A stretch of 64,000 nt of DNA from Modestobacter sp. VKM Ac-2985 (GTDB lineage: Bacteria; Actinomycetota; Actinomycetes; Mycobacteriales; Geodermatophilaceae). Position 1 is the stretch's first letter, and every line of letters begins with the position of its first letter. Below the pieces are notes generated by a model. That model did not search any database, was not told where the DNA came from, and saw only the letters and a program-made list of their open reading frames with translations. The translations under genes and the position numbers were made by a program. The stretch covers positions 868,001 through 932,000 of the forward strand of contig NZ_JAPVBI010000001.1 of NCBI RefSeq assembly GCF_026967925.1, written 5' to 3'. Below, piece after piece: positions 1-64,000 of the stretch.

Positions 1-1
1 C

Positions 2-538
<537 letters not shown>

Positions 539-542
539 GCCG

Positions 543-1328
543 GTGGACGACCTACAGGACCCCGGGCCGGACTCCGGCAGCACCTCCGTCACCGCCGGCG
601 GTCCGCCTGCGGGAGGCGCCGCACCCGCCGGCGGCTGGCGGACGGCGACCGTCGCCGGGCTCCGCCGGCCGATCGTGCGCTCGGTGGAGCTGCGGCTGGA
701 CGTCCACGACCGCGTCGACCACCTGCCCGGCCAGCACTACGTCGTCCGGCTGACCGCCGAGGACGGCTACACCGCGCAGCGCTCGTACTCGGTGGCCTCG
801 GCGCCGGACGACCCGCTGGTGGAGCTGTTCGTCGAGCGGCTGGACGACGGTGAGGTCTCCACCTACCTCGCCGACGTCGTGGAGCCCGGCGACGAGCTGG
901 AGGTCCGCGGTCCGATCGGTGGCTGGTTCGTCTGGGACGGCGCCACCCCGGCACTGCTGGTCGGTGGCGGCAGCGGCGTCGTCCCGCTGGTCGCGATGGT
1001 CCGGCACGCCCGGGCACTCGGGCGGCTGGACCTGCTCCGGGTCGCGGTCTCGGCCCGCACGCTGGCCGAGCTGCCCTACGCCGACGAGCTGGTGGAGGCG
1101 GGGGCGTTGATCGCGCTGACCCGCGAGGTCCACGGCGTCCGCCCGGCGGCCCGGCTGACCGCGATGGACCTGCTCCCGCTGTGGGAGCCCGGGCAGACCG
1201 CCTACGTCTGCGGGTCCGCGGGCTTCGCCGAGTCCGCCAGCCAGCTGTTGGTCGGGCTGGGTCTGCCGCCGGCGTCGGTGCGGGTGGAGCGGTTCGGGCC
1301 GTCGGCGCTGGAGCTGCCGAAGCGCTGA
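543..1328 (+). CDS. FAD/NAD(P)-binding oxidoreductase (ferredoxin reductase-like)
   Basis: A 261-residue protein with the ferredoxin-NADP reductase layout. An FAD-binding beta barrel holds the motif RSYSVAS near residue 81, followed by a nucleotide-binding half with GGGSGVVPL (about 140-148) and CGSAGFAE (about 223). No 2Fe-2S ferredoxin domain follows, so it is a stand-alone reductase. The N-terminal 30 residues are Gly/Pro/Ala-rich and unlike the family, so the real start could lie downstream of the GTG chosen here. It directly follows the molybdopterin enzyme by 4 nt and probably exchanges electrons with it; the direction of flow is not determinable. Confidence 0.85.
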   Translation: MDDLQDPGPDSGSTSVTAGGPPAGGAAPAGGWRTATVAGLRRPIVRSVELRLDVHDRVDHLPGQHYVVRLTAEDGYTAQRSYSVASAPDDPLVELFVERLDDGEVSTYLADVVEPGDELEVRGPIGGWFVWDGATPALLVGGGSGVVPLVAMVRHARALGRLDLLRVAVSARTLAELPYADELVEAGALIALTREVHGVRPAARLTAMDLLPLWEPGQTAYVCGSAGFAESASQLLVGLGLPPASVRVERFGPSALELPKR

Positions 1329-1339
1329 GCCGGCCTCCC

Positions 1340-1375
1340 GGTCGGAGAGGTGAGGCTATCCTCACCTCTCCGACC
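1340..1375. promoter_or_regulatory. Iron-box-like palindrome doubling as a hairpin
   Basis: Two perfect 16-bp inverted arms (1340-1355 and 1360-1375) surround a 4-nt loop. The central 19 bp (1346-1364, AGAGGTGAGGCTATCCTCA) match 14 of 19 positions of the DtxR/IdeR consensus TTAGGTTAGGCTAACCTAA. It sits 11 nt after the stop of the flavin reductase and just before an iron-siderophore binding protein. It could therefore act both as an iron-dependent repressor site and as a terminator for the upstream pair. The regulatory role is inference from motif and context. Confidence 0.65.
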
Positions 1376-1391
1376 TGATCGAGGAGTGCCT

Positions 1392-2408
1392 GTGCCCCGC
1401 CGTCCCTTCGCCCGCGCCGTCATCGCGACCGCGACCTTCACCACCGTCCTCGGGCTCGCCGCCTGCGGTGGCTCCGACGACGAGGGCACCGCGGCTGCTG
1501 CCGGTTCCTCACCGGCGTCGGATGCCTTCCCGGTCAGCATCGAGAACAAGTTCGGCACCACGGAGATCCCGGAGCAGCCCGAGCGGGTGGTCACCGTCGG
1601 CTTCAACGACCAGGACTTCGTGCTCGCCCTGGGCGTCACCCCGGTCGGCGTCCGGGAGAACCTCGGCGAGTACGACGCCACCCAGCGGCCGTGGGCGCAG
1701 GAGCAGCTCGACGGCGCGGAGCTGCCGACCATCGGTGGTGCGGAGATCGACGTCGAGGCCGTCGCCGCACTGGACCCCGACCTGATCGTCGGCGTCTACT
1801 CCTACATGGACCAGGCGGTGTACGACCAGCTGTCCGGCATCGCGCCGACCCTCGCGCAGACCGACGACCACGCCGACGGCGCCACCCCCTGGCAGGAGCA
1901 GACCCTGCTCACCGGTGAGGCGCTCGGCCTCGAGGAGGAGGCCCAGGAGCTGGTCGCGGACGTCGAGGGGCAGTTCGAGGAGGCGATCAGCGAGAACCCG
2001 GAGTTCGCCGGCACGTCCCTCGCCGTCGACCTGACCGGCGTCGGCTCGGGCCACTACCTGCTCGGCCAGGACGACCTGCGCACCCAGTTCTTCACCGACC
2101 TCGGCTTCACCGTCCCCGAGACGAGCACCGACGTCAGCCAGGAGCGGCTGGACCTGCTGGAGGCCGACGTGCTGGCGGTGAACGGGTACACCCAGGAGGA
2201 CGCCGCCGCGGACACGCTGTTCTCCGCGCTGGACGTGGTCACCTCCGACCGCACGGTCCTGCTGGGCGGCTACGACGGTCCGGTGTCCGCCGCGCTGGGG
2301 TACGGCAGCCCGCTGTCACTGCCGTACCTGCTGGACGAGGTCGTGCCGGCGCTGGCCGACGCCGCGGACGGCGACCCGGCCACCCCGGTCGAGCAGCCGG
2401 CTGCCTGA
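1392..2408 (+). CDS. Iron-siderophore ABC transporter substrate-binding lipoprotein
   Basis: A 338-residue periplasmic-binding protein of the FecB/FhuD type. A signal peptide ends in a lipobox (LGLAACGG), followed by a Ser/Ala linker, then IENKFGTTEIPEQPERVVTVGFNDQD, the usual opening of siderophore binding proteins. GTG at 1392 is preferred over an in-frame start at 1350 because the latter lies inside the iron-box palindrome and would put charged residues ahead of the signal peptide. No permease or ATPase follows, since the next gene is a catalase on the other strand, so it must work with transporter subunits encoded elsewhere. Iron-dependent repression through the upstream palindrome is likely. 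Confidence 0.9.
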   Translation: MPRRPFARAVIATATFTTVLGLAACGGSDDEGTAAAAGSSPASDAFPVSIENKFGTTEIPEQPERVVTVGFNDQDFVLALGVTPVGVRENLGEYDATQRPWAQEQLDGAELPTIGGAEIDVEAVAALDPDLIVGVYSYMDQAVYDQLSGIAPTLAQTDDHADGATPWQEQTLLTGEALGLEEEAQELVADVEGQFEEAISENPEFAGTSLAVDLTGVGSGHYLLGQDDLRTQFFTDLGFTVPETSTDVSQERLDLLEADVLAVNGYTQEDAAADTLFSALDVVTSDRTVLLGGYDGPVSAALGYGSPLSLPYLLDEVVPALADAADGDPATPVEQPAA

Positions 2409-2410
2409 CG

Positions 2411-2452
2411 CACGACAGGCCCGGTACGCGGGTGCGCACCGGGCCTGCCGTG
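2411..2452 (+). terminator. GC-rich hairpin terminator
   Basis: Arms 2411-2425 and 2438-2452 pair at 14 of 15 positions around a 12-nt loop, directly after the stop of the siderophore-binding protein and between convergent genes. There is no U-tract, as is common in high-GC actinobacteria. It may serve both strands. Confidence 0.6.
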
Positions 2453-2477
2453 GTCGGCCCCGGGGTGGGGCGGTGGC

Positions 2478-4589
2478 TCAGGCGGCCGGCGGCACCGCGC
2501 TGGAGGTGACCAGCTCGGCCCGCGCCCAGACCTTGTGCTGGCCCATCGCCGCGAGGAGGTCCGCGGCCAGGCCTGCGCCGCTGTCTGCGCTGAGCACACC
2601 CGGGCCCGACGTGTCGATGCCGGCCGCGGTGAGCACCTCGGCGCCGTCGCCCCACGTGCCGAACGCCTTCAGCTGACGGAACGCCTCGTGCAGCAGCACG
2701 ACGGCCTTGATGTCCTTCTCCTTCGGGGCGCCGTCGGCGACGACGACCGCGTCGAACTCGATCGACCGGGCGGTCACGTAGGTGCGCTCCACGACCTGCG
2801 TGCTCGCGCCGGAGCCGAGCTCGCCGCCGACCGGGGCGAGCACCTTCACTTGGGCACCGGCGGCCTCGATCGCCTCGCGGAACGCGGCGATGCCGGCCAG
2901 GTCGGCGTCCGGCCCGGCGATGACGGCGACCTGCCGACCGTCGATGGGGTACGCCTCACCCGTCACCTGCGCGAGCGCCGGCGAGGCGGGCAGGTGCTCG
3001 ACCAGGTCGGGCTTCGGCGCCGGCAGCCCGAGCCCGGCGGCCACCGCCTCGCACAGCTCGGTGTCGATCTTGGCGAGGACGCCGAGCGCCCGCTCCTTGA
3101 TCTCGCGCTCGTACACCTTGCCCAGCTCGAAGGTGTACGCCTCGGTGACGTGCACCTGCTCGGGGTGCGACAGGCTCGCGTAGAACATCGCCGGCTGGGA
3201 GAAGTGGTCCTCGAAGGAGGACTGGCTCTCCCGGACGACGTCGCCCTCGACGTGCCGTGGCACGTTGACGTAGCCGCCGTGCTCCCAGTCCGCGGGCTCC
3301 GGCTCGCCACCGTCCACCGTGTTCGGCAGGTAGGGGGCGTCGCCGGTGGGGATGCCCTGCTGCATGAAGCCGTCGCGGTGGTTGTCGTTCACCGGGGCGT
3401 GCGGGCGGTTGATCGGGATCTGCCGCCAGTTCGGCCCACCGAGCCGGGTGAGCTGGGTGTCCAGGTAGGAGAAGTTGCGGCCCTGCAGCAGCGGGTCGTT
3501 GGTGAACTCGATGCCGGGGACGACGTGGCCGGTGTTGAAGGCCACCTGCTCGGTCTCGGCGAAGTAGTTCGTCGGGTTGGCGTTCAGCACGAGCTTCCCG
3601 ATCGGCTGGACCGGAACCATCTCCTCGGGGACGATCTTGGTCGGGTCGAGCAGGTCGATGCCGGAGAACATCTGCTCGTCGTTGTCCGGGAACACCTGGA
3701 CGCCGAGCTCCCACTCCGGGAACGCGCCGGCCTCGATCGCGTCGGCGAGGTCGCGGCGGTGGAAGTCCGGGTCGGTGCCCATCGCCAGCTGCGCCTCCTC
3801 CCAGGTGAGGGAGTGCACGCCCAGCTTCGGGGTCCACTTGAACTGCACCAGCACGGTCTCCCGCGCCTCGTTGACCAGCCGGAAGGAGTGGACGCCGAAG
3901 CCCTCCATCATCCGGAAGGAGCGCGGGATGCCCCGGTCGCTCATGTTCCAGATCGTGTGGTGGGTGGCCTCGGTGTGCAGGGTGACGAAGTCCCAGAAGG
4001 AGTCGTGCGCCGACTGGGCCTGCGGGATCTCCCGGCTCGGGCTCGGCTTCCCGGCGTGGATGATGTCCGGGAACTTGATCGCGTCCTGGATGAAGAAGAC
4101 CGGCATGTTGTTGCCGACCAGGTCCCAGTTCCCCTCCGTGGAGTAGAACTTCACCGCGAACCCGCGGGTGTCCCGGGCGGTGTCGGCCGAGCCGCGTGAT
4201 CCCAGCACCGTGGAGAACCGCACGAAGACCGGGGTCTCCAGGTCCTTCTCCGCCAGGACGGCGGCGCGGGTGATGTTCGCCGCGGTGCCGTAGGCGGTGA
4301 AGACGCCGTGCGCGGCCGCGCCGCGGGCGTGCACCACGCGCTCCGGGATGCGCTCGTGGTCGAAGGCGTTGATCTTCTCGCGGAGGTGGAAGTCCTCCAG
4401 CAGCGTCGGCCCGCGCCGGCCGGCCTTGAGCGAGTGGTCGGTGTCCGGGAGGCGGACGCCCATCGGTGACGTCACGAACTCGCCGGCCTGGGCGCGAGGG
4501 TCACGGCCGTCCTCCGGGCCCTCGTAGCCGACGCCGGTGGCGCTGACGGTCTTCGGTGCGGACTGGTCGGGCTTGCGCTGCGGAGGCAT
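2478..4589 (-). CDS. katE: Large-subunit heme catalase (HPII type)
   Basis: A 703-residue clade-2 catalase that decomposes hydrogen peroxide. The essential histidine is in [11 protein letters not shown] (H87), the distal asparagine in [13 protein letters not shown], and the heme-ligand tyrosine in [18 protein letters not shown]. After about residue 540 comes the C-terminal flavodoxin/DJ-1-like domain ([20 protein letters not shown]), present only in large-subunit catalases; the total length matches HPII. It is transcribed alone, divergently from the FNT channel across 179 bp. This is expected to be a stress-defence enzyme; its regulator is not visible. Confidence 0.97.
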
Positions 4590-4768
4590 GCGGGAGCTCC
4601 TGTGCTCGGAGGAGGGGTTCGGCGTCGACTACCCGGTCGTCGGCGCGGGGGAAACGGTGGCCGGCGACGTGTGACGTTGTCGGCCCCGGGTGTGGGCCTG
4701 CCTGCGCGGGGTAGTTCGCGCCCGGACCGCGGCGCCCCGACTGCCCGGCCGTCTGGGCAGGAGACACC

Positions 4769-5638
4769 GTGGGCACCACCCGTGAAGACCTCAGCGGGAC
4801 CGACCCGGCACACGAGGGCTTCGGCGACCCCGATCCGGCCCGCGAAGAGCTGGGGGAGACCGACGGCCCCACCGAGGACGAGCTCCAGCAGGCCTTCGAC
4901 GCCATCGTCAGCGACGGTGCCCAGCGGCTGCACCGCAACTGGCGCGAGGTGCTCACCACCGGGTTCGCCGGGGGCCTGGAGGTCGCCACCGGGGTGCTCC
5001 TGCTGTTCGCCGTCTACGCCGAGACCGGCAGCCACCTGCTGGCCGGGCTGGCCTTCTCGGTCGGCTTCATCGCCCTCCTGCTGGCCCGCAGCGAGCTCTT
5101 CACGGAGGGCTTCCTCGTCCCGGTGACCGCCGTGGCCGCCGGCCGGGCGAGCTTCGCCCAGCTGGGGAAGCTGTGGGGCGGCACCCTGGTGGCCAACCTG
5201 CTGGGCGGCTGGCTGTTCATGTGGCTGGCGGTGCGGGCCTTCCCGGACCTGCGGGCCACCGCGATCGAGAGCGCGGTCCACTTCGTCGACTCACCGCTGG
5301 ACCTGCAGTCGGCGTCGCTGGCCTTCCTGGCCGGCATCGCGATCACGTTGATGACCCGGATGCAGCACGGCACCGAGTCCGACCCGGCCAAGATCGTCGC
5401 GGCGATCGCCGGCGCCTTCGTGCTGGCCGGGCTGCAGCTGTTCCACTCGATCCTGGACTCGCTGATCATCTTCGCGGCCCTGCACGCGGGGGCCCCGTTC
5501 GGCTACGGCGACTGGCTCGCCTGGCTCTGGTACACCGTCCTGCTGAACATGGCCGGTGGGCTGTTCGTGGTCACCCTGCTGCGGCTCGTCCGCAGCAAGG
5601 ACATGATCAAGGAGGAGCGGGCAGAAGCCGGCCGGTGA
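4769..5638 (+). CDS. Formate/nitrite transporter (FNT) family protein
   Basis: A 289-residue membrane protein with a 40-residue acidic cytoplasmic N-terminus (rich in D/E/G) followed by about six hydrophobic helices. The segments GFAGGLEVATGVLLLFAV, ARSELFTEGF and FHSILDSLIIFAAL fit the YfdC-like branch of the FNT channels. Those proteins form pentameric anion channels, but the substrate of this branch is unsettled. The start is GTG with an AGGAG about 5 nt upstream. It ends 2 nt from the convergent DUF1990 gene, so there is no room for a private terminator. Confidence 0.85.
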   Translation: MGTTREDLSGTDPAHEGFGDPDPAREELGETDGPTEDELQQAFDAIVSDGAQRLHRNWREVLTTGFAGGLEVATGVLLLFAVYAETGSHLLAGLAFSVGFIALLLARSELFTEGFLVPVTAVAAGRASFAQLGKLWGGTLVANLLGGWLFMWLAVRAFPDLRATAIESAVHFVDSPLDLQSASLAFLAGIAITLMTRMQHGTESDPAKIVAAIAGAFVLAGLQLFHSILDSLIIFAALHAGAPFGYGDWLAWLWYTVLLNMAGGLFVVTLLRLVRSKDMIKEERAEAGR

Positions 5639-5640
5639 CG

Positions 5641-6189
5641 TCAGCCGGCCCGCGCGGCGCGGCGGATCGTGGTCACGTAGCGGTCCAGTGCCAGCCCCTG
5701 CACCCGCCGGCTGACCGGGCCGCCCAGCCGGGACAGCGGCGTCGCCAGCCGGGAGAACGCCCGCAGCGTGTAGACCACGTCGCCCGCTGGCTCCAGCGTG
5801 ACGACGAAGGACTCCTCGCCGCTCTCCGGGTGCCCGGGCAGCGTGCCGTACCCGAACCCGCGTCGCCGGGGCTCGTCGACCACCCAGACCACCCGGCAGG
5901 GGATGTCCATCCCCAGCCGTCCGAACCCCGCCGTCATCAGCACCACCGTGCCGGGGGTGCTGGCCGGTCCGTCAGCCCGGACCCGCAGCCCCGCGCCACG
6001 CTGAGCGGCCCAGTCGAACACCGCGGCCGCGGCCCGCTCGAACTCCGCCCGGCCCGAGCCCACGACGGCGGACCGCTCGACGTGGTGGTGGCCGGCCGGC
6101 AGGGTCGCGTCCTGCGTGGCCCCGACCTCGGGGTAGGTGAACGGTGCGTCGACCAGCTGCGGCAGCGTCACGCGGCGGAGGAGTCCCAC
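5641..6189 (-). CDS. DUF1990 family protein
   Basis: A 182-residue protein of the DUF1990 family: early FTYPEVGATQ, central GAGLRVRADGP, then GFGYGTLPGHPESGEESFVV and a late FSRLATPLSRLGGPVSRRVQ segment. Function is unknown; the fold is usually predicted to resemble START/SRPBCC lipid-binding domains. GTG at 6189 was chosen because the longer frame reaching 6333 would overlap the divergent HipA-like gene and adds a low-complexity extension unlike the family. The starts of the two divergent genes are 52 bp apart, so their promoters overlap. Confidence 0.85.
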   Translation of the reverse strand: MGLLRRVTLPQLVDAPFTYPEVGATQDATLPAGHHHVERSAVVGSGRAEFERAAAAVFDWAAQRGAGLRVRADGPASTPGTVVLMTAGFGRLGMDIPCRVVWVVDEPRRRGFGYGTLPGHPESGEESFVVTLEPAGDVVYTLRAFSRLATPLSRLGGPVSRRVQGLALDRYVTTIRRAARAG

Positions 6190-6225
6190 GCCGTCAGTCT
6201 CCCCGGCCGGGGCAGGGTCCGCCGG

Positions 6226-6231
6226 TAGGCT
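6226..6231 (+). promoter_or_regulatory. Candidate -10 box for the HipA-like gene
   Basis: TAGGCT matches the actinobacterial TANNNT -10 and ends 11 nt before the GTG at 6242, leaving almost no 5' leader. No convincing -35 is seen. Confidence 0.35.
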
Positions 6232-6241
6232 GCCCAGCACT

Positions 6242-7099
6242 GTGCTCCCCGCTGTCTCCGCCACCCGGTACGTCACCCCGCTGCGCGAGGGTGGCTCGCT
6301 GCCGGGGCTCATGGAGGCCGACGACCTGGGCACCTACGTGGTCAAGTGGCGGGCCGCCGGGCAGGGCGTGAAGGTGCTCGCCGCGGAGGTGGTCTGCGGG
6401 GAGCTGGCCCGCCGGCTGGCCCTGCCGGTCCCTGCGCTCGTGACCGTGGACGTCGTCCCGGAGCTGGCGGTGGGGGAGCCGGACCAGGAGGTCCAGGAGC
6501 TGCTGCGCCGGTCCGCCGGGACGAACCTCGGGATGGACTACCTGCCCGGCGCGCTGGACTTCGAGGCCGGCGCCGCCCAGGTCGACCCGGAGCTGGCCGG
6601 GCGGGTGCTGTGGTTCGACGCGCTGATCGGCAACGTCGACCGGTCGTGGCGCAACCCGAACATGCTCTTCTGGCACGGGCGACTGCACCTGATCGACCAC
6701 GGTGCCGCGCTCACCTTCCACCACCACTGGCCGGGCGCGCCCGCCGCCGTGCCCCGCCCGTACGACGCGGCGCAGCACGCGCTGGTGGAGTGCGACCCCG
6801 ACGTCGTGGCCGCCGACGCCGCGCTGGGGCCGCGGGTCACCGGCTCGCTGCTCACCGATGTGCTGGCCCAGGTGCCCGACGCGTGGCTGGAGGGGGCGAC
6901 GCCGGAGGAGACCGCCGAGGAGGTCCGCGCCCGCTACGTCGGCCAGCTGCTGCAGCGGTTGGCGGCCCGCGACGTCTGGCTGCCCGCGCTCGTCGCGGCG
7001 GCCGCCGCGGGCGGAGCCGGTCGGCGCACCGCCCCCCGCGGGCAGAACCGTCCGTCGTGGCTCGGCCCGCCGCCGCCGGAGGGCGTGAGCCAGCGGTGA
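6242..7099 (+). CDS. HipA-like protein kinase family protein
   Basis: A 285-residue protein of the short HipA-like kinase family. Visible features are an N-terminal glycine-rich lobe with the lysine-containing YVVKWRAAGQGVKVLAAE, the catalytic loop FDALIGNVDRSWRNPNMLFW (Asp and downstream Asn), and the metal-binding IDHGAAL in place of DFG. It is shorter than classical HipA (about 440 aa), lacks the HipA N-terminal subdomain, and has no HipB-like DNA-binding antitoxin beside it. It overlaps the DUF3037 gene by 4 nt, a pairing seen in many bacteria, so the two probably act together. Its target is unknown. A decayed copy of part of this gene lies near 10.06 kb. Confidence 0.85.
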   Translation: MLPAVSATRYVTPLREGGSLPGLMEADDLGTYVVKWRAAGQGVKVLAAEVVCGELARRLALPVPALVTVDVVPELAVGEPDQEVQELLRRSAGTNLGMDYLPGALDFEAGAAQVDPELAGRVLWFDALIGNVDRSWRNPNMLFWHGRLHLIDHGAALTFHHHWPGAPAAVPRPYDAAQHALVECDPDVVAADAALGPRVTGSLLTDVLAQVPDAWLEGATPEETAEEVRARYVGQLLQRLAARDVWLPALVAAAAAGGAGRRTAPRGQNRPSWLGPPPPEGVSQR

Positions 7100-7491
7100 C
7101 CGGTCTGGACACCTTCGAGTACGCCGTCCTGCGGGTGGTGCCGCGGGTCGAGCGCGGGGAGTCGCTCAACGCCGGGGTGCTCGTCTACTGCCGGCAGCGG
7201 GACTACCTGGGCTCGCGCGTGCACCTGGACGTCGACCGGCTGCACGCCCTCGACCCCACGGCGGACCCCGCCGCGATCACCGCCGCACTCCAGGCCGCCG
7301 CGGACGTCTGCTCGGCCGCGGTCGCGGCAGGTGCGGCCGGGCGCGAGGCGCTGGGGTCGCGGTTCCGCTGGCTGACCGCCCCGCGCAGCACCGTCGTGCA
7401 GCCCAGCGCCGTGCACACCGGGCTCACCGCCGACCCGGACGCCGAGGCCGACCGGCTGCTGCGGCTGCTGGTCCTCCCCGTCCAGGCCTGA
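7096..7491 (+). CDS. DUF3037 family protein
   Basis: A 131-residue protein. The opening FEYAVLRVVPRVERGESLNAGVLVYCRQRDYL is the DUF3037 signature, and a later PLGSRFRWL-like stretch (EALGSRFRWLTAPRSTVVQ) is also typical. The GTG start overlaps the stop of the HipA-like kinase (GTGA), showing translational coupling. Function is unknown; constant linkage to HipA-like kinases suggests it is a partner or substrate of the kinase. A 14-bp perfect palindrome (7504-7517) follows 12 nt after the stop and may end transcription. Confidence 0.85.
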   Translation: MTGLDTFEYAVLRVVPRVERGESLNAGVLVYCRQRDYLGSRVHLDVDRLHALDPTADPAAITAALQAAADVCSAAVAAGAAGREALGSRFRWLTAPRSTVVQPSAVHTGLTADPDAEADRLLRLLVLPVQA

Positions 7492-7629
7492 CCTCCCAGT
7501 CCGAGGACCGCGGTCCTGGCCCCTCCGGTGGCGTGTCCGCGACCCCGGCGCCGCACCCGTCCCGGTCGGTGGCTACTCACTGTCTACGGCTGGACACGCC
7601 GCGCTCAGACGCCCCGTCGGGATCCCGCA

Positions 7630-7685
7630 GGTCACCCAGCACTCGTGCCGCGCCCGCCGAGATAGTGATGTACGTCACTTAGCGT
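7630..7685 (+). promoter_or_regulatory. Promoter region of first phoX with CRP-like site
   Basis: A -10 box TAGCGT (7680-7685) lies 37 nt before the ATG. Abutting it is AGTGATGTACGTCACT (7664-7679), an inverted repeat with GTGA-N6-TCAC spacing, as in CRP/FNR-family sites. GGTCACC at 7630 lies exactly 50 nt before the -10, the same distance as in the second phoX promoter. Regulator identity is inference. Confidence 0.5.
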
Positions 7686-7722
7686 CCCGGTCCTCAGCGC
7701 CGACCTGACCAGAGGACCTCCC

Positions 7723-9951
7723 ATGACGGACATCGCGCCCACCCGCCGTCGCCTGCTCCTCCCTCTCCTGGACTCCTTCCGACATGGCAGTCGCACGCAC
7801 ACGACGTGCCACTACAAGTGCGGCAACGCCTGCGATGCCCCCGTGCCGAACAAGTCGGACAACCCGACCATCGGCGAGGTCGTCGAGAGCGCCTTCAGCC
7901 GGCGGACCCTGCTCAAGGCCGCCGGCGCCGGTGCGCTGGTCGTGGCAGTGGGCCCCTTGCGCTCCACGCCCGCGCTGGCCACCGGGCCGGGCGGAGGTCG
8001 GCAGCCGCACCCGGATGCGCCACTCACCTTCGAGCCGGTCGAGCAGAACCTCCTGGACGAACTCGTCACCGCCACCGGCTACCAGTACGCCGTCGTCCTG
8101 CGCTGGGGCGACCCGGTGCTGCCGGACGCCCCGGAGTTCGACGTCGACGCCCAGACGCCGGAGGCCCAGGCGAAGCAGTTCGGCTACAACTGCGACTACA
8201 TCGGCGTGCTGCCCCTGGACCACAGCGGACACCGGGCACTGATCGTGGTCAACCACGAGTACACCAACGAACAGCTCATGTTCGTTGGGGTGGCGGACGA
8301 GGACGCGCCCACCACCGACCAGCAGAAGCGCATCGCGATGATGGCCCACGGCCTCTCGGTCGTGGAGCTGCACCGGGAGGGGGCCTCGGGCAACTGGCGA
8401 CCGGACCGGATGGGGAAGCGCAACCGTCGGCTGACGCCGATGACGCCCTTCGAGCTCACCGGACCGGTGGCCGGCTCGGAGTACGTGCAGACCAGCGCCG
8501 ACCCCGCGGGCCGCCTCGTCCTCGGGACGCTGAACAACTGTGCCGGGGGCATGACGCCGTGGGGCACCACGCTGCACGGGGAGGAGAACTTCAACCAGTA
8601 CTTCGGGGCGACGACGCCTTTCGTGGAGGACTCGAGGGAGCCGCGGTGGTCCCGCTACGGCATCTCCACCGAGGAGCCCGGTGGCCGCCGGTGGGACCAG
8701 GTCGATCCCCGGTTCGACGTCACCCAGGAGCCCAACGAGCCCAACCGCTTCGGGTACATCGTCGAACTCGACCCGTACGACCCCACCTCCACGCCGAAGA
8801 AGCGGACCGCGCTCGGGCGCTTCAAGCACGAGGGGGCGAACGTCCAGATCGCCGAGGACGGACGCGTCGTCGCCTACTCGGGCGACGACGAGCGCTTCGA
8901 CTACATCTACAAGTTCGTGTCGAAGGAGCGCTACCGCCCCGGTCACGACCGCGCGACGCGTGCGCACAACATGACCCTGCTGGAGGAGGGCGACCTCTAC
9001 GTCGGCCGCTTCACCGGCGACTCGCCCCCCGAGCAGATCGACGGTCTCGCGACGCTGCCCGCCGACGGTGAGTTCGACGGCACCGGCCACTGGCTGCCCC
9101 TGGTCAAGGACGGGCAGTCGATGATCCCGGGCAAGTCGGTGCCCTGGGTGTTGACCTTCACCCGGCTGGCCGCGGACCGGCTGGGCAGGCAGCTGGACGC
9201 CAACGGCGACTTCCCCGACCCGGCCGCACCCGTGGTCGTCGACCCCTCGCAGCTGCCCACCCGGATGGACCGGCCCGAGGACATCCAGGTCAACCCGGTC
9301 AACGGCCGGGTCTACGCCGCGCTGACCAACAACTCGCAGCGGGAGGTGGCCGACGAGCCCAACCCGGTGTCCCGGTCCTTCGCCTTCGACCTCGAGGACG
9401 GCACCTACGAGGAGCGGTCGGGCAACCGGAACGGGCACGTGCTGGAGTGGCTGGAGACCGACGGGATCGCCGGGGACGACTTCTACTGGCGGGTGTTCAT
9501 CGTGGCCGGTGACCCGGAGACGCCGGGGACCTACTTCGCCGGCTACGACAAGACCCAGGTCAGCGCCCTCTCGTGCCCGGACAACCTCGAGTTCGACCCC
9601 GCCGGCAACCTGTGGATCTCGACCGACGGGACCGTGCTCTCGACGAGGAACCGCGAGGTCGGCACCTACGCCGGGACCAACGACGGGCTCTTCGCCGTGC
9701 CGACGGCGGGGCCGGAGCGTGGCCACCTCAAGGCGTTCCTGACGGTGCCCGTCGGTGCGGAGTGCAGTGGGCCGCTGATCACCCCGGACGTCCGCTCGGT
9801 CTTCGTCGCGGTCCAGCACCCCGGCGAGACCCCCGGGTCGACCCGCGAGGCACCGTCGAGCACCTGGCCGGACCGGCTGGCAGAGCGGCCGTTCCCGCGG
9901 CCCAGCGTGGCGGTCGTCTTCCGGCCCGACGGCGGTCGGATCGGCAGCTGA
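7723..9951 (+). CDS. phoX: PhoX-family alkaline phosphatase, copy 1
   Basis: A 742-residue PhoX/DUF839 protein. A cysteine-containing N-terminus (TCHYKCGNACD, about 28-38) precedes a twin-arginine signal SRRTLLKAAGAGALVVAVG (from residue 59), so the protein should be exported folded by Tat. The mature part has the family's DYIGVLPLD, VNHEYTNEQLM, NNCAGGMTPWGTTLHGEENFNQYF and CPDNLEFDPAGNLWISTDG segments. PhoX enzymes use calcium and iron to release phosphate from organic esters. It is followed by a terminator and a second, closely similar copy in tandem. Its promoter carries a CRP-like site not found in copy 2. Confidence 0.93.
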   Translation: MTDIAPTRRRLLLPLLDSFRHGSRTHTTCHYKCGNACDAPVPNKSDNPTIGEVVESAFSRRTLLKAAGAGALVVAVGPLRSTPALATGPGGGRQPHPDAPLTFEPVEQNLLDELVTATGYQYAVVLRWGDPVLPDAPEFDVDAQTPEAQAKQFGYNCDYIGVLPLDHSGHRALIVVNHEYTNEQLMFVGVADEDAPTTDQQKRIAMMAHGLSVVELHREGASGNWRPDRMGKRNRRLTPMTPFELTGPVAGSEYVQTSADPAGRLVLGTLNNCAGGMTPWGTTLHGEENFNQYFGATTPFVEDSREPRWSRYGISTEEPGGRRWDQVDPRFDVTQEPNEPNRFGYIVELDPYDPTSTPKKRTALGRFKHEGANVQIAEDGRVVAYSGDDERFDYIYKFVSKERYRPGHDRATRAHNMTLLEEGDLYVGRFTGDSPPEQIDGLATLPADGEFDGTGHWLPLVKDGQSMIPGKSVPWVLTFTRLAADRLGRQLDANGDFPDPAAPVVVDPSQLPTRMDRPEDIQVNPVNGRVYAALTNNSQREVADEPNPVSRSFAFDLEDGTYEERSGNRNGHVLEWLETDGIAGDDFYWRVFIVAGDPETPGTYFAGYDKTQVSALSCPDNLEFDPAGNLWISTDGTVLSTRNREVGTYAGTNDGLFAVPTAGPERGHLKAFLTVPVGAECSGPLITPDVRSVFVAVQHPGETPGSTREAPSSTWPDRLAERPFPRPSVAVVFRPDGGRIGS

Positions 9952-9966
9952 CCCGGTGACGCAGGG

Positions 9967-9991
9967 GCCCGGCCGCACACGGCGGCCGGGC
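9967..9991 (+). terminator. Hairpin terminator after phoX copy 1
   Basis: Perfect 10-bp arms (9967-9976 and 9982-9991, GCCCGGCCGC and its complement) with a 5-nt loop lie 15 nt after the stop codon. They separate transcription of the two phoX copies. Confidence 0.65.
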
Positions 9992-10018
9992 TCCTGCTGC
10001 GCTCTGGCAGCTGGGCTC

Positions 10019-10106
10019 CCAGGCCGCTGCGGCCCACGTCGACCCGGAGCCGGCCGGACGGTCGCTGTGGTCCGACGCGCTGATCGGCGGCCACCCCGGG
10101 TCGCCG
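10019..10106 (+). pseudogene. Decayed fragment of a HipA-like kinase gene
   Basis: About 85 nt here align with the interior of the intact HipA-like gene at roughly 6562-6647 on the same strand. Identical blocks include GTCGACCCGGAGC, GCTGTGG and CGACGCGCTGATCGGC, with about 14-18 mismatches in all. Read in the kinase frame it gives AHVDPEPAGRSLWSDALIGG against AQVDPELAGRVLWFDALIGN, the region just before the catalytic loop. There is no start, no catalytic residues and no continuation, so it is a relic. Its position directly upstream of phoX copy 2 mirrors the hipA-phoX order at copy 1. Confidence 0.75.
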
Positions 10107-10155
10107 GCGGGAGTGCCTCGGCGCGACACGCCCGGTCGTCCCCAGGGACCCCACC

Positions 10156-10211
10156 GGTCACCCTCGTTTCTGCTGCCGTTCACCGGCTGGGTGGGCAGCC
10201 CTTCCTAGCGT
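10156..10211 (+). promoter_or_regulatory. PHO-box-like repeats and -10 box of second phoX
   Basis: Three units start at 11-nt intervals: GGTCACC at 10156, a weak TTTCTGC at 10167, and a perfect GTTCACC at 10178. This is the layout of PhoP PHO boxes in actinomycetes (GTTCACC every 11 nt). The -10 box TAGCGT is at 10206-10211, 38 nt before the ATG, and the last unit covers the -35 area. It suggests phosphate-starvation control; the middle unit is poor. Confidence 0.55.
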
Positions 10212-10249
10212 CCGGGTCGGACCGTCCACCCGACCAGAGGACTCCTCCC

Positions 10250-12481
10250 ATGACGGACATCGTCCCCGCCCGCCGTCGCCTGCTGCTCCCGCTGCTGAGC
10301 TCCGTCCGGCACGGCAGCCGCAGCCACGCGACGTGTCACTACAAGTGCGGCAACGCCTGCGACACCCCCGTGCCGAACACCACGGGCAACCCCACCATCG
10401 GTGCGGTCGTCGAGGGCGCGTTCAGCCGACGGACCATGCTGAAGGCCGCGGGCGCCGGAGCCCTGGTCGTGGCGGCCGGTCCGCTGCAGGCCACCCCGGC
10501 GCGGGCCGATGACACGGACCTGTTGAACTGGCGGCCGGCGCCCGACGCACCCCTCACCTTCGAGCCGGTCGAGCAGAACCTCCTCGACGAGCTGGTCACC
10601 GCCGCCGGTTACACCTACGGCGTGGTGATGCGCTGGGGCGACCCGGTGCTGCCGGACGCCCCGGCCTTCGACGTCGACGCCCAGACGCCGGAGGCCCAGG
10701 CCATGCAGTTCGGCTACAACTGTGACTACATCGGGCTGCTGCCGCTGGACCGGAAGGGTCGGCGGGCGCTGATGGTCGTCAACCACGAGTACACGAACGA
10801 GCAGCTGATGTTCGCCGGCGTGGCCGACGAGGACGCGCCCACCACCGAGGTGCAGAAGCGCATCGCGATGATGGCGCACGGCATCTCGGTGGTCGAGCTG
10901 GCCCGGGACGGGAGCTCGGGCAACTGGCTGCCCGACCGGCGGGGGAAGCGAAACCGCCGGGTCACCGCGATGACCACCCTCGAGCTGACCGGGCCGGTGG
11001 CCGGCTCCGAGTACGTGCAGACCAGTGCCGACCCGGCGGGCCGCCACGTGCTCGGCACGCTGAACAACTGTGCCGGCGGCGTGACCCCGTGGGGCACGAC
11101 CCTGCACGGTGAGGAGAACTTCAACCAGTACTTCGGGACGTCGACGGTCATCACGGAGGACCCACGGGAGCCCCGGTTGTCCCGCTACGGCATCTCCACC
11201 GAGGAGCTCCCCGGCCGCCGGTGGGACGAGATCGACCCTCGCTTCGACCTCACCCGGGAGCCCAACGAGCCGAACCGCTTCGGCTACGTCGTGGAGCTCG
11301 ACCCGTACGACCCCACGTCCACCCCGAAGAAGCGCACCGCCCTCGGTCGGTTCAAGCACGAGGGGGCCAACGTCCAGATCGCCGAGGACGGCCGGGTGGT
11401 CGCGTACTCCGGTGACGACGAGCGGTTCGACTACATCTACAAGTTCGTCTCCAAGGCGCGCTACCGGCCCGGTATCGACCGTGCGTCGCGGGCGCACAAC
11501 ATGACCCTGCTGGAGGAGGGCGACCTCTACGTCGCGCGCTTCACCGGCGACTCGCCGCCGGAGCAGATCGACGGCCTGGCGAGCCTGCCGGCCGACGGGG
11601 AGTTCGACGGCACCGGCCAGTGGATCCCGCTGGTGAAGGACGGGCAGTCGATGATCCCGGGGAAGTCGGTGCCCTGGGTGCTGACCTTCACCCGGCTGGC
11701 CGCCGACCGGCTGGGCAAGCAGCTGGACGCCAACGGCGACTTCCCCGACCCGGCCGCCCCGGTGGTCCTCGACCCGTCCCAGCTGCCCACCCGGATGGAC
11801 CGGCCCGAGGACATCCAGGTGAACCCGGTCAACGGCCGGGTCTACGCGGCCCTGACGAACAACTCGCAGCGTGAGGTCGCCGACGAGCCGAACCCGGTGT
11901 CCCGGTCCTTCGCCTTCGACATCGAGGACGGCACCTACGAGGAGCGGGCCGGCAACCGCAACGGGCACGTCCTGGAGTGGCTGGAGACCGACGGGATCGC
12001 CGGGGACGACTTCTACTGGCGGGTGTTCATCGTGGCCGGTGACCCGGAGACGCCCGGGACGTACTTCGCCGGCTACGACAAGAGCCAGGTCAGCGCCCTG
12101 TCCTGCCCGGACAACCTGGAGTTCGACCTGTCCGGGAACCTGTGGATCTCCACCGACGGGAACGTGCTCTCCACCCGGAACCGGGAGGTCGGCACCTACG
12201 CCGGGACCAACGACGGGCTCTTCGCCGTTCCGACGGCCGGACCGGAGCGCGGTCACCTCAAGGCGTTCCTGACGGTGCCGCTCGGTGCGGAGTGCAGCGG
12301 GCCGCTGATCACCCCGGACTCCCGCTCGGTGTTCGTCGCGGTACAGCACCCCGGGGAGACCGCGGGGGCGACGCGTGAGACGCCGTCGAGCACCTGGCCG
12401 GACCAGCTGGCCGAGCGGCCCTACCCGCGCCCCAGCGTGGCGGTCGTCTTCCGGCCAGACGGTGGTCGCATCGGCAGCTGA
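10250..12481 (+). CDS. phoX: PhoX-family alkaline phosphatase, copy 2
   Basis: A 743-residue PhoX, collinear with copy 1 over its whole length and mostly identical. Differences cluster in the signal-peptide tail (RADDTDLLNWRPAPDA) and a few surface loops. It keeps the TCHYKCGNACD segment, the twin-arginine motif SRRTMLKAAGAGALVVAAG and all conserved mature segments, so both copies should be active exported phosphatases. ATG at 10250 is used; the longer in-frame extension back to 9956 runs through the terminator and the hipA relic. It is transcribed alone from a promoter with PHO-box-like repeats and ended by the hairpin at 12495. Confidence 0.93.
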   Translation: MTDIVPARRRLLLPLLSSVRHGSRSHATCHYKCGNACDTPVPNTTGNPTIGAVVEGAFSRRTMLKAAGAGALVVAAGPLQATPARADDTDLLNWRPAPDAPLTFEPVEQNLLDELVTAAGYTYGVVMRWGDPVLPDAPAFDVDAQTPEAQAMQFGYNCDYIGLLPLDRKGRRALMVVNHEYTNEQLMFAGVADEDAPTTEVQKRIAMMAHGISVVELARDGSSGNWLPDRRGKRNRRVTAMTTLELTGPVAGSEYVQTSADPAGRHVLGTLNNCAGGVTPWGTTLHGEENFNQYFGTSTVITEDPREPRLSRYGISTEELPGRRWDEIDPRFDLTREPNEPNRFGYVVELDPYDPTSTPKKRTALGRFKHEGANVQIAEDGRVVAYSGDDERFDYIYKFVSKARYRPGIDRASRAHNMTLLEEGDLYVARFTGDSPPEQIDGLASLPADGEFDGTGQWIPLVKDGQSMIPGKSVPWVLTFTRLAADRLGKQLDANGDFPDPAAPVVLDPSQLPTRMDRPEDIQVNPVNGRVYAALTNNSQREVADEPNPVSRSFAFDIEDGTYEERAGNRNGHVLEWLETDGIAGDDFYWRVFIVAGDPETPGTYFAGYDKSQVSALSCPDNLEFDLSGNLWISTDGNVLSTRNREVGTYAGTNDGLFAVPTAGPERGHLKAFLTVPLGAECSGPLITPDSRSVFVAVQHPGETAGATRETPSSTWPDQLAERPYPRPSVAVVFRPDGGRIGS

Positions 12482-12494
12482 ACCGAGGTGCACC

Positions 12495-12525
12495 GGGCCC
12501 CGGTCGCGCTGCGCGGCCGGGGTCC
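12495..12525. terminator. Bidirectional hairpin between phoX copy 2 and the carbinolamine dehydratase gene
   Basis: Thirteen-bp arms (12495-12507 and 12513-12525) with two G-U pairs and a 5-nt loop lie between convergent genes. Confidence 0.55.
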
Positions 12526-12529
12526 GCTC

Positions 12530-12844
12530 TCAGCCGGGGACGAGCACGTCCACCCGGCGGGCGAGCTCGAGGTCCAGCTCGGTGAGCCCGCCGGCGGAGT
12601 GGGTGACCACGGCGACCCGCACCGCCGTCCAGCGCAGGTCCATGTCCGGGTGGTGGTCCAGCTGCTCGGCGACGTCGGCGATCGCGCTGATCGCCTCGAC
12701 GGCTGCGCGGAAGGTGGGCAGCTGAAGCGTGCGTTCGATGCCGTCCGGACCGCCGGACCACAGCGGCAGGCCGCTCAGCGCGGCGTCGACATCGGCGGGG
12801 GAGAGGCGCGGCGGGCGGGGCATCTCCCCATCGTGCTCGCTCAC
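12530..12844 (-). CDS. 4a-hydroxytetrahydrobiopterin (pterin-4a-carbinolamine) dehydratase
   Basis: A 104-residue protein of the PCD/DCoH family. The signature is intact: QLDHHPDMDLRWTAVRVAVVTHSAGGLTELDLELARRVD carries the histidine pair and the later histidine used for dehydration of pterin-4a-carbinolamine. Length matches the family. It normally recycles pterin cofactor for aromatic amino-acid hydroxylases, but none is in the window, and in actinobacteria it may have a moonlighting or molybdopterin-related role. Its start is 1 nt from the stop of the APS reductase gene, so it is probably the last gene of the sulfate-assimilation operon by position only. Confidence 0.9.
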   Translation of the reverse strand: MSEHDGEMPRPPRLSPADVDAALSGLPLWSGGPDGIERTLQLPTFRAAVEAISAIADVAEQLDHHPDMDLRWTAVRVAVVTHSAGGLTELDLELARRVDVLVPG

Positions 12845-12845
12845 C

Positions 12846-13559
12846 TCAGGTGTGCAGGCCGCACTCGACCTTGTTCTTGCCGGCCCAGCGGCCGGCGCGC
12901 GGGTCCTCGCCCGGGGCGACCGGGCGGGTGCAGGGCGCGCAGCCGATGGAGGCGTAGCCGATCTCCGACAGCGGGTTGACCGGCACCTGGTGCTCGGCGA
13001 TGTAGGCGTCCACGTCGTCCTGCGTCCAGGCGGCCAGCGGGTTGACCTTCACCATGCCGCGCTTGGCGTCCCAGTCGACGACCCGGGTGCCCGTCCGGGT
13101 GGCCGACTCGTCGCGGCGGACGCCGGAGCCCCAGGCGGTGAAGCCGGCCAGCGCCTTCGCGAGCGGCTGGACCTTGCGCATCGAGCAACACAGGTCGGGG
13201 TCGCGCTCGTACAGCGCCGGCCCGTGCTCGAGGTCCTGCTCGGCGACGGTGAGCGGCGGCTGGACGTTGTGCAGGGTGATCGGCAGGACGCTGGTGATCC
13301 AGTCACGGGTGCCGATCGTCTCGGCGAAGTGGTAGCCGGTGTCCAGGAAGACCACGTTCACCCCGGGGACGGCGCGGCTGGCCAGGTGCGCCAGCAGCCC
13401 GTCGGCCATCGAGGAGGTGACGGCGAAGGAGTCGCCGAAGGTGTCCCCGGCCCAGCCGAGCACGGCCAGCGCCTGCTCGACCGGGTCGGTGATGCCCTCG
13501 AAGCGCGCATCGGCCTCGGCCGCGAGCTCCAGCGTCGGCGTGGTGATGGCGATCGTCAT
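12846..13559 (-). CDS. cysH: Assimilatory adenylyl-sulfate (APS) reductase
   Basis: A 237-residue CysH. The cysteine pair CCSMRK (124-125) and the second pair GCAPC (207 and 210) are the four ligands of the 4Fe-4S cluster that mark APS-type rather than PAPS-type enzymes; the catalytic cysteine is in the C-terminal KVECGLH (C233). The nucleotide-binding loop SSMADGLLAHL and FLDTGYHFAET are present. It reduces APS to sulfite with thioredoxin. The ATG at 13559 overlaps the stop of the zinc-ribbon gene (ATGA), so translation is coupled. The frame extends further upstream, but that part runs antisense through the operon and is not coding. Confidence 0.95.
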   Translation of the reverse strand: MTIAITTPTLELAAEADARFEGITDPVEQALAVLGWAGDTFGDSFAVTSSMADGLLAHLASRAVPGVNVVFLDTGYHFAETIGTRDWITSVLPITLHNVQPPLTVAEQDLEHGPALYERDPDLCCSMRKVQPLAKALAGFTAWGSGVRRDESATRTGTRVVDWDAKRGMVKVNPLAAWTQDDVDAYIAEHQVPVNPLSEIGYASIGCAPCTRPVAPGEDPRAGRWAGKNKVECGLHT

Positions 13560-13726
13560 GGGTTCCGCACCCCTGTTCCGGTCAGCCGCACGGTGAAGGT
13601 CCGCAGGCAGGCACCGCAGTGCCAGCCGGTCGAGTCGTCGCCGTGCGGGGTGAGGTCCTCTTCGCCGCAGTACGGACAGTGGAACGGTGGCAGCTGCCGC
13701 GTCCTTCCGGACGTGCTGTCTGTCAC
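13556..13726 (-). CDS. Zinc-ribbon miniprotein of the sulfate-assimilation operon
   Basis: A 56-residue protein with two cysteine pairs, FHCPYCGEED and WHCGACLRTF, forming a likely zinc ribbon. GTG at 13726 overlaps the sulfite reductase stop by 4 nt, and its own TGA overlaps the cysH start by 4 nt, so it is tightly coupled on both sides. Small proteins of this type are often found between sulfite reductase and cysH in actinobacteria. The role is unproven; metal or cluster handling, or regulation, would fit. Easily missed because of its size. Confidence 0.8.
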   Translation of the reverse strand: MTDSTSGRTRQLPPFHCPYCGEEDLTPHGDDSTGWHCGACLRTFTVRLTGTGVRNP

Positions 13727-15402
13727 ACCAGCCACTCGTCCTCCGCCCGGGCGACGTAGGCGGCGAACCGCTCGCCGGGCTCGCGACGGTCCAGGTAGCC
13801 GCGGAGCACCCGCTCGCAGTAGTCCGCGGTCTCCTCCTTGGTGATCTTGTGACCCCGGAACTTGCGGCCGAACGAGGCATCGACGCCGAGGTGCCCGCCC
13901 AGGTGGACCTGGAAGCCCTCGACGCTCTCGCCCTCGGCGTTGCGGACGATCATGCCCTTGAAGCCGATGTCGGCGGTCTGGAACCGGGCGCAGCTGTTCG
14001 GGCAGCCGTTGACGTTGATCCCGATCGGCTCGTCGAACTCCGGCAGCCGGCGCTCGAGCTCGGCGTACAGCTCCTGGGCGTGCGCCTTGGTCTCGACGAT
14101 GGCGAGCTTGCAGAACTCCAGGCCGGTGCAGGCCATGGTGCCGCGGCGGAAGGCGCTGGGGCGCACCTGCAGGTCGTGCTCGGCGAGGGCGTCCACCAGC
14201 TCCTCGACGTGGGCGTCCGGGACGTCCAGGATGACCAGCTTCTGCTGGGTCGTCGTCCGGATCCGGCCGCCCTGGGTGCCGTAGTGCTCGGCGAGGTCGG
14301 CGATGCGGGTGAGCAGCGTGCCGCTGATCCGGCCGGTGCGAAGCGCGAAGCCCAGCGCGTTGGCGCCGTCCTTCTGCCTGCTGACCCCGACGTGGTCGCG
14401 TGACTCGTGCTTCGGCGGTGCGGCGGCCGGGCCGTCGGGCAGCTTCGCGTGCAGGTACTCGTCCTCGAGCACCTGGCGGAACTTCTCCGGGCCCCAGTCG
14501 GCCATCAGGAACTTGATCCGGGCGTGGTTGCGCGACCGGCGGTAGCCGTAGTCGCGGAAGACCGCGGTGCACGCCGCCCAGACGTCGGACACCTGGTCGG
14601 GCCGGACGAACACCCCGATCCGCTTGGCGAACATCGGGTTGGTCGACAGGCCGCCACCGACCCACAGGTCGTAGCCCACCTCGCCGGCGGAGTTCACCAC
14701 ACCGTTGAGGGAGACGTCGTCGATCTCGGGCTCGGTGCAGCGGTCGACGCAGCCGGACATCGACGTCTTCCACTTGCGCGGGAGGTTGCTGAACTGCGGG
14801 TCGCCCAGGTACTTCTCGACCGTCGCGGCCAGCACGTCGGAGGCGTCGACGACCTCGTCCTCGAGGACGCCGGCCAGCGGGCAGTTGAGCATCACGCGGG
14901 GGACGTCGCCGCAGGCCTCGGTGGTGGACAGCCCGATCGACTCCAACCGCCGCCAGATCTCCGGCACGTCCTCGATCCGGATCCAGTGCAGCTGGACGTT
15001 CTGCCGGTCGGTGACGTCGGCGACGTCCCGGCCGAACTCGGTGCTGATGCCGCCGATGACCCGGAGCTGCTCGGTGCTCAGCTGCCCGCCGTCGATGCGG
15101 ATCCGCATCATGAAGTACGAGTCCTCGAGCTCCTCGGGCTCCAGCACGGCGGTCTTGCCGCCGGGGATGCCCTGCGCCCGCTGGGTGTACAGGCCCATCC
15201 AGCGCATCCGCCCGCGCAGGTCTCCGGGGTCGATGCCGTCGAAGCCGGTGTGCGCGTAGATGTCCAGGATCCGCTGGCGGACGTCCAGCCCGTCGGAGTC
15301 CTTCTTCATCCGCTCGTTCGGGTTCAGCGGCTCGCGGTAGCCCAGCGCCCACTGCCCCTGTCCACGGACGGGGCGGTTGCTGCTGCGGGTGGGGGTCGAC
15401 AC
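13723..15402 (-). CDS. Ferredoxin-dependent assimilatory sulfite reductase
   Basis: A 559-residue siroheme and 4Fe-4S enzyme of the NirA/Sir type. The cluster-ligand cysteines sit in MACTGLEFCKLA and NVNGCPNSCARF, and the siroheme-binding Arg-rich segments (RQNVQLHW, RTTTQQKL) are in place; an internal duplication is evident. It reduces sulfite to sulfide with six electrons, next step after CysH. GTG at 15402 has AGAGGAG 10 nt upstream, better than the in-frame start at 15429. The short leader ORF ends 1 nt before this start. Operon order is sulfite reductase, zinc ribbon, cysH, dehydratase. Confidence 0.95.
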   Translation of the reverse strand: MSTPTRSSNRPVRGQGQWALGYREPLNPNERMKKDSDGLDVRQRILDIYAHTGFDGIDPGDLRGRMRWMGLYTQRAQGIPGGKTAVLEPEELEDSYFMMRIRIDGGQLSTEQLRVIGGISTEFGRDVADVTDRQNVQLHWIRIEDVPEIWRRLESIGLSTTEACGDVPRVMLNCPLAGVLEDEVVDASDVLAATVEKYLGDPQFSNLPRKWKTSMSGCVDRCTEPEIDDVSLNGVVNSAGEVGYDLWVGGGLSTNPMFAKRIGVFVRPDQVSDVWAACTAVFRDYGYRRSRNHARIKFLMADWGPEKFRQVLEDEYLHAKLPDGPAAAPPKHESRDHVGVSRQKDGANALGFALRTGRISGTLLTRIADLAEHYGTQGGRIRTTTQQKLVILDVPDAHVEELVDALAEHDLQVRPSAFRRGTMACTGLEFCKLAIVETKAHAQELYAELERRLPEFDEPIGINVNGCPNSCARFQTADIGFKGMIVRNAEGESVEGFQVHLGGHLGVDASFGRKFRGHKITKEETADYCERVLRGYLDRREPGERFAAYVARAEDEWLV

Positions 15403-15403
15403 G

Positions 15404-15514
15404 TCAGTCGTTCTCCTCTGCGCCGGCACGGGAGCGTGCGCGACGCGGCCGGGTGTGGGTGCAGCAGGGAGGCTGCGGGGGAGCGGTGGCCGTGGTCAGC
15501 GCGCGGCGCGACAC
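15404..15514 (-). CDS. Candidate Cys-Cys leader peptide (uORF) of the sulfate-assimilation operon
   Basis: A 36-codon frame starts with GTG at 15514 and ends with TGA at 15404, one base before the sulfite reductase start. It reads ...APPQPPCCTHTRPRR...GAEEND, with two adjacent TGC codons at 15461-15466 preceded by a Pro-rich stretch. The Shine-Dalgarno of the sulfite reductase (AGAGGAG) lies inside its last codons. Polycysteine leader ORFs that attenuate sulfate-assimilation operons are known in mycobacteria; the same logic would apply here. An in-frame GTG at 15598 could give a longer version. In GC-rich DNA such a frame can occur by chance, so this is a hypothesis. Confidence 0.4.
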   Translation of the reverse strand: MSRRALTTATAPPQPPCCTHTRPRRARSRAGAEEND

Positions 15515-15634
15515 GCGGCGCTGGAGACCCGCGCCAGATCGACGTGCAGGCGCTCCACGAGGAGGGCGCCGCAGTCCGTCACGGTTCGATCGTGCCACAC
15601 GCGGCCGACTCGTGGACCGGAACGGCGGCAGCGG

Positions 15635-16117
15635 TCACTCCGCGGCCGGGACGCCGAAGGAGCGCCAAGCGCTCTCCAGCTCGATCATCTCGGCGACCGA
15701 CGGCGGCATCGTGCCGCCGACGACGTCGGCGAGCGTCACGTTCTCCAGCACCCGTCGGTAGGCCTCCCGGGCCGCCACCCAGACCGAGGCGAGCGGCTCG
15801 GCCGCGCCCGGGTATTCGACGTCCTCGGGGCGCTGCCCGTGCACCTCGGCGAGGAACCCCTGCTCGACCCGCATGACCCGGGCGATGGAGATCTCCGACG
15901 GTGGCATCGCCAGGCGGTAGCCGCCCTCCCGGCCGCGCTGGCTGGTCACCAGCCGGGCGTGCTGCAGGTCGCCGAGGATGGCCTGCAGGAAGCGGGCCGG
16001 GATCCCCTGCGCCTGGGCGATCCGCTCGGAGGTGAGCGAGTCGGGCGCCACGGCGGCCAGTTCCACAGCGGCGCGGACGGCGTAGTCGACCCGGGCAGAG
16101 ATGCGCACGAGGGACAT
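15635..16117 (-). CDS. Rrf2-family transcriptional regulator (CymR-like)
   Basis: A 160-residue Rrf2 protein. An N-terminal winged helix (MSLVRISARVDYAVRAAVELA, then IPARFLQAILGDLQHARLVTSQRGREGGYRLA) is followed by a dimerisation helix. It contains no cysteine at all, so it cannot carry the Fe-S cluster of IscR or NsrR and resembles apo-type CymR, which controls sulfur metabolism in Firmicutes. It lies 232 nt upstream of the sulfite reductase in the same direction, making it a candidate regulator of that operon. Its start is only 26 bp from the divergent Nudix-fusion gene. Confidence 0.88.
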   Translation of the reverse strand: MSLVRISARVDYAVRAAVELAAVAPDSLTSERIAQAQGIPARFLQAILGDLQHARLVTSQRGREGGYRLAMPPSEISIARVMRVEQGFLAEVHGQRPEDVEYPGAAEPLASVWVAAREAYRRVLENVTLADVVGGTMPPSVAEMIELESAWRSFGVPAAE

Positions 16118-16143
16118 CCTGCCGTGTCTGGGACGCTGCCCCC

Positions 16144-16908
16144 GTGTTCCAGCTGCGGTTCACCACCTTGGTGGAGGCACCCCTGACCGTTGCCTTCGAC
16201 GTGGCCCGGTCCCTGGGCCGGCCGTGGCCGGCCCCGCTGCAGGAGGTCGTCGCCGAGCGGCCCTGGCGCGACGTCCAGGTGGCGGCCCCGGGCAGCGGCT
16301 GGCGGACCCTGGTCCACACCCGTTCCTTCACCGCCACCGCAGCCGGCACGCTGGTGACCGATCAGGTCGACGCGGAGGCGGCGCTGCCGGGCTGGTTGGG
16401 CGTCCTGGCCGACCGGGCGGTGCTGCGGCGTCGCGTCCTCCGGTCGATGCAGGCCCACCTGGACGCGTACGCGGCCGCGGCCGCGCAGCGGGCGCAGGAG
16501 GTGACCCAGGTGGTCGGGGCAGCGTTGGTCGACGACCGGCAGCGGGTGCTGGTGGCCCAGCGGGGTTCGGGACCGCTGGCCGGGCTGTGGGAGTTCCCCG
16601 GCGGGAAGGTCGAACGGGGAGAGCCCGAGCTGTCGGCGCTGGTCCGGGAGTGCCGGGAGGAGCTCGGCGTCGGGATCGCGCCTCGCTCGTTCCTCGGGGA
16701 GGTGCCACTGGACGGCGTGGTCGCCGGTGGCGTGCCCGGCACCTCGACCCTGCGCGTCTGGTGGGGCCGGATCGCCGCGGGTGAGCTGGTCGCCCACGAG
16801 CACAGCGAGCTGCGCTGGCTGGGACCCGATGAGCTGGAGGAGCTCGCCTGGATCCCCGCCGACCGCCCGCTCCTCCCCGCCGTGCGCGCGCTCCTCGCCG
16901 GCCTCTGA
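16144..16908 (+). CDS. SRPBCC-Nudix hydrolase fusion
   Basis: A 254-residue two-domain protein. Residues 1-115 look like an SRPBCC/START-type ligand-binding domain (FQLRFTTLVEAPLTVAFDVARSLG, then PGSGWRTLVHTRSF). Residues 121-254 are a MutT-like Nudix hydrolase with an intact Nudix box (153-176; G-x5-E-x7-REC-x-EE-x-G-V). The Nudix part resembles 8-oxo-dGTP pyrophosphatases with the PLAGLWEFPGGK lead-in. The frame is continuous with a short Ala-rich linker, so the fusion is real rather than a frameshift artefact. GTG at 16144 is used; there is little room for a leader. Function of the first domain is unknown. Confidence 0.85.
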   Translation: MFQLRFTTLVEAPLTVAFDVARSLGRPWPAPLQEVVAERPWRDVQVAAPGSGWRTLVHTRSFTATAAGTLVTDQVDAEAALPGWLGVLADRAVLRRRVLRSMQAHLDAYAAAAAQRAQEVTQVVGAALVDDRQRVLVAQRGSGPLAGLWEFPGGKVERGEPELSALVRECREELGVGIAPRSFLGEVPLDGVVAGGVPGTSTLRVWWGRIAAGELVAHEHSELRWLGPDELEELAWIPADRPLLPAVRALLAGL

Positions 16909-17292
16909 CCTCCGGGCCGGGGATCGGCGGCCAGGCGATGCCCGTCGACCGGCACCGGTGGCGGGCACGCTGTGTGAGCAGGGCAGAGCAGTGCCATGAT
17001 CACGTTGTCCGGAGCCCGCCGCCCACGGCCGGAAAGTCTTCGGCCAAGGGCGGTGTATTGCCGGGGTGTTTCCGGCCTGCGCACGGTGGTCCTTTGCACA
17101 GGTCACAAAATGATGACGGCCGTGGACGGCCTCTTCCGGCTCTGCCTAGGGTCTGGCCGTTGCGCTCGTCGGAAAGCGATCCGACAGCTGGATGACAGCG
17201 CGTGTTCATGCAAGAGCCCAGTCCGCCCGGCGATCCCGGTCGGTCAGACCTGATCGTCCCCCCGCACTCGCGGGTCGAGGAGGCAAGCGAAC
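16909..17292. other. 384-bp intergenic region before the oligopeptide importer
   Basis: No gene is supported here. It contains a stretch of lower GC, an inverted repeat GTCA-N8-TGAC (17102-17117), and a possible promoter with -35 TGGACG (17123-17128), an 18-nt spacer and -10 TAGGGT (17147-17152), about 140 nt before the binding-protein start. A purine-rich AGGAGG precedes the GTG/ATG start region near 17276-17283. Operator identity is not determinable. Confidence 0.4.
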
Positions 17293-19011
17293 GTGAAGTT
17301 GAGCAAGCGCACTTCCATGCTCATCGCAACCGGGCTCACCGGCGCGATGGCGCTCTCGGCGTGCGGGGGTGGCAGCGAGGACGGCGACGGCGGCGAGGCC
17401 AGTGGCGGCTCGGGTCGCGTGGTCTTCGGTGAGTCGACCGACTTCCCGGAGAACCTCTACCCGAACATCGCCGCGGGCAACGCCACCTCGGTGGCCAACG
17501 TGCTGATCAAGGTGCTGCCCTCGGCCTACCAGGTCCAGCCCGACTTCACCGTCGAGTTCAACTCGGACCTCTTCACCGGCGAGCCGGCCCTCGAGGAGGT
17601 CGACGGCCAGCAGGTGAACACCTACGAGATCAACCCGGACGCGGTGTGGAGCGACGGCACCCCGATCACCGTGGAGGACTTCGAGTTCACCTGGCGGGCC
17701 AACCGCAGCGGTGACCCGGCCGACGGTGGCTGCCCCGCGGTGCTGTCGACCACCGGCTACGAGCTGATCGCCTCGGTGGAGCCCGGCGAGGACGAGAAGA
17801 CCGTCGTCGTGACCTACGAGACGCCCTTCGCCGACTGGCAGGGCAGCTTCGAGAACCTGCTCCCGGCTCACCTCATGGACGCCGACGACCCGGCCGCGGT
17901 CTGCGAGACGATCACCGAGGGGTGGCCGATCGCGGAGGGGCTGCCGGAGGGCATCTCCGGTGGCCCGTGGCAGGTGTCCAACATCGACGCCGGCGCGCAG
18001 GTCATCGTGCTCGAGCCGAACCCCGAGTGGTGGGGCGACGGGCCGGAGCTCGAGCAGCTGATCATCCAGAACATCGGCAACGACCCGACGACCGCCGTGC
18101 AGGGTCTGCAGAGCGGTGAGCTGGACGTGATCTACCCGCAGCCGCAGCTCGACCTGGTCGAGCAGATCCAGGCCCTGGAGCCGAACGTCGAGAGCGAGAT
18201 CAACTTCGGTCTCACCTTCGAGCACCTCGACCTCAACACCCAGGACCCGCACCTCGCGGACCCGCTGGTGCGCCAGGCCCTCGCCTACGCCCTGGACCGC
18301 CAGGAGATCGTGGACCAGACCGTCGGGCAGTTCTCCTCCGACGCCCAGGTGCTGAACAACCGGATCTGGCTGAACACCCAGCCGGAGTACGAGGACACCG
18401 CGCCGGAGCAGGTCAAGAGCCAGAACGTCGAGGAGGCCCGCGCGCTGCTGGAGCAGGCCGGCTACACCGCCGGTCCGGACGGCCTCTACACCCACCCCGA
18501 GCGTGGGCCGCTGGACATCCAGATCGACACCACGGAGAACAACCCGCTGCGGCAGACCACGATCGAGGTGATGATCCCGCAGCTGGCCGAGGCCGGGATC
18601 AACGCGTCGTTCAACGCCAACCCGGACATCTTCGCCGGTGCCGAGGCGCCGACCTCGCTGGAGGGTGGCGGCTTCCAGGCGGCGCTCTTCGCCTGGGTGG
18701 GCAACCCGTTCATCACCTCCTCGCAGTCGATCTACCAGACGCCGCAGGGTGACAACATCCAGCAGAACTACAGCCGGATCGGCAACCCCGAGATCGACGC
18801 GCTCTTCGCCGAGCTGGCCACCGAGCCGGACCGCGAGCGGCAGGCCGAGCTGGGCAACCAGATCGACGGCCTGCTCTGGGAGCAGATGGCCACCATCCCG
18901 CTCTACCAGAAGCCGACCTTCATCGCGCACCAGGCGAACGTCGAGGGTGTGCAGGACAACCCGACCGAGGCCGGTCCGCTGTGGAACTCGGAGACCTGGA
19001 CGATCGAGTGA
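17293..19011 (+). CDS. Peptide/nickel-type ABC transporter substrate-binding lipoprotein
   Basis: A 572-residue family-5 solute-binding protein. The signal peptide MKLSKRTSMLIATGLTGAMA ends in a lipobox LSACGGG, followed by an Asp/Gly linker. VVFGESTDFPENLYPN and the VRQALAYALDRQEIVDQTVG segment are the family signatures. It should sit lipid-anchored outside the membrane and deliver oligopeptides or similar ligands to the two permeases downstream. It is the first gene of a complete five-gene importer, followed by two strong hairpins before the first permease, a common way to keep binding protein levels above permease levels. Confidence 0.92.
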   Translation: MKLSKRTSMLIATGLTGAMALSACGGGSEDGDGGEASGGSGRVVFGESTDFPENLYPNIAAGNATSVANVLIKVLPSAYQVQPDFTVEFNSDLFTGEPALEEVDGQQVNTYEINPDAVWSDGTPITVEDFEFTWRANRSGDPADGGCPAVLSTTGYELIASVEPGEDEKTVVVTYETPFADWQGSFENLLPAHLMDADDPAAVCETITEGWPIAEGLPEGISGGPWQVSNIDAGAQVIVLEPNPEWWGDGPELEQLIIQNIGNDPTTAVQGLQSGELDVIYPQPQLDLVEQIQALEPNVESEINFGLTFEHLDLNTQDPHLADPLVRQALAYALDRQEIVDQTVGQFSSDAQVLNNRIWLNTQPEYEDTAPEQVKSQNVEEARALLEQAGYTAGPDGLYTHPERGPLDIQIDTTENNPLRQTTIEVMIPQLAEAGINASFNANPDIFAGAEAPTSLEGGGFQAALFAWVGNPFITSSQSIYQTPQGDNIQQNYSRIGNPEIDALFAELATEPDRERQAELGNQIDGLLWEQMATIPLYQKPTFIAHQANVEGVQDNPTEAGPLWNSETWTIE

Positions 19012-19063
19012 CGTCCAGCTCTGAGCTCGACCGCACCACCTGAGCACGACCGCACCACCCGGA

Positions 19064-19133
19064 CCGGCGCCGCCCTCGGCGGCGCCGGCCACCGGCTGCC
19101 GCGGCCCCCGGGAGACCGTTCCCGGGGGTCGCG
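19064..19133 (+). terminator. Two consecutive hairpins between binding protein and permease
   Basis: Hairpin 1 has perfect 11-bp arms (19064-19074 and 19078-19088). Hairpin 2 has 14-bp arms (19100-19113 and 19120-19133) with one G-U pair. They likely act as a partial terminator or 3' stabiliser for the binding-protein transcript. Confidence 0.6.
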
Positions 19134-19231
19134 GTGCGTCCGGGCCCAGCACGACCTGCACGGGTCCGGCGAAGGCACGCTGAACTGGTCGTTCGACCGG
19201 ACGGCTTCCGCTCTCGGCGTAAGGTCACCAC

Positions 19232-20221
19232 ATGTTCTTCTTCACGATCCGGCGTCTGCTCGCGTCGGTCCTCGTGTTGCTGGTCAGCTCGTTCCTGGTG
19301 TTCGCGTTGTGTGCGGCGAGCTTCGACCCGCTGGAGCGGTACTACACGCAGAACCCCCGGCCGCCGGAGTCGTTCTTCAACAACCTCCGCGAGACGCTGG
19401 GCCTGAACGACAACTTCTTCGTCCGGTACTGGCGCTGGCTCTCCGGGGTCCTCACCGGCGACTTCGGCGAGACGATCAACGGCACGCCGGTCGTCGACCA
19501 GCTCTTCCCCCGGATGCTGGTCACCGGGCGGATGATCATCGGCGCGATCGTGATCGCCGTCCTGCTGGCGATCATCGTGGGGGTCATCGGTGCCGTGCGG
19601 CAGTACAAGGCGTCGGACTACACCTTCACGTTCATCGCCTACATCCTGATCGCCCTGCCGACCTTCTGGTTCGCCGCGCTGCTGAAGGAGTACGTCGCCG
19701 GGGGGGTCAACGACCTGTTCGGGCAACAGGTGCTCTACACGCTGGGTGAGGAGACACCGGGGTTGTCGCTGTACGCCTCCGGCTGGGAACTCTGGTCCGA
19801 CCGGCTCGGGCACCTGGTGCTGCCCACGATCAGCCTGGCTGCGCTGTCCTTCGCCGCCTGGAGCCGGTTCCAGCGCGCGGCCATGCTGGACGTGCTGGGG
19901 TCGGACTACATCCGACTGGCCCGGGCCAAGGGGCTCACCTACCGCCGCACCGTGGTCAAGCACGGGCTGCGCAACGCGCTGATCCCGCTGACCACGGTGG
20001 TCGCGCTGGGCATCGGCACGCTGTTCGGCGGCGCGGTCATCACCGAGACGGTCTTCGTCTGGCACGGCATGGGCGAGTACCTGATCAGCAACGGCATCCG
20101 CCAGGAGGACATCAACGTGGTGCTGGGCTGGCTGCTGGTCAGCGCCGTGTTCATCGTCGTCTTCAACCTGGTCGCCGACCTCCTGTACGCGGTGCTCGAC
20201 CCGCGCATCCGGCTGTCCTGA
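19232..20221 (+). CDS. Peptide-type ABC transporter permease (DppB-like)
   Basis: A 329-residue inner-membrane permease with about six helices. The N-terminal FFFTIRRLLASVLVLLVSSFLVF and the EAA loop (DYIRLARAKGLTYRRTVVKHGLRNALIPL) are typical of DppB/OppB proteins. The loop contacts the ATPases. It pairs with the next permease, 27 nt downstream, to form the transmembrane channel of the importer. ATG at 19232 is the natural start since the transmembrane segment begins immediately. Confidence 0.93.
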   Translation: MFFFTIRRLLASVLVLLVSSFLVFALCAASFDPLERYYTQNPRPPESFFNNLRETLGLNDNFFVRYWRWLSGVLTGDFGETINGTPVVDQLFPRMLVTGRMIIGAIVIAVLLAIIVGVIGAVRQYKASDYTFTFIAYILIALPTFWFAALLKEYVAGGVNDLFGQQVLYTLGEETPGLSLYASGWELWSDRLGHLVLPTISLAALSFAAWSRFQRAAMLDVLGSDYIRLARAKGLTYRRTVVKHGLRNALIPLTTVVALGIGTLFGGAVITETVFVWHGMGEYLISNGIRQEDINVVLGWLLVSAVFIVVFNLVADLLYAVLDPRIRLS

Positions 20222-20248
20222 CCCGGCCCCGCGAGAAGGAACGAGCCC

Positions 20249-21205
20249 ATGGCCACCACTCAGACCACCACCGGACCCGTGGTCCCCGCGACACCCGGCA
20301 CCCCCGAGGGCGGCGGCGTCGAACGCGAGTTCACCGTCAAGGCGCGCAGCCAGCGCCAGCAGATCTTCGGCCGCTTCCTGCGCAACCCGGTGGGCATGAC
20401 CGGGCTGGTCATCTTCCTGCTGCTGTTGGTGTTCGGGTTCCTGGGCCCGCTGGTCACCGGGGTCGACTACGCCGACCAGGACAGCGGCTTCCAGTCGGTC
20501 CCCCCGGGCACCGCGGGCTATCTGCTGGGCAGCGATGCGATCGGCCGTGACCTGATGGCCGGGATCATGACCGGCGTCCAGCGCTCGCTGTTCATCGTGC
20601 TGCTCTTCGTCGCCATCGCGCTCCCGCTCGGCCTGCTGGTCGGGGCGCTGGCCGGGTACTTCGGCAAGTGGGTCGACAGCGTCCTGATGCGGCTGGTCGA
20701 CCTGATCCTCACCGTGCCGCTGCTGGTCGTGCTGATCGTCGTGGCCAGCAACTTCCCGGGCTCGCGCACCCCGCTGGGCGTCGGCATCATCCTCGGCCTC
20801 TTCGGCTGGCTGGACCTCGCGCGGATCGTGCGCAGCCAGTTCCTCTCCCTGCGGGAGAAGGAGTACGTGGAGGCCGCGCACGCGATGGGCGCCTCCAACG
20901 GGCGGATCATCTTCAAGCACCTGATCCCCAACGCGCTGGGGTCGCTGATCGTCTGGACGACGCTGGCCGCCGCCACCGCGATCATCCTCGAGGCCTCCCT
21001 GACCTACCTGGGCTTCGGCGTCAACGGTGCCAACCAGACCTCGCTGGGGCGGCTGGTGTCCGACGGTGTGCAGGCGGCGAGCACCCGCCCCTGGCTCTTC
21101 TACTTCCCCGGCATCACCCTGCTGATCATCGTGCTGTCGATCAACCTGATCGGCGACGGGATCCGGGATGCCTTCGACCCGAGCAACCGCCGCGTGCGGG
21201 CCTGA
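20249..21205 (+). CDS. Peptide-type ABC transporter permease (DppC-like)
   Basis: A 318-residue permease. A hydrophilic N-terminal 45 residues precede [25 protein letters not shown], the usual DppC start. [11 protein letters not shown]-like motif appears as [23 protein letters not shown], and the EAA loop is [30 protein letters not shown] good Shine-Dalgarno (AGAAGGA) precedes the ATG. Partner of the DppB-like subunit. Confidence 0.93.
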
Positions 21206-21213
21206 GGAGCTCC

Positions 21214-22512
21214 ATGTCCACGATCGGGACCACGGGCCCCGCCATGTCCGGTGCCACCTCCACGGGGGCCATGAGCCAGGGCCGGACCACCAGCCTCCCC
21301 GGCTTCGACCCCAGTGCGCCGCTGCTGGAGGTCACCGACCTCAACGTCCGCTTCCCCACCGAGGACGGCCTGGTGCACGCCGTCCGCGGCGTGGACTACA
21401 GCCTGCGCTCCGGTGAGGTGCTGGGCATCGTCGGCGAGTCCGGCTCCGGCAAGTCGGTGACGTCGCTGGCGGTGATGGGCCTGCTGCCCGGTTCGGCGCG
21501 GGTCACCGGATCGATCAGGTACCGCGGCCAGGAGCTGCTGGGGCAGAGCGACCGGAGCATGTCGCGGATCCGCGGCAAGGGCGTCTCGATGATCTTCCAG
21601 GACCCGATGACGTCGCTGGACCCGGTCTACAAGGTCGGGGCGCAGATCGAGGAGACGCTGCGCATCCACGACAAGGCGCTCTCGTCCAAGGCGGCGGGGG
21701 CGCGCGCCGTCGAGCTGCTGGAGCTGGTCGGCATCCCGAACGCCGGCGACCGCGTGGACGCCTACCCGCACGAGTTCTCCGGCGGCATGCGCCAGCGGGT
21801 GGTCATCGCGATCGCGATGGCGAACCAGCCCGAGGTCATCATCGCCGACGAGCCGACGACGGCCCTGGACGTCACCGTCCAGGCGCAGATCCTGGAGGTG
21901 CTGCAGACCGCCCTCCAGGAGACCGGCGCCGCGATGGTCATGATCACCCACGACCTGGGCGTCGTCGCCGGGATCGCCGACCGGGTCCTGGTCATGTACG
22001 CCGGCCGGCCGGTGGAGATCGGCAGCGTCGAGGACATCTACTACGAGCCCCGGATGCCCTACACGCTGGGGCTGCTGGGCTCGCTGCCCCGGCTGGACTC
22101 CACCAGCCGCGAGCGGCTCACCCCGATCAAGGGCGCGCCGCCCTCGGTGGTCAACATGCCGCCCGGCTGCCCCTTCGCCCCGCGCTGCCCGCTGCACATC
22201 GCCGAGTGCGACGAGGCGGAGCCCGAGCGGTTCCAGGTCGGGCCCGGTCACACGGCCGCCTGCATCCGCACCGAACAGGTCGCCGCCGCCCACGGGCGGG
22301 CCGCCGACATCTTCAGCGAGTCCGCGGACGACGCAGACCTGTCGGCGGACCGCACCCCGGCGGGCGTCGCCCTCGCCCAGGACGACCTGGACGACGACGG
22401 TCCCGCCGTCCCGCCCGGCGACCAGACCTCGCCCCGGGCCGGGCTCGCTGACGCCGGCACGCAGAGCGTCGTGAGCTCCCCGCCACGCCCCACGAACGGA
22501 GACCGGGCATGA
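21214..22512 (+). CDS. Peptide-type ABC transporter ATP-binding protein (DppD-like)
   Basis: A 432-residue ATPase. Walker A is GESGSGKS, signature is FSGGMRQR, Walker B is VIIADEP, and a DppD/OppF-type C-terminal cysteine cluster ([19 protein letters not shown]) follows. It is about 90 residues longer than usual: a Ser/Thr/Gly N-terminal extension of roughly 35 residues and an acidic, probably disordered C-terminal tail of about 60. ATG at 21214 has GAGGAG just upstream; the frame is open further back but only as antisense-like sequence inside the permease gene. Its end overlaps the next ATPase by 4 nt. Confidence 0.92.
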
Positions 22513-23573
22513 CCGCCCCCACCACCCAGCGGCCTGCCGGCGGCGCACCCGACCGCGGGGAGCCGATCCTGTCGGTGCGTGGCCTGGAGAAGCACTTCCC
22601 GATCAAGGGCGGTGGCCTGGTCAAGCGGACCGTCGGCGCCGTGCAGGCGGTCGACGGCGTCGACCTCGACCTCTACCCCGGTGAGGTGCTCGGTCTGGTC
22701 GGGGAGTCCGGCTGCGGCAAGTCCACGACCGGGCGCGCCATCCTCAACCTCCAGCCGGCCACCGCCGGCTCGGTGGTCTTCCAGGGGCGGGAGCTCGTCG
22801 GGCTCAACCGCAAGCAGATGCGCCCGCTGCGCCGGGACATCCAGCTGATCTTCCAGGACCCCTACGCCTCGCTGAACCCGCGGCTGCCCGTCTTCGACAT
22901 CGTCGCCGAGCCGATGGTCATCCACGGGCTCACCAAGGACCAGGGCGAGCTGCGCGCACGGGTGCGGGAGCTGGTGGAGACCGTCGGGCTGAACCCCGAG
23001 CACACCAACCGGTACCCGGCCGAGTTCTCCGGTGGGCAGCGGCAGCGCATCGGCATCGCCCGGGCGCTCGCCCTGCAGCCCAAGGTGCTCGTCCTCGACG
23101 AGCCGGTGTCGGCGCTGGACGTCTCGATCCAGGCCGGCGTCATCAACCTGCTCGAGGACCTGAAGAACGACCTCGGGCTCAGCTACCTGTTCATCGCCCA
23201 CGACCTGTCGGTGGTCCGGCACATCTCCGACCGGGTCGCGGTCATGTACCTGGGGCGGATCATCGAGATCGCCGACCAGGAGGAGCTGTTCAGCCGGCCG
23301 GCACACCCCTACACGCAGGCCCTGCTGTCGGCGATCCCGCTGCCCGACCCGCGCCGCGAGCGCGCCCGCCAGCGGATCATCATCAGCGGCGACGTCCCGA
23401 GCCCGGCCAACCCGCCCTCGGGCTGCCGGTTCCGCACCCGCTGCCAGAAGTTCGCCAACGAGCTGACCGACGGCCGGCGCGAGCTGTGCCTGACCGTCGA
23501 CCCCAAGCTCGAGGACCGCGGCGCCGGCCACCTCAACGCCTGCCACTACGCCGAGGTCAAGTCGGTGCTGTGA
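22509..23573 (+). CDS. Peptide-type ABC transporter ATP-binding protein (DppF-like)
   Basis: A 354-residue ATPase, last gene of the importer. Walker [10 protein letters not shown], signature [15 protein letters not shown], Walker [13 protein letters not shown], and the family's C-terminal cysteines ([14 protein letters not shown]) are present. The start overlaps the DppD-like stop (ATGA). Together with the other four genes it makes a complete importer energised by two different ATPases. Confidence 0.93.
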
Positions 23574-23577
23574 CATG

Positions 23578-23680
23578 GCGATCCTGACGGATCGCAGCGC
23601 GGCCAGGTGCCGTCCCCGCTCTCGCTGAGCCGTTTCGTCGGATCCGAGCAGGACCCTCCGGGCCCGTGCTCGGATCCGAC
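23578..23680 (+). terminator. Terminator hairpins after the oligopeptide importer
   Basis: A small hairpin (7-bp arms, 23578-23584 and 23589-23595) is followed by a strong one with perfect 14-bp arms GTCGGATCCGAGCA (23637-23650) and its complement (23667-23680) around 16 nt. They separate the importer from mshB. Confidence 0.65.
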
Positions 23681-23741
23681 AGCCCTCCGGGCTCGGTGGG
23701 TGCGCGATGGCCGCCTTCCTGACTCCAGGAAGATGGGTCCT

Positions 23742-24638
23742 GTGACTGCCGCGCGCCGCGTGCTCTTCGTGCACGCCCATCCCGACGACGAGACGATCAA
23801 CAACGGGGCCACGATGGCCCGGTACGTCGCGGAGGGGGTGCAGGTCACCCTGCTCACCTGCACGCTGGGGGAGGAGGGCGAGGTGCTGGTGCCCGAGCTC
23901 GCCCAGCTCGCCGCCGACCAGGCCGACCAGCTCGGTGGGTACCGGATCGGTGAGCTGGCCGCGGCCATGGCGGCGCTCGGCGTCACCGACTGGCGGTTCC
24001 TCGGCGGGGCGGGCCGGTACCGCGACTCCGGGATGGTGGGGACGACAGCGAACGAGCACCCGCGCGCCTTCTGGCAGGCCGACCTGGACGAAGCGGTCGC
24101 GCACGCGGTCGCCGTCGTCCGTGAGGTGCGCCCGCAGGTGCTGGTCACCTACGACCAGGACGGCGGCTACGGCCACCCGGACCACATCCAGGCACACCGG
24201 GTCGCGATGGCCGCCGTCGCGGCGGCCGCCGACCCCGGTCACCGGGCCGACCTCGGGCCGGCCTGGCAGGTCGAGAAGGTCTACTGGAACGCCGTGCCCC
24301 GCTCGGTCGTGCAGCGGGGGATCGACGCGATGGCCGCCCTGGGGGAGGAGTCGCCGTTCGCCGCGCTGGGCGACCTGGACGAGGTGCCGTTCGCCGTCGC
24401 CGACGACGTCGTCACCACGGAGGTCGACGCCCGCGCCCACGCCGGGGCCAAGGAGGCGGCGATGCGCGCCCACCCGACCCAGATGACGGTGGACGGCCCG
24501 TTCTTCGCGCTGTCGAACAACCTGGGCCAGGAGGTGCTGGCCACCGAGCACTACCGGCTGGTGCGCGGGGAGCGGGGCCCGGCCGGGTCGGGCCCGCAGG
24601 GCTGGGAGGACGACCTGTTCGCCGGGCTGCCCGGGTGA
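23742..24638 (+). CDS. mshB: N-acetyl-1-D-myo-inositol-2-amino-2-deoxy-alpha-D-glucopyranoside deacetylase
   Basis: A 298-residue PIG-L family zinc deacetylase of mycothiol biosynthesis. The metal site is seen in [13 protein letters not shown] and [12 protein letters not shown]; length matches mycobacterial MshB (about 300). It removes acetate from GlcNAc-inositol before cysteine ligation by MshC. GTG at 23742 is preferred because AGGAAG lies 9 nt upstream; an ATG at 23733 would leave no spacing. The presence of mshB supports an actinobacterial host. The downstream membrane-protein gene overlaps by 4 nt. Confidence 0.92.
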
Positions 24639-25051
24639 GGCTGCTCCGGCTGCTGGGCTGGTCGGTCGTGGCGGTGGTCGTGTCCGCCTGGCTCGCGCTG
24701 GTCCAGGTGTTCTGGCTGCCCTGGCGGGTCGGCGGGGTCCCGGTGCCGATCTCCCTGCTCGTGGCCGTGGTCGGCAACCTGCTGCTGGTCGACGCGGCCC
24801 GCCGGCTGTCGGGCTCCCGGCTGGTGGCCGTCCTCCCGGCCGTGGTGTGGCTGGTCATCGTGCTGGCCGGCGCGACGCGGCGGCCGGAGGGCGACCTCCT
24901 GCTGGCCGGCGGCAACGCCGTCACCCAGGCGACCACCCTCGGGTTCCTGCTGGTCGGGGTGGTCGCCGCGGCGTTCGCCGTCGGCCGGGCGCTGGGCGCC
25001 CCGCCGGTCAGGCCGGCCGGTGCCGGTAGTGGTAGCGGTGGTGCTCGATGA
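24635..25051 (+). CDS. Small membrane protein linked to mshB
   Basis: A 138-residue protein with four predicted hydrophobic segments ([50 protein letters not shown] and [14 protein letters not shown]) and a Gly/Ser-rich tail. It has no recognised catalytic motif and resembles uncharacterised membrane proteins (DUF6113-like) that follow mshB in other actinobacteria. The GTG start overlaps the mshB stop. Its 3' end overlaps the convergent GNAT gene by 44 nt. Confidence 0.75.
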
Positions 25052-25760
25052 ACCCCGCCTGCCGGTAGAGCGCCCGCGCTGCGGCGTTCCCCGCGGTGAC
25101 CTGCAGGTAGGTGGAGTGCGCGCCGCGCTCGGCACCCCAGCGGCCCAGCGCCGCCATCACGGCGGTCGCCAGCCCGCGGCGTCGGTGCCCCTCGGTGACG
25201 GTCACCGCGGTGACGCCCAGCCAGCCGTCGGTCAGCGCACCGCGGCCGACCGCCGCCAGCGGAGCCGGCGCCGGCTCCAGCCGCACCGACGCGAAGACGA
25301 CGTCCGCGGCGGAGGTCAGCACCTGGCGGGCGACCGGCGGCAGCGCTGCCCCGCGGTGCCGGTACCCGGCCAGCCAGGCGTCGTCCGGCGTGGGGGAGAG
25401 GTCGACCGGGACGGCGGGCTCGGCCGGTCGGCCGACCGGTGCGGTGAGCACCAGCACGTCCTCGTCCCGGGCCCAGCCGGCCGCGTCGAAGGCGGCGTCG
25501 GCGCGCCGGGACTGGACGCCGGGCAGCTGGGCGGCCGGCCGGAGCCCCCGGTCGTCGTACCAGCGGGCGACGGCGGCGAGCGCCTCGGGCAGCGGCACCC
25601 CGGGGTCACCGACGACCAGGGCCGAGTTGGCCCGCCCGGTGAACCCGCCGCCGGCACGCAGCAGCCAGTCGCCCAGCCGCTCCTCCTCCAGGGCCTGCCA
25701 GCCACGCGCAGCGAGCAGTTCCAGCTCCGGTACCCCCAGGGGTGAGCGCCTCTGTCCCAT
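25008..25760 (-). CDS. GNAT-family N-acetyltransferase (cg3035/Rv0428c-like)
   Basis: A 250-residue protein. The C-terminal half holds a GNAT domain with the acetyl-CoA loop VTEGHRRRGLATAVMAALGRWG and the closing [29 protein letters not shown]. The N-terminal half (ELLAARGWQALEEERLGDWLLRAGGGFTGRANS) is characteristic of the actinobacterial Rv0428c group, sometimes labelled N-acetylglutamate synthase. The substrate is not established by sequence. ATG at 25760 has no room for a long leader from the upstream GGDEF-EAL gene (17 nt), so the two are probably co-transcribed. A longer open frame upstream is an antisense artefact of that gene. Confidence 0.82.
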   Translation of the reverse strand: MGQRRSPLGVPELELLAARGWQALEEERLGDWLLRAGGGFTGRANSALVVGDPGVPLPEALAAVARWYDDRGLRPAAQLPGVQSRRADAAFDAAGWARDEDVLVLTAPVGRPAEPAVPVDLSPTPDDAWLAGYRHRGAALPPVARQVLTSAADVVFASVRLEPAPAPLAAVGRGALTDGWLGVTAVTVTEGHRRRGLATAVMAALGRWGAERGAHSTYLQVTAGNAAARALYRQAGFIEHHRYHYRHRPA

Positions 25761-25777
25761 GGCTCGATCCTGCGGTC

Positions 25778-28618
25778 TCAGCCGGACAGCGGCGTCGCCG
25801 GGGTCGGCAGCTGCTGGACGAGCCAGTCGAGGACGTGCTCGGCCGGCATCGGCCGGGCCACGTGGTAGCCCTGGGCGACGTCGCAGCGCCACTCCCGCAG
25901 GGTCGCCAGCGCGGCGGCGTCCTCGACGCCCTCCACCACGATCGTCATCCCGAGGTCCCGGCCCAGCTGCAGCGTGCTGCGCACGATGGCCGCGGCCCGG
26001 ACGTCGGTGGTGAGCTGGCCGACGAAGCTGCGGTCCAGCTTGAGCTCGTGGACCGGCAGCGCGCGCAGGTACGTCAGGGACGAGTAGCCGGTGCCGTAGT
26101 CGTCGATGGAGAGCCGGACGCCGAGCGCCCGCAGGCAGGCGAGCACCTGGGAGCTGCGCGCCGCATCGGCCATCAGCACGTCCTCGGTGATCTCCAGGGT
26201 GAGCGCCGCGGCGGGCACGCCGGTCGCCTCCAGGAGCATCGCCACCTGGTCGGGCAGGGCGACGTCGGCGAGGTTGGACACCGACAGGTTCACCGCGACC
26301 GACAGGTCGTGGCCGGCGGCGCGCCAGCCCTGCAGGTCGCGGAGCGAGCGCTCCAGCACCCGCAAGGCCAGCCGGCGCATCAGACCGGCCTGCTCGGCGA
26401 GGCCGAGGAAGGCGTCCGGGGCGAGCAGGCCGCGTTCGGGGTGCACCCACCGCACCAGCGCCTCCACGCCGGACACTCGGCCGGTGTGCAGGTCCAGCTG
26501 CGGCTGGTAGTACGGGACGAGCTGGTCGGAGTCGAGCGCACCGCGCAGCTCCTCCAGTGTCTGCAGCCGGTCCCGGGGGTCCGCCTCGCCGTCCGGGGTC
26601 CAGACCTGGGCGCCGTCCCGGGCCCGCTTGGCCGAGTACATCGCGGTGTCGGCCCGGGCGAGCAGCAGCGAACGGTCCCGGCCGTGGTCGGGGCACACGG
26701 CGATCCCGACGCTGGCGTCGACGTGCAGCGACATGCCGTCGAGCACGAACGCCTCGCGCAGGGCAGCGCCGATCCGGTCGGCGACCTCCTGTGCCCGGGC
26801 CGCGTCGGCGTCGGGCAGCAGGACGGCGAACTCGTCACCCCCCATCCGGGCCAGCAGGTCCGTCGGCGCCAGCGGCTGCTGGAGGCGGGGGCCGACCAGG
26901 CGCAGCAGCTCGTCGCCGACGCTGTGCCCGAAGCTGTCGTTGACCTCCTTGAAGCGGTCCAGGTCGATCATCAGCACCGCACAGGACCGGGCCGGCGTCG
27001 CGTAGACGGTCCGCTCCAGCTCCTCGGTGAACCGCCGCCGGTTGGCCAGCCCGGTGAGCGGGTCGTTGTGCGCCTCGCGGGCCAGCTGCTGGACGCGCAG
27101 CTGCTCCACCGCCCGCAGCTCGGCGTTCTGCACGATCAGGGCGCCCTCGAGCGCCACCTGCTGGACCGCCTGGCGCAGCGCCGGTGACCACTCGGCGGTT
27201 CCGTTGGAGGAGCCTGTGACGACCATGCCGAGCAGCCGGTCACCGGACAGCAGCGGCACGGTGAGGTAGGCGGTGAGGTCCAGCGCCCGGACCAGGTCGG
27301 CGTCCAGCAGGTCGCTGGCGACGGCGTCGGGGACGAAGACCGGGCGCCGGTCGCGGGCGGTCAGCTGCCACAGCCGGACGTCGCCGACGTCCCGGCCGAC
27401 CAGCCGGTCGCGGACCACCTCGATGTTCTCCGGGGACCAGCCGACGTGGCGCACCTCGGCCAGCCGGCCGACGTCGTCGACCAGGAAGGCGGCGCTGCGC
27501 TCGGCGCCGGTCAGCCCCCGGACGACGGTGGCCAGCACCTCGGCGGCCTCGGCCACCCCGGTCGCCGACGCCCCGTCCACGAGCAGCTGGCGGACGGCGC
27601 GGGCGGTGCTGAGCGATGCGGCACGGGCCTCGGTGGCACGGGCCTGTTCGATGACCCCGCCCAGGTGGGCCCCGGCGGCCGAGGCGAGCCTGCGGACGTC
27701 CTCGGGAAAGGGCTGGATCGAGGAGCTGTCCAGGGTCAGGACGCCGGACAGCTGCGGGCTGCGGCCCAGGGGGACGGCGAGGCCGGAGGCGATGCCGAAC
27801 GCATCGACCCACCAGCCGGTCAGCAGGTCGGAGTCGCGATCGGCGGTGAGCGGCCGACCGGTGCGGAGCACCTCGTCGGCCAGCCGGAGCGGCTCCGGCG
27901 CATGGCGGAACTGCGTCCAGGAGTCCGGGTCGCGCCGGCCGTCGGCGTAGCTGGCCATCCGCGGCACCAGGACGCCGTCCTCCAACAGGAACACGCAGGC
28001 GCGGTGCACCTCGCCCAGGGCGGCCAGCTGCTCGCACGCCGAGCCGAGCAGCTGGTCCATCGACCGGGCGAGGGCCGCGCTCTCGATCAGCCCGAGCAGC
28101 ACGTCGGACTGGGCGAGCCCGCGCTGCTCCGACCGGCGGGTCCAGGCCTCCCGCAGGGCGAGCGCCAGCCGCGGGTTGGCGTGCCGGAGCTGCGACGCGG
28201 AGGCTGCCGCGGCCGGCTCGATGATGAGGGCACCGACGACGTCGTCGCCCACCAGCAGCGGCTCGCCGTGGGCCGAGCGGACGCCGTACCGGCCCGCCTC
28301 GTCGGCGAGGGACTGCGGGGCGTCGTCCTGGTGCATGTTCAGGGTGCGGCGCTCGACGATCACGGCCGACATCACCGGGGAGCGGTCCACGGACAGCGGC
28401 ACCCGGTCGGAGGCCGGCACCTCGCCGACCGGCTCGCCGGCACGGACCTGCCGGAAGGGCACCACGACGCCGGTGCTCGCCTCGTGCACCCAGACCGCCA
28501 CCCGGCTGGCCCCGGAGCTGCGCTGCAGCCGGAGCATCAGCTGCTCCAGGGCGGCGACGGCGTCGTAGGGCGAGGGTGGGCGCTGGTCTGCCTGGGCACC
28601 TGCACCGGACGTCCACAC
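25778..28618 (-). CDS. GAF-GGDEF-EAL cyclic-di-GMP signalling protein
   Basis: About 946 residues. The first 480 contain GAF-like sensor modules (DAVAALEQLMLRLQRSSGASRVAVWV and further repeats). A GGDEF domain follows (motif MGGDEFAVLLP near residue 593, preceded by NDPLTGLANRRRF), then an EAL domain (GVEALVRWVHPE near 717, with EITEDVLM, DDYGTGYSS and KLDRSFV). Both catalytic motifs look intact, so it may make and degrade c-di-GMP. No membrane segment or signal peptide is seen, so it is cytoplasmic. The start is uncertain: GTG at 28618 or 28627; further upstream sequence overlaps the ferredoxin promoter. Confidence 0.88.
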   Translation of the reverse strand: MWTSGAGAQADQRPPSPYDAVAALEQLMLRLQRSSGASRVAVWVHEASTGVVVPFRQVRAGEPVGEVPASDRVPLSVDRSPVMSAVIVERRTLNMHQDDAPQSLADEAGRYGVRSAHGEPLLVGDDVVGALIIEPAAAASASQLRHANPRLALALREAWTRRSEQRGLAQSDVLLGLIESAALARSMDQLLGSACEQLAALGEVHRACVFLLEDGVLVPRMASYADGRRDPDSWTQFRHAPEPLRLADEVLRTGRPLTADRDSDLLTGWWVDAFGIASGLAVPLGRSPQLSGVLTLDSSSIQPFPEDVRRLASAAGAHLGGVIEQARATEARAASLSTARAVRQLLVDGASATGVAEAAEVLATVVRGLTGAERSAAFLVDDVGRLAEVRHVGWSPENIEVVRDRLVGRDVGDVRLWQLTARDRRPVFVPDAVASDLLDADLVRALDLTAYLTVPLLSGDRLLGMVVTGSSNGTAEWSPALRQAVQQVALEGALIVQNAELRAVEQLRVQQLAREAHNDPLTGLANRRRFTEELERTVYATPARSCAVLMIDLDRFKEVNDSFGHSVGDELLRLVGPRLQQPLAPTDLLARMGGDEFAVLLPDADAARAQEVADRIGAALREAFVLDGMSLHVDASVGIAVCPDHGRDRSLLLARADTAMYSAKRARDGAQVWTPDGEADPRDRLQTLEELRGALDSDQLVPYYQPQLDLHTGRVSGVEALVRWVHPERGLLAPDAFLGLAEQAGLMRRLALRVLERSLRDLQGWRAAGHDLSVAVNLSVSNLADVALPDQVAMLLEATGVPAAALTLEITEDVLMADAARSSQVLACLRALGVRLSIDDYGTGYSSLTYLRALPVHELKLDRSFVGQLTTDVRAAAIVRSTLQLGRDLGMTIVVEGVEDAAALATLREWRCDVAQGYHVARPMPAEHVLDWLVQQLPTPATPLSG

Positions 28619-28750
28619 CTCTGACACACCGCTCCATCGGCGGAACGGGAGGGCGCTTGAGGATGTGCAGCAGGTCACCCCCCGATCGGGGGGCGTGGTC
28701 CGATGTCGTGTCGGCGGCCCACCCGTCGCGCTGAGCGAGGGGGCTTCGGG

Positions 28751-28757
28751 TGATACT
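28751..28757 (+). promoter_or_regulatory. Candidate -10 box for fdxA
   Basis: TGATACT, an extended TANNNT-like box, lies about 70 nt before the fdxA start. No clear -35 is visible. It faces away from the GGDEF-EAL gene. Confidence 0.3.
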
Positions 28758-28826
28758 GGGGATGATCGATCCGCAGTCCCTGGCCCGCCAGGGAGCTCAC
28801 CGCCCCGCACGTCCCGGAGGAACCCC

Positions 28827-29147
28827 GTGACCTACGTCATCACCCAGGCCTGTGTCGACGTCCTCGACAAGGCGTGCATCGACGAGTGTCCGGTGGACTG
28901 CATCTACGAGGGCGACCGGATGCTCTACATCCACCCCGACGAGTGCGTGGACTGCGGTGCCTGCGAGCCGGTCTGCCCGGTGGAGGCCATCTACTACGAG
29001 GACGACGTCCCGGACAAGTGGAAGGACTTCTACAACGCCAACGTGGAGTTCTTCTCCGACCTGGGCAGCCCTGGTGGCGCCGCCAAGACCGGCAAGATCA
29101 ACAAGGACCACCCGCTGGTGGCCGCGCTCCCGCCCCAGGGCGAGTGA
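28827..29147 (+). CDS. fdxA: 7Fe ferredoxin
   Basis: A 106-residue ferredoxin with one 3Fe-4S and one 4Fe-4S site: CVDVLDKACIDECPVDC and CVDCGACEPVCPVEA. The 3Fe-type first cluster lacks the second cysteine of a normal CxxCxxC, as in actinobacterial FdxA. GTG at 28827 follows a strong GGAGGA. It ends overlapping dapC by 4 nt, an arrangement conserved in many actinobacteria, although no direct redox role in lysine synthesis is known. It may supply electrons to P450s, reductases or sulfite reductase. Confidence 0.95.
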   Translation: MTYVITQACVDVLDKACIDECPVDCIYEGDRMLYIHPDECVDCGACEPVCPVEAIYYEDDVPDKWKDFYNANVEFFSDLGSPGGAAKTGKINKDHPLVAALPPQGE

Positions 29148-30247
29148 GCACGGTTCGGCTGCCGGACTTCCCCTGGGACTCGCTGGGTCCTGCGCGCGCT
29201 CGCGCCGCTGAGCACCCCGGCGGTGCGGTCGACCTGTCGATCGGCACGCCGGTCGACCCGACCCCGCCCGTGCTGGGGGAGGCGCTGGCCGCAGCCGGCA
29301 ACGCGCCCGGGTACCCGACGGCGCTGGGCACCGCGGACGTGCGGCGGGCCGCCGCCGGCTGGCTCGGCCGCCGGCTCGGCGTCGAGCTCGCCGATCCCCT
29401 CGGGACCGATCCGTCGGTGATCCCGACGGTCGGCTCGAAGGAGCTCGTCGCGCTGCTGCCGACGCTGCTGGGGCTGTCCGGGGCCGGGACGGTGCTGATC
29501 CCGGAGGTCGCCTACCCGACCTACGAGGTGGGCGCCGTCGTGGCCGGGCTCGCCGTGCAGCGCACCGACACCCCGCCGGCGGTCCGTGGCGACGCCGCCC
29601 TGGTCTGGCTGAACTCGCCGGGCAACCCGCACGGCCGGGTGCTCACCGACGACGAGCTGCGCACGTGGGTGAGCTGGGGCCGGGCGCACGGCGTGCCCGT
29701 CGTCGCCGACGAGTGCTACATCGAGCTGGGCTGGGGCGACGTCCACCCGCGGTCCCTGCTGCACCCCGACGTCGCCGGACCGGACCACACCGGGCTGCTG
29801 GCCGTCCACTCGCTGTCCAAGCAGTCGACGGCGGCGGGCTACCGCGCCGGGCTGCTGTCCGGCGACCCGGCGCTGGTCCGCCGGGTGTGGGAGGTGCGGC
29901 GGCACCTCGGCCTGCTGGTGCCGACACCGGTGCAGGCGGCGATGGCCGCGGCGCTGGCCGACGACGGGCACGTGGACGCCCAGCGGGCGCGCTACCGGTC
30001 CCGCCGCGACCGGCTGGCTCCGGCCGTGCAGGCCGCCGGTGCCCGGATCGACCACTCCGCGGCCGGCCTGTACCTCTGGGTGACCCGGGACGAGGACTGC
30101 TGGGTGACGATCGACTGGCTCGCCGGACTCGGCATCGTGGCCGCCCCCGGCAGCTTCTACGGCCCGGCCGGGAACCGGCACGTGCGGATGGCGCTCACCG
30201 CCACCGACGAGCGGGTCGACGCCGCGGTCGAGCGCCTCACCGGCTAG
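29144..30247 (+). CDS. dapC: Succinyldiaminopimelate transaminase
   Basis: A 367-residue fold-type I aminotransferase. PLP lysine is in HSLSKQSTAAGYRAG, with the preceding NSPGNPHGRV and DECYIELGW segments binding the cofactor, and the arginine near the C-terminus in NRHVRMALT. It converts N-succinyl-2-amino-6-oxopimelate to N-succinyl-diaminopimelate, between DapD and DapE. GTG at 29144 overlaps the fdxA stop. Its TAG stop overlaps the TAG of the convergent AraC gene within one CTAG. Confidence 0.93.
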   Translation: MSTVRLPDFPWDSLGPARARAAEHPGGAVDLSIGTPVDPTPPVLGEALAAAGNAPGYPTALGTADVRRAAAGWLGRRLGVELADPLGTDPSVIPTVGSKELVALLPTLLGLSGAGTVLIPEVAYPTYEVGAVVAGLAVQRTDTPPAVRGDAALVWLNSPGNPHGRVLTDDELRTWVSWGRAHGVPVVADECYIELGWGDVHPRSLLHPDVAGPDHTGLLAVHSLSKQSTAAGYRAGLLSGDPALVRRVWEVRRHLGLLVPTPVQAAMAAALADDGHVDAQRARYRSRRDRLAPAVQAAGARIDHSAAGLYLWVTRDEDCWVTIDWLAGLGIVAAPGSFYGPAGNRHVRMALTATDERVDAAVERLTG

Positions 30248-31173
30248 CCCGCGAGCGTGGCGCGGTGGGCCGCCGGGCTGACCCCGGTGGCCCGCTTGAA
30301 GGCGGCGCTCAGCGCGAAGGGGCTGGCGTAGCCGACCCGGCGGGCGATGCCGGACAGGGTCAGTGTGCGGTCGCGCAGCAGGTCGGTGGCGAGCGCGATC
30401 CGCCAGCTGGTCAGGTAGCCCATCGGTGGCTCGCCGACCAGCTCGGTGAACCGGCGCGCCAGCGTGGCCCGGGCGACCCCGACCGCGTCGGCGAGCGAGG
30501 CGACGGTCCACGGCTCCGCCGGGCGGTCGTGGATCAGGGTCAGCGCGGGCCCGACGACCGGGTCGCCGGCGGCGACGTACCAGCCGGGGGCGCGCGCCTC
30601 GGGCCGGGCGGCCCAGACCCGCAGCGCGGAGACGAGGGCGACGTCCAGCAGCCGGTCGAGGACGGCCTCCTGGCCGGGCGCCTCCCGGGCCACCTCCGCG
30701 GCGAGCAGCCGGGTCACCGCGGCGGTGCCCTGGTCGGCGGGGACGACCACCAGGGGCGGGAGCGCCCGCACCAGCCGCTCACCGACCGCGCCCGGCTGGG
30801 GGTAGGTGCCGGTGAGCAGGACGGTGCCCCCGCCGGCGTCGTTGCCCCAGGCGCGGGTGCCCAGCTCGGTCATCGCCACCGGCCCGATCGGGGTGCACAG
30901 CTGCCCGGGGCCGACGGTCACCTGTGGCGCCGTCGACGGCTGGTCGGCCACCGTGTAGTGCTGCGGGCCGCGGACCAGGGCGACGTCGCCAGCGCCGATG
31001 CGCTCGGTGCAGCCGTCGGCGAGCACCACCCACGCCGAGCCGTGCAGGACGGCGACCAGGGTCAACGGCGCCTCGTCGGCGATCCGCATCGACCAGGGCG
31101 GGCTGAGCAGGGAGCGCAGCAGGAACGCACCGCGGGCGTGCGGACCGTCGAGCAGGCCGGAAACGGCGTCCAT
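30244..31173 (-). CDS. AraC-family transcriptional regulator with cupin sensor
   Basis: A 309-residue regulator. The N-terminal cupin-type domain (MDAVSGLLDGPHARGAFLLRSLLSPPWSMRI, typical of the cupin_6/AraC group) is joined to a C-terminal pair of helix-turn-helix motifs (VASLADAVGVARATLARRF and LSGIARRVGYASPFALSAAFKRATG). Such proteins often sense small organic or reactive compounds. It is divergent from an NmrA-like oxidoreductase across 81 bp that hold a perfect palindrome, so it most likely controls that operon and itself. Confidence 0.9.
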   Translation of the reverse strand: MDAVSGLLDGPHARGAFLLRSLLSPPWSMRIADEAPLTLVAVLHGSAWVVLADGCTERIGAGDVALVRGPQHYTVADQPSTAPQVTVGPGQLCTPIGPVAMTELGTRAWGNDAGGGTVLLTGTYPQPGAVGERLVRALPPLVVVPADQGTAAVTRLLAAEVAREAPGQEAVLDRLLDVALVSALRVWAARPEARAPGWYVAAGDPVVGPALTLIHDRPAEPWTVASLADAVGVARATLARRFTELVGEPPMGYLTSWRIALATDLLRDRTLTLSGIARRVGYASPFALSAAFKRATGVSPAAHRATLAG

Positions 31174-31192
31174 GCGGGAGAGCGTAGACGCT

Positions 31193-31204
31193 GGAGCATG
31201 CTCC
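31193..31204. promoter_or_regulatory. Palindromic operator candidate in the AraC/NmrA divergent promoter
   Basis: GGAGCATGCTCC is a perfect 12-bp palindrome 20 bp upstream of the AraC start and 51 bp upstream of the oxidoreductase start. Position suggests an operator; protein identity is inference. Confidence 0.4.
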
Positions 31205-31254
31205 TGCGGCTCTGGACCATGGATCGTCTCGCCTCTCGGCGCTGTACTGACGGC

Positions 31255-32088
31255 ATGACCGAACAGCTGATCCTCGTGACCGGCGGCACCGGGATGACCG
31301 GCAGCCGCATCGCCCACCGACTGCGTGCGCGGGACGTGCCCGTCCGGGTCGCCTCCCGGAGCTCCGCCTGCCGGCTCGACTGGGCCGACCGCACCACCTG
31401 GAACGCCGCGCTGGCCGGGGCATCGGCGGTGTACCTGGCGTACGCGCCGGACCTCGCCGTCCCCGGGTCGGACGACGTCCTGACCGCGTTCACCGAGCAG
31501 GCCGCCCGCGCCGGGGTCGGCCGGGTGGTGCTGCTGTCCGGGCGGGGTGAGCCCGCCGCGCAGCGGGCCGAGCAGGCGGTGCAGCGGACGGCCACCACCG
31601 CCGGGCTTGCGTGGACGGTGGTGCGGTGCAGCTGGTTCGTGCAGAACTTCACCGAGGGCCAGTTCGCCGGCGCGGTGCGCGCCGGTGAGCTCGCGCTGCC
31701 CGTGGACGACGTGGTCGAGCCGTTCGTGGACGCCGACGACATCGCCGAGGTGGCCGTCGCCGCACTGCTGGACGACGGGCACGCCGGGCGGACCTACGAG
31801 CTGACCGGCCCGCGGGCGCTCGGCTTCGGTGCGGCCGTGGCCGAGATCGCTGCGGCGACGGGCCGTCCGGTGGCCTTCCGGCCGGTGCCGCTGGCGGAGT
31901 TCACCGCGGGCCTGGCCGAGGAGGGCGCGCCGCCGGAGGTGGTGGAGCTGATGGTCCACCTGTTCACCGAGGTCCTGGACGGCCGCAACGCCGCCCCCGC
32001 CGCCGGGGTGCAGCAGGCACTGGGCCGCCCGGCCACCGACCTCACCGACGCGGTGCGGCGCAGCGCGCTCGCCGGGAGCCGGGCGTGA
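31255..32088 (+). CDS. NmrA-like NAD(P)-binding oxidoreductase
   Basis: A 277-residue atypical short-chain dehydrogenase. It has the N-terminal Rossmann motif LVTGGTGMTGSRIAHRL, VVLLSGRGEPAAQRAEQ, and TVVRCSWFVQNFTEG, matching the NmrA/ergot-alkaloid-AgnL4-like group. The canonical Tyr-x3-Lys pair is absent, so activity could be unusual or regulatory. It forms an operon with the DUF1772 membrane protein (4-nt overlap) and is divergent from the AraC regulator, a set often found together in actinobacteria. Confidence 0.88.
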   Translation: MTEQLILVTGGTGMTGSRIAHRLRARDVPVRVASRSSACRLDWADRTTWNAALAGASAVYLAYAPDLAVPGSDDVLTAFTEQAARAGVGRVVLLSGRGEPAAQRAEQAVQRTATTAGLAWTVVRCSWFVQNFTEGQFAGAVRAGELALPVDDVVEPFVDADDIAEVAVAALLDDGHAGRTYELTGPRALGFGAAVAEIAAATGRPVAFRPVPLAEFTAGLAEEGAPPEVVELMVHLFTEVLDGRNAAPAAGVQQALGRPATDLTDAVRRSALAGSRA

Positions 32089-32555
32089 GCGGGGAGCGTC
32101 CACCCGTGCTGGTGGTCGCGACCGTCGGGTCGGGGCTGGTCGCCGGGGCCTTCGCCGTCTTCAGCCTGATGGTGCTGCCGGCGCTGACCGCCCTGCCCGG
32201 CGCCGCCGGTGCCACGGCGATGCAGTCGGTCAACCGCGCCGCCGTCCGACCCGGCTTCATGACGCTGCTCTTCGGCACCGCGCTGGCCTGCCTGGTGCTG
32301 GGCGGCGCCGAGCTGGCCGGGCAGCGCCGGCCCGCGGTGCTCACCGGTGCCGCGCTCTACCTGTTCGGCGTCGTCGGGGTGACCGTGCTGGCCAACGTGC
32401 CGCTCAACGACGCGCTGGCCCGGCTGGACGCCACCGCGCCGGGCGCAGCGGAGACGTGGCGGGAGAACGCGGGCCGCTGGGGCCGGTGGAACACCGTCCG
32501 CGCGCTCGCCGCGACGGGTGCGGCGACCGCGTTCGTCCTCGTGCCGGCCGACTGA
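32085..32555 (+). CDS. DUF1772 (anthrone-oxygenase-like) membrane protein
   Basis: A 156-residue protein with four predicted transmembrane helices (VVATVGSGLVAGAFAVFSLMVLP and later helices). VNRAAVRPGFM and NVPLNDALARLD are the DUF1772 signatures. The family includes fungal anthrone oxygenases, but bacterial members are uncharacterised. GTG overlaps the upstream oxidoreductase stop. It ends 2 nt from the stop of the convergent transglycosylase-like gene. Confidence 0.85.
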   Translation: MSGERPPVLVVATVGSGLVAGAFAVFSLMVLPALTALPGAAGATAMQSVNRAAVRPGFMTLLFGTALACLVLGGAELAGQRRPAVLTGAALYLFGVVGVTVLANVPLNDALARLDATAPGAAETWRENAGRWGRWNTVRALAATGAATAFVLVPAD

Positions 32556-32557
32556 GC

Positions 32558-33496
32558 TCAGCTCAGCTGCAGCTGGAGCGGCAGCTCGAAGGTGCTCGGG
32601 GTGCTCTCCCAGCCCACCTCGGGGGTCCAGCGCCAGCCGTCCATCGTCACCTCGGTGAGCCCGAACCGCTCGGCGTGCGTCACCGCCCAGGTGGCCTCCG
32701 GCCAGCCGGCGCCGGCGATCGTCACGGTGCCGTCGGTCTCGACGGTGGGCGCGCCGGCCTCCCGCCGGGCGGCCTCGGCGACCAGCGCCGTCCGCTCGGC
32801 GACCGGGGCCGGCGCGACGCCCGGCACGGCGCCACAGGTCAGGGCGGAGGGTGAGGTCGCGAGCAGGGCGCCGGTCAGCGCGGTCGCCATCGGCTCCCAC
32901 TGCTGGTACGCCTCCGGGAAGCCGCTGCGCTGGACTTCCTGAGCCACCTCGGTGAGCCGGCCGGTCTCCCAGCCGGGCACCTTCACCAGGCCGTCGAAGA
33001 ACTTGCCGGCCGAGTAGACCGGGTCCTGCACCTGGGCCTCGCTGCCCCAGCCCTGGGAGGGCCGCTGCTGGAAGAGGCCGAGGGAGTCGCGGTCGCCGTA
33101 GTCGAGGTTGCGCAGCCGCGACTCCTGCTGCGCGGTCGCCAGCGCGATCACGGTGGCCCGCGGCGGCAGCCCACGGGAACGGGCCACTGCGGCGATCGTC
33201 GCGGCGTTGGCGGCCTGCTCGGTGGTGACGGTGACGTCCGAACCGGGCACGGTGCACCCGGCGACCCCCGACGGCGTGCCCTCCTCCTCGCGCCAGACCA
33301 GGGCGATGGCGGCGATCAGGACGGCGACGACCACCAGCGGCCACAGGCCTCCCGCACGGGACCTGCGTGCGGTCCTGCGGGCCGGGGGGCGAGCCGCCGG
33401 GCGGCCCGCTCGGGCCGGCGGCCGGCTCGACGGACGACCCGCCGGGCGAGGCGCCCGGGCCGGGGGCCGTCGGCTCGCGACCGGGCTGCTGACCAT
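32558..33496 (-). CDS. Membrane-anchored lytic transglycosylase-like protein
   Basis: A 312-residue protein with a very basic Arg/Pro/Ala N-terminus (about 48 residues of repeated RPA-type sequence), one transmembrane helix (LWPLVVVAVLIAAIALVW), and an extracytoplasmic domain with AQQESRLRNLDYGDRDSLGLFQQRPSQGWG. That segment resembles the catalytic Glu and Gly-Leu-x-Q region of lysozyme-fold transglycosylases. It may cleave peptidoglycan; the C-terminal 100 residues are not recognised. The Arg/Pro-rich N-terminus may bind nucleic acid or lipid headgroups, or only anchor the protein. Confidence 0.7.
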   Translation of the reverse strand: MVSSPVASRRPPARAPRPAGRPSSRPPARAGRPAARPPARRTARRSRAGGLWPLVVVAVLIAAIALVWREEEGTPSGVAGCTVPGSDVTVTTEQAANAATIAAVARSRGLPPRATVIALATAQQESRLRNLDYGDRDSLGLFQQRPSQGWGSEAQVQDPVYSAGKFFDGLVKVPGWETGRLTEVAQEVQRSGFPEAYQQWEPMATALTGALLATSPSALTCGAVPGVAPAPVAERTALVAEAARREAGAPTVETDGTVTIAGAGWPEATWAVTHAERFGLTEVTMDGWRWTPEVGWESTPSTFELPLQLQLS

Positions 33497-33603
33497 CGCG
33501 CCGATGGTAGGTCGCCGCGCTGGGAGTCAGCTGGACGTCGGTGGCCTGCGCGGCGGTCGTGTCCGGTGGGGAGGGCGAGCCCGATGAGCCGGTCGCGTCC
33601 GCG

Positions 33604-34587
33604 TCAGTTGGCGTGCAGGGCGGCGTTGAGCGCGCCCCAGTCGCCGTCGCGGGGCAGGGCCTCGAGCGCGCCGCTGAGGGAGTTGCGGCGGAACAGCAGG
33701 CCGCTGCGCCCGGAGAGCTCGCCGCCCTTGATCGACGTCCCGTCGGGGAGCAGCACCTTCGACCCGGCGGTCACGTAGCAGCCGGCCTCGACCACGCAGC
33801 CGTCGCCGAGGGAGATGCCGATGCCGGCGTTGGCGCCGAGCAGGCAGCCCTTGCCGATCGAGATGACCTGCTTGCCGCCACCGGAGAGCGTGCCCATGAT
33901 CGAGGCGCCGCCGCCGATGTCGGAGTCGGCGTCCACGACGACCCCGGCGCTGATCCGGCCCTCCACCATCGAGGGGCCGAGCGTGCCGGCGTTGAAGTTG
34001 ACGAAGCCCTCGTGCATGACCGTGGTGCCCTCGGCGAGGTGGGCCCCCAGCCGGACTCGGTCGGCGTCGGCGATCCGCACACCGGAGGGGACGACGTAGT
34101 CGACCATCCGCGGGAACTTGTCGACCCCGAAGACGGTCAGGTGCCCGGCCTCCGACCGCAGCCGGGCGCGCGCCGCGTTGAGCTCGGTGGCGAGCACCGG
34201 GCCGGCGCTGGTCCAGGCCACGTTGGCCAGCAGCCCGAAGACGCCGTCCACGTTGACCTCGTGCGGCCGCACGAGCCGGGCGGACAGCAGGTGCAGGCGC
34301 AGGTAGACGTCGTGGGCGTCGACGGGCGGGGCGGAGAGGTCGGCGATGGTCGTGGAGACGGCGACCGACTGCACACCGCGGGCCTCGTGGGTGCGCACCA
34401 GCCCGGAGAAGTCCGGGCCGAGCAGCCCCTCCAGCTCCAGCACCCCGATCTGCTGGGTGCCGCTCTCGCCCTGGTCGGCACCGCTGAGCGCCGGCGAGGG
34501 GAACCAGGTGTCCAGCACCGTCCCGTCGGTGGTGAGGGTGGCGATGCCGACGCCGTTCGCGCCGGTGGTCTCTGCAGCGGTCGTCAC
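33604..34587 (-). CDS. dapD: 2,3,4,5-tetrahydropyridine-2,6-dicarboxylate N-succinyltransferase
   Basis: A 327-residue left-handed beta-helix acyltransferase of the actinobacterial DapD type. The hexapeptide repeat region spans [20 protein letters not shown] through [40 protein letters not shown]; the [10 protein letters not shown] lead-in is diagnostic. It opens the succinylase branch by acylating tetrahydrodipicolinate. The GTG start follows a -10 box by 8 nt with no Shine-Dalgarno, so the mRNA is probably leaderless. It is divergent from dapE across 111 bp. Confidence 0.95.
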
Positions 34588-34595
34588 GGGCAGTC

Positions 34596-34690
34596 AGGCT
34601 ACCCACGGCGCTGCGGCCAGGCGTGGCTGCCGGGGTCCGGTGCGGGCGTCGGCGAGGGGCGGGGGGAGCCGGGTCCTCCCTCACTAGGCT
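34596..34690. promoter_or_regulatory. Divergent leaderless promoters for dapD and dapE
   Basis: On the minus strand TAGCCT (34601-34596) ends 8 nt before the dapD GTG; on the plus strand TAGGCT (34685-34690) ends 8 nt before the dapE GTG. Neither gene has a Shine-Dalgarno. The spacing places both transcription starts at or next to the start codons. Confidence 0.5.
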
Positions 34691-34698
34691 CGGTGGTC

Positions 34699-35825
34699 GT
34701 GAGCCCCGCCGAGCAGCCGCTGCCCCCGCTCGACCTGAGCGCCGACGTCCTCACCCTGACCCGGGCCCTGGTCGATGCCCCCTCGGTGTCCGGCAGCGAG
34801 GGGGCGCTGGCCGACGCCGTCGAGGCGGCGCTGCGCGGGCTGGGCGGCCTGGAGGTCGAGCGGATCGGCGACTCGGTGCTGGCCCGGACCAACCTGGACC
34901 GGGACACCCGGATCGTGCTCGCCGGGCACCTGGACACCGTGCCGATCGCGGACAACGTGCCCAGCCGGCTCGAGGTCGTCGACGGTGAGGAGCGGCTCTA
35001 CGGCTGCGGCTCGAGCGACATGAAGGCCGGTGACGCGGTGATGCTCCGGCTCGCCGGTATGTTCGGCGTTCCCGGGGCCCAGCCGGCCCGCGACCTCACG
35101 TTCGTCTTCTACGACAACGAGGAGGTCGAGGCGGTCCGCAACGGGCTGGGCCGGGTGGCCCGCGAGCGCCGCGGCTGGCTGTACGGCGACCTGGCGGTGC
35201 TGCTGGAGCCCACCGACGGGGTGGTCGAGGGCGGCTGCCAGGGCACGCTGCGCGTCGTCCTGACCGTGCCGGGCACCCGCGCGCACAGCGCCCGCTCCTG
35301 GCTGGGCGTCAACGCCGTGCACGGCGCCGCGGGCATCCTCGCCACCCTGGCCGCCCACCGGTCCCGCGAGGTGGAGATCGACGGGCTGCTGTACCGCGAG
35401 GGGCTGAACGCCGTGCGGATCGAGGGCGGGGTGGCCGGCAACGTCGTCCCCGACGAGTGCCGGGTGACCGTCAACTTCCGGTTCGCCCCCGACCGGGACG
35501 AGGACCAGGCCCTGGCGCACGTGCGTGAGGTGTTCGCCGACGCGCTGGCTGCCGGGGTCACCCTCGAGCTCACCGACAGCTCCGGCGGCGCGCTGCCGGG
35601 TCTGTCGGAGCCGGCCGCGGCCGCGTTCGTCACCGCGGTCGGACAGCCGGCCCGGGCGAAGCTGGGCTGGACCGACGTGGCCCGCTTCGCCGCCTTCGGC
35701 ATCCCGGCGGTGAACTACGGCCCGGGTGACCCGAACCTGGCCCACACGGTCGACGAGCACGTCCGGATCGACCGGTTGCAGCCGGCCGAGGACGCCCTGA
35801 TCGCCTACCTGAGCGGGAGTGACGC

Positions 35826-35829
<4 letters not shown>
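34699..35829 (+). CDS. dapE: Succinyl-diaminopimelate desuccinylase
   Basis: A 376-residue zinc peptidase-like enzyme. Metal ligands are in LAGHLDTVP and [11 protein letters not shown], the catalytic Glu pair in YDNEEVEA, and a late His in [10 protein letters not shown]. It removes succinate from N-succinyl-LL-diaminopimelate, the step after DapC. GTG at 34699 fits a leaderless mRNA; an in-frame GTG at 34693 is the alternative. The stop overlaps the next gene by 4 nt. Confidence 0.94.
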
Positions 35830-36656
<827 letters not shown>

Positions 36657-36658
36657 GC

Positions 36659-37048
36659 ATGGCCGGTCTCGTCTTCGTCATCGGTCTGCTGCTGGTCGGC
36701 GGGCTGCTGTTCCTCGGCGCCTCGCTGCTGCTCGGCCGGGGCGAGACGCAGCCGCCCGCGGAGCCCGAGCGGTCCCCGGTGCAGCTGCCCGAGGGCCGGG
36801 CGGTGGTCGCCGACGACGTCCGGGCACTGCGGATCTCGGTGTCCGTGCGCGGGTACCGGATGACCGAGGTCGACTGGCTGCTGGACCAGCTGGCCTCGGT
36901 GCTGGACGACCGGGACGCCGAGATCGCGGCGCTGCGTGCGCAGCTGCCGGCGGTGCACCGGGAGGACGACCAGCGCGACACTGATCCCGGGGGCGTGCCC
37001 GTCCCCGCGGACGCTGGACCTGACGACGAGAGGCGGACCGGTGCCTGA
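36659..37048 (+). CDS. Small membrane protein with DivIVA-like domain
   Basis: A 129-residue protein: one N-terminal transmembrane helix (AGLVFVIGLLLVGGLLFLGASLLL), a short linker, then a DivIVA-type segment (VRALRISVSVRGYRMTEVDWLLDQLASVLDDRDAEIAALRAQL) ending in a short coiled coil and an acidic tail. DivIVA-domain proteins mark poles or septa; this is a minimal membrane-tethered form. It starts 2 nt after the LOG gene and overlaps the SRPBCC gene by 8 nt. Confidence 0.85.
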   Translation: MAGLVFVIGLLLVGGLLFLGASLLLGRGETQPPAEPERSPVQLPEGRAVVADDVRALRISVSVRGYRMTEVDWLLDQLASVLDDRDAEIAALRAQLPAVHREDDQRDTDPGGVPVPADAGPDDERRTGA

Positions 37049-37505
37049 ACTGGTGGAGCAGATCGAGGTGGACGCACCACCCGAGCAGGTCTGGGCGGCG
37101 CTGGTCGACTGGGACCGGCAGGGCGAGTGGATGCTGCTCACCGACGTGCGGGCCGGCGCCCGCGACGGGCAGGGGGTGGGCGGGGAACTGGCGGCCACCA
37201 CCGGCATCCGGCTGCCGGGGGTCGGACGCAGGGTGGGCGTGCTGGACACCATGCTGATCACCGGCTGGGAGCCGCCGAGCCGGGTCGACGTGCGGCACAC
37301 CGGCCGGGTGGTGCGCGGCACCGGCACCTTCGAGGTGCGGCCCCGGGACGGCGGCGGGTCGACGTTCGTCTGGACCGAGGGCCTGGACCTGCCGCTGGGG
37401 GCTCTGGGCCGGGCCGGGTGGCCGCTGGTGCGCCCGGTGATGGCCGCCGGCGTGCGGCTGTCACTTCGCCGCTTCGCCGCCTACGCGCAGGCCCACCCCG
37501 CCTGA
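37041..37505 (+). CDS. SRPBCC family protein
   Basis: A 154-residue START-like protein. PELVEQIEVDAPPEQVWAALVDWDRQGEWML is the usual first strand and helix of polyketide-cyclase/SRPBCC folds, and the C-terminal helix is LVRPVMAAGVRLSLRRFAAYAQ. It probably binds a hydrophobic ligand; none can be named. It is the last gene of the dapE-LOG-DivIVA-SRPBCC run and ends just before the large palindrome. Confidence 0.85.
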   Translation: MPELVEQIEVDAPPEQVWAALVDWDRQGEWMLLTDVRAGARDGQGVGGELAATTGIRLPGVGRRVGVLDTMLITGWEPPSRVDVRHTGRVVRGTGTFEVRPRDGGGSTFVWTEGLDLPLGALGRAGWPLVRPVMAAGVRLSLRRFAAYAQAHPA

Positions 37506-37528
37506 CCGGGCTGCTCCGGCAGCCGCTT

Positions 37529-37590
37529 TGCACGCCCTTCGTCCGCTCTGCACGTGCTGCAGCACGTGCAGAGCGGACAGAACGCGTGCA
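37529..37590. repeat. 38-bp perfect palindrome inside a larger inverted repeat
   Basis: Bases 37541-37578 are their own reverse complement without a mismatch (half-site GTCCGCTCTGCACGTGCTG). A symmetric 5-nt interruption follows on both sides, then 7-bp outer arms TGCACGC (37529-37535) and GCGTGCA (37584-37590). It lies between convergent genes, so a bidirectional terminator is the simple reading. The lack of a loop and repeated TGCACG words leave room for a protein-binding role. Confidence 0.7.
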
Positions 37591-37609
37591 CAGGGGACGG
37601 GGCGGGCCG

Positions 37610-38356
37610 TCAGGCCGCTGCGGTCAGCGCGGCGCGGTCGGCGTCGCGGACCGTTGCGCGCGAGCGGTACCACTGCCGCCACAGCAGGGCGGCCACCAGC
37701 ACGTGCACGACGGTGCCGCCGTGGTACATCAGCTGGGCACCGGCCTGCGCCTCGGTGACCCCGGCCGGCGGGGCCGCGTACAGCGCCTTGGCCAGCACGT
37801 CGTGGGCGGCCGCCCCGGCGGCCAGCGCCACGGCGCGGGCGACCACGCCGCGGCGGTGCCCGATCGGCTCCAGGGCCAGGACGGCGGCCGTGGCCAGCCA
37901 GCCGGTGAGCAGCACGTGCACCGAGACCAGCAGGTGCAGCCCCGGTGCGTGCACCATCGCCGTCAGCAGGCCGGTGCCGTAGAGGAACCAGAGCCCGGCG
38001 GCGTTCAGCCCGGTGGCGACGAACGGGTCGGTGAGCACCCGCACCGGTGCTGTGCGCAGCACCCGGCTGACCTGCCGGGCGGCGCGCACCGGCAGGGCGC
38101 GCAGCAGCAGGGTCGTGGGGCGGGCGAGCACCAGCAGCACCGGGGCGACCATCCCCACCAGCAGGTGCGCGGCCATGTGCGCGCGCAGGTCGCCGTGCGC
38201 CGCGGCGAGCGGCCCGGTGAGCGCTGCGGCCAGGCAGCCCAGCCCGGCCAGCCAGGCCGCCGTCCGGCCCGGTGGCCACGGCGAGCGGGTGCGGGCGACC
38301 CCGGCCAGGTACAGCGCAACCGGCACCAGCACGAGGGTCCCGACGGCCTGGTTCAC
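37610..38356 (-). CDS. Cytochrome c oxidase assembly protein (CtaG family)
   Basis: A 248-residue membrane protein with about seven helices. AAHGDLRAHMAAHLLVGMVAPVLLVLARP carries the conserved histidines of caa3_CtaG proteins. It contains WFLYGTGLLTAMVHAPGLHLLVSVHVLLTG and a later LMYHGGTVVHV. CtaG-type proteins help place copper in oxidase subunits. GTG at 38356 overlaps the stop of the DUF2243 gene by 4 nt, so the two are translated together. Confidence 0.88.
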   Translation of the reverse strand: MNQAVGTLVLVPVALYLAGVARTRSPWPPGRTAAWLAGLGCLAAALTGPLAAAHGDLRAHMAAHLLVGMVAPVLLVLARPTTLLLRALPVRAARQVSRVLRTAPVRVLTDPFVATGLNAAGLWFLYGTGLLTAMVHAPGLHLLVSVHVLLTGWLATAAVLALEPIGHRRGVVARAVALAAGAAAHDVLAKALYAAPPAGVTEAQAGAQLMYHGGTVVHVLVAALLWRQWYRSRATVRDADRAALTAAA

Positions 38357-38811
38357 GGCGCGGTGCGGCGTCGCGCGCGCCGGAGGAGCACCGCACCGGC
38401 GAGCAGCAGGAGCACCCCGGCGGCGTTCCAGGCCAGGTCGTAGCCCAGCAGGTCGACGCCGTAGCGGACCTGGTGCAGCCGCAGCAGCTTGTGGTGGACG
38501 ACGCCGTCCCACACCTGGAACGCCCCGGCGCCCACCAGCACCGCGCCCCACCAGGTGCTCGGTGCGAACGCGCGCCGCCGGTGCACGTCGGCCAGCAGCG
38601 CCAGCCCGGCCACGGTCGCCGACCAGGTCGCGGCGTGCAGGATCCCGTCGGAGACCAGGGCCGCGGCCCCACCGGCCCGGTCGTAGAAGTGGTGCCAGCG
38701 CAGCAGCAGGTGGAACACGATCTCGTCGATCGCGCCGGCGGCACCGACGCCGAACAGCAACCCGGAGACCAGCAGCCGCCGGTCGGACCGCGGGGGAGCG
38801 GCTGCGGTCAC
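38353..38811 (-). CDS. DUF2243 family membrane protein
   Basis: A 152-residue protein with four transmembrane helices and a striking set of conserved histidines: DEIVFHLLLRWHHFYDR, GILHAATW, VHHKLLRLHQVRYGVD. These could bind heme or copper. DUF2243 genes commonly sit directly before ctaG-like genes, as here. It is uncharacterised. GTG at 38811 is used; the longer open frame to 39450 is antisense to the DMT exporter. Confidence 0.87.
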   Translation of the reverse strand: MTAAAPPRSDRRLLVSGLLFGVGAAGAIDEIVFHLLLRWHHFYDRAGGAAALVSDGILHAATWSATVAGLALLADVHRRRAFAPSTWWGAVLVGAGAFQVWDGVVHHKLLRLHQVRYGVDLLGYDLAWNAAGVLLLLAGAVLLRRARRRTAP

Positions 38812-38943
38812 GGGGCCTCCGTCGTCCGGCTGCGGGTGGTGCCCGGTCGCTGCCCGGCCGCCGACCGGGAGAAACGCCCACCGAGGGAGGACCGTCGGAC
38901 CGGGCCGCCATGATGAGCCGGTGACGACGGCAGGGAGGCGAGG

Positions 38944-39852
38944 GTGAGCCGGCGGGGCTGGGCGCTCTTCGTGGCGATGTCGCTGATCTGGGGCCTGCCG
39001 TACCTGCTGATCAAGGTGGCGGTCGAGGAGTTCTCCCCGGTCGTCGTGGTCTTCCTGCGCTGCGCGATCGGTGCGGCGCTGCTCGTGCCGTGGACCCTGG
39101 CCCGGGGGCACCTGGGCACCGCGCTGCGCCGGCACTGGCGGGCACTCCTGCTGTTCACCGTGCTGGAGATGACCGGCCCCTGGCTGCTGCTGCCGTACGC
39201 CGAGCAGTCGCTGTCCAGCTCGCTGACCGGGCTGCTCGTCGCGGCGGTGCCGTTCGTGGCCGCGGTGGCGGCTCTGCTCGCCGGCGACGAGGACCGGCTG
39301 TCCCCGGTGCGGGTCCTCGGGATGGTGATCGGGGTGGTGGGCATCGCCGCGCTGCTGGGGCTGGACGTCGGCGGGGCCCAGCTCAGCGCGATCGGTGCGG
39401 TCGCCCTCGTGGTGGTGGGCTACGCGGTGGCCCCGATCGTGATCAGCCACAAGCTGCCCGACGTGCCGGGCGTGACGGCGGCGTCCTTCGCGCTGCTGTT
39501 CACCGCGCTGGTCTACGCCCCGTTCGCGGTGCCCCAGCTCGGTGCCGCCGTCGACGCACCGACCCGGGCCTGGCTCGCGCTCCTCGCGCTCGGCACGGTC
39601 TGCACCGCGCTGGCCCTGGCGCTGTTCTTCGCGCTCATCCGGGAGGCCGGGCCGCAGCGGGCGCTGGTGATCACCTTCGTCAACCCGGCGGTCGCCGTGC
39701 TGCTGGGGGTCCTGGTGCTCGACGAGCCGTTCACCCTGGGGCTGACGCTCGGGCTCCCGCTGGTGCTGGCCGGCTGCGTGCTGGCCACCCGGCGCAGCCC
39801 CGTCCGCACCGCGCGGTCGGAGTTCGACGACCTCGACACGGCCGTCCCGTGA
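38944..39852 (+). CDS. EamA/DMT-family transporter
   Basis: A 302-residue protein with ten predicted helices in two EamA repeats (SRRGWALFVAMSLIWGLPYLLIKVAVEEFSP and LFTALVYAPFAVPQL onward). It is a likely metabolite or drug exporter; the substrate is unknown. GTG at 38944. Its stop overlaps the glycosylase start by 4 nt. Confidence 0.88.
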   Translation: MSRRGWALFVAMSLIWGLPYLLIKVAVEEFSPVVVVFLRCAIGAALLVPWTLARGHLGTALRRHWRALLLFTVLEMTGPWLLLPYAEQSLSSSLTGLLVAAVPFVAAVAALLAGDEDRLSPVRVLGMVIGVVGIAALLGLDVGGAQLSAIGAVALVVVGYAVAPIVISHKLPDVPGVTAASFALLFTALVYAPFAVPQLGAAVDAPTRAWLALLALGTVCTALALALFFALIREAGPQRALVITFVNPAVAVLLGVLVLDEPFTLGLTLGLPLVLAGCVLATRRSPVRTARSEFDDLDTAVP

Positions 39853-40442
39853 GCGCGCAGACGCCGGCGCCGGTGGAGCGCTCCGTGGTCGGCAGATGTG
39901 GCTGGGCGACGAGCGCGCCCGAGTACGTCCGGTACCACGACGAGGAGTGGGGGGTTCCGCTGCACGGCGACGACGCGTTGTTCGAGCGGCTCACCCTGGA
40001 GGCCTTCCAGTCGGGCCTGTCCTGGATCACGATCCTGCGCAAGCGCCCCGCCTTCCGGGCCGCGTTCGCCGGCTTCTCGATCCCGGCGGTGGCCGCCTTC
40101 ACCGACGACGACGTCGAGCGGCTGATGGCCGATGCGGCGATCGTCCGCAACCGCGCCAAGGTGACCGCCGCGCTGCGAAACGCCCGGGCTGCACTCGACC
40201 TGCCGGAGGGTCTGTCGGCCCTGCTGTGGTCGTTCGCACCGCCCCCGGGGCGTCCCCGGCCGGAGACCCTCGCCGACGTCCCGGCCACCAGCCCGGAGTC
40301 GGTTGCACTGGCCAAGGAGCTGAAGCGGCGGGGGTTCACCTTCGTCGGACCGACCACCTCCTACGCCCTGATGCAGGCCACCGGGATGGTCGACGACCAC
40401 GTCGCTACGTGCTTCCGGGCGGGGGTCACGTACCCGGACTGA
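39849..40442 (+). CDS. tag: DNA-3-methyladenine glycosylase I
   Basis: A 197-residue TagI. RCGWATSAPEYVRYHDEEWGVPLH is the signature opening, FERLTLEAFQSGLSWITILRKRPAFRAAF carries the pocket and catalytic glutamate region, and zinc ligands are seen in the N-terminal Cys and the late MVDDHVATC. It excises 3-methyladenine from alkylated DNA. Translationally coupled to the DMT gene. Confidence 0.94.
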   Translation: MSAQTPAPVERSVVGRCGWATSAPEYVRYHDEEWGVPLHGDDALFERLTLEAFQSGLSWITILRKRPAFRAAFAGFSIPAVAAFTDDDVERLMADAAIVRNRAKVTAALRNARAALDLPEGLSALLWSFAPPPGRPRPETLADVPATSPESVALAKELKRRGFTFVGPTTSYALMQATGMVDDHVATCFRAGVTYPD

Positions 40443-40558
40443 GGGGTCCGGGTTGGTCGATGGCCGCAGATACGGGATCATGGACCGCACAGCTCTGCAG
40501 GAACAGTTGCCACACCACGGTCCAGCCGGGCCGTGGGTGGCCGGTGAAGGAGGCACGC

Positions 40559-40726
40559 ATGGCGGCCATGAAGCCGCGTACGGGTGAAGGTCCCCTCGAG
40601 GTCACCAAGGAGGGCCGCGGCCTGGTCATGCGCGTCCCGCTGGAGGGTGGTGGCCGGCTGGTCGTCGAGCTGTCCCCCGACGAGGCGAGCGCCCTCTCCG
40701 AGGCCCTGAAGGGCGCGATCAGCTGA
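40559..40726 (+). CDS. DUF3117 family protein
   Basis: A 55-residue protein (MAAMKPRTGEGPLEVTKEG...) of the DUF3117 family, near-universal in actinobacteria and of unknown function. A good GAAGGAG lies 7 nt before the ATG. The 116-bp region upstream contains its promoter; a clear consensus is not seen. The stop codon overlaps the probable CTG start of the aminopeptidase. Confidence 0.92.
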   Translation: MAAMKPRTGEGPLEVTKEGRGLVMRVPLEGGGRLVVELSPDEASALSEALKGAIS

Positions 40727-42348
40727 ACACCGACGCGAGTCTGCCCCCGGGCAGCCCCGCGACCGACGACGCGGCCCCGGCCGCCGGCACCACGCCGGCG
40801 ACCGGGGCCGCGCCGTTCCCGCGGGTCGAGGTCGTCCCGGCGCTGCCGGACCTGGGTCCCGACGACGTCCTGGCCGTGCCGGTGGGTGCCCAGGGTGCCC
40901 TGCCGGACTGGCTCACCGCGGCGGACCATCCGCCGGTCGACCCGGGGTTCCTCGCCGCGGCGCTGGCCGACACCGGCAACGGCGGCAAGCCCGGCGGGAT
41001 CACCAACGTGCCGCTGGCCGGCCGGCACCCGCGCAGCGTGGTCGCCGTCGGGGTGGGCGACGACACCCTGCCGCACCTGCGCTCCTACGTGTCGGTCGCC
41101 GTCCGGCGGGCGCAGACGCTCGCCGAGTCCGGCGCTCGCCGGCTCGTGCTGCCGCTGGACACCGGGGTCGCCCCGGCCGGTGCCGACGAGGTGCGCACCG
41201 CCGTCGAGGCGGCGCTGCTGGCCGGCTACCGCTTCCGGGACACCTCGGCCCCGCACCCGCCCCGGCTCGCGGAGGTGCTCGTCGTGGCCGCCGACGCCGA
41301 CGACCCGGCGGTGGCCGCCGGTGAGCTCGCCGGCCGGGTCGCCGCGGAGTCGGTGGCCTGGGCCCGCGACCTGGTCAACACCCCCAGCAGCACCAAGGAC
41401 CCGACCTGGCTGGCCGAGCAGGCCCAGCGGCGGTTGGGTGCCCTCCCCGGGGTGACCGTGACCGTGTTGGGGCCCGACGAGCTGCGGGCGGGGCGCTTCG
41501 GTGGCGTGCTCGCCGTCGGCGGGGGATCGGCCTCCCCGCCCCAGGTCGTGGTCGCCACCTACCGGCCGCACGGGGCGGGCCCGGCCCACCCGGTGCTGGT
41601 CGGCAAGGGCATCACCTTCGACACCGGCGGCATCTCGATCAAGACCAACGCGGGCATGCGGGAGATGAAGACCGACATGGCCGGCGCCGCCGCGGTCCTC
41701 GGTGCCGTCGATGCGGCGGCGCGGCTGGAGCTGCCCGGGGCCGTCAGCGCCGTCGTCGCGCTGTGCGAGAACGCCGTCTCCGGTGCCGCCTACCGGCCGG
41801 CCGACGTCGTGCGGCACGTCGACGGGCGGACCACCGAGGTGCGCAACACCGACGCCGAGGGCCGGCTGGTGCTCGCCGATGCGCTGGCGCACGCCCGGCT
41901 GGTGCTGGGGGCCACCGTGCTGGTCGACGTCGCGACCCTGACGGGTGCGATGAAGACGGCGCTGGGTGCCCGCACGGCCGGGCTGTACGCGACCGCCGAC
42001 GGGCTGGCCGACGCGCTGCTCACCGCGGGTGGCCACGCCGGCGAGGCGTTCTGGCGGATGCCGCTGACCGAGGAGCACGTCGGGCACCTGCGCGTACAGC
42101 TGGAGTCCGAGGTGGCCGATGCGAACAACGCCCCGGGCAACCCGGGCTCGACCACCGCGGCGCTGTTCCTGCAGCCCTTCGCCGGGGGCCTGCCGTGGGC
42201 GCACCTGGACATCGCCGGCCCGGCCCGCGCCGGCAGCGACGACGCCGAGGTGGTCAAGGGTGGCTCGGGGTTCGCCGTCCGCACGCTGCTGCGCTGGCTG
42301 GAGGCGGGCGCACCGGCCGACCTGCCGGAACCGGTGGTGCGCGACTGA
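40723..42348 (+). CDS. Leucyl aminopeptidase (M17), probable CTG start
   Basis: A 541-residue M17 metallopeptidase. Metal ligands and active site are in GKGITFDTGGISIKTNAGMREMKTDMAGAAAV and NTDAEGRLVLADAL. The frame before the first GTG (40876) has no ATG, GTG or TTG but clearly encodes the family's N-terminal strand (PRVEVVPALPDLGPDDVLAVPVG). A CTG at 40723 overlaps the DUF3117 stop (CTGA) and has GAAGG about 10 nt upstream, so a coupled CTG start is the best explanation. Starting at 40876 would delete about 51 residues. Confidence 0.9.
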   Translation: MNTDASLPPGSPATDDAAPAAGTTPATGAAPFPRVEVVPALPDLGPDDVLAVPVGAQGALPDWLTAADHPPVDPGFLAAALADTGNGGKPGGITNVPLAGRHPRSVVAVGVGDDTLPHLRSYVSVAVRRAQTLAESGARRLVLPLDTGVAPAGADEVRTAVEAALLAGYRFRDTSAPHPPRLAEVLVVAADADDPAVAAGELAGRVAAESVAWARDLVNTPSSTKDPTWLAEQAQRRLGALPGVTVTVLGPDELRAGRFGGVLAVGGGSASPPQVVVATYRPHGAGPAHPVLVGKGITFDTGGISIKTNAGMREMKTDMAGAAAVLGAVDAAARLELPGAVSAVVALCENAVSGAAYRPADVVRHVDGRTTEVRNTDAEGRLVLADALAHARLVLGATVLVDVATLTGAMKTALGARTAGLYATADGLADALLTAGGHAGEAFWRMPLTEEHVGHLRVQLESEVADANNAPGNPGSTTAALFLQPFAGGLPWAHLDIAGPARAGSDDAEVVKGGSGFAVRTLLRWLEAGAPADLPEPVVRD

Positions 42349-42403
42349 GCGGTTGCGGTCGCCGGGCTGCGGACCTCAGCCGCCGTCGGCGGGCCGGGTC
42401 GGG

Positions 42404-42409
42404 CAGGAT
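42404..42409 (+). promoter_or_regulatory. Candidate -10 for the 482-aa protein
   Basis: CAGGAT ends 7 nt before the GTG at 42416, spacing that fits a leaderless transcript; no Shine-Dalgarno is present. Confidence 0.3.
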
Positions 42410-42415
42410 CGGTCC

Positions 42416-43864
42416 GTGACCGAGGACCAGCGCGGAGTCGTCTTCCCGGCCGGGCCCGACGGCCGGCGCAGCACCGCCACGCTCGGCCGGGCGGTCGTCG
42501 CCGACGCCCTGCGGCCGGTCGACCCGACGGGGGCGCGGGCCGCTGAGCAGGAGACCAACTGGCGGGCCGGCTACCTGACGCACCTGCGCCGCACGGTGGA
42601 GGCCGGGCTGAGCTCACGGGCCGCAGCCCTGCAGATCGCCGGTGCCGGACTGGACTCGCTGCACGCCCGGATGCGGGTGGTCGGCCCGGACGGCGAGACC
42701 GACCTCGGCGCGCTGCAGACCGCGCCACCGGCCCGCCCGCTGCGCACCGTGGAGCTGGCCGGGGAGGCCGAGCCCGAGCGCGAGCTGTCGCTGCCCTACC
42801 GCGGTGGCCGGCTGCGCGGGGACGACCTGCACCGCCGGCTGGTCGCCTGGGTCGACGCCGGGGTGATCGAGCCGAGCTGCGCCGACGCGGTGCGCACCGT
42901 CGCCGACCACCCCGAGTGGCTGGCGCTGCCCGACCACACGGTCGCGGTGCTGGGCGCCGGCGCGGAGATGGGGCCGCTGACCGCGCTGCTGCGCTGGGGC
43001 GCCCGGGTCGCCGCCGTCGACCTGCCGCGGCCGCCGCTGTGGGAGCGGGTTCACGAGACCGCCCGGCGCGGCGCGGGCACGCTGCTCACCCCGGTCGGGG
43101 AGGACGACGCACCGGGCGCCGACCTGATCACCGAGGTGCCCGCGGTCGCCGACTGGCTCGCCGCCCTCCCGGGTTCCCCGGTGCTGGGCAACTACGTCTA
43201 CGCCGACGGCGCGACCAACGTCCGCGTCTCGACGGCCGTCGACGCGCTCACCCGGCGGCTGATCGGCGCCCGCCCCGACCTGGCGCTCGCCTTCCTCGCC
43301 ACCCCGACCGACGTCTTCGCGGTGCCCGGCGAGGCCGTCGACTTCTCCGTCGCCGCCTACGCCTCCCGGCCACGGACGGCGAAGCTGGTGGGCCGGCCGC
43401 TGCGCACGCTGTCGGCCGGACGGTTGCTGCGCCGGGCGTACGTGCCGGGCACCGACCCGGGCATCGCCGACAGCCTCGTACCGCAGCAGGGGCCGAACTA
43501 CGCCCTGGCCAAGCGGCTGCAGCGCTGGCGCGCCGCGGTGGCCCGGGAGGCGGGCAGCACCGTGTCGATGAACGTGGCCCCGCCCACCCGCACCCGCTCG
43601 GTGGTCAAGAACCGGGCGCTGGCCGCCGCCTACGCCGGTGCGCACCGCTTCGGGGTGGAGGTGTTCGAGCCGGCGACGTCGAACGTGCTGATGGCGGCGC
43701 TGCTGGTGCACGACCTGCACACCGGCGGGGGCCCCGCGCAGCCACACCCCTGGCAGGACGAGGCGCACGCCGCGGCACACGGCGGCCTGTGGCGCACCCC
43801 GTACGCCCCGCGCAGCGCGCTGGGCCTGGCGGCGGTGCTGGGCCTGGGCGCAGCGCGCAGCTGA
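42416..43864 (+). CDS. Uncharacterised protein with a Rossmann-like segment
   Basis: A 482-residue soluble protein that I do not recognise as a named family. VAVLGAGAEMGPLTALLRWGARVAAVDLPRPPLW looks like a dinucleotide- or SAM-binding Rossmann unit. Other striking segments are GNYVYADGATNVRVSTAVDAL, FLATPTDVFAVP, LVPQQGPNYALAKRLQRWRAA and FEPATSNVLMAALLVHDLH. No signal peptide or membrane helix. It probably has its own leaderless promoter and is separated from neighbours by 67 and 191 bp. Codon use is normal for the window, so it is a real conserved gene rather than chance. Confidence 0.8.
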   Translation: MTEDQRGVVFPAGPDGRRSTATLGRAVVADALRPVDPTGARAAEQETNWRAGYLTHLRRTVEAGLSSRAAALQIAGAGLDSLHARMRVVGPDGETDLGALQTAPPARPLRTVELAGEAEPERELSLPYRGGRLRGDDLHRRLVAWVDAGVIEPSCADAVRTVADHPEWLALPDHTVAVLGAGAEMGPLTALLRWGARVAAVDLPRPPLWERVHETARRGAGTLLTPVGEDDAPGADLITEVPAVADWLAALPGSPVLGNYVYADGATNVRVSTAVDALTRRLIGARPDLALAFLATPTDVFAVPGEAVDFSVAAYASRPRTAKLVGRPLRTLSAGRLLRRAYVPGTDPGIADSLVPQQGPNYALAKRLQRWRAAVAREAGSTVSMNVAPPTRTRSVVKNRALAAAYAGAHRFGVEVFEPATSNVLMAALLVHDLHTGGGPAQPHPWQDEAHAAAHGGLWRTPYAPRSALGLAAVLGLGAARS

Positions 43865-43919
43865 CCCCCGCGGTGGGGTGAACTCGGCCCGTGGGTCCCG
43901 GCGTCCGCAGCGGTTCCGC

Positions 43920-43971
43920 TCAGGGGCTGCTCAGGGACGCAGGTCAGGGGCGCGTCAGGGTCGGTTCAGGG
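43920..43971 (+). repeat. Five TCAGGG direct repeats with 11-bp spacing
   Basis: TCAGGG starts at 43920, 43931, 43944, 43955 and 43966 (steps 11, 13, 11, 11), all on the plus strand, 85-136 nt before the ABC ATPase start. Near one-helix-turn spacing places all units on one DNA face, as for OmpR-family response-regulator sites. A possible -10 (GATGTT, 43980-43985) follows. Confidence 0.65.
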
Positions 43972-44055
43972 CGCTCCCCGATGTTCCTGGGACGGCTCCG
44001 CCGACAGGCTCATCGGCATGGACACCACCTCTTCCGCCCACCTCGGAGGGACGCT

Positions 44056-44982
44056 GTGATCGTCGCCCGGGGACTCACCAAGACCTACGGACCCAAGACC
44101 GCCGTCGACCACCTCAGCTTCACCGTCGAGCCCGGCCGGGTCACCGGCTTCCTCGGCCCGAACGGGGCCGGCAAGTCCACGACGATGCGGATGATCCTGG
44201 GCCTGGACCGCCCCACGTCCGGCAGCGTCACCGTGAACGGCCGGTCCTACGCCGCCTCGCCGGCGCCGCTGCGCGAGGTCGGGGCGCTGCTGGAGGCGCG
44301 GGCCCTGCACCCGGGTCGCAGCGCCCGCGACCACCTGCGCTGGCTGGCCGCCAGCAACGGCATCCCGCGCACCCGGATCGACGCGGTGCTCGACCTGGTC
44401 GGCCTGGAGGCCGTCGCCGACCAACGGGTCGGTCGCTTCTCCCTCGGCATGGGCCAGCGGCTGGGCATCGCCGTGGCGCTGCTGGGCGAGCCGCCGGTCG
44501 TCGTCCTGGACGAGCCGGTCAACGGCCTGGACCCGGAGGGCATCCGCTGGGTGCGCTCCCTCGCCCGGGAGCTCGCCGCGCAGGGGCGCACGGTGCTGGT
44601 CTCCAGCCACCTGATGAGCGAGATGGCGCTCACCGCCGACCACCTGGTCGTCGTCGGCCGCGGCCGGATGCTGGCCGACTGCTCGATGGCCGACTTCATC
44701 GCCGACCACGCGTCCTCCTACGTCCGGGTCCGCAGCCCGCGGCTGGGCGACGCCGAGGCGCTGCTGCGCATCAACGGCCTGGACGTCGACCGGGTCGACG
44801 ACGAGCTGCGGGTGCGCGGCCGGAACGCCGCCGAGATCGGGGAGCTGCTCGGCAGCGCCGGGCTGTACGTCCACGAGCTGTCCCTCGTCCAGTCCTCGCT
44901 GGAGGACGCGTTCATGACCCTGACCGCCGACAGCGTCGAGTACGCCACCCACTCGACCGAGACCGCAGGAGCTGTCCGATGA
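44056..44982 (+). CDS. ABC-2 type exporter ATP-binding protein
   Basis: A 308-residue ATPase. Walker A GPNGAGKST, signature FSLGMGQR, Walker B VVVLDEPVNGLDPEG and H-loop SSHLMSEM are all intact. A C-terminal domain of about 90 residues ends in SSLEDAFMTLT, like drug- or lantibiotic-type exporters. GTG at 44056 has GGAGGG upstream. It forms an operon with the permease (4-nt overlap) and sits behind the TCAGGG repeats, so it is probably induced by a response regulator encoded elsewhere. Confidence 0.92.
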   Translation: MIVARGLTKTYGPKTAVDHLSFTVEPGRVTGFLGPNGAGKSTTMRMILGLDRPTSGSVTVNGRSYAASPAPLREVGALLEARALHPGRSARDHLRWLAASNGIPRTRIDAVLDLVGLEAVADQRVGRFSLGMGQRLGIAVALLGEPPVVVLDEPVNGLDPEGIRWVRSLARELAAQGRTVLVSSHLMSEMALTADHLVVVGRGRMLADCSMADFIADHASSYVRVRSPRLGDAEALLRINGLDVDRVDDELRVRGRNAAEIGELLGSAGLYVHELSLVQSSLEDAFMTLTADSVEYATHSTETAGAVR

Positions 44983-45854
44983 GCACCACCACCGCGAGCG
45001 CCCCGGCCCGCCCCGGGACCGGCTCCTCGCCCACCCTCGACGTCGTCTCCCTCGACCCGAACCGGCACGTGCCCGGTGTCCGGCGCCCCGGCTTCGCCCA
45101 CGTGCTGCACGCGGAGTGGCTCAAGTTCTGGACCGTCCGCTCCACCCGCTGGTCGCTGGGCCTGCTGTTCGCACTCGGCGCCGGTCTGACGACGCTGGTC
45201 TGCTGGGCCGCGGCCGCCGACCTGGCCGCGGGCGACACCGGGGAGGTGCCCGCGGCGTTCCTCACCTGGGGCCTGCTCTTCTCCCAGCTGACCGCGCTGG
45301 CGCTGGGCACGCTGGTGGTCACCAGCGAGTACGGCACCGGCATGATCCGGGCCACCGTCACCGCGGTGCCCCGCCGCGGCCGGGTGGTGGCGGCCAAGGC
45401 CGTCGTGCTCGCCGGCGTGCTCTTCGTCGTCGGCGTGGTCACCGCGGTGGCCGGCTACCTCGGCGGCAACTGGTTCCTGGAGCGGGAGGGCGTCGGCATG
45501 GCGCTCTCGGACGACGGGGTGATGCGGGCACTGCTGGGCAACGGGCTCTACCTCGCCGGGCTCGGGCTCTTCGCCCTGGCGACCGGGCTGCTGATCCGGC
45601 ACACCGCCGCCGCCGTGACCGTCGGCATGGCGCTGGTGCTCGTGGTCGGCAACGTCGCCTACGCCCTCCCGGGCACCTGGGGGGAGTGGGTGGCCAAGCT
45701 GCTGCCGGGCAACGCCGGCGGGTCGGTCGCCCAGGTCGCCCCGTTCAACGGTGGTGCGGTGCTGGCGCCGTGGACCGGCTTCGGCGTCTTCGTCGCCGAG
45801 GTGGCCGCGCTGATGCTGGTGGCGGTCCTGGTCTTCCGCCGGCGCGACGCCTGA
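44979..45854 (+). CDS. ABC-2 type exporter permease
   Basis: A 291-residue membrane protein with about six helices after a 40-residue cytoplasmic N-terminus. HAEWLKFWTVRSTRWSLGLLFALGAG and LALGTLVVTSEYGTGMIRATVTAVPRRGRVVAAK are the ABC-2 permease hallmarks. It works with the ATPase it overlaps. The substrate is unknown; antimicrobial peptide or lipid export are typical for the group. Confidence 0.9.
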   Translation: MSTTTASAPARPGTGSSPTLDVVSLDPNRHVPGVRRPGFAHVLHAEWLKFWTVRSTRWSLGLLFALGAGLTTLVCWAAAADLAAGDTGEVPAAFLTWGLLFSQLTALALGTLVVTSEYGTGMIRATVTAVPRRGRVVAAKAVVLAGVLFVVGVVTAVAGYLGGNWFLEREGVGMALSDDGVMRALLGNGLYLAGLGLFALATGLLIRHTAAAVTVGMALVLVVGNVAYALPGTWGEWVAKLLPGNAGGSVAQVAPFNGGAVLAPWTGFGVFVAEVAALMLVAVLVFRRRDA

Positions 45855-45878
45855 CCGGAGCCGGTCACCGGCGTCCCT

Positions 45879-45915
45879 CGACTCCTCCCTCACCGGCCCG
45901 GTGAGGGAGGAGTCG
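45879..45915. terminator. Bidirectional terminator
   Basis: Perfect 18-bp arms (45879-45896 and 45898-45915) flank one base, between the convergent permease and phytoene-desaturase genes. In RNA the innermost pairs would open to form the loop. Confidence 0.7.
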
Positions 45916-45988
45916 CTGCGTCTCGGGACCCGGGTCTGGCGGGGTGCGCGGCCCGCGAGGTCGCCGGCCGGCGCACCGGCTGGCCGGC

Positions 45989-47491
45989 TCAGGCCGGGCC
46001 GATGAGCCCCGCCACGATCTCTGCGGAGAGGGTGACCAGCGGCAGCCCACCGCCGGGGTGCGCCGAGCCGCCGGCCAGGAACAGCCCTGGGACGGGGGAG
46101 GCGTTGGCCGGCCGCAGGAACGCCGCCCGGGCGCCGTTGCTGGAGGTGCCGTAGATGGACCCGCCGGGGCTGGCGGTCTCCCGCTCCAGGTCGGCGGGGG
46201 TGCGCACCACCCGCCAGCGGACCCGGTCGCGCACGTCCAGGCCACGCGCCGCCATCGTCGCCAGCACCTGGTCGGCGTGCCGGTCGGCCAGCCCGGGGGA
46301 GGTCCAGTCGACCCCGGTGCCCGGCTCGTGTCGTGGTGCGTTGACCAGCACGAACCACGACTCGCTGTCCGCGCCGGGTCGGGTGGCCGGGTCGTCGGGA
46401 GCGCTGACGTACACCGTCGGATCGGCCACCGGCCGCTTCGGGCCGCGCCTGCCCCGTCCCCCGAAGAGCGCGTCGAACTCGGCGTCGTAGTCGGTGGGGA
46501 ACAGCACGGTGTGGTGCGCCAGCCCTGGCGTGCGGCCACGGAGTGCCAGCAGCAGCACGAACCCCGAGGACGACGGCGTCACCCGGCGCAGCGCGGCGCG
46601 GGCCCGCCGCACCGGCGCCTGCGGTGGGAGCAGGCGGCTGTAGAGGCTGGTCGCGTCGGCGTTGCAGACGACGACGTCGGCCGGCAGCACCTCGCCGTCG
46701 GCCAGCCGGACTCCCGCGGCCCGGCCACCGGTCACCAGCACCTCGGTGACCGCGGTGCCGGTGCGCACGACCGTCCCTCGTTCGACGGCGCGTGCCGCCA
46801 CCGCCTCGGGCAGCCGGCGCAGCCCGCCGGGCACGTACCAGGAGCCGAACGCCTGCTCGGCGTACGGGACGGTGAGCAGCGCGGCGGGTGCCCGCCGGGG
46901 GTCCGAGCCGGAGTAGGTCGCGTACCGGTCCAGCAGCATCCGCAGCCGCGGGTCGGTCAGGTGGGCAGCGCCCAGGCCGCGCAGCGTCCGCCCGGGGGCG
47001 ATGGTGCGCAGGTCGGCGGTGTTGCGGGCCAGCCGGGCCAGGGTGGCCGCACCGGCGAGCGGGGAGCGGAGGAACGGCTGCTCGGTGGCCCGCCACATCG
47101 CCTCCGCCCGGGTCAGCAGCGCTGCCCACTGCGCGCCGCTGCCCGGGCCGAGGTCGGCGTCGAGCCGGGCCGGGACGTCCTCGCGGTGCCCGGGCACCGC
47201 CGTCGTCGTCCCGTCGGCGAACCGGTAGGCGACCGCCGGGTCCAGGCGCTGCAACGGCAGCACCTGCGACAGCGGGGCGCCGGTGGCGGCGAAGAGGTCC
47301 TCGAGCACCTGCGGCAGGGTGACCAGGCTGGGCCCGGTGTCGAAGCCGTGACCGTCGCGCTCGAACCAGCCGAGCTTGCCCCCGACCTGCGGCGCCTGCT
47401 CCAGCACGGTCACCGCGTGACCGGCCGCGGCCAGCCGGGCAGCGGCGGCGAGACCACCGAGCCCGGCGCCGACGACGACGACCCGGGCCAC
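45989..47491 (-). CDS. Phytoene desaturase-like FAD-dependent oxidoreductase (CrtI family)
   Basis: A 500-residue amine-oxidase-like flavoprotein. The N-terminal dinucleotide motif VVVVGAGLGGLAAAARLAAAGHAVTVLEQ and the C-terminal FAD segment GLFLAGGSAHPGGGLPLVTLSAEIVAG are classic CrtI. It probably acts on carotenoid intermediates; no other carotenoid gene is in the window, so desaturase, isomerase and ketolase roles cannot be separated. GTG at 47491 lies 6 nt after TACCGT, a good leaderless -10; an in-frame GTG at 47515 is the alternative. Confidence 0.88.
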   Translation of the reverse strand: MARVVVVGAGLGGLAAAARLAAAGHAVTVLEQAPQVGGKLGWFERDGHGFDTGPSLVTLPQVLEDLFAATGAPLSQVLPLQRLDPAVAYRFADGTTTAVPGHREDVPARLDADLGPGSGAQWAALLTRAEAMWRATEQPFLRSPLAGAATLARLARNTADLRTIAPGRTLRGLGAAHLTDPRLRMLLDRYATYSGSDPRRAPAALLTVPYAEQAFGSWYVPGGLRRLPEAVAARAVERGTVVRTGTAVTEVLVTGGRAAGVRLADGEVLPADVVVCNADATSLYSRLLPPQAPVRRARAALRRVTPSSSGFVLLLALRGRTPGLAHHTVLFPTDYDAEFDALFGGRGRRGPKRPVADPTVYVSAPDDPATRPGADSESWFVLVNAPRHEPGTGVDWTSPGLADRHADQVLATMAARGLDVRDRVRWRVVRTPADLERETASPGGSIYGTSSNGARAAFLRPANASPVPGLFLAGGSAHPGGGLPLVTLSAEIVAGLIGPA

Positions 47492-47561
47492 GCCGCCACG
47501 GTAACCGTTGGTCACCCAGTGCTGTGTCGGCCGCCGCGAGGGCGCGCTCAGCGACCAACGA

Positions 47562-48440
47562 TCAGAAGTCGGACTCCAGGCGGGCCAGCAGGGCGGCGGC
47601 GTCCCAGGTGGGCGGCGGCATGATCCGGCGGATGGTGAGCAGCGGCTGCGCCGGGTCGGTGGCGTCGGCGAGCTGGAACGCGGCCCGGTAGCCCGCGGCG
47701 GCGACGTGCGGCAGCGTCTCCTGGTCCCACGTCCCGTGCGGATAGGCGAGCAGGTCGACCGGGTGACCGAGGACCTCGGCCAGGGTCTGGCGGGGCTGGT
47801 CCACCTGTTCGGCCCACTGGTCGCCGGAGATGCGGTCCATCCGCTGGTGGTCCCAGCTGTGCGCGCCGATCGTCATGCCCGCCGCATCCAGCTCCCGCAG
47901 CTGGTCGCCGCTGAGCCAGTCCGGCTTGTCCAGCACCACGGTCATCGGGAAGAACGCCGCCGGGAAGCCGAACTGCTGGAGCACCGGCAGGGCCGCCGTG
48001 GCGTGCGTGGCCGACCCGTCGTCGAAGGTCAGCAGCACCGGCCGGTCGGGGAGCGGGGTGCCGAACTGCAGGTGGTCGACGAGCGCGGGGGCGGTGACCG
48101 GGGTGTACCCGCCGTCGCGCAGCGCCTGGAACTGGGCGGTGAGCGCGGACGGGGGCGTGGTGATCGTGCGGGCGTAGGCGCCGTCGTCGGCGCGGAACTC
48201 GCGGATCTGGTGGAAGCAGAGCACCGGGACCGTCGACCGGGCGAGGACCTCCGCCGGCGTCCCCGGGGTGGGGGCTGGTTCCTCGGTCGGGCTGGGAGCT
48301 GCGCTGGACGTCTCGGGAGCCGACGTCGAGGGCGCAGAGGTCGTGGGCGTCGCCACCTGGTCGCTGCCGGACCGGCTGCACCCGGCGAGGAGGAGGGCGC
48401 CGCCGGCGGCCAGGAAGTCACGTCTGCGCACGGACGTCAC
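47562..48440 (-). CDS. Polysaccharide deacetylase lipoprotein
   Basis: A 292-residue exported enzyme. The N-terminus combines a Tat-like RRRDFLAAGG with a lipobox LLLAGC, then a Ser/Thr/Pro/Ala linker of about 40 residues. The NodB-homology domain follows: VLCFHQI, TFDDGSATH (catalytic Asp and metal Asp), AHSWDHQRM (metal His pair) and LAYPHGTWD. It likely removes acetyl groups from peptidoglycan or surface glycan. It stands alone, with a large hairpin region upstream. Confidence 0.9.
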   Translation of the reverse strand: MTSVRRRDFLAAGGALLLAGCSRSGSDQVATPTTSAPSTSAPETSSAAPSPTEEPAPTPGTPAEVLARSTVPVLCFHQIREFRADDGAYARTITTPPSALTAQFQALRDGGYTPVTAPALVDHLQFGTPLPDRPVLLTFDDGSATHATAALPVLQQFGFPAAFFPMTVVLDKPDWLSGDQLRELDAAGMTIGAHSWDHQRMDRISGDQWAEQVDQPRQTLAEVLGHPVDLLAYPHGTWDQETLPHVAAAGYRAAFQLADATDPAQPLLTIRRIMPPPTWDAAALLARLESDF

Positions 48441-48509
48441 CGTGGTCCACCGAGGGGCACGGACGCAAACCCCCGGCGTGGCGCCGCGGGGCGCGCCGCC
48501 GCCGGGGTC

Positions 48510-48569
48510 GAGCCGCCACCGACCGTGGCGCCGGGTCGCGGCCCGGGTGCACGGTCGGTGGAGCGGCTC
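48510..48569 (-). terminator. Long hairpin after the DUF2252 gene
   Basis: Arms 48510-48527 and 48550-48569 pair with a 2-nt bulge, and the loop holds a second small hairpin (CCGGG...CCCGG). It lies 37 nt beyond the DUF2252 stop and likely ends that transcript before the deacetylase promoter. Confidence 0.55.
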
Positions 48570-48605
48570 AGGCTCGACCGGGTCGACGGCCGACGCCCGG
48601 CGCCG

Positions 48606-50132
48606 TCAGCGGTAGACCACGTCCAGGCTGCGGAAGGCGCCCAGCGCGTGGTCGGCGACGAAGTGCTCGTGGTCCTGGCGGACCCGGTCGGCGGCCTCCT
48701 CGGCGAAGCGCAGGACGTCGTCGACGAACAGGTCCCGGCCGCCGATCGCCTCCAGGATCGCCGGCTCGACGTCGTAGTCGATGTTGCCGGTCTCGTCCGA
48801 CATCGCGTGGGTGTGCGCCAGGACCCGACCGCAGATGTCCGCGTACTGCTTCCACTCGCCGGCGGACAGGGAGCCGAGGCTGATGTCGTCGCGGAACGGT
48901 GCCCGCTCGCGCACCATGAAGCTCTGCCCGTCGATGTCGACGCTGCCGTAGAAGACGTCCCCGTCGACGAGGTGCACCCGCTGCGCGTGCCGGATCCGGT
49001 CACCCTGCTTGTCGACCTCGTAGCCCGAGGGGGGCACCAGCCCGGCGAGCGCCGAGCGGCGGGCGCGCTTGAACTCCAGGAGCAGGTCGTCGGTGCCGTC
49101 GTCGCGCACGCCGGCGATGAGCACGAAGTACCGGGTCAGTCCCAGGGAGGCGGTGCCGGCGCCACGGCGCTCGGCGACGTCCTTCACCCGCATCCGGCCC
49201 GCGCGCTCGGGCACCGGGATCTCGTTCTCGGCGACGTAGCGGTCGACGACCCCCTGGAACTCCTCCCGGCGGCTGCTGACCGGCACGATCTCCTCGTCGG
49301 TGCGGAAGCCCCGCCGGGTCTCCTCCAGCAGGTCCGCCAGCCACTCGGCGCGGCTGGTCTCCAGCGTGCTGGCGAGCAGCTCGGCGATCAGCGGCGGCGC
49401 GTTGTCCATCCGGAGCTGCTCGGTCTGCTCCTGGCCCTCGGCGGCGTACGAGGCGATCCCGTCCACGTAGCCGCGCACGAACTGGCGGGCGACGGCGAGC
49501 TGCTTCTTCCGGCTGAGGTCGCCCTTCTCGGCCGCACCGAGCATGAACCCGACACTGCCGCGCTTGAGGTCCCACGTGAAGGGGGCGTAGTAGGCGTCGT
49601 CGAAGTCGTTGACGCCGAAGATCGGCACGTTGTCGGAGCTGGGCATCACACCGAAGTTGCCGGGGTGGACGTCGCCGAGCGCGAGCACCGTGGGCAGCCG
49701 GGCGTCCTCGCCGACCAGGTCGCGGTAGAAGAGCAGGTTGGTGCCGCGGAAGAAGTGGTAGATCGAGCCGGCGAGCTTGTCGAACTTCGCTCGTGCCTCC
49801 AGATCGCCGGTCGCGATGCGGGTCTCGTGGTCCTCGCGCACCGTCTCCCGGACGTGCACCCGGCGGTCGTTGCCGGTCAGCATGCGCGGGATCAGCACCA
49901 TCTCCCCGCGCGCCCGGGCCTCGGCCAGCAGCCGGAAGGCGTCGACCCGGGAGGTCACCGGACGCCCGCCGTCGCCGCGCAGGGCGTCGGACGAGGCGGT
50001 GTCGCCGGAGTCGTCGGAGGTCAGCGCGTCGACCAACTGCTCCTTGCTCATCGACGAGCGTCCGGGTACGTCCTGCTCGCGCGCGCGGCGCAGCAGCTCG
50101 GTGCGGGTGGCGGACTCGAGGTCTGTGTCCAT
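48606..50132 (-). CDS. DUF2252 family protein
   Basis: A 508-residue protein of the DUF2252 family. ALGDVHPGNFGVMPSSDNVPIFGVNDFDDAYYAPFTWDLKRG is the hallmark and resembles the catalytic and metal loops of aminoglycoside-phosphotransferase-like kinases (D-x-H-x-x-N and NDFDD). An N-terminal SAP/Rho-N-like helix pair (TRTELLRRAREQDVPGRSSMSKEQLVDAL) precedes it. Kinase activity is inferred from the motif only. Transcribed as a single gene. Confidence 0.9.
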   Translation of the reverse strand: MDTDLESATRTELLRRAREQDVPGRSSMSKEQLVDALTSDDSGDTASSDALRGDGGRPVTSRVDAFRLLAEARARGEMVLIPRMLTGNDRRVHVRETVREDHETRIATGDLEARAKFDKLAGSIYHFFRGTNLLFYRDLVGEDARLPTVLALGDVHPGNFGVMPSSDNVPIFGVNDFDDAYYAPFTWDLKRGSVGFMLGAAEKGDLSRKKQLAVARQFVRGYVDGIASYAAEGQEQTEQLRMDNAPPLIAELLASTLETSRAEWLADLLEETRRGFRTDEEIVPVSSRREEFQGVVDRYVAENEIPVPERAGRMRVKDVAERRGAGTASLGLTRYFVLIAGVRDDGTDDLLLEFKRARRSALAGLVPPSGYEVDKQGDRIRHAQRVHLVDGDVFYGSVDIDGQSFMVRERAPFRDDISLGSLSAGEWKQYADICGRVLAHTHAMSDETGNIDYDVEPAILEAIGGRDLFVDDVLRFAEEAADRVRQDHEHFVADHALGAFRSLDVVYR

Positions 50133-50186
50133 GCCCTCCGCCTACCCCGGTCGCCCCCGGTCCTGAAACCCCGGTCGGCTGCGCGA

Positions 50187-51206
50187 TCAGTGCAGGTCGC
50201 GGCGCGTGAACAGCACGGTGCCCACGGTCAGGACGACGGCGGCGACGACGGCGAGGAAGACGCCGGCCTGGAGGTTGCCCAGCAGGTACTCCGTGGAGAC
50301 CCCCGTGACCGGGTCGAATCCGGTGTAGAGGGTGAGGCCGTCCGGCAGCACCAGGGCCGCGGCGTTGTCGGTGAGCAGCCACGGCTGCCAGGCCGGGCGC
50401 ACGGCTCGCACTGCCGTCTCCAGCACTGCGAAGTAGACGAACCCCACCCCGAGCGCGGCACCGGTGTTGCGCACCAGGTTGGTCAGCCCGAACCCGAGCA
50501 GCCCGATCAGGGTGGTGAGCAGCACGCCACGCCCCCCGGTGGCCAGCAGCTCCGACCAGAACCCGTCGGGCAGGGCGGCGCCGTCGCCGGCGACCACCTG
50601 CCACAGTCCGGCCGTGGCCAGCCACGCGCCGTGCGCCACCACGCCGAGGACGGCGGAGGCGACGGCGACGACGGCGGTCTTGGCCCCGAGCACCCGGGGC
50701 CGCCGGGTCTCCCAGAACAGCAGTGCCACCATCGACCGGGACGACCACTCGGCGCCGACGAACGTGGCGCCGACGAGGAAGGCCAGCACCGCACCCGCCG
50801 CACCGAACGCCACCGCGCCGGCCGTGCCGGCGGACGCGAGGGAGAAGGGCGCCGGGTCCAGGTACCAGTCGAGGTCCAGGTCAGCGGCGGTGACCGGCGG
50901 ACCGCAGAACTCGTCGGGGGCGGCGTCCGCCGGGACGTCGGTCGAGGCCAGGCACTGCTCCCGGAACTCGTTCGACAGCTCCACCTCCTCCTGCAGCTGC
51001 TGCTGTGCTGCCGCGAGCCGCTCGGGGGTCGTGGAGGCGAACTGGGTGAGGCCGATGACGGTGGCGGTGACCCAGCCCAGCGCCGCGAGCAGCAGGAGCA
51101 CCTGGATGAACCGGCGGGCCACGAACCGGTGCGCCTCGGCCCTCAGCAGCCCGCCGAACCGGCCGGCGGGCGCAGGCGGGGGCGCCGCGGTGCGGACGGC
51201 GCTCAC
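50187..51206 (-). CDS. ABC transporter permease (ABC-2 type)
   Basis: A 339-residue membrane protein with six predicted helices and a large loop between helices 1 and 2 that contains two cysteines (EQCLASTDVPADAAPDEFC), possibly a disulfide. VGATFVGAEWSSRSMVALLFWETRRPRVLGAK is the conserved permease motif. Its start overlaps the ATPase stop by 4 nt. Substrate unknown. Confidence 0.88.
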   Translation of the reverse strand: MSAVRTAAPPPAPAGRFGGLLRAEAHRFVARRFIQVLLLLAALGWVTATVIGLTQFASTTPERLAAAQQQLQEEVELSNEFREQCLASTDVPADAAPDEFCGPPVTAADLDLDWYLDPAPFSLASAGTAGAVAFGAAGAVLAFLVGATFVGAEWSSRSMVALLFWETRRPRVLGAKTAVVAVASAVLGVVAHGAWLATAGLWQVVAGDGAALPDGFWSELLATGGRGVLLTTLIGLLGFGLTNLVRNTGAALGVGFVYFAVLETAVRAVRPAWQPWLLTDNAAALVLPDGLTLYTGFDPVTGVSTEYLLGNLQAGVFLAVVAAVVLTVGTVLFTRRDLH

Positions 51207-52117
51207 GCCGGCTCCGCCGTCAGCGCCAGGAACGCGCTCTCCAGGTCTGCCGCCACCGGGGTCAGCTCCTCCAGGTAGTGACCGTGCTGGGCGAGCACCC
51301 GGGTGATCTCACCGGGAGCCGGGACGCCGGAGACGACGAGCACGTCGGCGGTCGGGGTGACGGTGAAGCCGGCTGCGGCGAGCACGGCGGCCGCAGCGGC
51401 CCGGTCGGGCACCCGCACCCGCACGTCCCCGGAGGAGCGGCCGGACAGCACCTCGTGCACCGGGCCGGAGGCGATGCAGCGGCCCCGGGCCATGATCGAC
51501 ACCTGGTCGGCGACCTGCTCGATCTCGGCCAGCAGGTGCGAACTGAGCAGCACCGTGGTCGAGCCGTCGTTGCCCAGCCGGCGGATGAGCTCGCGGACGT
51601 CGCGGATGCCGGCCGGGTCCAGGCCGTTGCTGGGCTCGTCCAGGATCAGCAGCCGGGGCGACTTGAGCAGCGCCGCGGCGATGCCCAGCCGCTGCTTCAT
51701 CCCCAGCGAGTAGCCCTTGAACCGGTCGTCGGCCCGGTCCTGCAGGTCGACGGTCTCCAGCACCTCCTCGACCCGGGTCCGCGGCACCCCGGCGGTCTCG
51801 GCGAGCAGCCGCAGGTTGCGGCGGCCGGAGAACCCGGGGAAGAACAGCGGCGTCTCGACCAGCGCGCCGACGCTGCCGATCACCTGCGGGAGCCCGTCGG
51901 GCACCGGCCGGTCCAGCAGCCGGACGTCGCCGGCATCGGGGCGGATCAGGCCCAGCAGGACCCGGATCGTCGTCGTCTTGCCCGAGCCGTTCGGGCCGAG
52001 GAACCCGTGCACCCCGCCGGACTCGACGACCAGGTCCAGGGAGTCCAGGGCCTGCTGCGGCCGCCGACCCCGCCGGGCATAGCTCTTGGACACCGCGTGC
52101 ATCTCCACGGCCGGCAC
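51203..52117 (-). CDS. ABC transporter ATP-binding protein (ABC-2 exporter)
   Basis: A 304-residue ATPase with Walker A GPNGSGKTTT, signature YSLGMKQRLGIA, Walker B LLILDEPSNGLDPAG and a C-terminal regulatory region ending DLESAFLALTAEPA. GTG at 52117 has a strong AGGAGG 5 nt upstream, better than the in-frame start 36 nt earlier. It is first in a two-gene operon with the permease. It resembles the 44-kb exporter in layout but lies in a different context. Confidence 0.92.
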   Translation of the reverse strand: MPAVEMHAVSKSYARRGRRPQQALDSLDLVVESGGVHGFLGPNGSGKTTTIRVLLGLIRPDAGDVRLLDRPVPDGLPQVIGSVGALVETPLFFPGFSGRRNLRLLAETAGVPRTRVEEVLETVDLQDRADDRFKGYSLGMKQRLGIAAALLKSPRLLILDEPSNGLDPAGIRDVRELIRRLGNDGSTTVLLSSHLLAEIEQVADQVSIMARGRCIASGPVHEVLSGRSSGDVRVRVPDRAAAAAVLAAAGFTVTPTADVLVVSGVPAPGEITRVLAQHGHYLEELTPVAADLESAFLALTAEPA

Positions 52118-52138
52118 GGACGCCTCCTGACAGGACGG

Positions 52139-52182
52139 GGTGGGCGGGAGCACCGTGGCACAGCGTGCGCCCGCCCGACACC
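52139..52182 (-). terminator. Imperfect hairpin after the flavin monooxygenase gene
   Basis: Arms 52139-52153 and 52165-52182 pair with a small bulge; located between the monooxygenase stop and the ABC ATPase start on the same strand. Confidence 0.4.
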
Positions 52183-52211
52183 ACCTGGCGCACGTGTCCG
52201 GCCGCCGCGGG

Positions 52212-53207
52212 TCAGCGGTCCGCGCGCTGGTGACCGAGGAGCCCGGCCAGTGCCGCGTCGGAGGCGGCCAGCGCGGCGCGGTCGTGGGTGCTGCTGGAGG
52301 CGACCAGCTCCGCGGCGGCGGTCCGCTCCAGCAGCTCGGTCAACCGGCTCGCCACCTGGGCGGGGGTGCCGGCGATCGCGGCCGCGGCGGTCTGGTCGAC
52401 GTACTGCGCCTGGCGTGGGCTCAGCGTGCGGGCCCGGATGTCCGCCACCGCCTCCAGCGGCGGGAAGGCGCCCGTGGTGCGGGCCTGCGCCATCGCCCAG
52501 GCCTCGGGCAGCAGCAGGTCGGTGGCCTCGGCGGTGGTGTCGGCGACCAGCACGTCGAGGCTGATCGCCACCCGTGGCTCCGGTGCCTGCTCGCTCGGCC
52601 GGTAGTCGCGCCGGTACCCCGCCAGCGCGGCCAGCCCGGGCTCGGGGTCCCCGGCCACGCCGAGCAGCGGGCCGCCCACGACCACCGGGAGCCCCAGCTC
52701 GGCGGCCACCTGCAGGCCCTGGCCGGTGGCCAGCACGTACATCGGGACGGGGCTGGTCGGCCGCGGGTACGCGGTGATCTCCGCCGACCCGGTGAGGTAC
52801 GCCCGCAGCTCGGCCAGGTCGGCGGCGAAGTCGTTCTCCTCCGTGGAGCGGAGCGCGCGGCGGACCGGGGCGGTGAATCCGGGGGAGCGGCCCAGTCCCA
52901 GGTCGACCCGGCCGGGGGCGAGGGCGTCCAGGGTGGCGAACTGCTCGGCGACGACGAGCGGCTGGTGGTGCGGCAGCATCACGCCGGCCGAGCCCAGCCG
53001 GACGGTCGTCGTCCGGCCGGCGATCGCGGCGAGCAGCACCGCGGGCGCCGACCCCGCGACGCCGGGGACCCCGTGGTGCTCGGCCACCCAGAACCGGTCG
53101 TAGCCCAGCTGCTCGGCGTGGGCGGCCCGCGCCACGGTGCCGGTCAGCGCGGCGGCGTCCGGCTCGCCCGCTCGGGTGCGGGCGCGGTCCAGCAGGGAGA
53201 GCTGCAT
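52212..53207 (-). CDS. Luciferase-like (LLM) flavin-dependent oxidoreductase
   Basis: A 331-residue TIM-barrel flavoprotein: MQLSLLDRARTR, FWVAEHHGVPGVAGSAPAVLLAAIAGRT, GSAGVMLPHHQPLVVAEQFATLDALAPGRVDLGLGRSPG, matching group-1 bacterial luciferase-like monooxygenases. It uses FMNH2 or F420; the substrate is unknown. The ATG shares a base with the stop of the spore-photoproduct-lyase-like gene (TGATG), so translation is coupled. Confidence 0.9.
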   Translation of the reverse strand: MQLSLLDRARTRAGEPDAAALTGTVARAAHAEQLGYDRFWVAEHHGVPGVAGSAPAVLLAAIAGRTTTVRLGSAGVMLPHHQPLVVAEQFATLDALAPGRVDLGLGRSPGFTAPVRRALRSTEENDFAADLAELRAYLTGSAEITAYPRPTSPVPMYVLATGQGLQVAAELGLPVVVGGPLLGVAGDPEPGLAALAGYRRDYRPSEQAPEPRVAISLDVLVADTTAEATDLLLPEAWAMAQARTTGAFPPLEAVADIRARTLSPRQAQYVDQTAAAAIAGTPAQVASRLTELLERTAAAELVASSSTHDRAALAASDAALAGLLGHQRADR

Positions 53208-54319
53208 CAGAACGCGTACCTGACCCGCAGCCACGGGGCGTGCTGCCGGATCAGCTCCTGCAGCCGCAGCACCCCGGCCCGCTTCACGTCGTTGCGGTAG
53301 CGGACGTTGACCTGGCCGTTCTGGCTGACCTTGGGCTGCTGGAGCTCCGGGCGCCAGAGCAGCTCCTCGGCCTGCGGGTGCCAGCCGAGGTTGACCTCGT
53401 GCAGGCCCTCGTTGTGGGTCAGCATGATCACCTCCGCGGCGGCCTGGGCCTTCGTGGCGTCGGCGAGCTCGTCGTCCAGCTGTTGCAGCAGCGCCGTCCA
53501 GTCGGCCTCCCAGCCGTCCCGCAGCACGACGGGGGAGAGGTTGAGGTGCACCTCGTAGCCGGCCGCGACGAAGTCGTCGACCGCACCGATCCGCTCGTCG
53601 ACCCGGCTGGTGCGCAGGTCGAGCACCCGGGCGTCGGCGTCGGGCATGAGCGAGAAGCGGACGCGGGTACGGCCCTGCGGGTCCAGGTCGAGCAGCTGCC
53701 GGTTCACGTGCTTGGTGGCGAAGGAGGCCTTCGCGGTGGGCAGCGCGCGGAAGGTGGCGACCAGGTCGGCGACGTTGTCGCTGACCAGGGCGTCGACCGA
53801 GCAGTCGCTGTTCTCCCCGATGTCGTAGACCCAGCTCTCCGGGTCGCACTGGTCCGGCTCGGTCTTCACGCCCTGCCGGGCGACGTGCCGGCGCAGGTGG
53901 CCGGTGATCTGGTCGATGTTGGTGAAGACCGTGATCGGGTTGGCGTAGCCCTTCTGCCGCGGCACGTAGCAGTAGGCGCAGGCCATCGCGCAGCCGTTCG
54001 CCGTCGACGGCGCGATCCAGTTGGCCGACCGGCCGTTGGGCCGGCACGACAGCGACTTCTTGACCCCGAGCACCAGCGTCTCGGTCTTCACCCGCACCCA
54101 GCGGTCGACGTTGCCCTCGTTGCCGTGCAGCTCGGGGATCTGCCAGTGCGAGGGCACCTCCACCAGCTCGGCGCCGGGGAACCGGGCGAGCACCTGCCGC
54201 CCGCGGGGGGAGGCGGCGGCCGCGGGCTCGGCGTAGACGGTGCGCACCTGCAAGAGGCGGCTCCGCACCGGCTCCTCGGGCGGGATGACGTCGTCGAACA
54301 GGGTCAGCGCGTCCGTCAC
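53207..54319 (-). CDS. Spore photoproduct lyase family radical SAM protein
   Basis: A 370-residue protein. The radical SAM cluster motif is CAMACAYC (C110, C114, C117), followed by YVPRQKGYANPITVFTNIDQI and ESWVYDIGENSDCSVDALVSDN. It matches the spore-photoproduct-lyase family found in non-endospore-forming actinobacteria. Classical SplB repairs the thymine dimer of spore DNA; whether this branch repairs DNA is unproven. It is divergent from the DUF350 gene and coupled to the flavin monooxygenase, which hints at a shared oxidative or UV stress role. Confidence 0.9.
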   Translation of the reverse strand: MTDALTLFDDVIPPEEPVRSRLLQVRTVYAEPAAAASPRGRQVLARFPGAELVEVPSHWQIPELHGNEGNVDRWVRVKTETLVLGVKKSLSCRPNGRSANWIAPSTANGCAMACAYCYVPRQKGYANPITVFTNIDQITGHLRRHVARQGVKTEPDQCDPESWVYDIGENSDCSVDALVSDNVADLVATFRALPTAKASFATKHVNRQLLDLDPQGRTRVRFSLMPDADARVLDLRTSRVDERIGAVDDFVAAGYEVHLNLSPVVLRDGWEADWTALLQQLDDELADATKAQAAAEVIMLTHNEGLHEVNLGWHPQAEELLWRPELQQPKVSQNGQVNVRYRNDVKRAGVLRLQELIRQHAPWLRVRYAF

Positions 54320-54377
54320 GACCGGTGCAGCGTCGCCGGATCGACGGCTGTTCCACGAGGCGATGTGGTGGTGGCCC

Positions 54378-54383
54378 TAGGCT
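54378..54383 (+). promoter_or_regulatory. Candidate -10 box for the DUF350 gene
   Basis: TAGGCT lies 36 nt before the GTG at 54420, and GGAGG lies 7-11 nt before the start. No clear -35. The 100-bp region also has to hold the lyase promoter on the other strand. Confidence 0.35.
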
Positions 54384-54419
54384 CAGCGCTCCGCCGTCCC
54401 CCCATCTCGGAGGTCCTCT

Positions 54420-54839
54420 GTGCTGGCCAGCATCGGTTACGCCGTCGCCTACACCGGCGTCGGCATCATGCTGCTCGTGGTGGGCGCCCTCGCTCTCGAC
54501 CTGCTCACCCCCGGCCACCTGGCCAAGCACATCTACGAGGAGCGCTCGGTCAACGCCGGCATCGCGCTGGCCGCCGGCCTCCTCGGCCAGGGCGCGATCG
54601 CGTTCACCACCATCTGGACCAACGCGACCAGCGGGTTCGGGCGGGCGCTGCTCTACACCGTGGTGTTCGGGCTGCTCGGCGTGCTGCTCCAGGCGCTGGT
54701 CTTCCTGTTGCTGGACCTGCTCACCCCCGGGCGGCTGGGCCAGCACCTCACCGAGGTGGCCTTCCACCCCGCCAGCCTGATCTCCGCCGGCGCGACGCTG
54801 GCGGTCTCGGCGATCATCGTCGCCTCCATCTGGCCCTGA
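54420..54839 (+). CDS. DUF350 family membrane protein
   Basis: A 139-residue protein with four hydrophobic helices arranged as a duplicated pair, each with DLLTPG (ALDLLTPGHLAKHI and LLDLLTPGRLGQHL). DUF350 (YjfL-like) proteins are uncharacterised membrane proteins. The last 187 nt are overlapped on the opposite strand by the DMT transporter frame. Confidence 0.88.
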   Translation: MLASIGYAVAYTGVGIMLLVVGALALDLLTPGHLAKHIYEERSVNAGIALAAGLLGQGAIAFTTIWTNATSGFGRALLYTVVFGLLGVLLQALVFLLLDLLTPGRLGQHLTEVAFHPASLISAGATLAVSAIIVASIWP

Positions 54840-55729
54840 CGGACCCCCGGACGGGTCCGTCGGGTCGTGGTCGCCAGCAGCACCCCGGCGACCACGAGGG
54901 CGCCGCAGCCGAGCTCCACCGCTGACGTGCTGTCGCCCAGCACCAGCCACGAGGTGCCGATGCCGACCACCGGCACCAGCATCGAGAAGGGGGCGACGGT
55001 GCTCGACGGGTGCCGGGCCATCAGCGCCGTCCAGAGCCCGGACCCGAGCAGGGTGGCCACCACGACGGTGTAGAGCAGCCCCGCCAGCGCCAGCAGCCCC
55101 TGCTGGCTGCCCAGCGTGGTGAACGAGCGGGCGATCGCCTCCGGGCCCTCGGCCACCAGGGAGACCCCGAGCATCGGCAGCGGGGGCACCACGCTGATCC
55201 AGAGGGTGAGCCTGAGCGGCTCGGAGGCTCGCGCCTGCCGGGCGCAGAGGTTGCCCAGCGCCCAGCCCAGCCCGCCGCACAGGGTGAGCAGCACGGGCAG
55301 CGCCAGCGCGGTGCCCCCGAGGTCGGCCCGGTAGAGGGCGATGCCGCCCAGCCCGGCGACCGCGATGCCGATGCCGGTGAGCTGGCGGGCGCTGAGCCGC
55401 TCGTGCAGCAGCAGCCCGGCCAGCAGCACGGTGAACGGGGCCGAGGACTGCAGCACCAGCGAGGCCAGCCCGGTCGGCATGCCGGTGTCCATCGCCAGGT
55501 AGAGGAAGAAGAACTGCAGGACGCCGAACCCGGTGCCGTAGCCGATCAGCCAGCGCAGCGGGACGTCGGGACGCGGCACGAACAACAGCGTCGGGACGGC
55601 GAGGAGGGCGAACCGCAGCGCCACGAGGGCGAAAGGAGGGAACTGCTGCAGCGACAGGTGGATGGCGGTGAAGTTCAGCCCCCAGAGCACGGCGACGAGG
55701 CAGGCGAGCAGACGGTCACGACGGGGCAC
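54653..55729 (-). CDS. EamA/DMT-family transporter with 3' overlap into DUF350
   Basis: About 358 residues. Ten helices in two EamA repeats run from RDRLLACLVAVLWGLNFTAIHLSL to LVVAGVLLATTTRRTRPG, the usual end of the family at about 295 residues. The frame then continues 60-odd residues (polar, Ser/Thr/Arg-rich) antisense through DUF350 before a stop. Either the original stop was lost or the annotated end is real but unimportant. GTG at 55729 is used. It is divergent from a LysR gene whose box lies between them, so LysR probably regulates it. Confidence 0.85.
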   Translation of the reverse strand: MPRRDRLLACLVAVLWGLNFTAIHLSLQQFPPFALVALRFALLAVPTLLFVPRPDVPLRWLIGYGTGFGVLQFFFLYLAMDTGMPTGLASLVLQSSAPFTVLLAGLLLHERLSARQLTGIGIAVAGLGGIALYRADLGGTALALPVLLTLCGGLGWALGNLCARQARASEPLRLTLWISVVPPLPMLGVSLVAEGPEAIARSFTTLGSQQGLLALAGLLYTVVVATLLGSGLWTALMARHPSSTVAPFSMLVPVVGIGTSWLVLGDSTSAVELGCGALVVAGVLLATTTRRTRPGVRQGQMEATMIAETASVAPAEIRLAGWKATSVRCWPSRPGVSRSSNRKTSAWSSTPSSPNTTV

Positions 55730-55754
55730 GGCATGAGCTTGCCGCCCAGCGCCG

Positions 55755-55769
55755 TTCAACTCCAGTGAA
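55755..55769. promoter_or_regulatory. LysR-type binding box
   Basis: TTCA-N7-TGAA (inner T-N11-A) lies in the 71-bp gap between the divergent DMT transporter and LysR genes, the classic place for an LTTR operator. GTTC/GAAC half-sites at 55754 and 55772 may extend it. Confidence 0.5.
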
Positions 55770-55800
55770 GAGAACTTGACCGTCCTTGCAGACTGGCTAC

Positions 55801-56715
55801 ATGGACCTGCGCACCCTCGAGACGTTGCGCGCCGTCCGCAGCCAGGGTGGGGTCACCGCGGCCGCCGCCGTGCTGCACCTGACGCCGTCGGCGGTCTCCC
55901 AGCAACTGGCCGCGCTGACCGCGGAGATGGGCGTGCCGCTCACCGAGCGGGTGGGGCGCGGGCTGCGGCTGACCCCGGCGGGGGCGGCGCTGGCCGATGC
56001 CGCCGTCGACGTCGCCGTCGCCGTGGAGCGGGCCCGCGCGGCCTGCCAGGGCCATCGGGACTCACCCGTCGGCACGGTGCGCGTCTCGGCGTTCCAGAGC
56101 GCGGCGCAGCTGGTCTTCCCCCGGCTGCTCGACACGGTGGCCGGGTGGGACGGTGTGACGCTGGAGTGCGCCGACGAGGACGTCGCGCTCGCCGACTTCC
56201 CCGACCTCACCGATCGCTTCGACGTGGTGGTCGCCCACCGGCCGGACGGCGCTGCGGACTGGCCCGCCGGCGTGCGCGTGGTGCCGCTGTTCCGGGAACC
56301 GCTGGACGTCGCGGTGAGCCCGGGGCACCGGCTCGCCGGCCGGGCGGAGGTCAGCCCGGAGGAGCTGGCGGACGAGGCGTGGATCACCGTGCGGGAGGGC
56401 TTCCCCGTCGCGCCCGTGCTGGCCGCGGTGGCGGCGCGGTCCGGGGCCGCGCCGCGCATCGCCCACCGCATCAACGACTTCACGGTCGCCACGGCGATGG
56501 TCGCGGCCGGGCACGGGATCTCGCTGCTGCCCCGGCACACCACACCTGCCTTCGCCGGGGTGCGGTTGCTGCGGTTGACCGGGGTGCCGGCCGGGCGTCG
56601 GGTGGAGGCGCTGCTGCGCCCGGACCGGGCGGAGCGGCGGGTGGTGGCCCGGGTGGTCGGTGCGCTGACGGCGCTGGCTGCGGAGATCGACCACCGGGCC
56701 GGCCGAGCGGTCTGA
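55801..56715 (+). CDS. LysR-family transcriptional regulator
   Basis: A 304-residue LTTR. The N-terminal winged helix MDLRTLETLRAVRSQGGVTAAAAVLHLTPSAVSQQLAALTAEMG is followed by an effector domain with GTVRVSAFQSAAQLVFPRLL and ISLLPRHTTPAFAGVRLL, close to the LysR group that regulates EamA exporters. ATG at 55801 was chosen over an in-frame start 15 nt earlier because family members begin MDLRTL. Effector unknown. Confidence 0.92.
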   Translation: MDLRTLETLRAVRSQGGVTAAAAVLHLTPSAVSQQLAALTAEMGVPLTERVGRGLRLTPAGAALADAAVDVAVAVERARAACQGHRDSPVGTVRVSAFQSAAQLVFPRLLDTVAGWDGVTLECADEDVALADFPDLTDRFDVVVAHRPDGAADWPAGVRVVPLFREPLDVAVSPGHRLAGRAEVSPEELADEAWITVREGFPVAPVLAAVAARSGAAPRIAHRINDFTVATAMVAAGHGISLLPRHTTPAFAGVRLLRLTGVPAGRRVEALLRPDRAERRVVARVVGALTALAAEIDHRAGRAV

Positions 56716-56769
56716 CCGATCCGGGTGAGGTCCTGCCGGTACCGGGACCAGGCACGTGTGGCCAGCAGC

Positions 56770-56775
56770 TAGGTT
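56770..56775 (+). promoter_or_regulatory. Candidate -10 box for the GGDEF gene
   Basis: TAGGTT in the 155-bp gap, 95 nt before the ATG; no clear -35. Confidence 0.25.
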
Positions 56776-56870
56776 GCCCACAACGGAACCGGCCGGTCTC
56801 GCACTGTCCTCGCCCACCCGGCCGGCTCCCGAGACCCTCGTACCAGATCCCCGGAAGGCGGCACGAACGG

Positions 56871-57833
56871 ATGCGCGGCGGACCTGAGGTGGCGAGCGCT
56901 CGCGTCACGGGTCCGGTCATCGGGGCGCTGTACGTGGCCGGAGGGTGCGCGGTCCTCGCCATCGTCCTGCTGGGCGGGAGTGGCGACGACGGCATCTCAC
57001 CCGTGCTGGCGGCGATCGGTCCGCTCGCGCTGCTGGCCGGCGGCGCGGTGATCCGCTGGGGTCACCACCTGCCGCGGTCGGTGTTCCACCTGATGGTGCT
57101 GCTGGGCACCGCACTGATCAGCGCGGTCGTCTACGCGGCGCCCGACGAGACCTCGGCCGTGGCGTTGGCCGGCATGTACCTGTTCATCGCCGTGGCGGCG
57201 TTCTTCCTCTTCCCGCTCCCGGTGGCATCGGCGTACCTGGGCACCGCGATCGCGGCGTGCACCGTCGTGCTGACCCTGTGCGGGGTGGCGGCCGGCCCGG
57301 TGGTCGCGCTGGCCGTGGTGACGGCCGCGATGGGCCTGGTGGTCGCCACCCTGGCCCATCGCGCCTCGGCGGCCAGCCTCGACGGGCTCACCGGCCTGGC
57401 CAACCGGCGCGGCTTCGACGACGCGCTCGAGGAGACCGTGCGGGTCGCCGTGCGGACCGGCACCGAACTGTCCGTGGCGCTGGTGGACATCGACCACTTC
57501 AAGTCCATCAACGACCAGCACGGGCACGCCGCAGGCGACGAGCTGCTCCGGACCGTCGCCGGCGAGTGGCTGCCGCGGGTGCCCCGCGGATCGGTGCTGG
57601 CCCGGCACGGCGGGGACGAGTTCGCCCTGCTGCTGCCCGCGCACACCGGCCCGGTTGCCCTGGCGGTGGTCGAGCAGCTGCGGGTCGCCTGTGCGGGGGT
57701 GCCGCTGTCGATCGGCGTCGCCCAGCACGAGCGGGGGGAGCCGACGTCCCAGTTCATGCGCCGCGCCGACAGCGCCCTGTACCGGGCGAAGGCGGCCGGG
57801 CGGGCCCGCAGCGTCCTGCACGAGGACGGCTGA
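56871..57833 (+). CDS. Membrane-bound diguanylate cyclase (GGDEF)
   Basis: A 320-residue protein with five to six N-terminal transmembrane helices (residues 12-165), then a GGDEF domain starting SLDGLTGLANRRGFDDAL with the catalytic RHGGDEFALLL near residue 247. The A-site is intact, so it should make c-di-GMP; no RxxD inhibition site is seen just upstream. ATG at 56871 has GGAAGG upstream; the open frame further 5' overlaps LysR and is not coding. Confidence 0.9.
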   Translation: MRGGPEVASARVTGPVIGALYVAGGCAVLAIVLLGGSGDDGISPVLAAIGPLALLAGGAVIRWGHHLPRSVFHLMVLLGTALISAVVYAAPDETSAVALAGMYLFIAVAAFFLFPLPVASAYLGTAIAACTVVLTLCGVAAGPVVALAVVTAAMGLVVATLAHRASAASLDGLTGLANRRGFDDALEETVRVAVRTGTELSVALVDIDHFKSINDQHGHAAGDELLRTVAGEWLPRVPRGSVLARHGGDEFALLLPAHTGPVALAVVEQLRVACAGVPLSIGVAQHERGEPTSQFMRRADSALYRAKAAGRARSVLHEDG

Positions 57834-57843
57834 GCGTTTCCGC

Positions 57844-59016
57844 TCAGCGGCGGGCGGCGAGCACCGACTCGTAGACCTCGACGGTCTGCTGGGCGATCGC
57901 CGGCCAGCCGAACTCGGCCAGGACCCGCTCCCGCCCGGCCGCGCCCATCGCGGCGGCGCGGTCGGGGTCGGCGAGCAGCTCGGCCATCCGTGCCGCCAGC
58001 CCGGCGGCGAACGCGGCCGGGTCCTCGGCGTCGTAGGGCACCAGCAGCCCGGTGCGGCCGTCGTCCACGACCTCCGGGATGCCGCCCACGGCGCTGGCCA
58101 CGACCGCGGTGCCGCAGGCCGCGGCCTCCAGGTTCACGATGCCCAGCGGCTCGTACACCGACGGGACGACGAAGACCGTCGCCCCGGTGATCAGCGGCAC
58201 CAGCTGCTCGCGGGGCAGCATCTGCTCGATCCAGACCACGCCGCTGCGGCGGGTCTGCAGCTCGGCCACGGCGTCGGCGACCTGCGCCCGCTCGGCCGGG
58301 GTGTCGGGTGCACCCGCGCAGAGGACCAGGCCGGCCTCGGGCGGCAGCTGCTCGGCCGCGGCCAGCAGGTGCACCAGCCCCTTCTGCCGGGTGATCCGGC
58401 CGACGAACAGCGCGTACGGCCGGTCGGGGTCGACCCCCACCGAGCGGACGACGTCGGGCGCGTCGATCGGCCGGTAGGCCTGGGCGTCGACCCCGTTGCC
58501 GACCACGACCACCTTCGCCGGGTCCAGGTCGGGGTAGACCTCGAGCACGTCGGCCCGCATGCCCCGGCTGACCGCGATCACCGCGTCGGCGGAGGCGTAG
58601 GCGGTCCGCTCCACCCAGGAGGAGAGCCGGTAGCCCCCGCCCAGCTGGTCGGCCTTCCACGGCCGGCGGGGCTCCAGGGAGTGCGCGGTCACCACGTGCG
58701 CCGAGCCGTGCACCAGCGAGGCCAGGTGCCCGGCGTGGTTGGCGTACCAGGTGTGCGAGTGGACCAGCTCCGCATCGGCCAGCGCGGCGGCGATCTCCAC
58801 GTCGATGCCGACGGCCTGCAGCGCACCGTTGGCGGCCTGCAGCCCCGACGGCACCCCGTGGCCGGTCGCGTCCGCACGCGGGCCACCGAAACAGTGGACG
58901 TCCAGCTCCGGCCCCTGCTCGAGGCCACGCAGGGCCGCGACGAGGTGCTCGACGTGCACCCCGGCCCCTCCGTAGACGTCCGGCGGCCATTCCCGGGTGA
59001 TCACTCCGACGCGCAC
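57844..59016 (-). CDS. glgA: Glycogen synthase-type glycosyltransferase (GT4)
   Basis: A 390-residue GT-B enzyme of the actinobacterial GlgA/GlgM type (Rv1212c-like). It opens MRVGVITREWPPDVYGGAGVHVEHLV, has AHSLEPRRPWKADQLGGGY and VGRITRQKGLVHLL, and carries the E-x7-E motif in VYEPLGIVNLEA. In mycobacteria this enzyme makes maltose-1-phosphate from ADP-glucose for alpha-glucan. GTG start. No other glycogen gene is adjacent. Confidence 0.9.
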   Translation of the reverse strand: MRVGVITREWPPDVYGGAGVHVEHLVAALRGLEQGPELDVHCFGGPRADATGHGVPSGLQAANGALQAVGIDVEIAAALADAELVHSHTWYANHAGHLASLVHGSAHVVTAHSLEPRRPWKADQLGGGYRLSSWVERTAYASADAVIAVSRGMRADVLEVYPDLDPAKVVVVGNGVDAQAYRPIDAPDVVRSVGVDPDRPYALFVGRITRQKGLVHLLAAAEQLPPEAGLVLCAGAPDTPAERAQVADAVAELQTRRSGVVWIEQMLPREQLVPLITGATVFVVPSVYEPLGIVNLEAAACGTAVVASAVGGIPEVVDDGRTGLLVPYDAEDPAAFAAGLAARMAELLADPDRAAAMGAAGRERVLAEFGWPAIAQQTVEVYESVLAARR

Positions 59017-59069
59017 GGACTCACCCTAGGTGGGCGCCGTCGTCACCGCGCGCGGTCGGGCCCCGGTCG

Positions 59070-60389
59070 TCAGACAGCCCGGCGGCCCAGTGCGCGGTAG
59101 GTCCAGCCGGCGGACTCCCAGCGGTCGCGGTCGAGCGCGTTGCGGCCGTCCAGCATCCGCTTCTGCCCGACGATCTTGCCGAAGGAGACCGGGTCCAGGT
59201 CGCGGTACTGCTGCCACTCGGTGAGCACCAGGACGGCGTCGGCGCGGTCGGCGGCCTCCTCGGGGGTGTCCACGGCGTCCAGCTGGGGCCAGCTGCGGCG
59301 GATGTTGTCCCCGGCCGCCGGGTCGGTGACCCGCACCGCCGCGCCCTGCAGCTGCAGCTGGGCGGCGACGTTGAGCGCCGGGGAGTCGCGGATGTCGTCG
59401 CTGTTGGGCTTGAACGCCGCGCCCAGCACCGCGACCCGCTTGCCGACCAGGGAGCCGTCGCAGACCTCGCGGGCCAGCTCCACCATCCGGATCCGGCGGC
59501 GCATGTTGATGTTGTCCACCTCGCGCAGGAACGTCAGCGCCTGATCGGCACCCAGTTCCCCGGCACGGGCCATGAACGCCCGGATGTCCTTGGGCAGGCA
59601 CCCGCCTCCGAAGCCGAGGCCGGCGTTGAGGAACTTGCGGCCGATCCGGTCGTCGTGCCCGATCGCATCGGCCAGCTGCTTGACGTCGGCGCCGGTGGCC
59701 TCGCACAGCTCGGCCATCGCGTTGATGAAGGAGATCTTCGTGGCCAGGAACGAGTTCGCCGCGGTCTTCACCATCTCCGCGGTCGCGTAGTCGGTGACCA
59801 CCTGCGGGGTGCCGGCGGCCACGATCGAGGCGTAGACCTCGTCCAGCATCGCCCGGGCGGTCTCGCCGTCGGGGCCGGCGGGCAGGCCGTAGACCAGCCG
59901 GTCCGGGTGCAGGGTGTCCTGGACGGCGAAGCCCTCGCGGAGGAACTCCGGGTTCCAGGCCAGCATCGCCCCCGGCACCTTGCCCGCGTACATGTCGGCG
60001 AGCCGGCCGGCCGTGCCCACGGGGACGGTGGACTTGCCCACCACGAGCTGGCCGGGCTCGAGCACCTCCAGCAGCGACTCCGCCGCGGCGTCCACGTAGC
60101 GCAGATCGGCGGCGTACTCCCCGCGCTTCTGCGGGGTGCCCACGCAGACGAAGTGGACACCGGCGTCGCCGGCCTCGGTCATGTCCGTGCTGAACCGCAG
60201 CCGCCCCGAGGCCAGGGAGGTGCCGAGCAGCTCCTCGAAACCGGGCTCGTAGAACGGCGCCTCGGCCCGCTGCAGCGCGTCGATCTTCGGCTGGTCGACG
60301 TCGATGCCGACGACGTCGTGCCCCAACTCGGCCATCGAGGCCGCGTGCACCGCGCCGAGGTAGCCGCAACCGATGACCGAGATCTTCAT
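59070..60389 (-). CDS. UDP-glucose 6-dehydrogenase
   Basis: A 439-residue enzyme. The NAD motif is VIGCGYLGAVHA at the N-terminus, catalytic Cys is in GFGGGCLPKDIRAF (about residue 264), and GVNYDGRN-like sugar contacts appear as VFGLPKREEEL-type variants. It oxidises UDP-glucose to UDP-glucuronate, a precursor of acidic exopolysaccharide. It is divergent from the acyltransferase/cellulose-synthase-like operon, which may use its product. Confidence 0.93.
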   Translation of the reverse strand: MKISVIGCGYLGAVHAASMAELGHDVVGIDVDQPKIDALQRAEAPFYEPGFEELLGTSLASGRLRFSTDMTEAGDAGVHFVCVGTPQKRGEYAADLRYVDAAAESLLEVLEPGQLVVGKSTVPVGTAGRLADMYAGKVPGAMLAWNPEFLREGFAVQDTLHPDRLVYGLPAGPDGETARAMLDEVYASIVAAGTPQVVTDYATAEMVKTAANSFLATKISFINAMAELCEATGADVKQLADAIGHDDRIGRKFLNAGLGFGGGCLPKDIRAFMARAGELGADQALTFLREVDNINMRRRIRMVELAREVCDGSLVGKRVAVLGAAFKPNSDDIRDSPALNVAAQLQLQGAAVRVTDPAAGDNIRRSWPQLDAVDTPEEAADRADAVLVLTEWQQYRDLDPVSFGKIVGQKRMLDGRNALDRDRWESAGWTYRALGRRAV

Positions 60390-60934
60390 GGGAGCTCAAT
60401 TCTGTGGGAAGACGGCAGTGCGCCGGAATGGGCGCCACTGCTGTGGAGGGAGTCGTCGAGAATGGTCGGCACGCAGGCGACCAATGGGGACTCGGAAATG
60501 GGCGGGCCAGTCGAGCGACACTGCCGTCGAGGCGTCCCGGACGAGCGTAAGGGGCCCCGTCGGCGTGTCGTCAAGTCGAGGAGTCGATACAGCGAGTGAT
60601 GTCGGTCTCTCGCTCTGCGTAGTCGGACTGATGCGCTACGTTGTGACGAGAAGTTCCCCCAAACGCAACGTCGCAGGGTGGACGAGGCACCATACGTGCA
60701 GGTCATGATGGTGCAGACGCCTCGAGGACGAGGCGGGCTGACGCGCTACGCCTCCTCGAAGGACGCTCCGGGAGGCGTGCTCGGGTGGGTGACCCCGGAA
60801 CGCTCGGTGATCATCTCCGACCCGGTGGTCACAGGTCTGGCGACCTCATCGCAACGTGGGCGGAATCGCCTACTGCACCACAAAGAATCCTTCGACTCGG
60901 GCACTCGCGTGCCCGGATGGGACATTGATCAACC
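60390..60934. other. 545-bp noncoding region before the exopolysaccharide operon
   Basis: No convincing gene; a 106-codon minus-strand frame has no family features. GC is lower than in the neighbours. Seen are a direct repeat CTGA(T/C)GCGCTACG at 60628-60640 and 60738-60750, an inverted repeat ACGTTG (60638-60643)/CAACGT (60666-60671), a perfect 7-bp hairpin at 60718-60735, and a possible -10 TACGTT (60637-60642). This is probably the control region of the two divergent transcription units. Confidence 0.5.
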
Positions 60935-63007
60935 GTGGTCACAATCTCCACGAGTTCCCTGCCATCGCCGGTGACGGACAGATCACCGACGCCGCATCGC
61001 CGATTCCGGGCGGACGTCCAGGGTCTGCGCGCCGTGGCCGTCCTGCTGGTCGTCCTCTACCACGCCGACGTGCCCGGCGTGACCGGTGGATACGTCGGGG
61101 TCGACGTCTTCTTCGTCATCTCCGGCTTCCTCATCACCGCGGCGCTGGTCGCCGAGGCCGAGCGGGAAGGACGCATCGCCCTCGCCCGCTTCTACGGACG
61201 GCGCATGCGCCGCCTGCTGCCGGCAGCGGTCATCGTCATGGTCTTCACGGTGCTGCTCGCCCGGGTGGCCCTGCCGGTGTCCCAGGTCCAGTCGCTCGTG
61301 CGGGACACCTTCTTCGCGGCCGTCTACGGCATCAACTACCACCTCGCGGCCGAGGGTGTGGAGTACCAGAACGCGACCGCCCCGCCGTCTGCGTTGCAGC
61401 ACTTCTGGTCGCTGTCGGTGGAGGAGCAGTTCTACGTCTTCTGGCCCCTGCTGATCGTCCTGGCCCTCGTGCTGGGCCGGCAGCGGCGGTTCCGCACGGT
61501 GATGGTCGTCGCCATCTCCGTCGTCTCGGCCGGCACGCTCCTGGCCTCTGTCCTGCAGACGCCGGAGAACACCTCGCTGGCCTACTTCTCCATCCACACC
61601 CGGGCCTGGGAGCTGGGCGCAGGTGCCCTGCTGGCGCTCACCGCCCACCGTCTCGCCCTCCCCGACCGGGCGCGGGTGCTGCTGGCCTGGGGAGGCATGG
61701 CCGCGATCGTCGCGACCGCGTTCCTCTACACCGAGCGGACGCTGTACCCGGGGTGGGCCGCGATCGTCCCGGTGGCCGGTGCGGTGGCCCTGCTGGCCGC
61801 GGGCACCGGCGGGACCGTCCCGTCGATGCAGCGCTTCCTGGGGCACGGGGCCATGCAGTACATGGGCAAGGTCTCCTACGCCTGGTACCTGTGGCACTGG
61901 CCGCTGCTCGTGCTGCTGCCCGCGTGGGTCGGCTATGAGCTGGGCTGGGGCTACCGGGTCGAGATCGTCTTCCTGGCCTTCTGGGCCGCGGTGCTGACGT
62001 ACTTCGTCGAGGACGCCGCCGCCCGGCACAGCCTCACCCTCCGCGGCTGGCTGGCGGCCGGGTCCGGCATGTCGGCTGTCGCGGTCCTCACCGCGCTGGG
62101 CATCCTCGTCACCCTGCCGAACGTGGTGGGCACCGGCGTCGCCCGGCAGGACGTGTTCGCCACGGACGTCACCTCGGTGCAGCAGGAACTGCGGGCGAGC
62201 CTGTCCCTGGCGGCCGTGCCGCGGAACCTGGACCCCGAGCTGACCCGGATCAGCGACGACTACCCGGCGACCACGGCAGCGGGCTGCCACCTCGACCTGC
62301 GCGACGTCCGGCAGGGCACCTGCCTGTTCGGCGACCCCGAGGGCGCCGAGGTGATGGTGCTGGTCGGGGACTCGCACGCGGAGCAGTGGTTCCCGGCCCT
62401 GGACGCCGAGGCCCGGGCGAACGGCTACCAGCTCTACTCCCTCACCAAGTCCGCCTGCCCCATCGCGTCGATCGGCACGGTCTACAGCAACGACCTGAAG
62501 CGCGAGTACTCCGAGTGCGACACCTGGCGATCCGAGCTCGGGGAGCGGGTGCGCTCGCTGGATGCCGACGTGCTGGTGTCCAGCCAGGCCGACGCCGTCC
62601 CGTGGGACACCGTCTCGGACACAGAGTGGGCGCGGGGGACGGTCAGCGCACTGCGGGACATGGCCGGGCCCGACACCTCGGTCGTCTACCTGGGGGACAC
62701 CCCGGCCGCCCAGGCGGACCCGGAGACCTGCCTCCAGGAGAACGTCGAGCGGGCGGCGGCCTGCGCCTTCGACGAGTCGGGGTCCTTCCCCTTCCCGGAG
62801 CGGCGGGGCGCCGTGCAGGCGTCGGTGACGTCGGCCGGCTGGACCTACGTCGACACCCTGCCCTTCTTCTGCCGGGAGTCCTCCGGGGAGTGCCCGATGG
62901 TCGTCAACAACATCGTCCAGCCGCGCGACTCCACCGGTCACATGACCGCCACGTACTCGGCCTGGCTCGCCCCGGTCCTCGCCCCCCTCTTCCAGGAGCA
63001 GTCATGA
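60935..63007 (+). CDS. Acyltransferase 3 / SGNH fusion (OafA-like)
   Basis: A 690-residue membrane protein. The N-terminal acyltransferase-3 domain (FRADVQGLRAVAVLLVVLYHADVPG, GYVGVDVFFVISGFLI, and FWSLSVEEQFYVFWPLL) has about ten helices. A linker follows, then a C-terminal extracytoplasmic SGNH domain with LVGDSHAEQWFPAL and a late catalytic His in DSTGHMTATYS. Such proteins O-acetylate surface polysaccharides. The start at 60935 (GTG) is the first usable codon; translation of the next gene overlaps by 4 nt. Confidence 0.92.
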   Translation: MVTISTSSLPSPVTDRSPTPHRRFRADVQGLRAVAVLLVVLYHADVPGVTGGYVGVDVFFVISGFLITAALVAEAEREGRIALARFYGRRMRRLLPAAVIVMVFTVLLARVALPVSQVQSLVRDTFFAAVYGINYHLAAEGVEYQNATAPPSALQHFWSLSVEEQFYVFWPLLIVLALVLGRQRRFRTVMVVAISVVSAGTLLASVLQTPENTSLAYFSIHTRAWELGAGALLALTAHRLALPDRARVLLAWGGMAAIVATAFLYTERTLYPGWAAIVPVAGAVALLAAGTGGTVPSMQRFLGHGAMQYMGKVSYAWYLWHWPLLVLLPAWVGYELGWGYRVEIVFLAFWAAVLTYFVEDAAARHSLTLRGWLAAGSGMSAVAVLTALGILVTLPNVVGTGVARQDVFATDVTSVQQELRASLSLAAVPRNLDPELTRISDDYPATTAAGCHLDLRDVRQGTCLFGDPEGAEVMVLVGDSHAEQWFPALDAEARANGYQLYSLTKSACPIASIGTVYSNDLKREYSECDTWRSELGERVRSLDADVLVSSQADAVPWDTVSDTEWARGTVSALRDMAGPDTSVVYLGDTPAAQADPETCLQENVERAAACAFDESGSFPFPERRGAVQASVTSAGWTYVDTLPFFCRESSGECPMVVNNIVQPRDSTGHMTATYSAWLAPVLAPLFQEQS

Positions 63008-64000
63008 AGCACGATTCCCTCCAGCAGCCGGCGACGATCGAGGCACCGCCGTCGTGGCAGCCGTTGCCCGGGGTCGCCCCCGCCGTCCCGGGGCTCCCGC
63101 AGGCGCCCTCGGTCGAGGACAAGTACGCATACATGGGGCGGCAGCACATCTGGTTCATCACGGCGCGCACCGTCGCGGCGTGCTCGGCCGCCGTGAGCCT
63201 CGTGCTGTTCTCGGCCACCACGCCGTTGCTGTGGTTGTTCTGGCCCATGGTGACCATCTTCATCGGCTACATGGTGCTGACCCACGTCGCGACGACCCGC
63301 AAGCGGCGGTTCTCCCGGCTGGACCACGAGCGCGTGGTGGACCTCTGGGACCCGGCGACCGTGCCCACCGTCGACGTCTTCCTGCCCTCGGCCGGCGAGC
63401 CGCTCGAGGTGCTCCGGAACACCTACGAGCACGTGGCCCGGCTGTCCTGGCCGGCGCGGGTCGACGTCCGGGTCATGGACGACGCGGACCGTCCCGAGGT
63501 GGCCGAGCTGGCCGCGGAGTACGGCTTCACGTACGCGGTGCGGGACAACCGGCCGCACATGAAGAAGGCCGGCAACCTCAAGTACTCCTTCGACCGGACC
63601 AGCGGCGACCTCATCGTGATCTTCGACGCCGACTTCTGTCCTCGGTCGGACTTCCTCACCGAGCTCGTGCCCTACTTCGACGACCCGGAGATCGCGATCG
63701 TCCAGTCCCCGCAGTTCTTCGACGCCGACAAGCACCAGCAGACCTGGCTGGAGGAGTGCGCGGGCTCGGTCCAGGAGAGCTTCTACCGCTGGGCGCAGGT
63801 GTCCCGTGACAAGCTCGGCGCCCCCATCTGCGTGGGCACCTGCGCCATCTACCGGCGAGCTGCCCTCGACGAGTCCGGTGGCTTCGCCCAGATCGGCCAC
63901 TCCGAGGACGTGCACACCGGCGTCAACCTGCTGAAGGTCGGCTACAAGACCATCTACGTCCCGATCGTGCTGGCGAAGGGGCTGTGCCCGGACAAGCTGT
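63004..64000 (+). CDS. Cellulose-synthase-like glycosyltransferase (GT2), 3' end missing
   Basis: The first 332 residues are visible, to the window edge. A 45-residue proline-rich cytoplasmic N-terminus precedes two transmembrane helices (about 48-96), then the GT2 domain with TVDVFLPSAGEPLEVLRNT, DDADRPEVAELA, the DxD-type IFDADFCPRSDFL and the SEDVHTGVNLLKVG segment that carries the catalytic aspartate. The Q/RxxRW motif and the remaining helices lie outside. It should polymerise and secrete a beta-glycan. ATG overlaps the acyltransferase stop (ATGA). Confidence 0.9.
   Translation, partial: MKHDSLQQPATIEAPPSWQPLPGVAPAVPGLPQAPSVEDKYAYMGRQHIWFITARTVAACSAAVSLVLFSATTPLLWLFWPMVTIFIGYMVLTHVATTRKRRFSRLDHERVVDLWDPATVPTVDVFLPSAGEPLEVLRNTYEHVARLSWPARVDVRVMDDADRPEVAELAAEYGFTYAVRDNRPHMKKAGNLKYSFDRTSGDLIVIFDADFCPRSDFLTELVPYFDDPEIAIVQSPQFFDADKHQQTWLEECAGSVQESFYRWAQVSRDKLGAPICVGTCAIYRRAALDESGGFAQIGHSEDVHTGVNLLKVGYKTIYVPIVLAKGLCPDKL

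Follow-up and report, generated by a model that had tools for sequence, protein, structure and literature searches.

How might a Modestobacter cell match the expression of a gene for sulfite reduction to its supply of cysteine, and which, if any, of the short open reading frames (ORFs) in front of the gene takes part? The gene in question, sir, lies at positions 13723–15402 on the minus strand of the window (the whole 64 000-nucleotide stretch that was analysed). It starts with a GTG at 15402, and encodes a nitrite/sulfite reductase family protein of 559 amino acids (PF01077, PF03460), whose closest relatives are from Modestobacter strains (a comparison that may omit records of the window's own genome). 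The best NCBIfam model for the protein is a ferredoxin-nitrite reductase (NF007125), at 348.7 bits and below its cut-off of 594; a role as sulfite reductase is suggested by the adjacent cysH, contained in the downstream ORF (12846–13880, minus strand), which scores 246.4 bits with the APS/PAPS reductase model NF002537 (cut-off 154). A Shine–Dalgarno sequence, GAGGAG, can be read in front of sir at 15413–15418 (minus strand). Further upstream on the same strand is a gene for an Rrf2-family regulator (15635–16117; PF02082) that scores above the cut-off of TIGR00738, though at 60.5 bits it is well below that of the CymR model (195); it could provide a transcriptional layer of control on the sir operon.

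The earlier note had drawn attention to a minus-strand frame at 15404–15514, running through PPQPPCCTHT to EEND, as an attenuating leader: two Cys codons, following a Pro-rich stretch that might itself slow ribosomes, were supposed to cause stalling beside the sir Shine–Dalgarno sequence. The frame, its codons and its spacing are real (its TGA, at 15406–15404, is followed by a single base and then by the GTG of sir), and GAGGAG is indeed inside its final codons. By the note's own account the idea would fall if closely related genomes lacked the Cys codons, and relatives do not keep them. In a comparison across the family (112 genomes searched, 105 with a match and 103 used, 22 of them from the genus itself; G034 and G096 had no readable sir start), a stop one base before sir was found in 21 of 103 upstream regions, and only two of these 21 loci have the Cys pair in the frame concerned: the window's own genome and a congener (L016) with a 93% identical sir. 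(In one further locus, L090, a Cys pair occurs in a different frame, which stops 4 bases past the sir start.) The residues of the frame vary even within the genus, and its TGC TGC (15466–15461) contains GCTGC (15465–15461), the 3′ arm of a hairpin, hairpin II, to which we return below. On this lack of conservation we reject the frame as a leader; we judge it to be a non-functional ORF, most likely incidental, and give virtually no credence to attenuation by its Cys codons, while the suggestion about the Pro-rich stretch is unsupported. The notion of a cysteine-linked leader does hold, but for a different ORF.

That ORF overlaps the rejected frame on the same strand in another reading frame (15496–15582); the earlier note had the kind of element right and the wrong ORF. 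It has a GTG start, 28 codons (MTDCGALLVERLHVDLARVSSAACRAAR) and a TGA stop, and ends 93 nt before sir; it scores 33.2 bits (cut-off 27) with NF042934, and lies upstream of a sulfur-metabolism gene, the further feature that we looked for in a member of that family. A leader with an HxDL core precedes sir in all 103 family loci, and in 102 of them it fits a stricter rule, H-x-D-[LYQ]-x7-C, the constant features being H-x-D-L and one Cys 11 residues past the H; the distance to sir is 90–111 nt in 91 of the 103, and an SD-like tetramer is present ahead of sir in every one. Beyond the family, 118 of 127 genomes of the order gave a match, and sir upstream regions could be read in 87 (the other 31 were weak hits or were not retrieved). 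The strict motif was found in 50 of these 87, compared with 0.0 in letter shuffles and, on the reverse complement, 11 of 87 order loci and two of 103 family loci; the leader was absent from the sir upstream regions of all ten loci of one family in the order set, f4. Across the class, 122 of 196 genomes contained a match above the cut-off, as did none of 14 control genomes, and 30 loci chosen by protein HMM all had a leader (five of them found in a later pass). A search of Rfam with positions 15000–16200 of the window came back empty even at E values of up to 1, and in five loci nothing reached the gathering score. The leader family is already known to curators, NF042934 being a cis_reg_atten model called 'putative leader peptide'; the search output gives the name only, and the codon choice and RNA segments considered below are outside the reach of any protein model.

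Among the closest known systems are the polycysteine leaderless attenuators of mycobacteria, represented by NF042936 (Ms4527A). The window leader has its core and its place before sir in common with them, and may also be leaderless, to judge from a -10-like box, but behind its HxDL there is a single Cys where those leaders have a run, and it scores only 23.2 bits with NF042936 (cut-off 45). A leader (L282, LVARRHIDLKRVCSCCCCCLP) from order family f7, which we call mycobacterial because of the model match, scores 46.8 bits with NF042936 and 26.9, just below the cut-off, with NF042934, which makes the polycysteine and single-Cys leaders look like one family; a core of LVARRHxDLxR is common to the window leader and the f7 polycysteine leaders in front of sir. 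The kinship with mycobacterial polycysteine leaders that had been suggested for the Cys-Cys frame holds for the conserved leader in the other frame.

Published accounts provide several points of comparison. Cys-rich uORFs were reported in mycobacteria (Shell 2015; PMC4633059), and a later paper (PMC13236596) mentions Cys-responsive translation attenuation in Mycobacterium smegmatis, citing Canestrari et al. (2020), who are also cited in PMC9094748 and PMC7790235. Cys leader peptides lacking obvious terminators were predicted before actinobacterial cys operons by Seliverstov et al. (2005; PMC1262725), but those set out in the relevant part of that paper, for Mycobacterium, P. acnes and B. longum, carry several successive Cys codons close to the stop, and the single-Cys form is not among them. 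As summarized in PMC8632094, the uORFC-8-2 attenuator of cysS in Rhodobacterales is likewise a uORF with Cys codons before a cysteine-related gene, but it has two tandem Cys codons, mainly UGC, and an intrinsic terminator with a U run, whereas the window leader has one UGU and no terminator that we could find. A reannotation of Streptomyces lividans lists eight leader peptides, including one upstream of metN, leaderless and with three Cys residues, that is read there as methionine-dependent (PMC8079986). No paper on a single-UGU HxDL leader was among the best-ranked matches of our literature search, which covered few subscription journals and so is not proof that the subject is unpublished; nor did those matches show the single-UGU rule, the division of selection between peptide and RNA, or the link from single-Cys to polycysteine leaders.

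What sets the conserved Cys apart is its codon. All 99 family leaders in the codon tables (from which, as from the fold tables, L105, L107, L108 and L109 were excluded) have Cys at H+11, and in all 99 it is coded by TGT (in the window, codon 24, 15511–15513 on the minus strand). The same codon is used at this position in 44 of the 50 order leaders found before sir outside the family, the six TGC exceptions all belonging to family f13 (among L250–L270, with UGC in six of nine and TGT in three), and in all 30 class loci (25 + 5); our tally has it under 22 different family labels within the class. It also occurs at H+11 in two further leaders of the window's own genome, before a TauE-type and a metN-like gene. 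Against this, the sir genes of 30 family loci have 295 TGC to one TGT, seven ORFs of the window have 21 to five, and the other Cys of the family leaders (codon 4, present in 25 of 99) is coded by TGC in 24 and TGT in one. The background preference for UGC is weaker outside sir genes, as in the window ORFs just given and in the longest open frames taken from the 30 class loci (136 TGC, 40 TGT). Among the other Cys codons of f7 order leaders, TGC and TGT number 13 and 10. In 25 class leaders, where H+11 is always TGT, the other Cys codons are TGC 45 times and TGT 12 times (Fisher p 2e-12, uncorrected for relatedness). UGU is decoded by wobble, by a single tRNA-Cys(GCA).

Is it then the peptide, the codon or the RNA that is selected? 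Among the family leaders, pN/pS is 0.17 for codons 9–16 and 0.33 for codons 8–20, but 2.1 for codons 25–28, the last figure reflecting retention of NNG-CGC-TGA while residues change: in the 92 loci counted (L099–L109 being excluded), the third base of the penultimate codon is G in 90 although the residue may be A, S, Q, P, L, V or E, and the last codon is CGC in 91. From these values and the codon counts, selection looks to be split, acting on the HxDL part as peptide, on UGU as codon and on the leader tail as RNA. Conservation of peptide together with a fixed spacing to the stall codon is a hallmark of peptides that act in the ribosomal tunnel, and both are seen here (the low pN/pS of codons 9–16, and the constant 11 residues from H to Cys across families). 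The leader might accordingly be an arrest peptide, in which HxDL in the exit tunnel brings about arrest near the Cys in direct response to cysteine or a sulfur metabolite, with no shortage of tRNA. We regard this as unlikely, since a preference for UGU over UGC at one particular Cys would not be expected if the residue alone mattered; the choice of codon at H+11 points instead to decoding.

Translation of the leader may begin at the very 5′ end of the message. A -10-like box, TGTGGCACGAT (15589–15599, minus strand), ends 6 nt before the leader start, and a pattern TRTG-N1-2-A[CG]NNT ends 6 nt (55 loci) or 7 nt (44 loci) before it in 99 of the 103 family loci, compared with 0.3% of shuffles (a comparison that is not independent, as the pattern was read off the same sequences); a generic sigma-70 scan found nothing. 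SD-like tetramers are near the leader start in just 30 of 103 loci. The position of the promoter-like box suggests that the transcript is leaderless, beginning at the leader's own GTG at 15582.

Several segments of the leader and the following RNA are constant or nearly so (two alignments were used, A1 with 68 sequences and A2 with the 22 of the genus itself; L091, L098 and L099–L109 are in neither). A CAGCGC segment, P1 (codons 20–22; 15518–15523, minus strand), invariant in 68/68 and 22/22, forms the 5′ arm of hairpin I, the 3′ arm being P2, GCGCTG, in the last codons and stop (15497–15502); the two are complementary and invariant in all 68 A1 sequences. P1 is also complementary to the ribosome-binding site (RBS) region of sir. 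Hairpin II (15461–15476) has arms GCAGC (15476–15472) and GCTGC (15465–15461), with all five pairs present in the 22 sequences of the genus, while in the other 68 one pair changes from A-U to G-C in nine and is unpaired in four. Hairpin III has its base at 15420–15446, where GCGTC (15446–15442) faces GGCGC (15424–15420) and abuts the Shine–Dalgarno sequence; within the genus each pair is unchanged in 18 to 22 of 22 sequences, and in other genera four core pairs are present and invariant in 67–68 of 68, the fifth being unpaired in 33. Because hairpins I and III hardly vary they give no evidence from covariation. Over the 17 pairs tested, 11 cells change on both sides, compared with 3.3 in shuffles (none of 500 reached 11), but these fall in only three of the 17 pairs, a number reached by 138 of 500 shuffles. 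Alternative pairings P4:P5 and P4:P6 were rejected, having all six pairs in only 34 and 24 of 68 sequences, respectively; P2:P5 are complementary in 68/68, again hardly varying. The Cys codon is in a hairpin loop in 30 of 99 family leaders and variably placed elsewhere, so this too was discarded as a general feature.

These observations bear on whether control would be exerted on transcription. No intrinsic terminator was found in this stretch of the window, and the longest T run in 101 intergenic regions is 2 nt; the terminator with a U run that marks a trp-type transcription attenuator is thus not seen. Termination by Rho between leader and sir, a possibility raised for mycobacterial cys leaders by Seliverstov et al. 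(2005; PMC1262725), would need no such site and would suit the base composition (C 0.50 and G 0.31 over the 101 regions, 0.56 and 0.25 in the window's own). We nevertheless think it improbable, because the conserved complementary segments and the invariant GCGC near the RBS fit translational control better, and because a ribosome stalled upstream would expose the C-rich RNA rather than cover it.

On balance we think it rather probable that a ribosome stalled at UGU, awaiting Cys-tRNA, keeps open a stretch of mRNA that otherwise hinders the RBS of sir. On a message that would begin at 15582, ribosomes would translate the 28-residue leader, in which LVARxHxDL is retained as peptide and the constant Cys at H+11 is coded by UGU. 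When Cys-tRNA was scarce, a ribosome would wait with UGU in its A site, covering the Ser-Ser-Ala codons that contain P1 and so breaking hairpin I; P1, which could otherwise pair with GGCGC and the Shine–Dalgarno region before sir, would be taken away (a step to which folding lends weak support). The RBS would then be more open, and sulfite reductase would be made, probably with the product of the downstream cysH. With ample cysteine, the ribosome would run on to the stop codon, P1 would be freed and the RBS would be more closed. In mycobacteria, Canestrari et al. are reported to have put forward the idea that stalled ribosomes block structures that sequester the RBS. A simpler view, that the leader senses nothing and, through coupling or reinitiation, merely supplies sir with ribosomes, would be in keeping with the common strand and fairly fixed spacing of the two ORFs, but about 100 nt is a wide gap for reinitiation, and conservation of UGU and HxDL would be left without a reason; we consider it most improbable.

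Folding calculations in which the nucleotides under a ribosome were masked lend weak support to this model of RBS opening, the effect being small. In 99 sequences, opening of the RBS was dearer by 0.68 ± 0.14 kcal/mol with the ribosome past the Cys codon than with it at that codon or one codon before, compared with 0.13 ± 0.10 for synonymous leaders and 0.14 ± 0.09 for shuffled intergenic regions (values whose significance is overstated, as the sequences are related), and the effect was reversed (below -0.5) in 15% of the 99. A scan of mask positions over every second sequence (50 of the 99) gave the lowest costs when the A site was at Cys (11.54) or one codon ahead of it (11.43), compared with 11.99 when there was no ribosome. 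For the window's own sequence, the costs were 15.0 one codon before UGU, 16.9 at UGU and 16.9–17.1 after it, so that the difference rests on one position, only the codon before UGU being cheaper. An initial mask test, with another RBS window and 101 sequences (L108 and L109 excluded), gave a weaker result: moving the ribosome from the stop to Cys made the Shine–Dalgarno sequence cheaper to open in 31 and dearer in 15. Pairing of P1 with the RBS was predicted at -12.6 kcal/mol, compared with -10.7 for synonymous versions, but two other leader segments were likewise better, so that P1 is the best partner only marginally; and the window's own leader shows no folding advantage over its shuffles (z -0.29).

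How could one codon suffice, when mycobacterial leaders have a whole tract? It is conceivable, though we offer this tentatively, that the leader is a single-codon sensor: HxDL in the tunnel would prime the ribosome, so that the wobble-read UGU at +11 becomes rate-limiting when Cys-tRNA falls, UGU being kept for its slow decoding, and mycobacterial polycysteine tracts would be a derived amplification of an ancestral one-codon sensor. If this were true, the polycysteine leaders would be one branch of an actinobacterial family of cysteine-sensing leaders that uses a single, synonymously fixed codon; there would be a way to learn how the ribosome reads amino-acid supply from one codon; and the generic annotation 'putative leader peptide' would gain a testable mechanism.

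The leader is not confined to sir. Three matches to NF042934 above the cut-off are present in the window's own genome. Apart from that before sir, one (L002, 1489–1620, minus strand; G000:C1 at about 1031500) contains FLVSRLHVDLLRVSTAVCLGR, has UGU, and is followed 90 nt later by a PF01925 (TauE/SafE) gene, and the other (L003, 1414–1560, plus strand) contains SLTRRRAIDLMRLAGTLCR, also has UGU, and lies 108 nt before a metN-like gene, whose product has an ABC ATPase and a NIL domain and MetN as its best model, below the cut-off. A group of cysteine genes sensed by the ribosome has been proposed for mycobacteria; the leader shared by the sir, TauE-type and metN-like genes indicates that these may form one such group. 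The genes that follow ten of the leaders in the 30 class loci (taken as the longest following ORF) were for rhodanese (three), DUF4395 proteins (two) and, once each, a sulfatase, a luciferase-like monooxygenase, a sulfite/nitrite reductase, an SDF symporter and a flavin reductase. One sub-group of leaders (L298, L304, L306 and others) has an RRAVDLCRVA core, with Cys at +4 (mostly UGC), often at +9, and at +11 (UGU), and rhodanese or DUF4395 genes came next in all five such loci scanned. One genome of family f29 (G393) has as many as 11 matches at E ≤ 1e-4, hinting at many leader-bearing genes.
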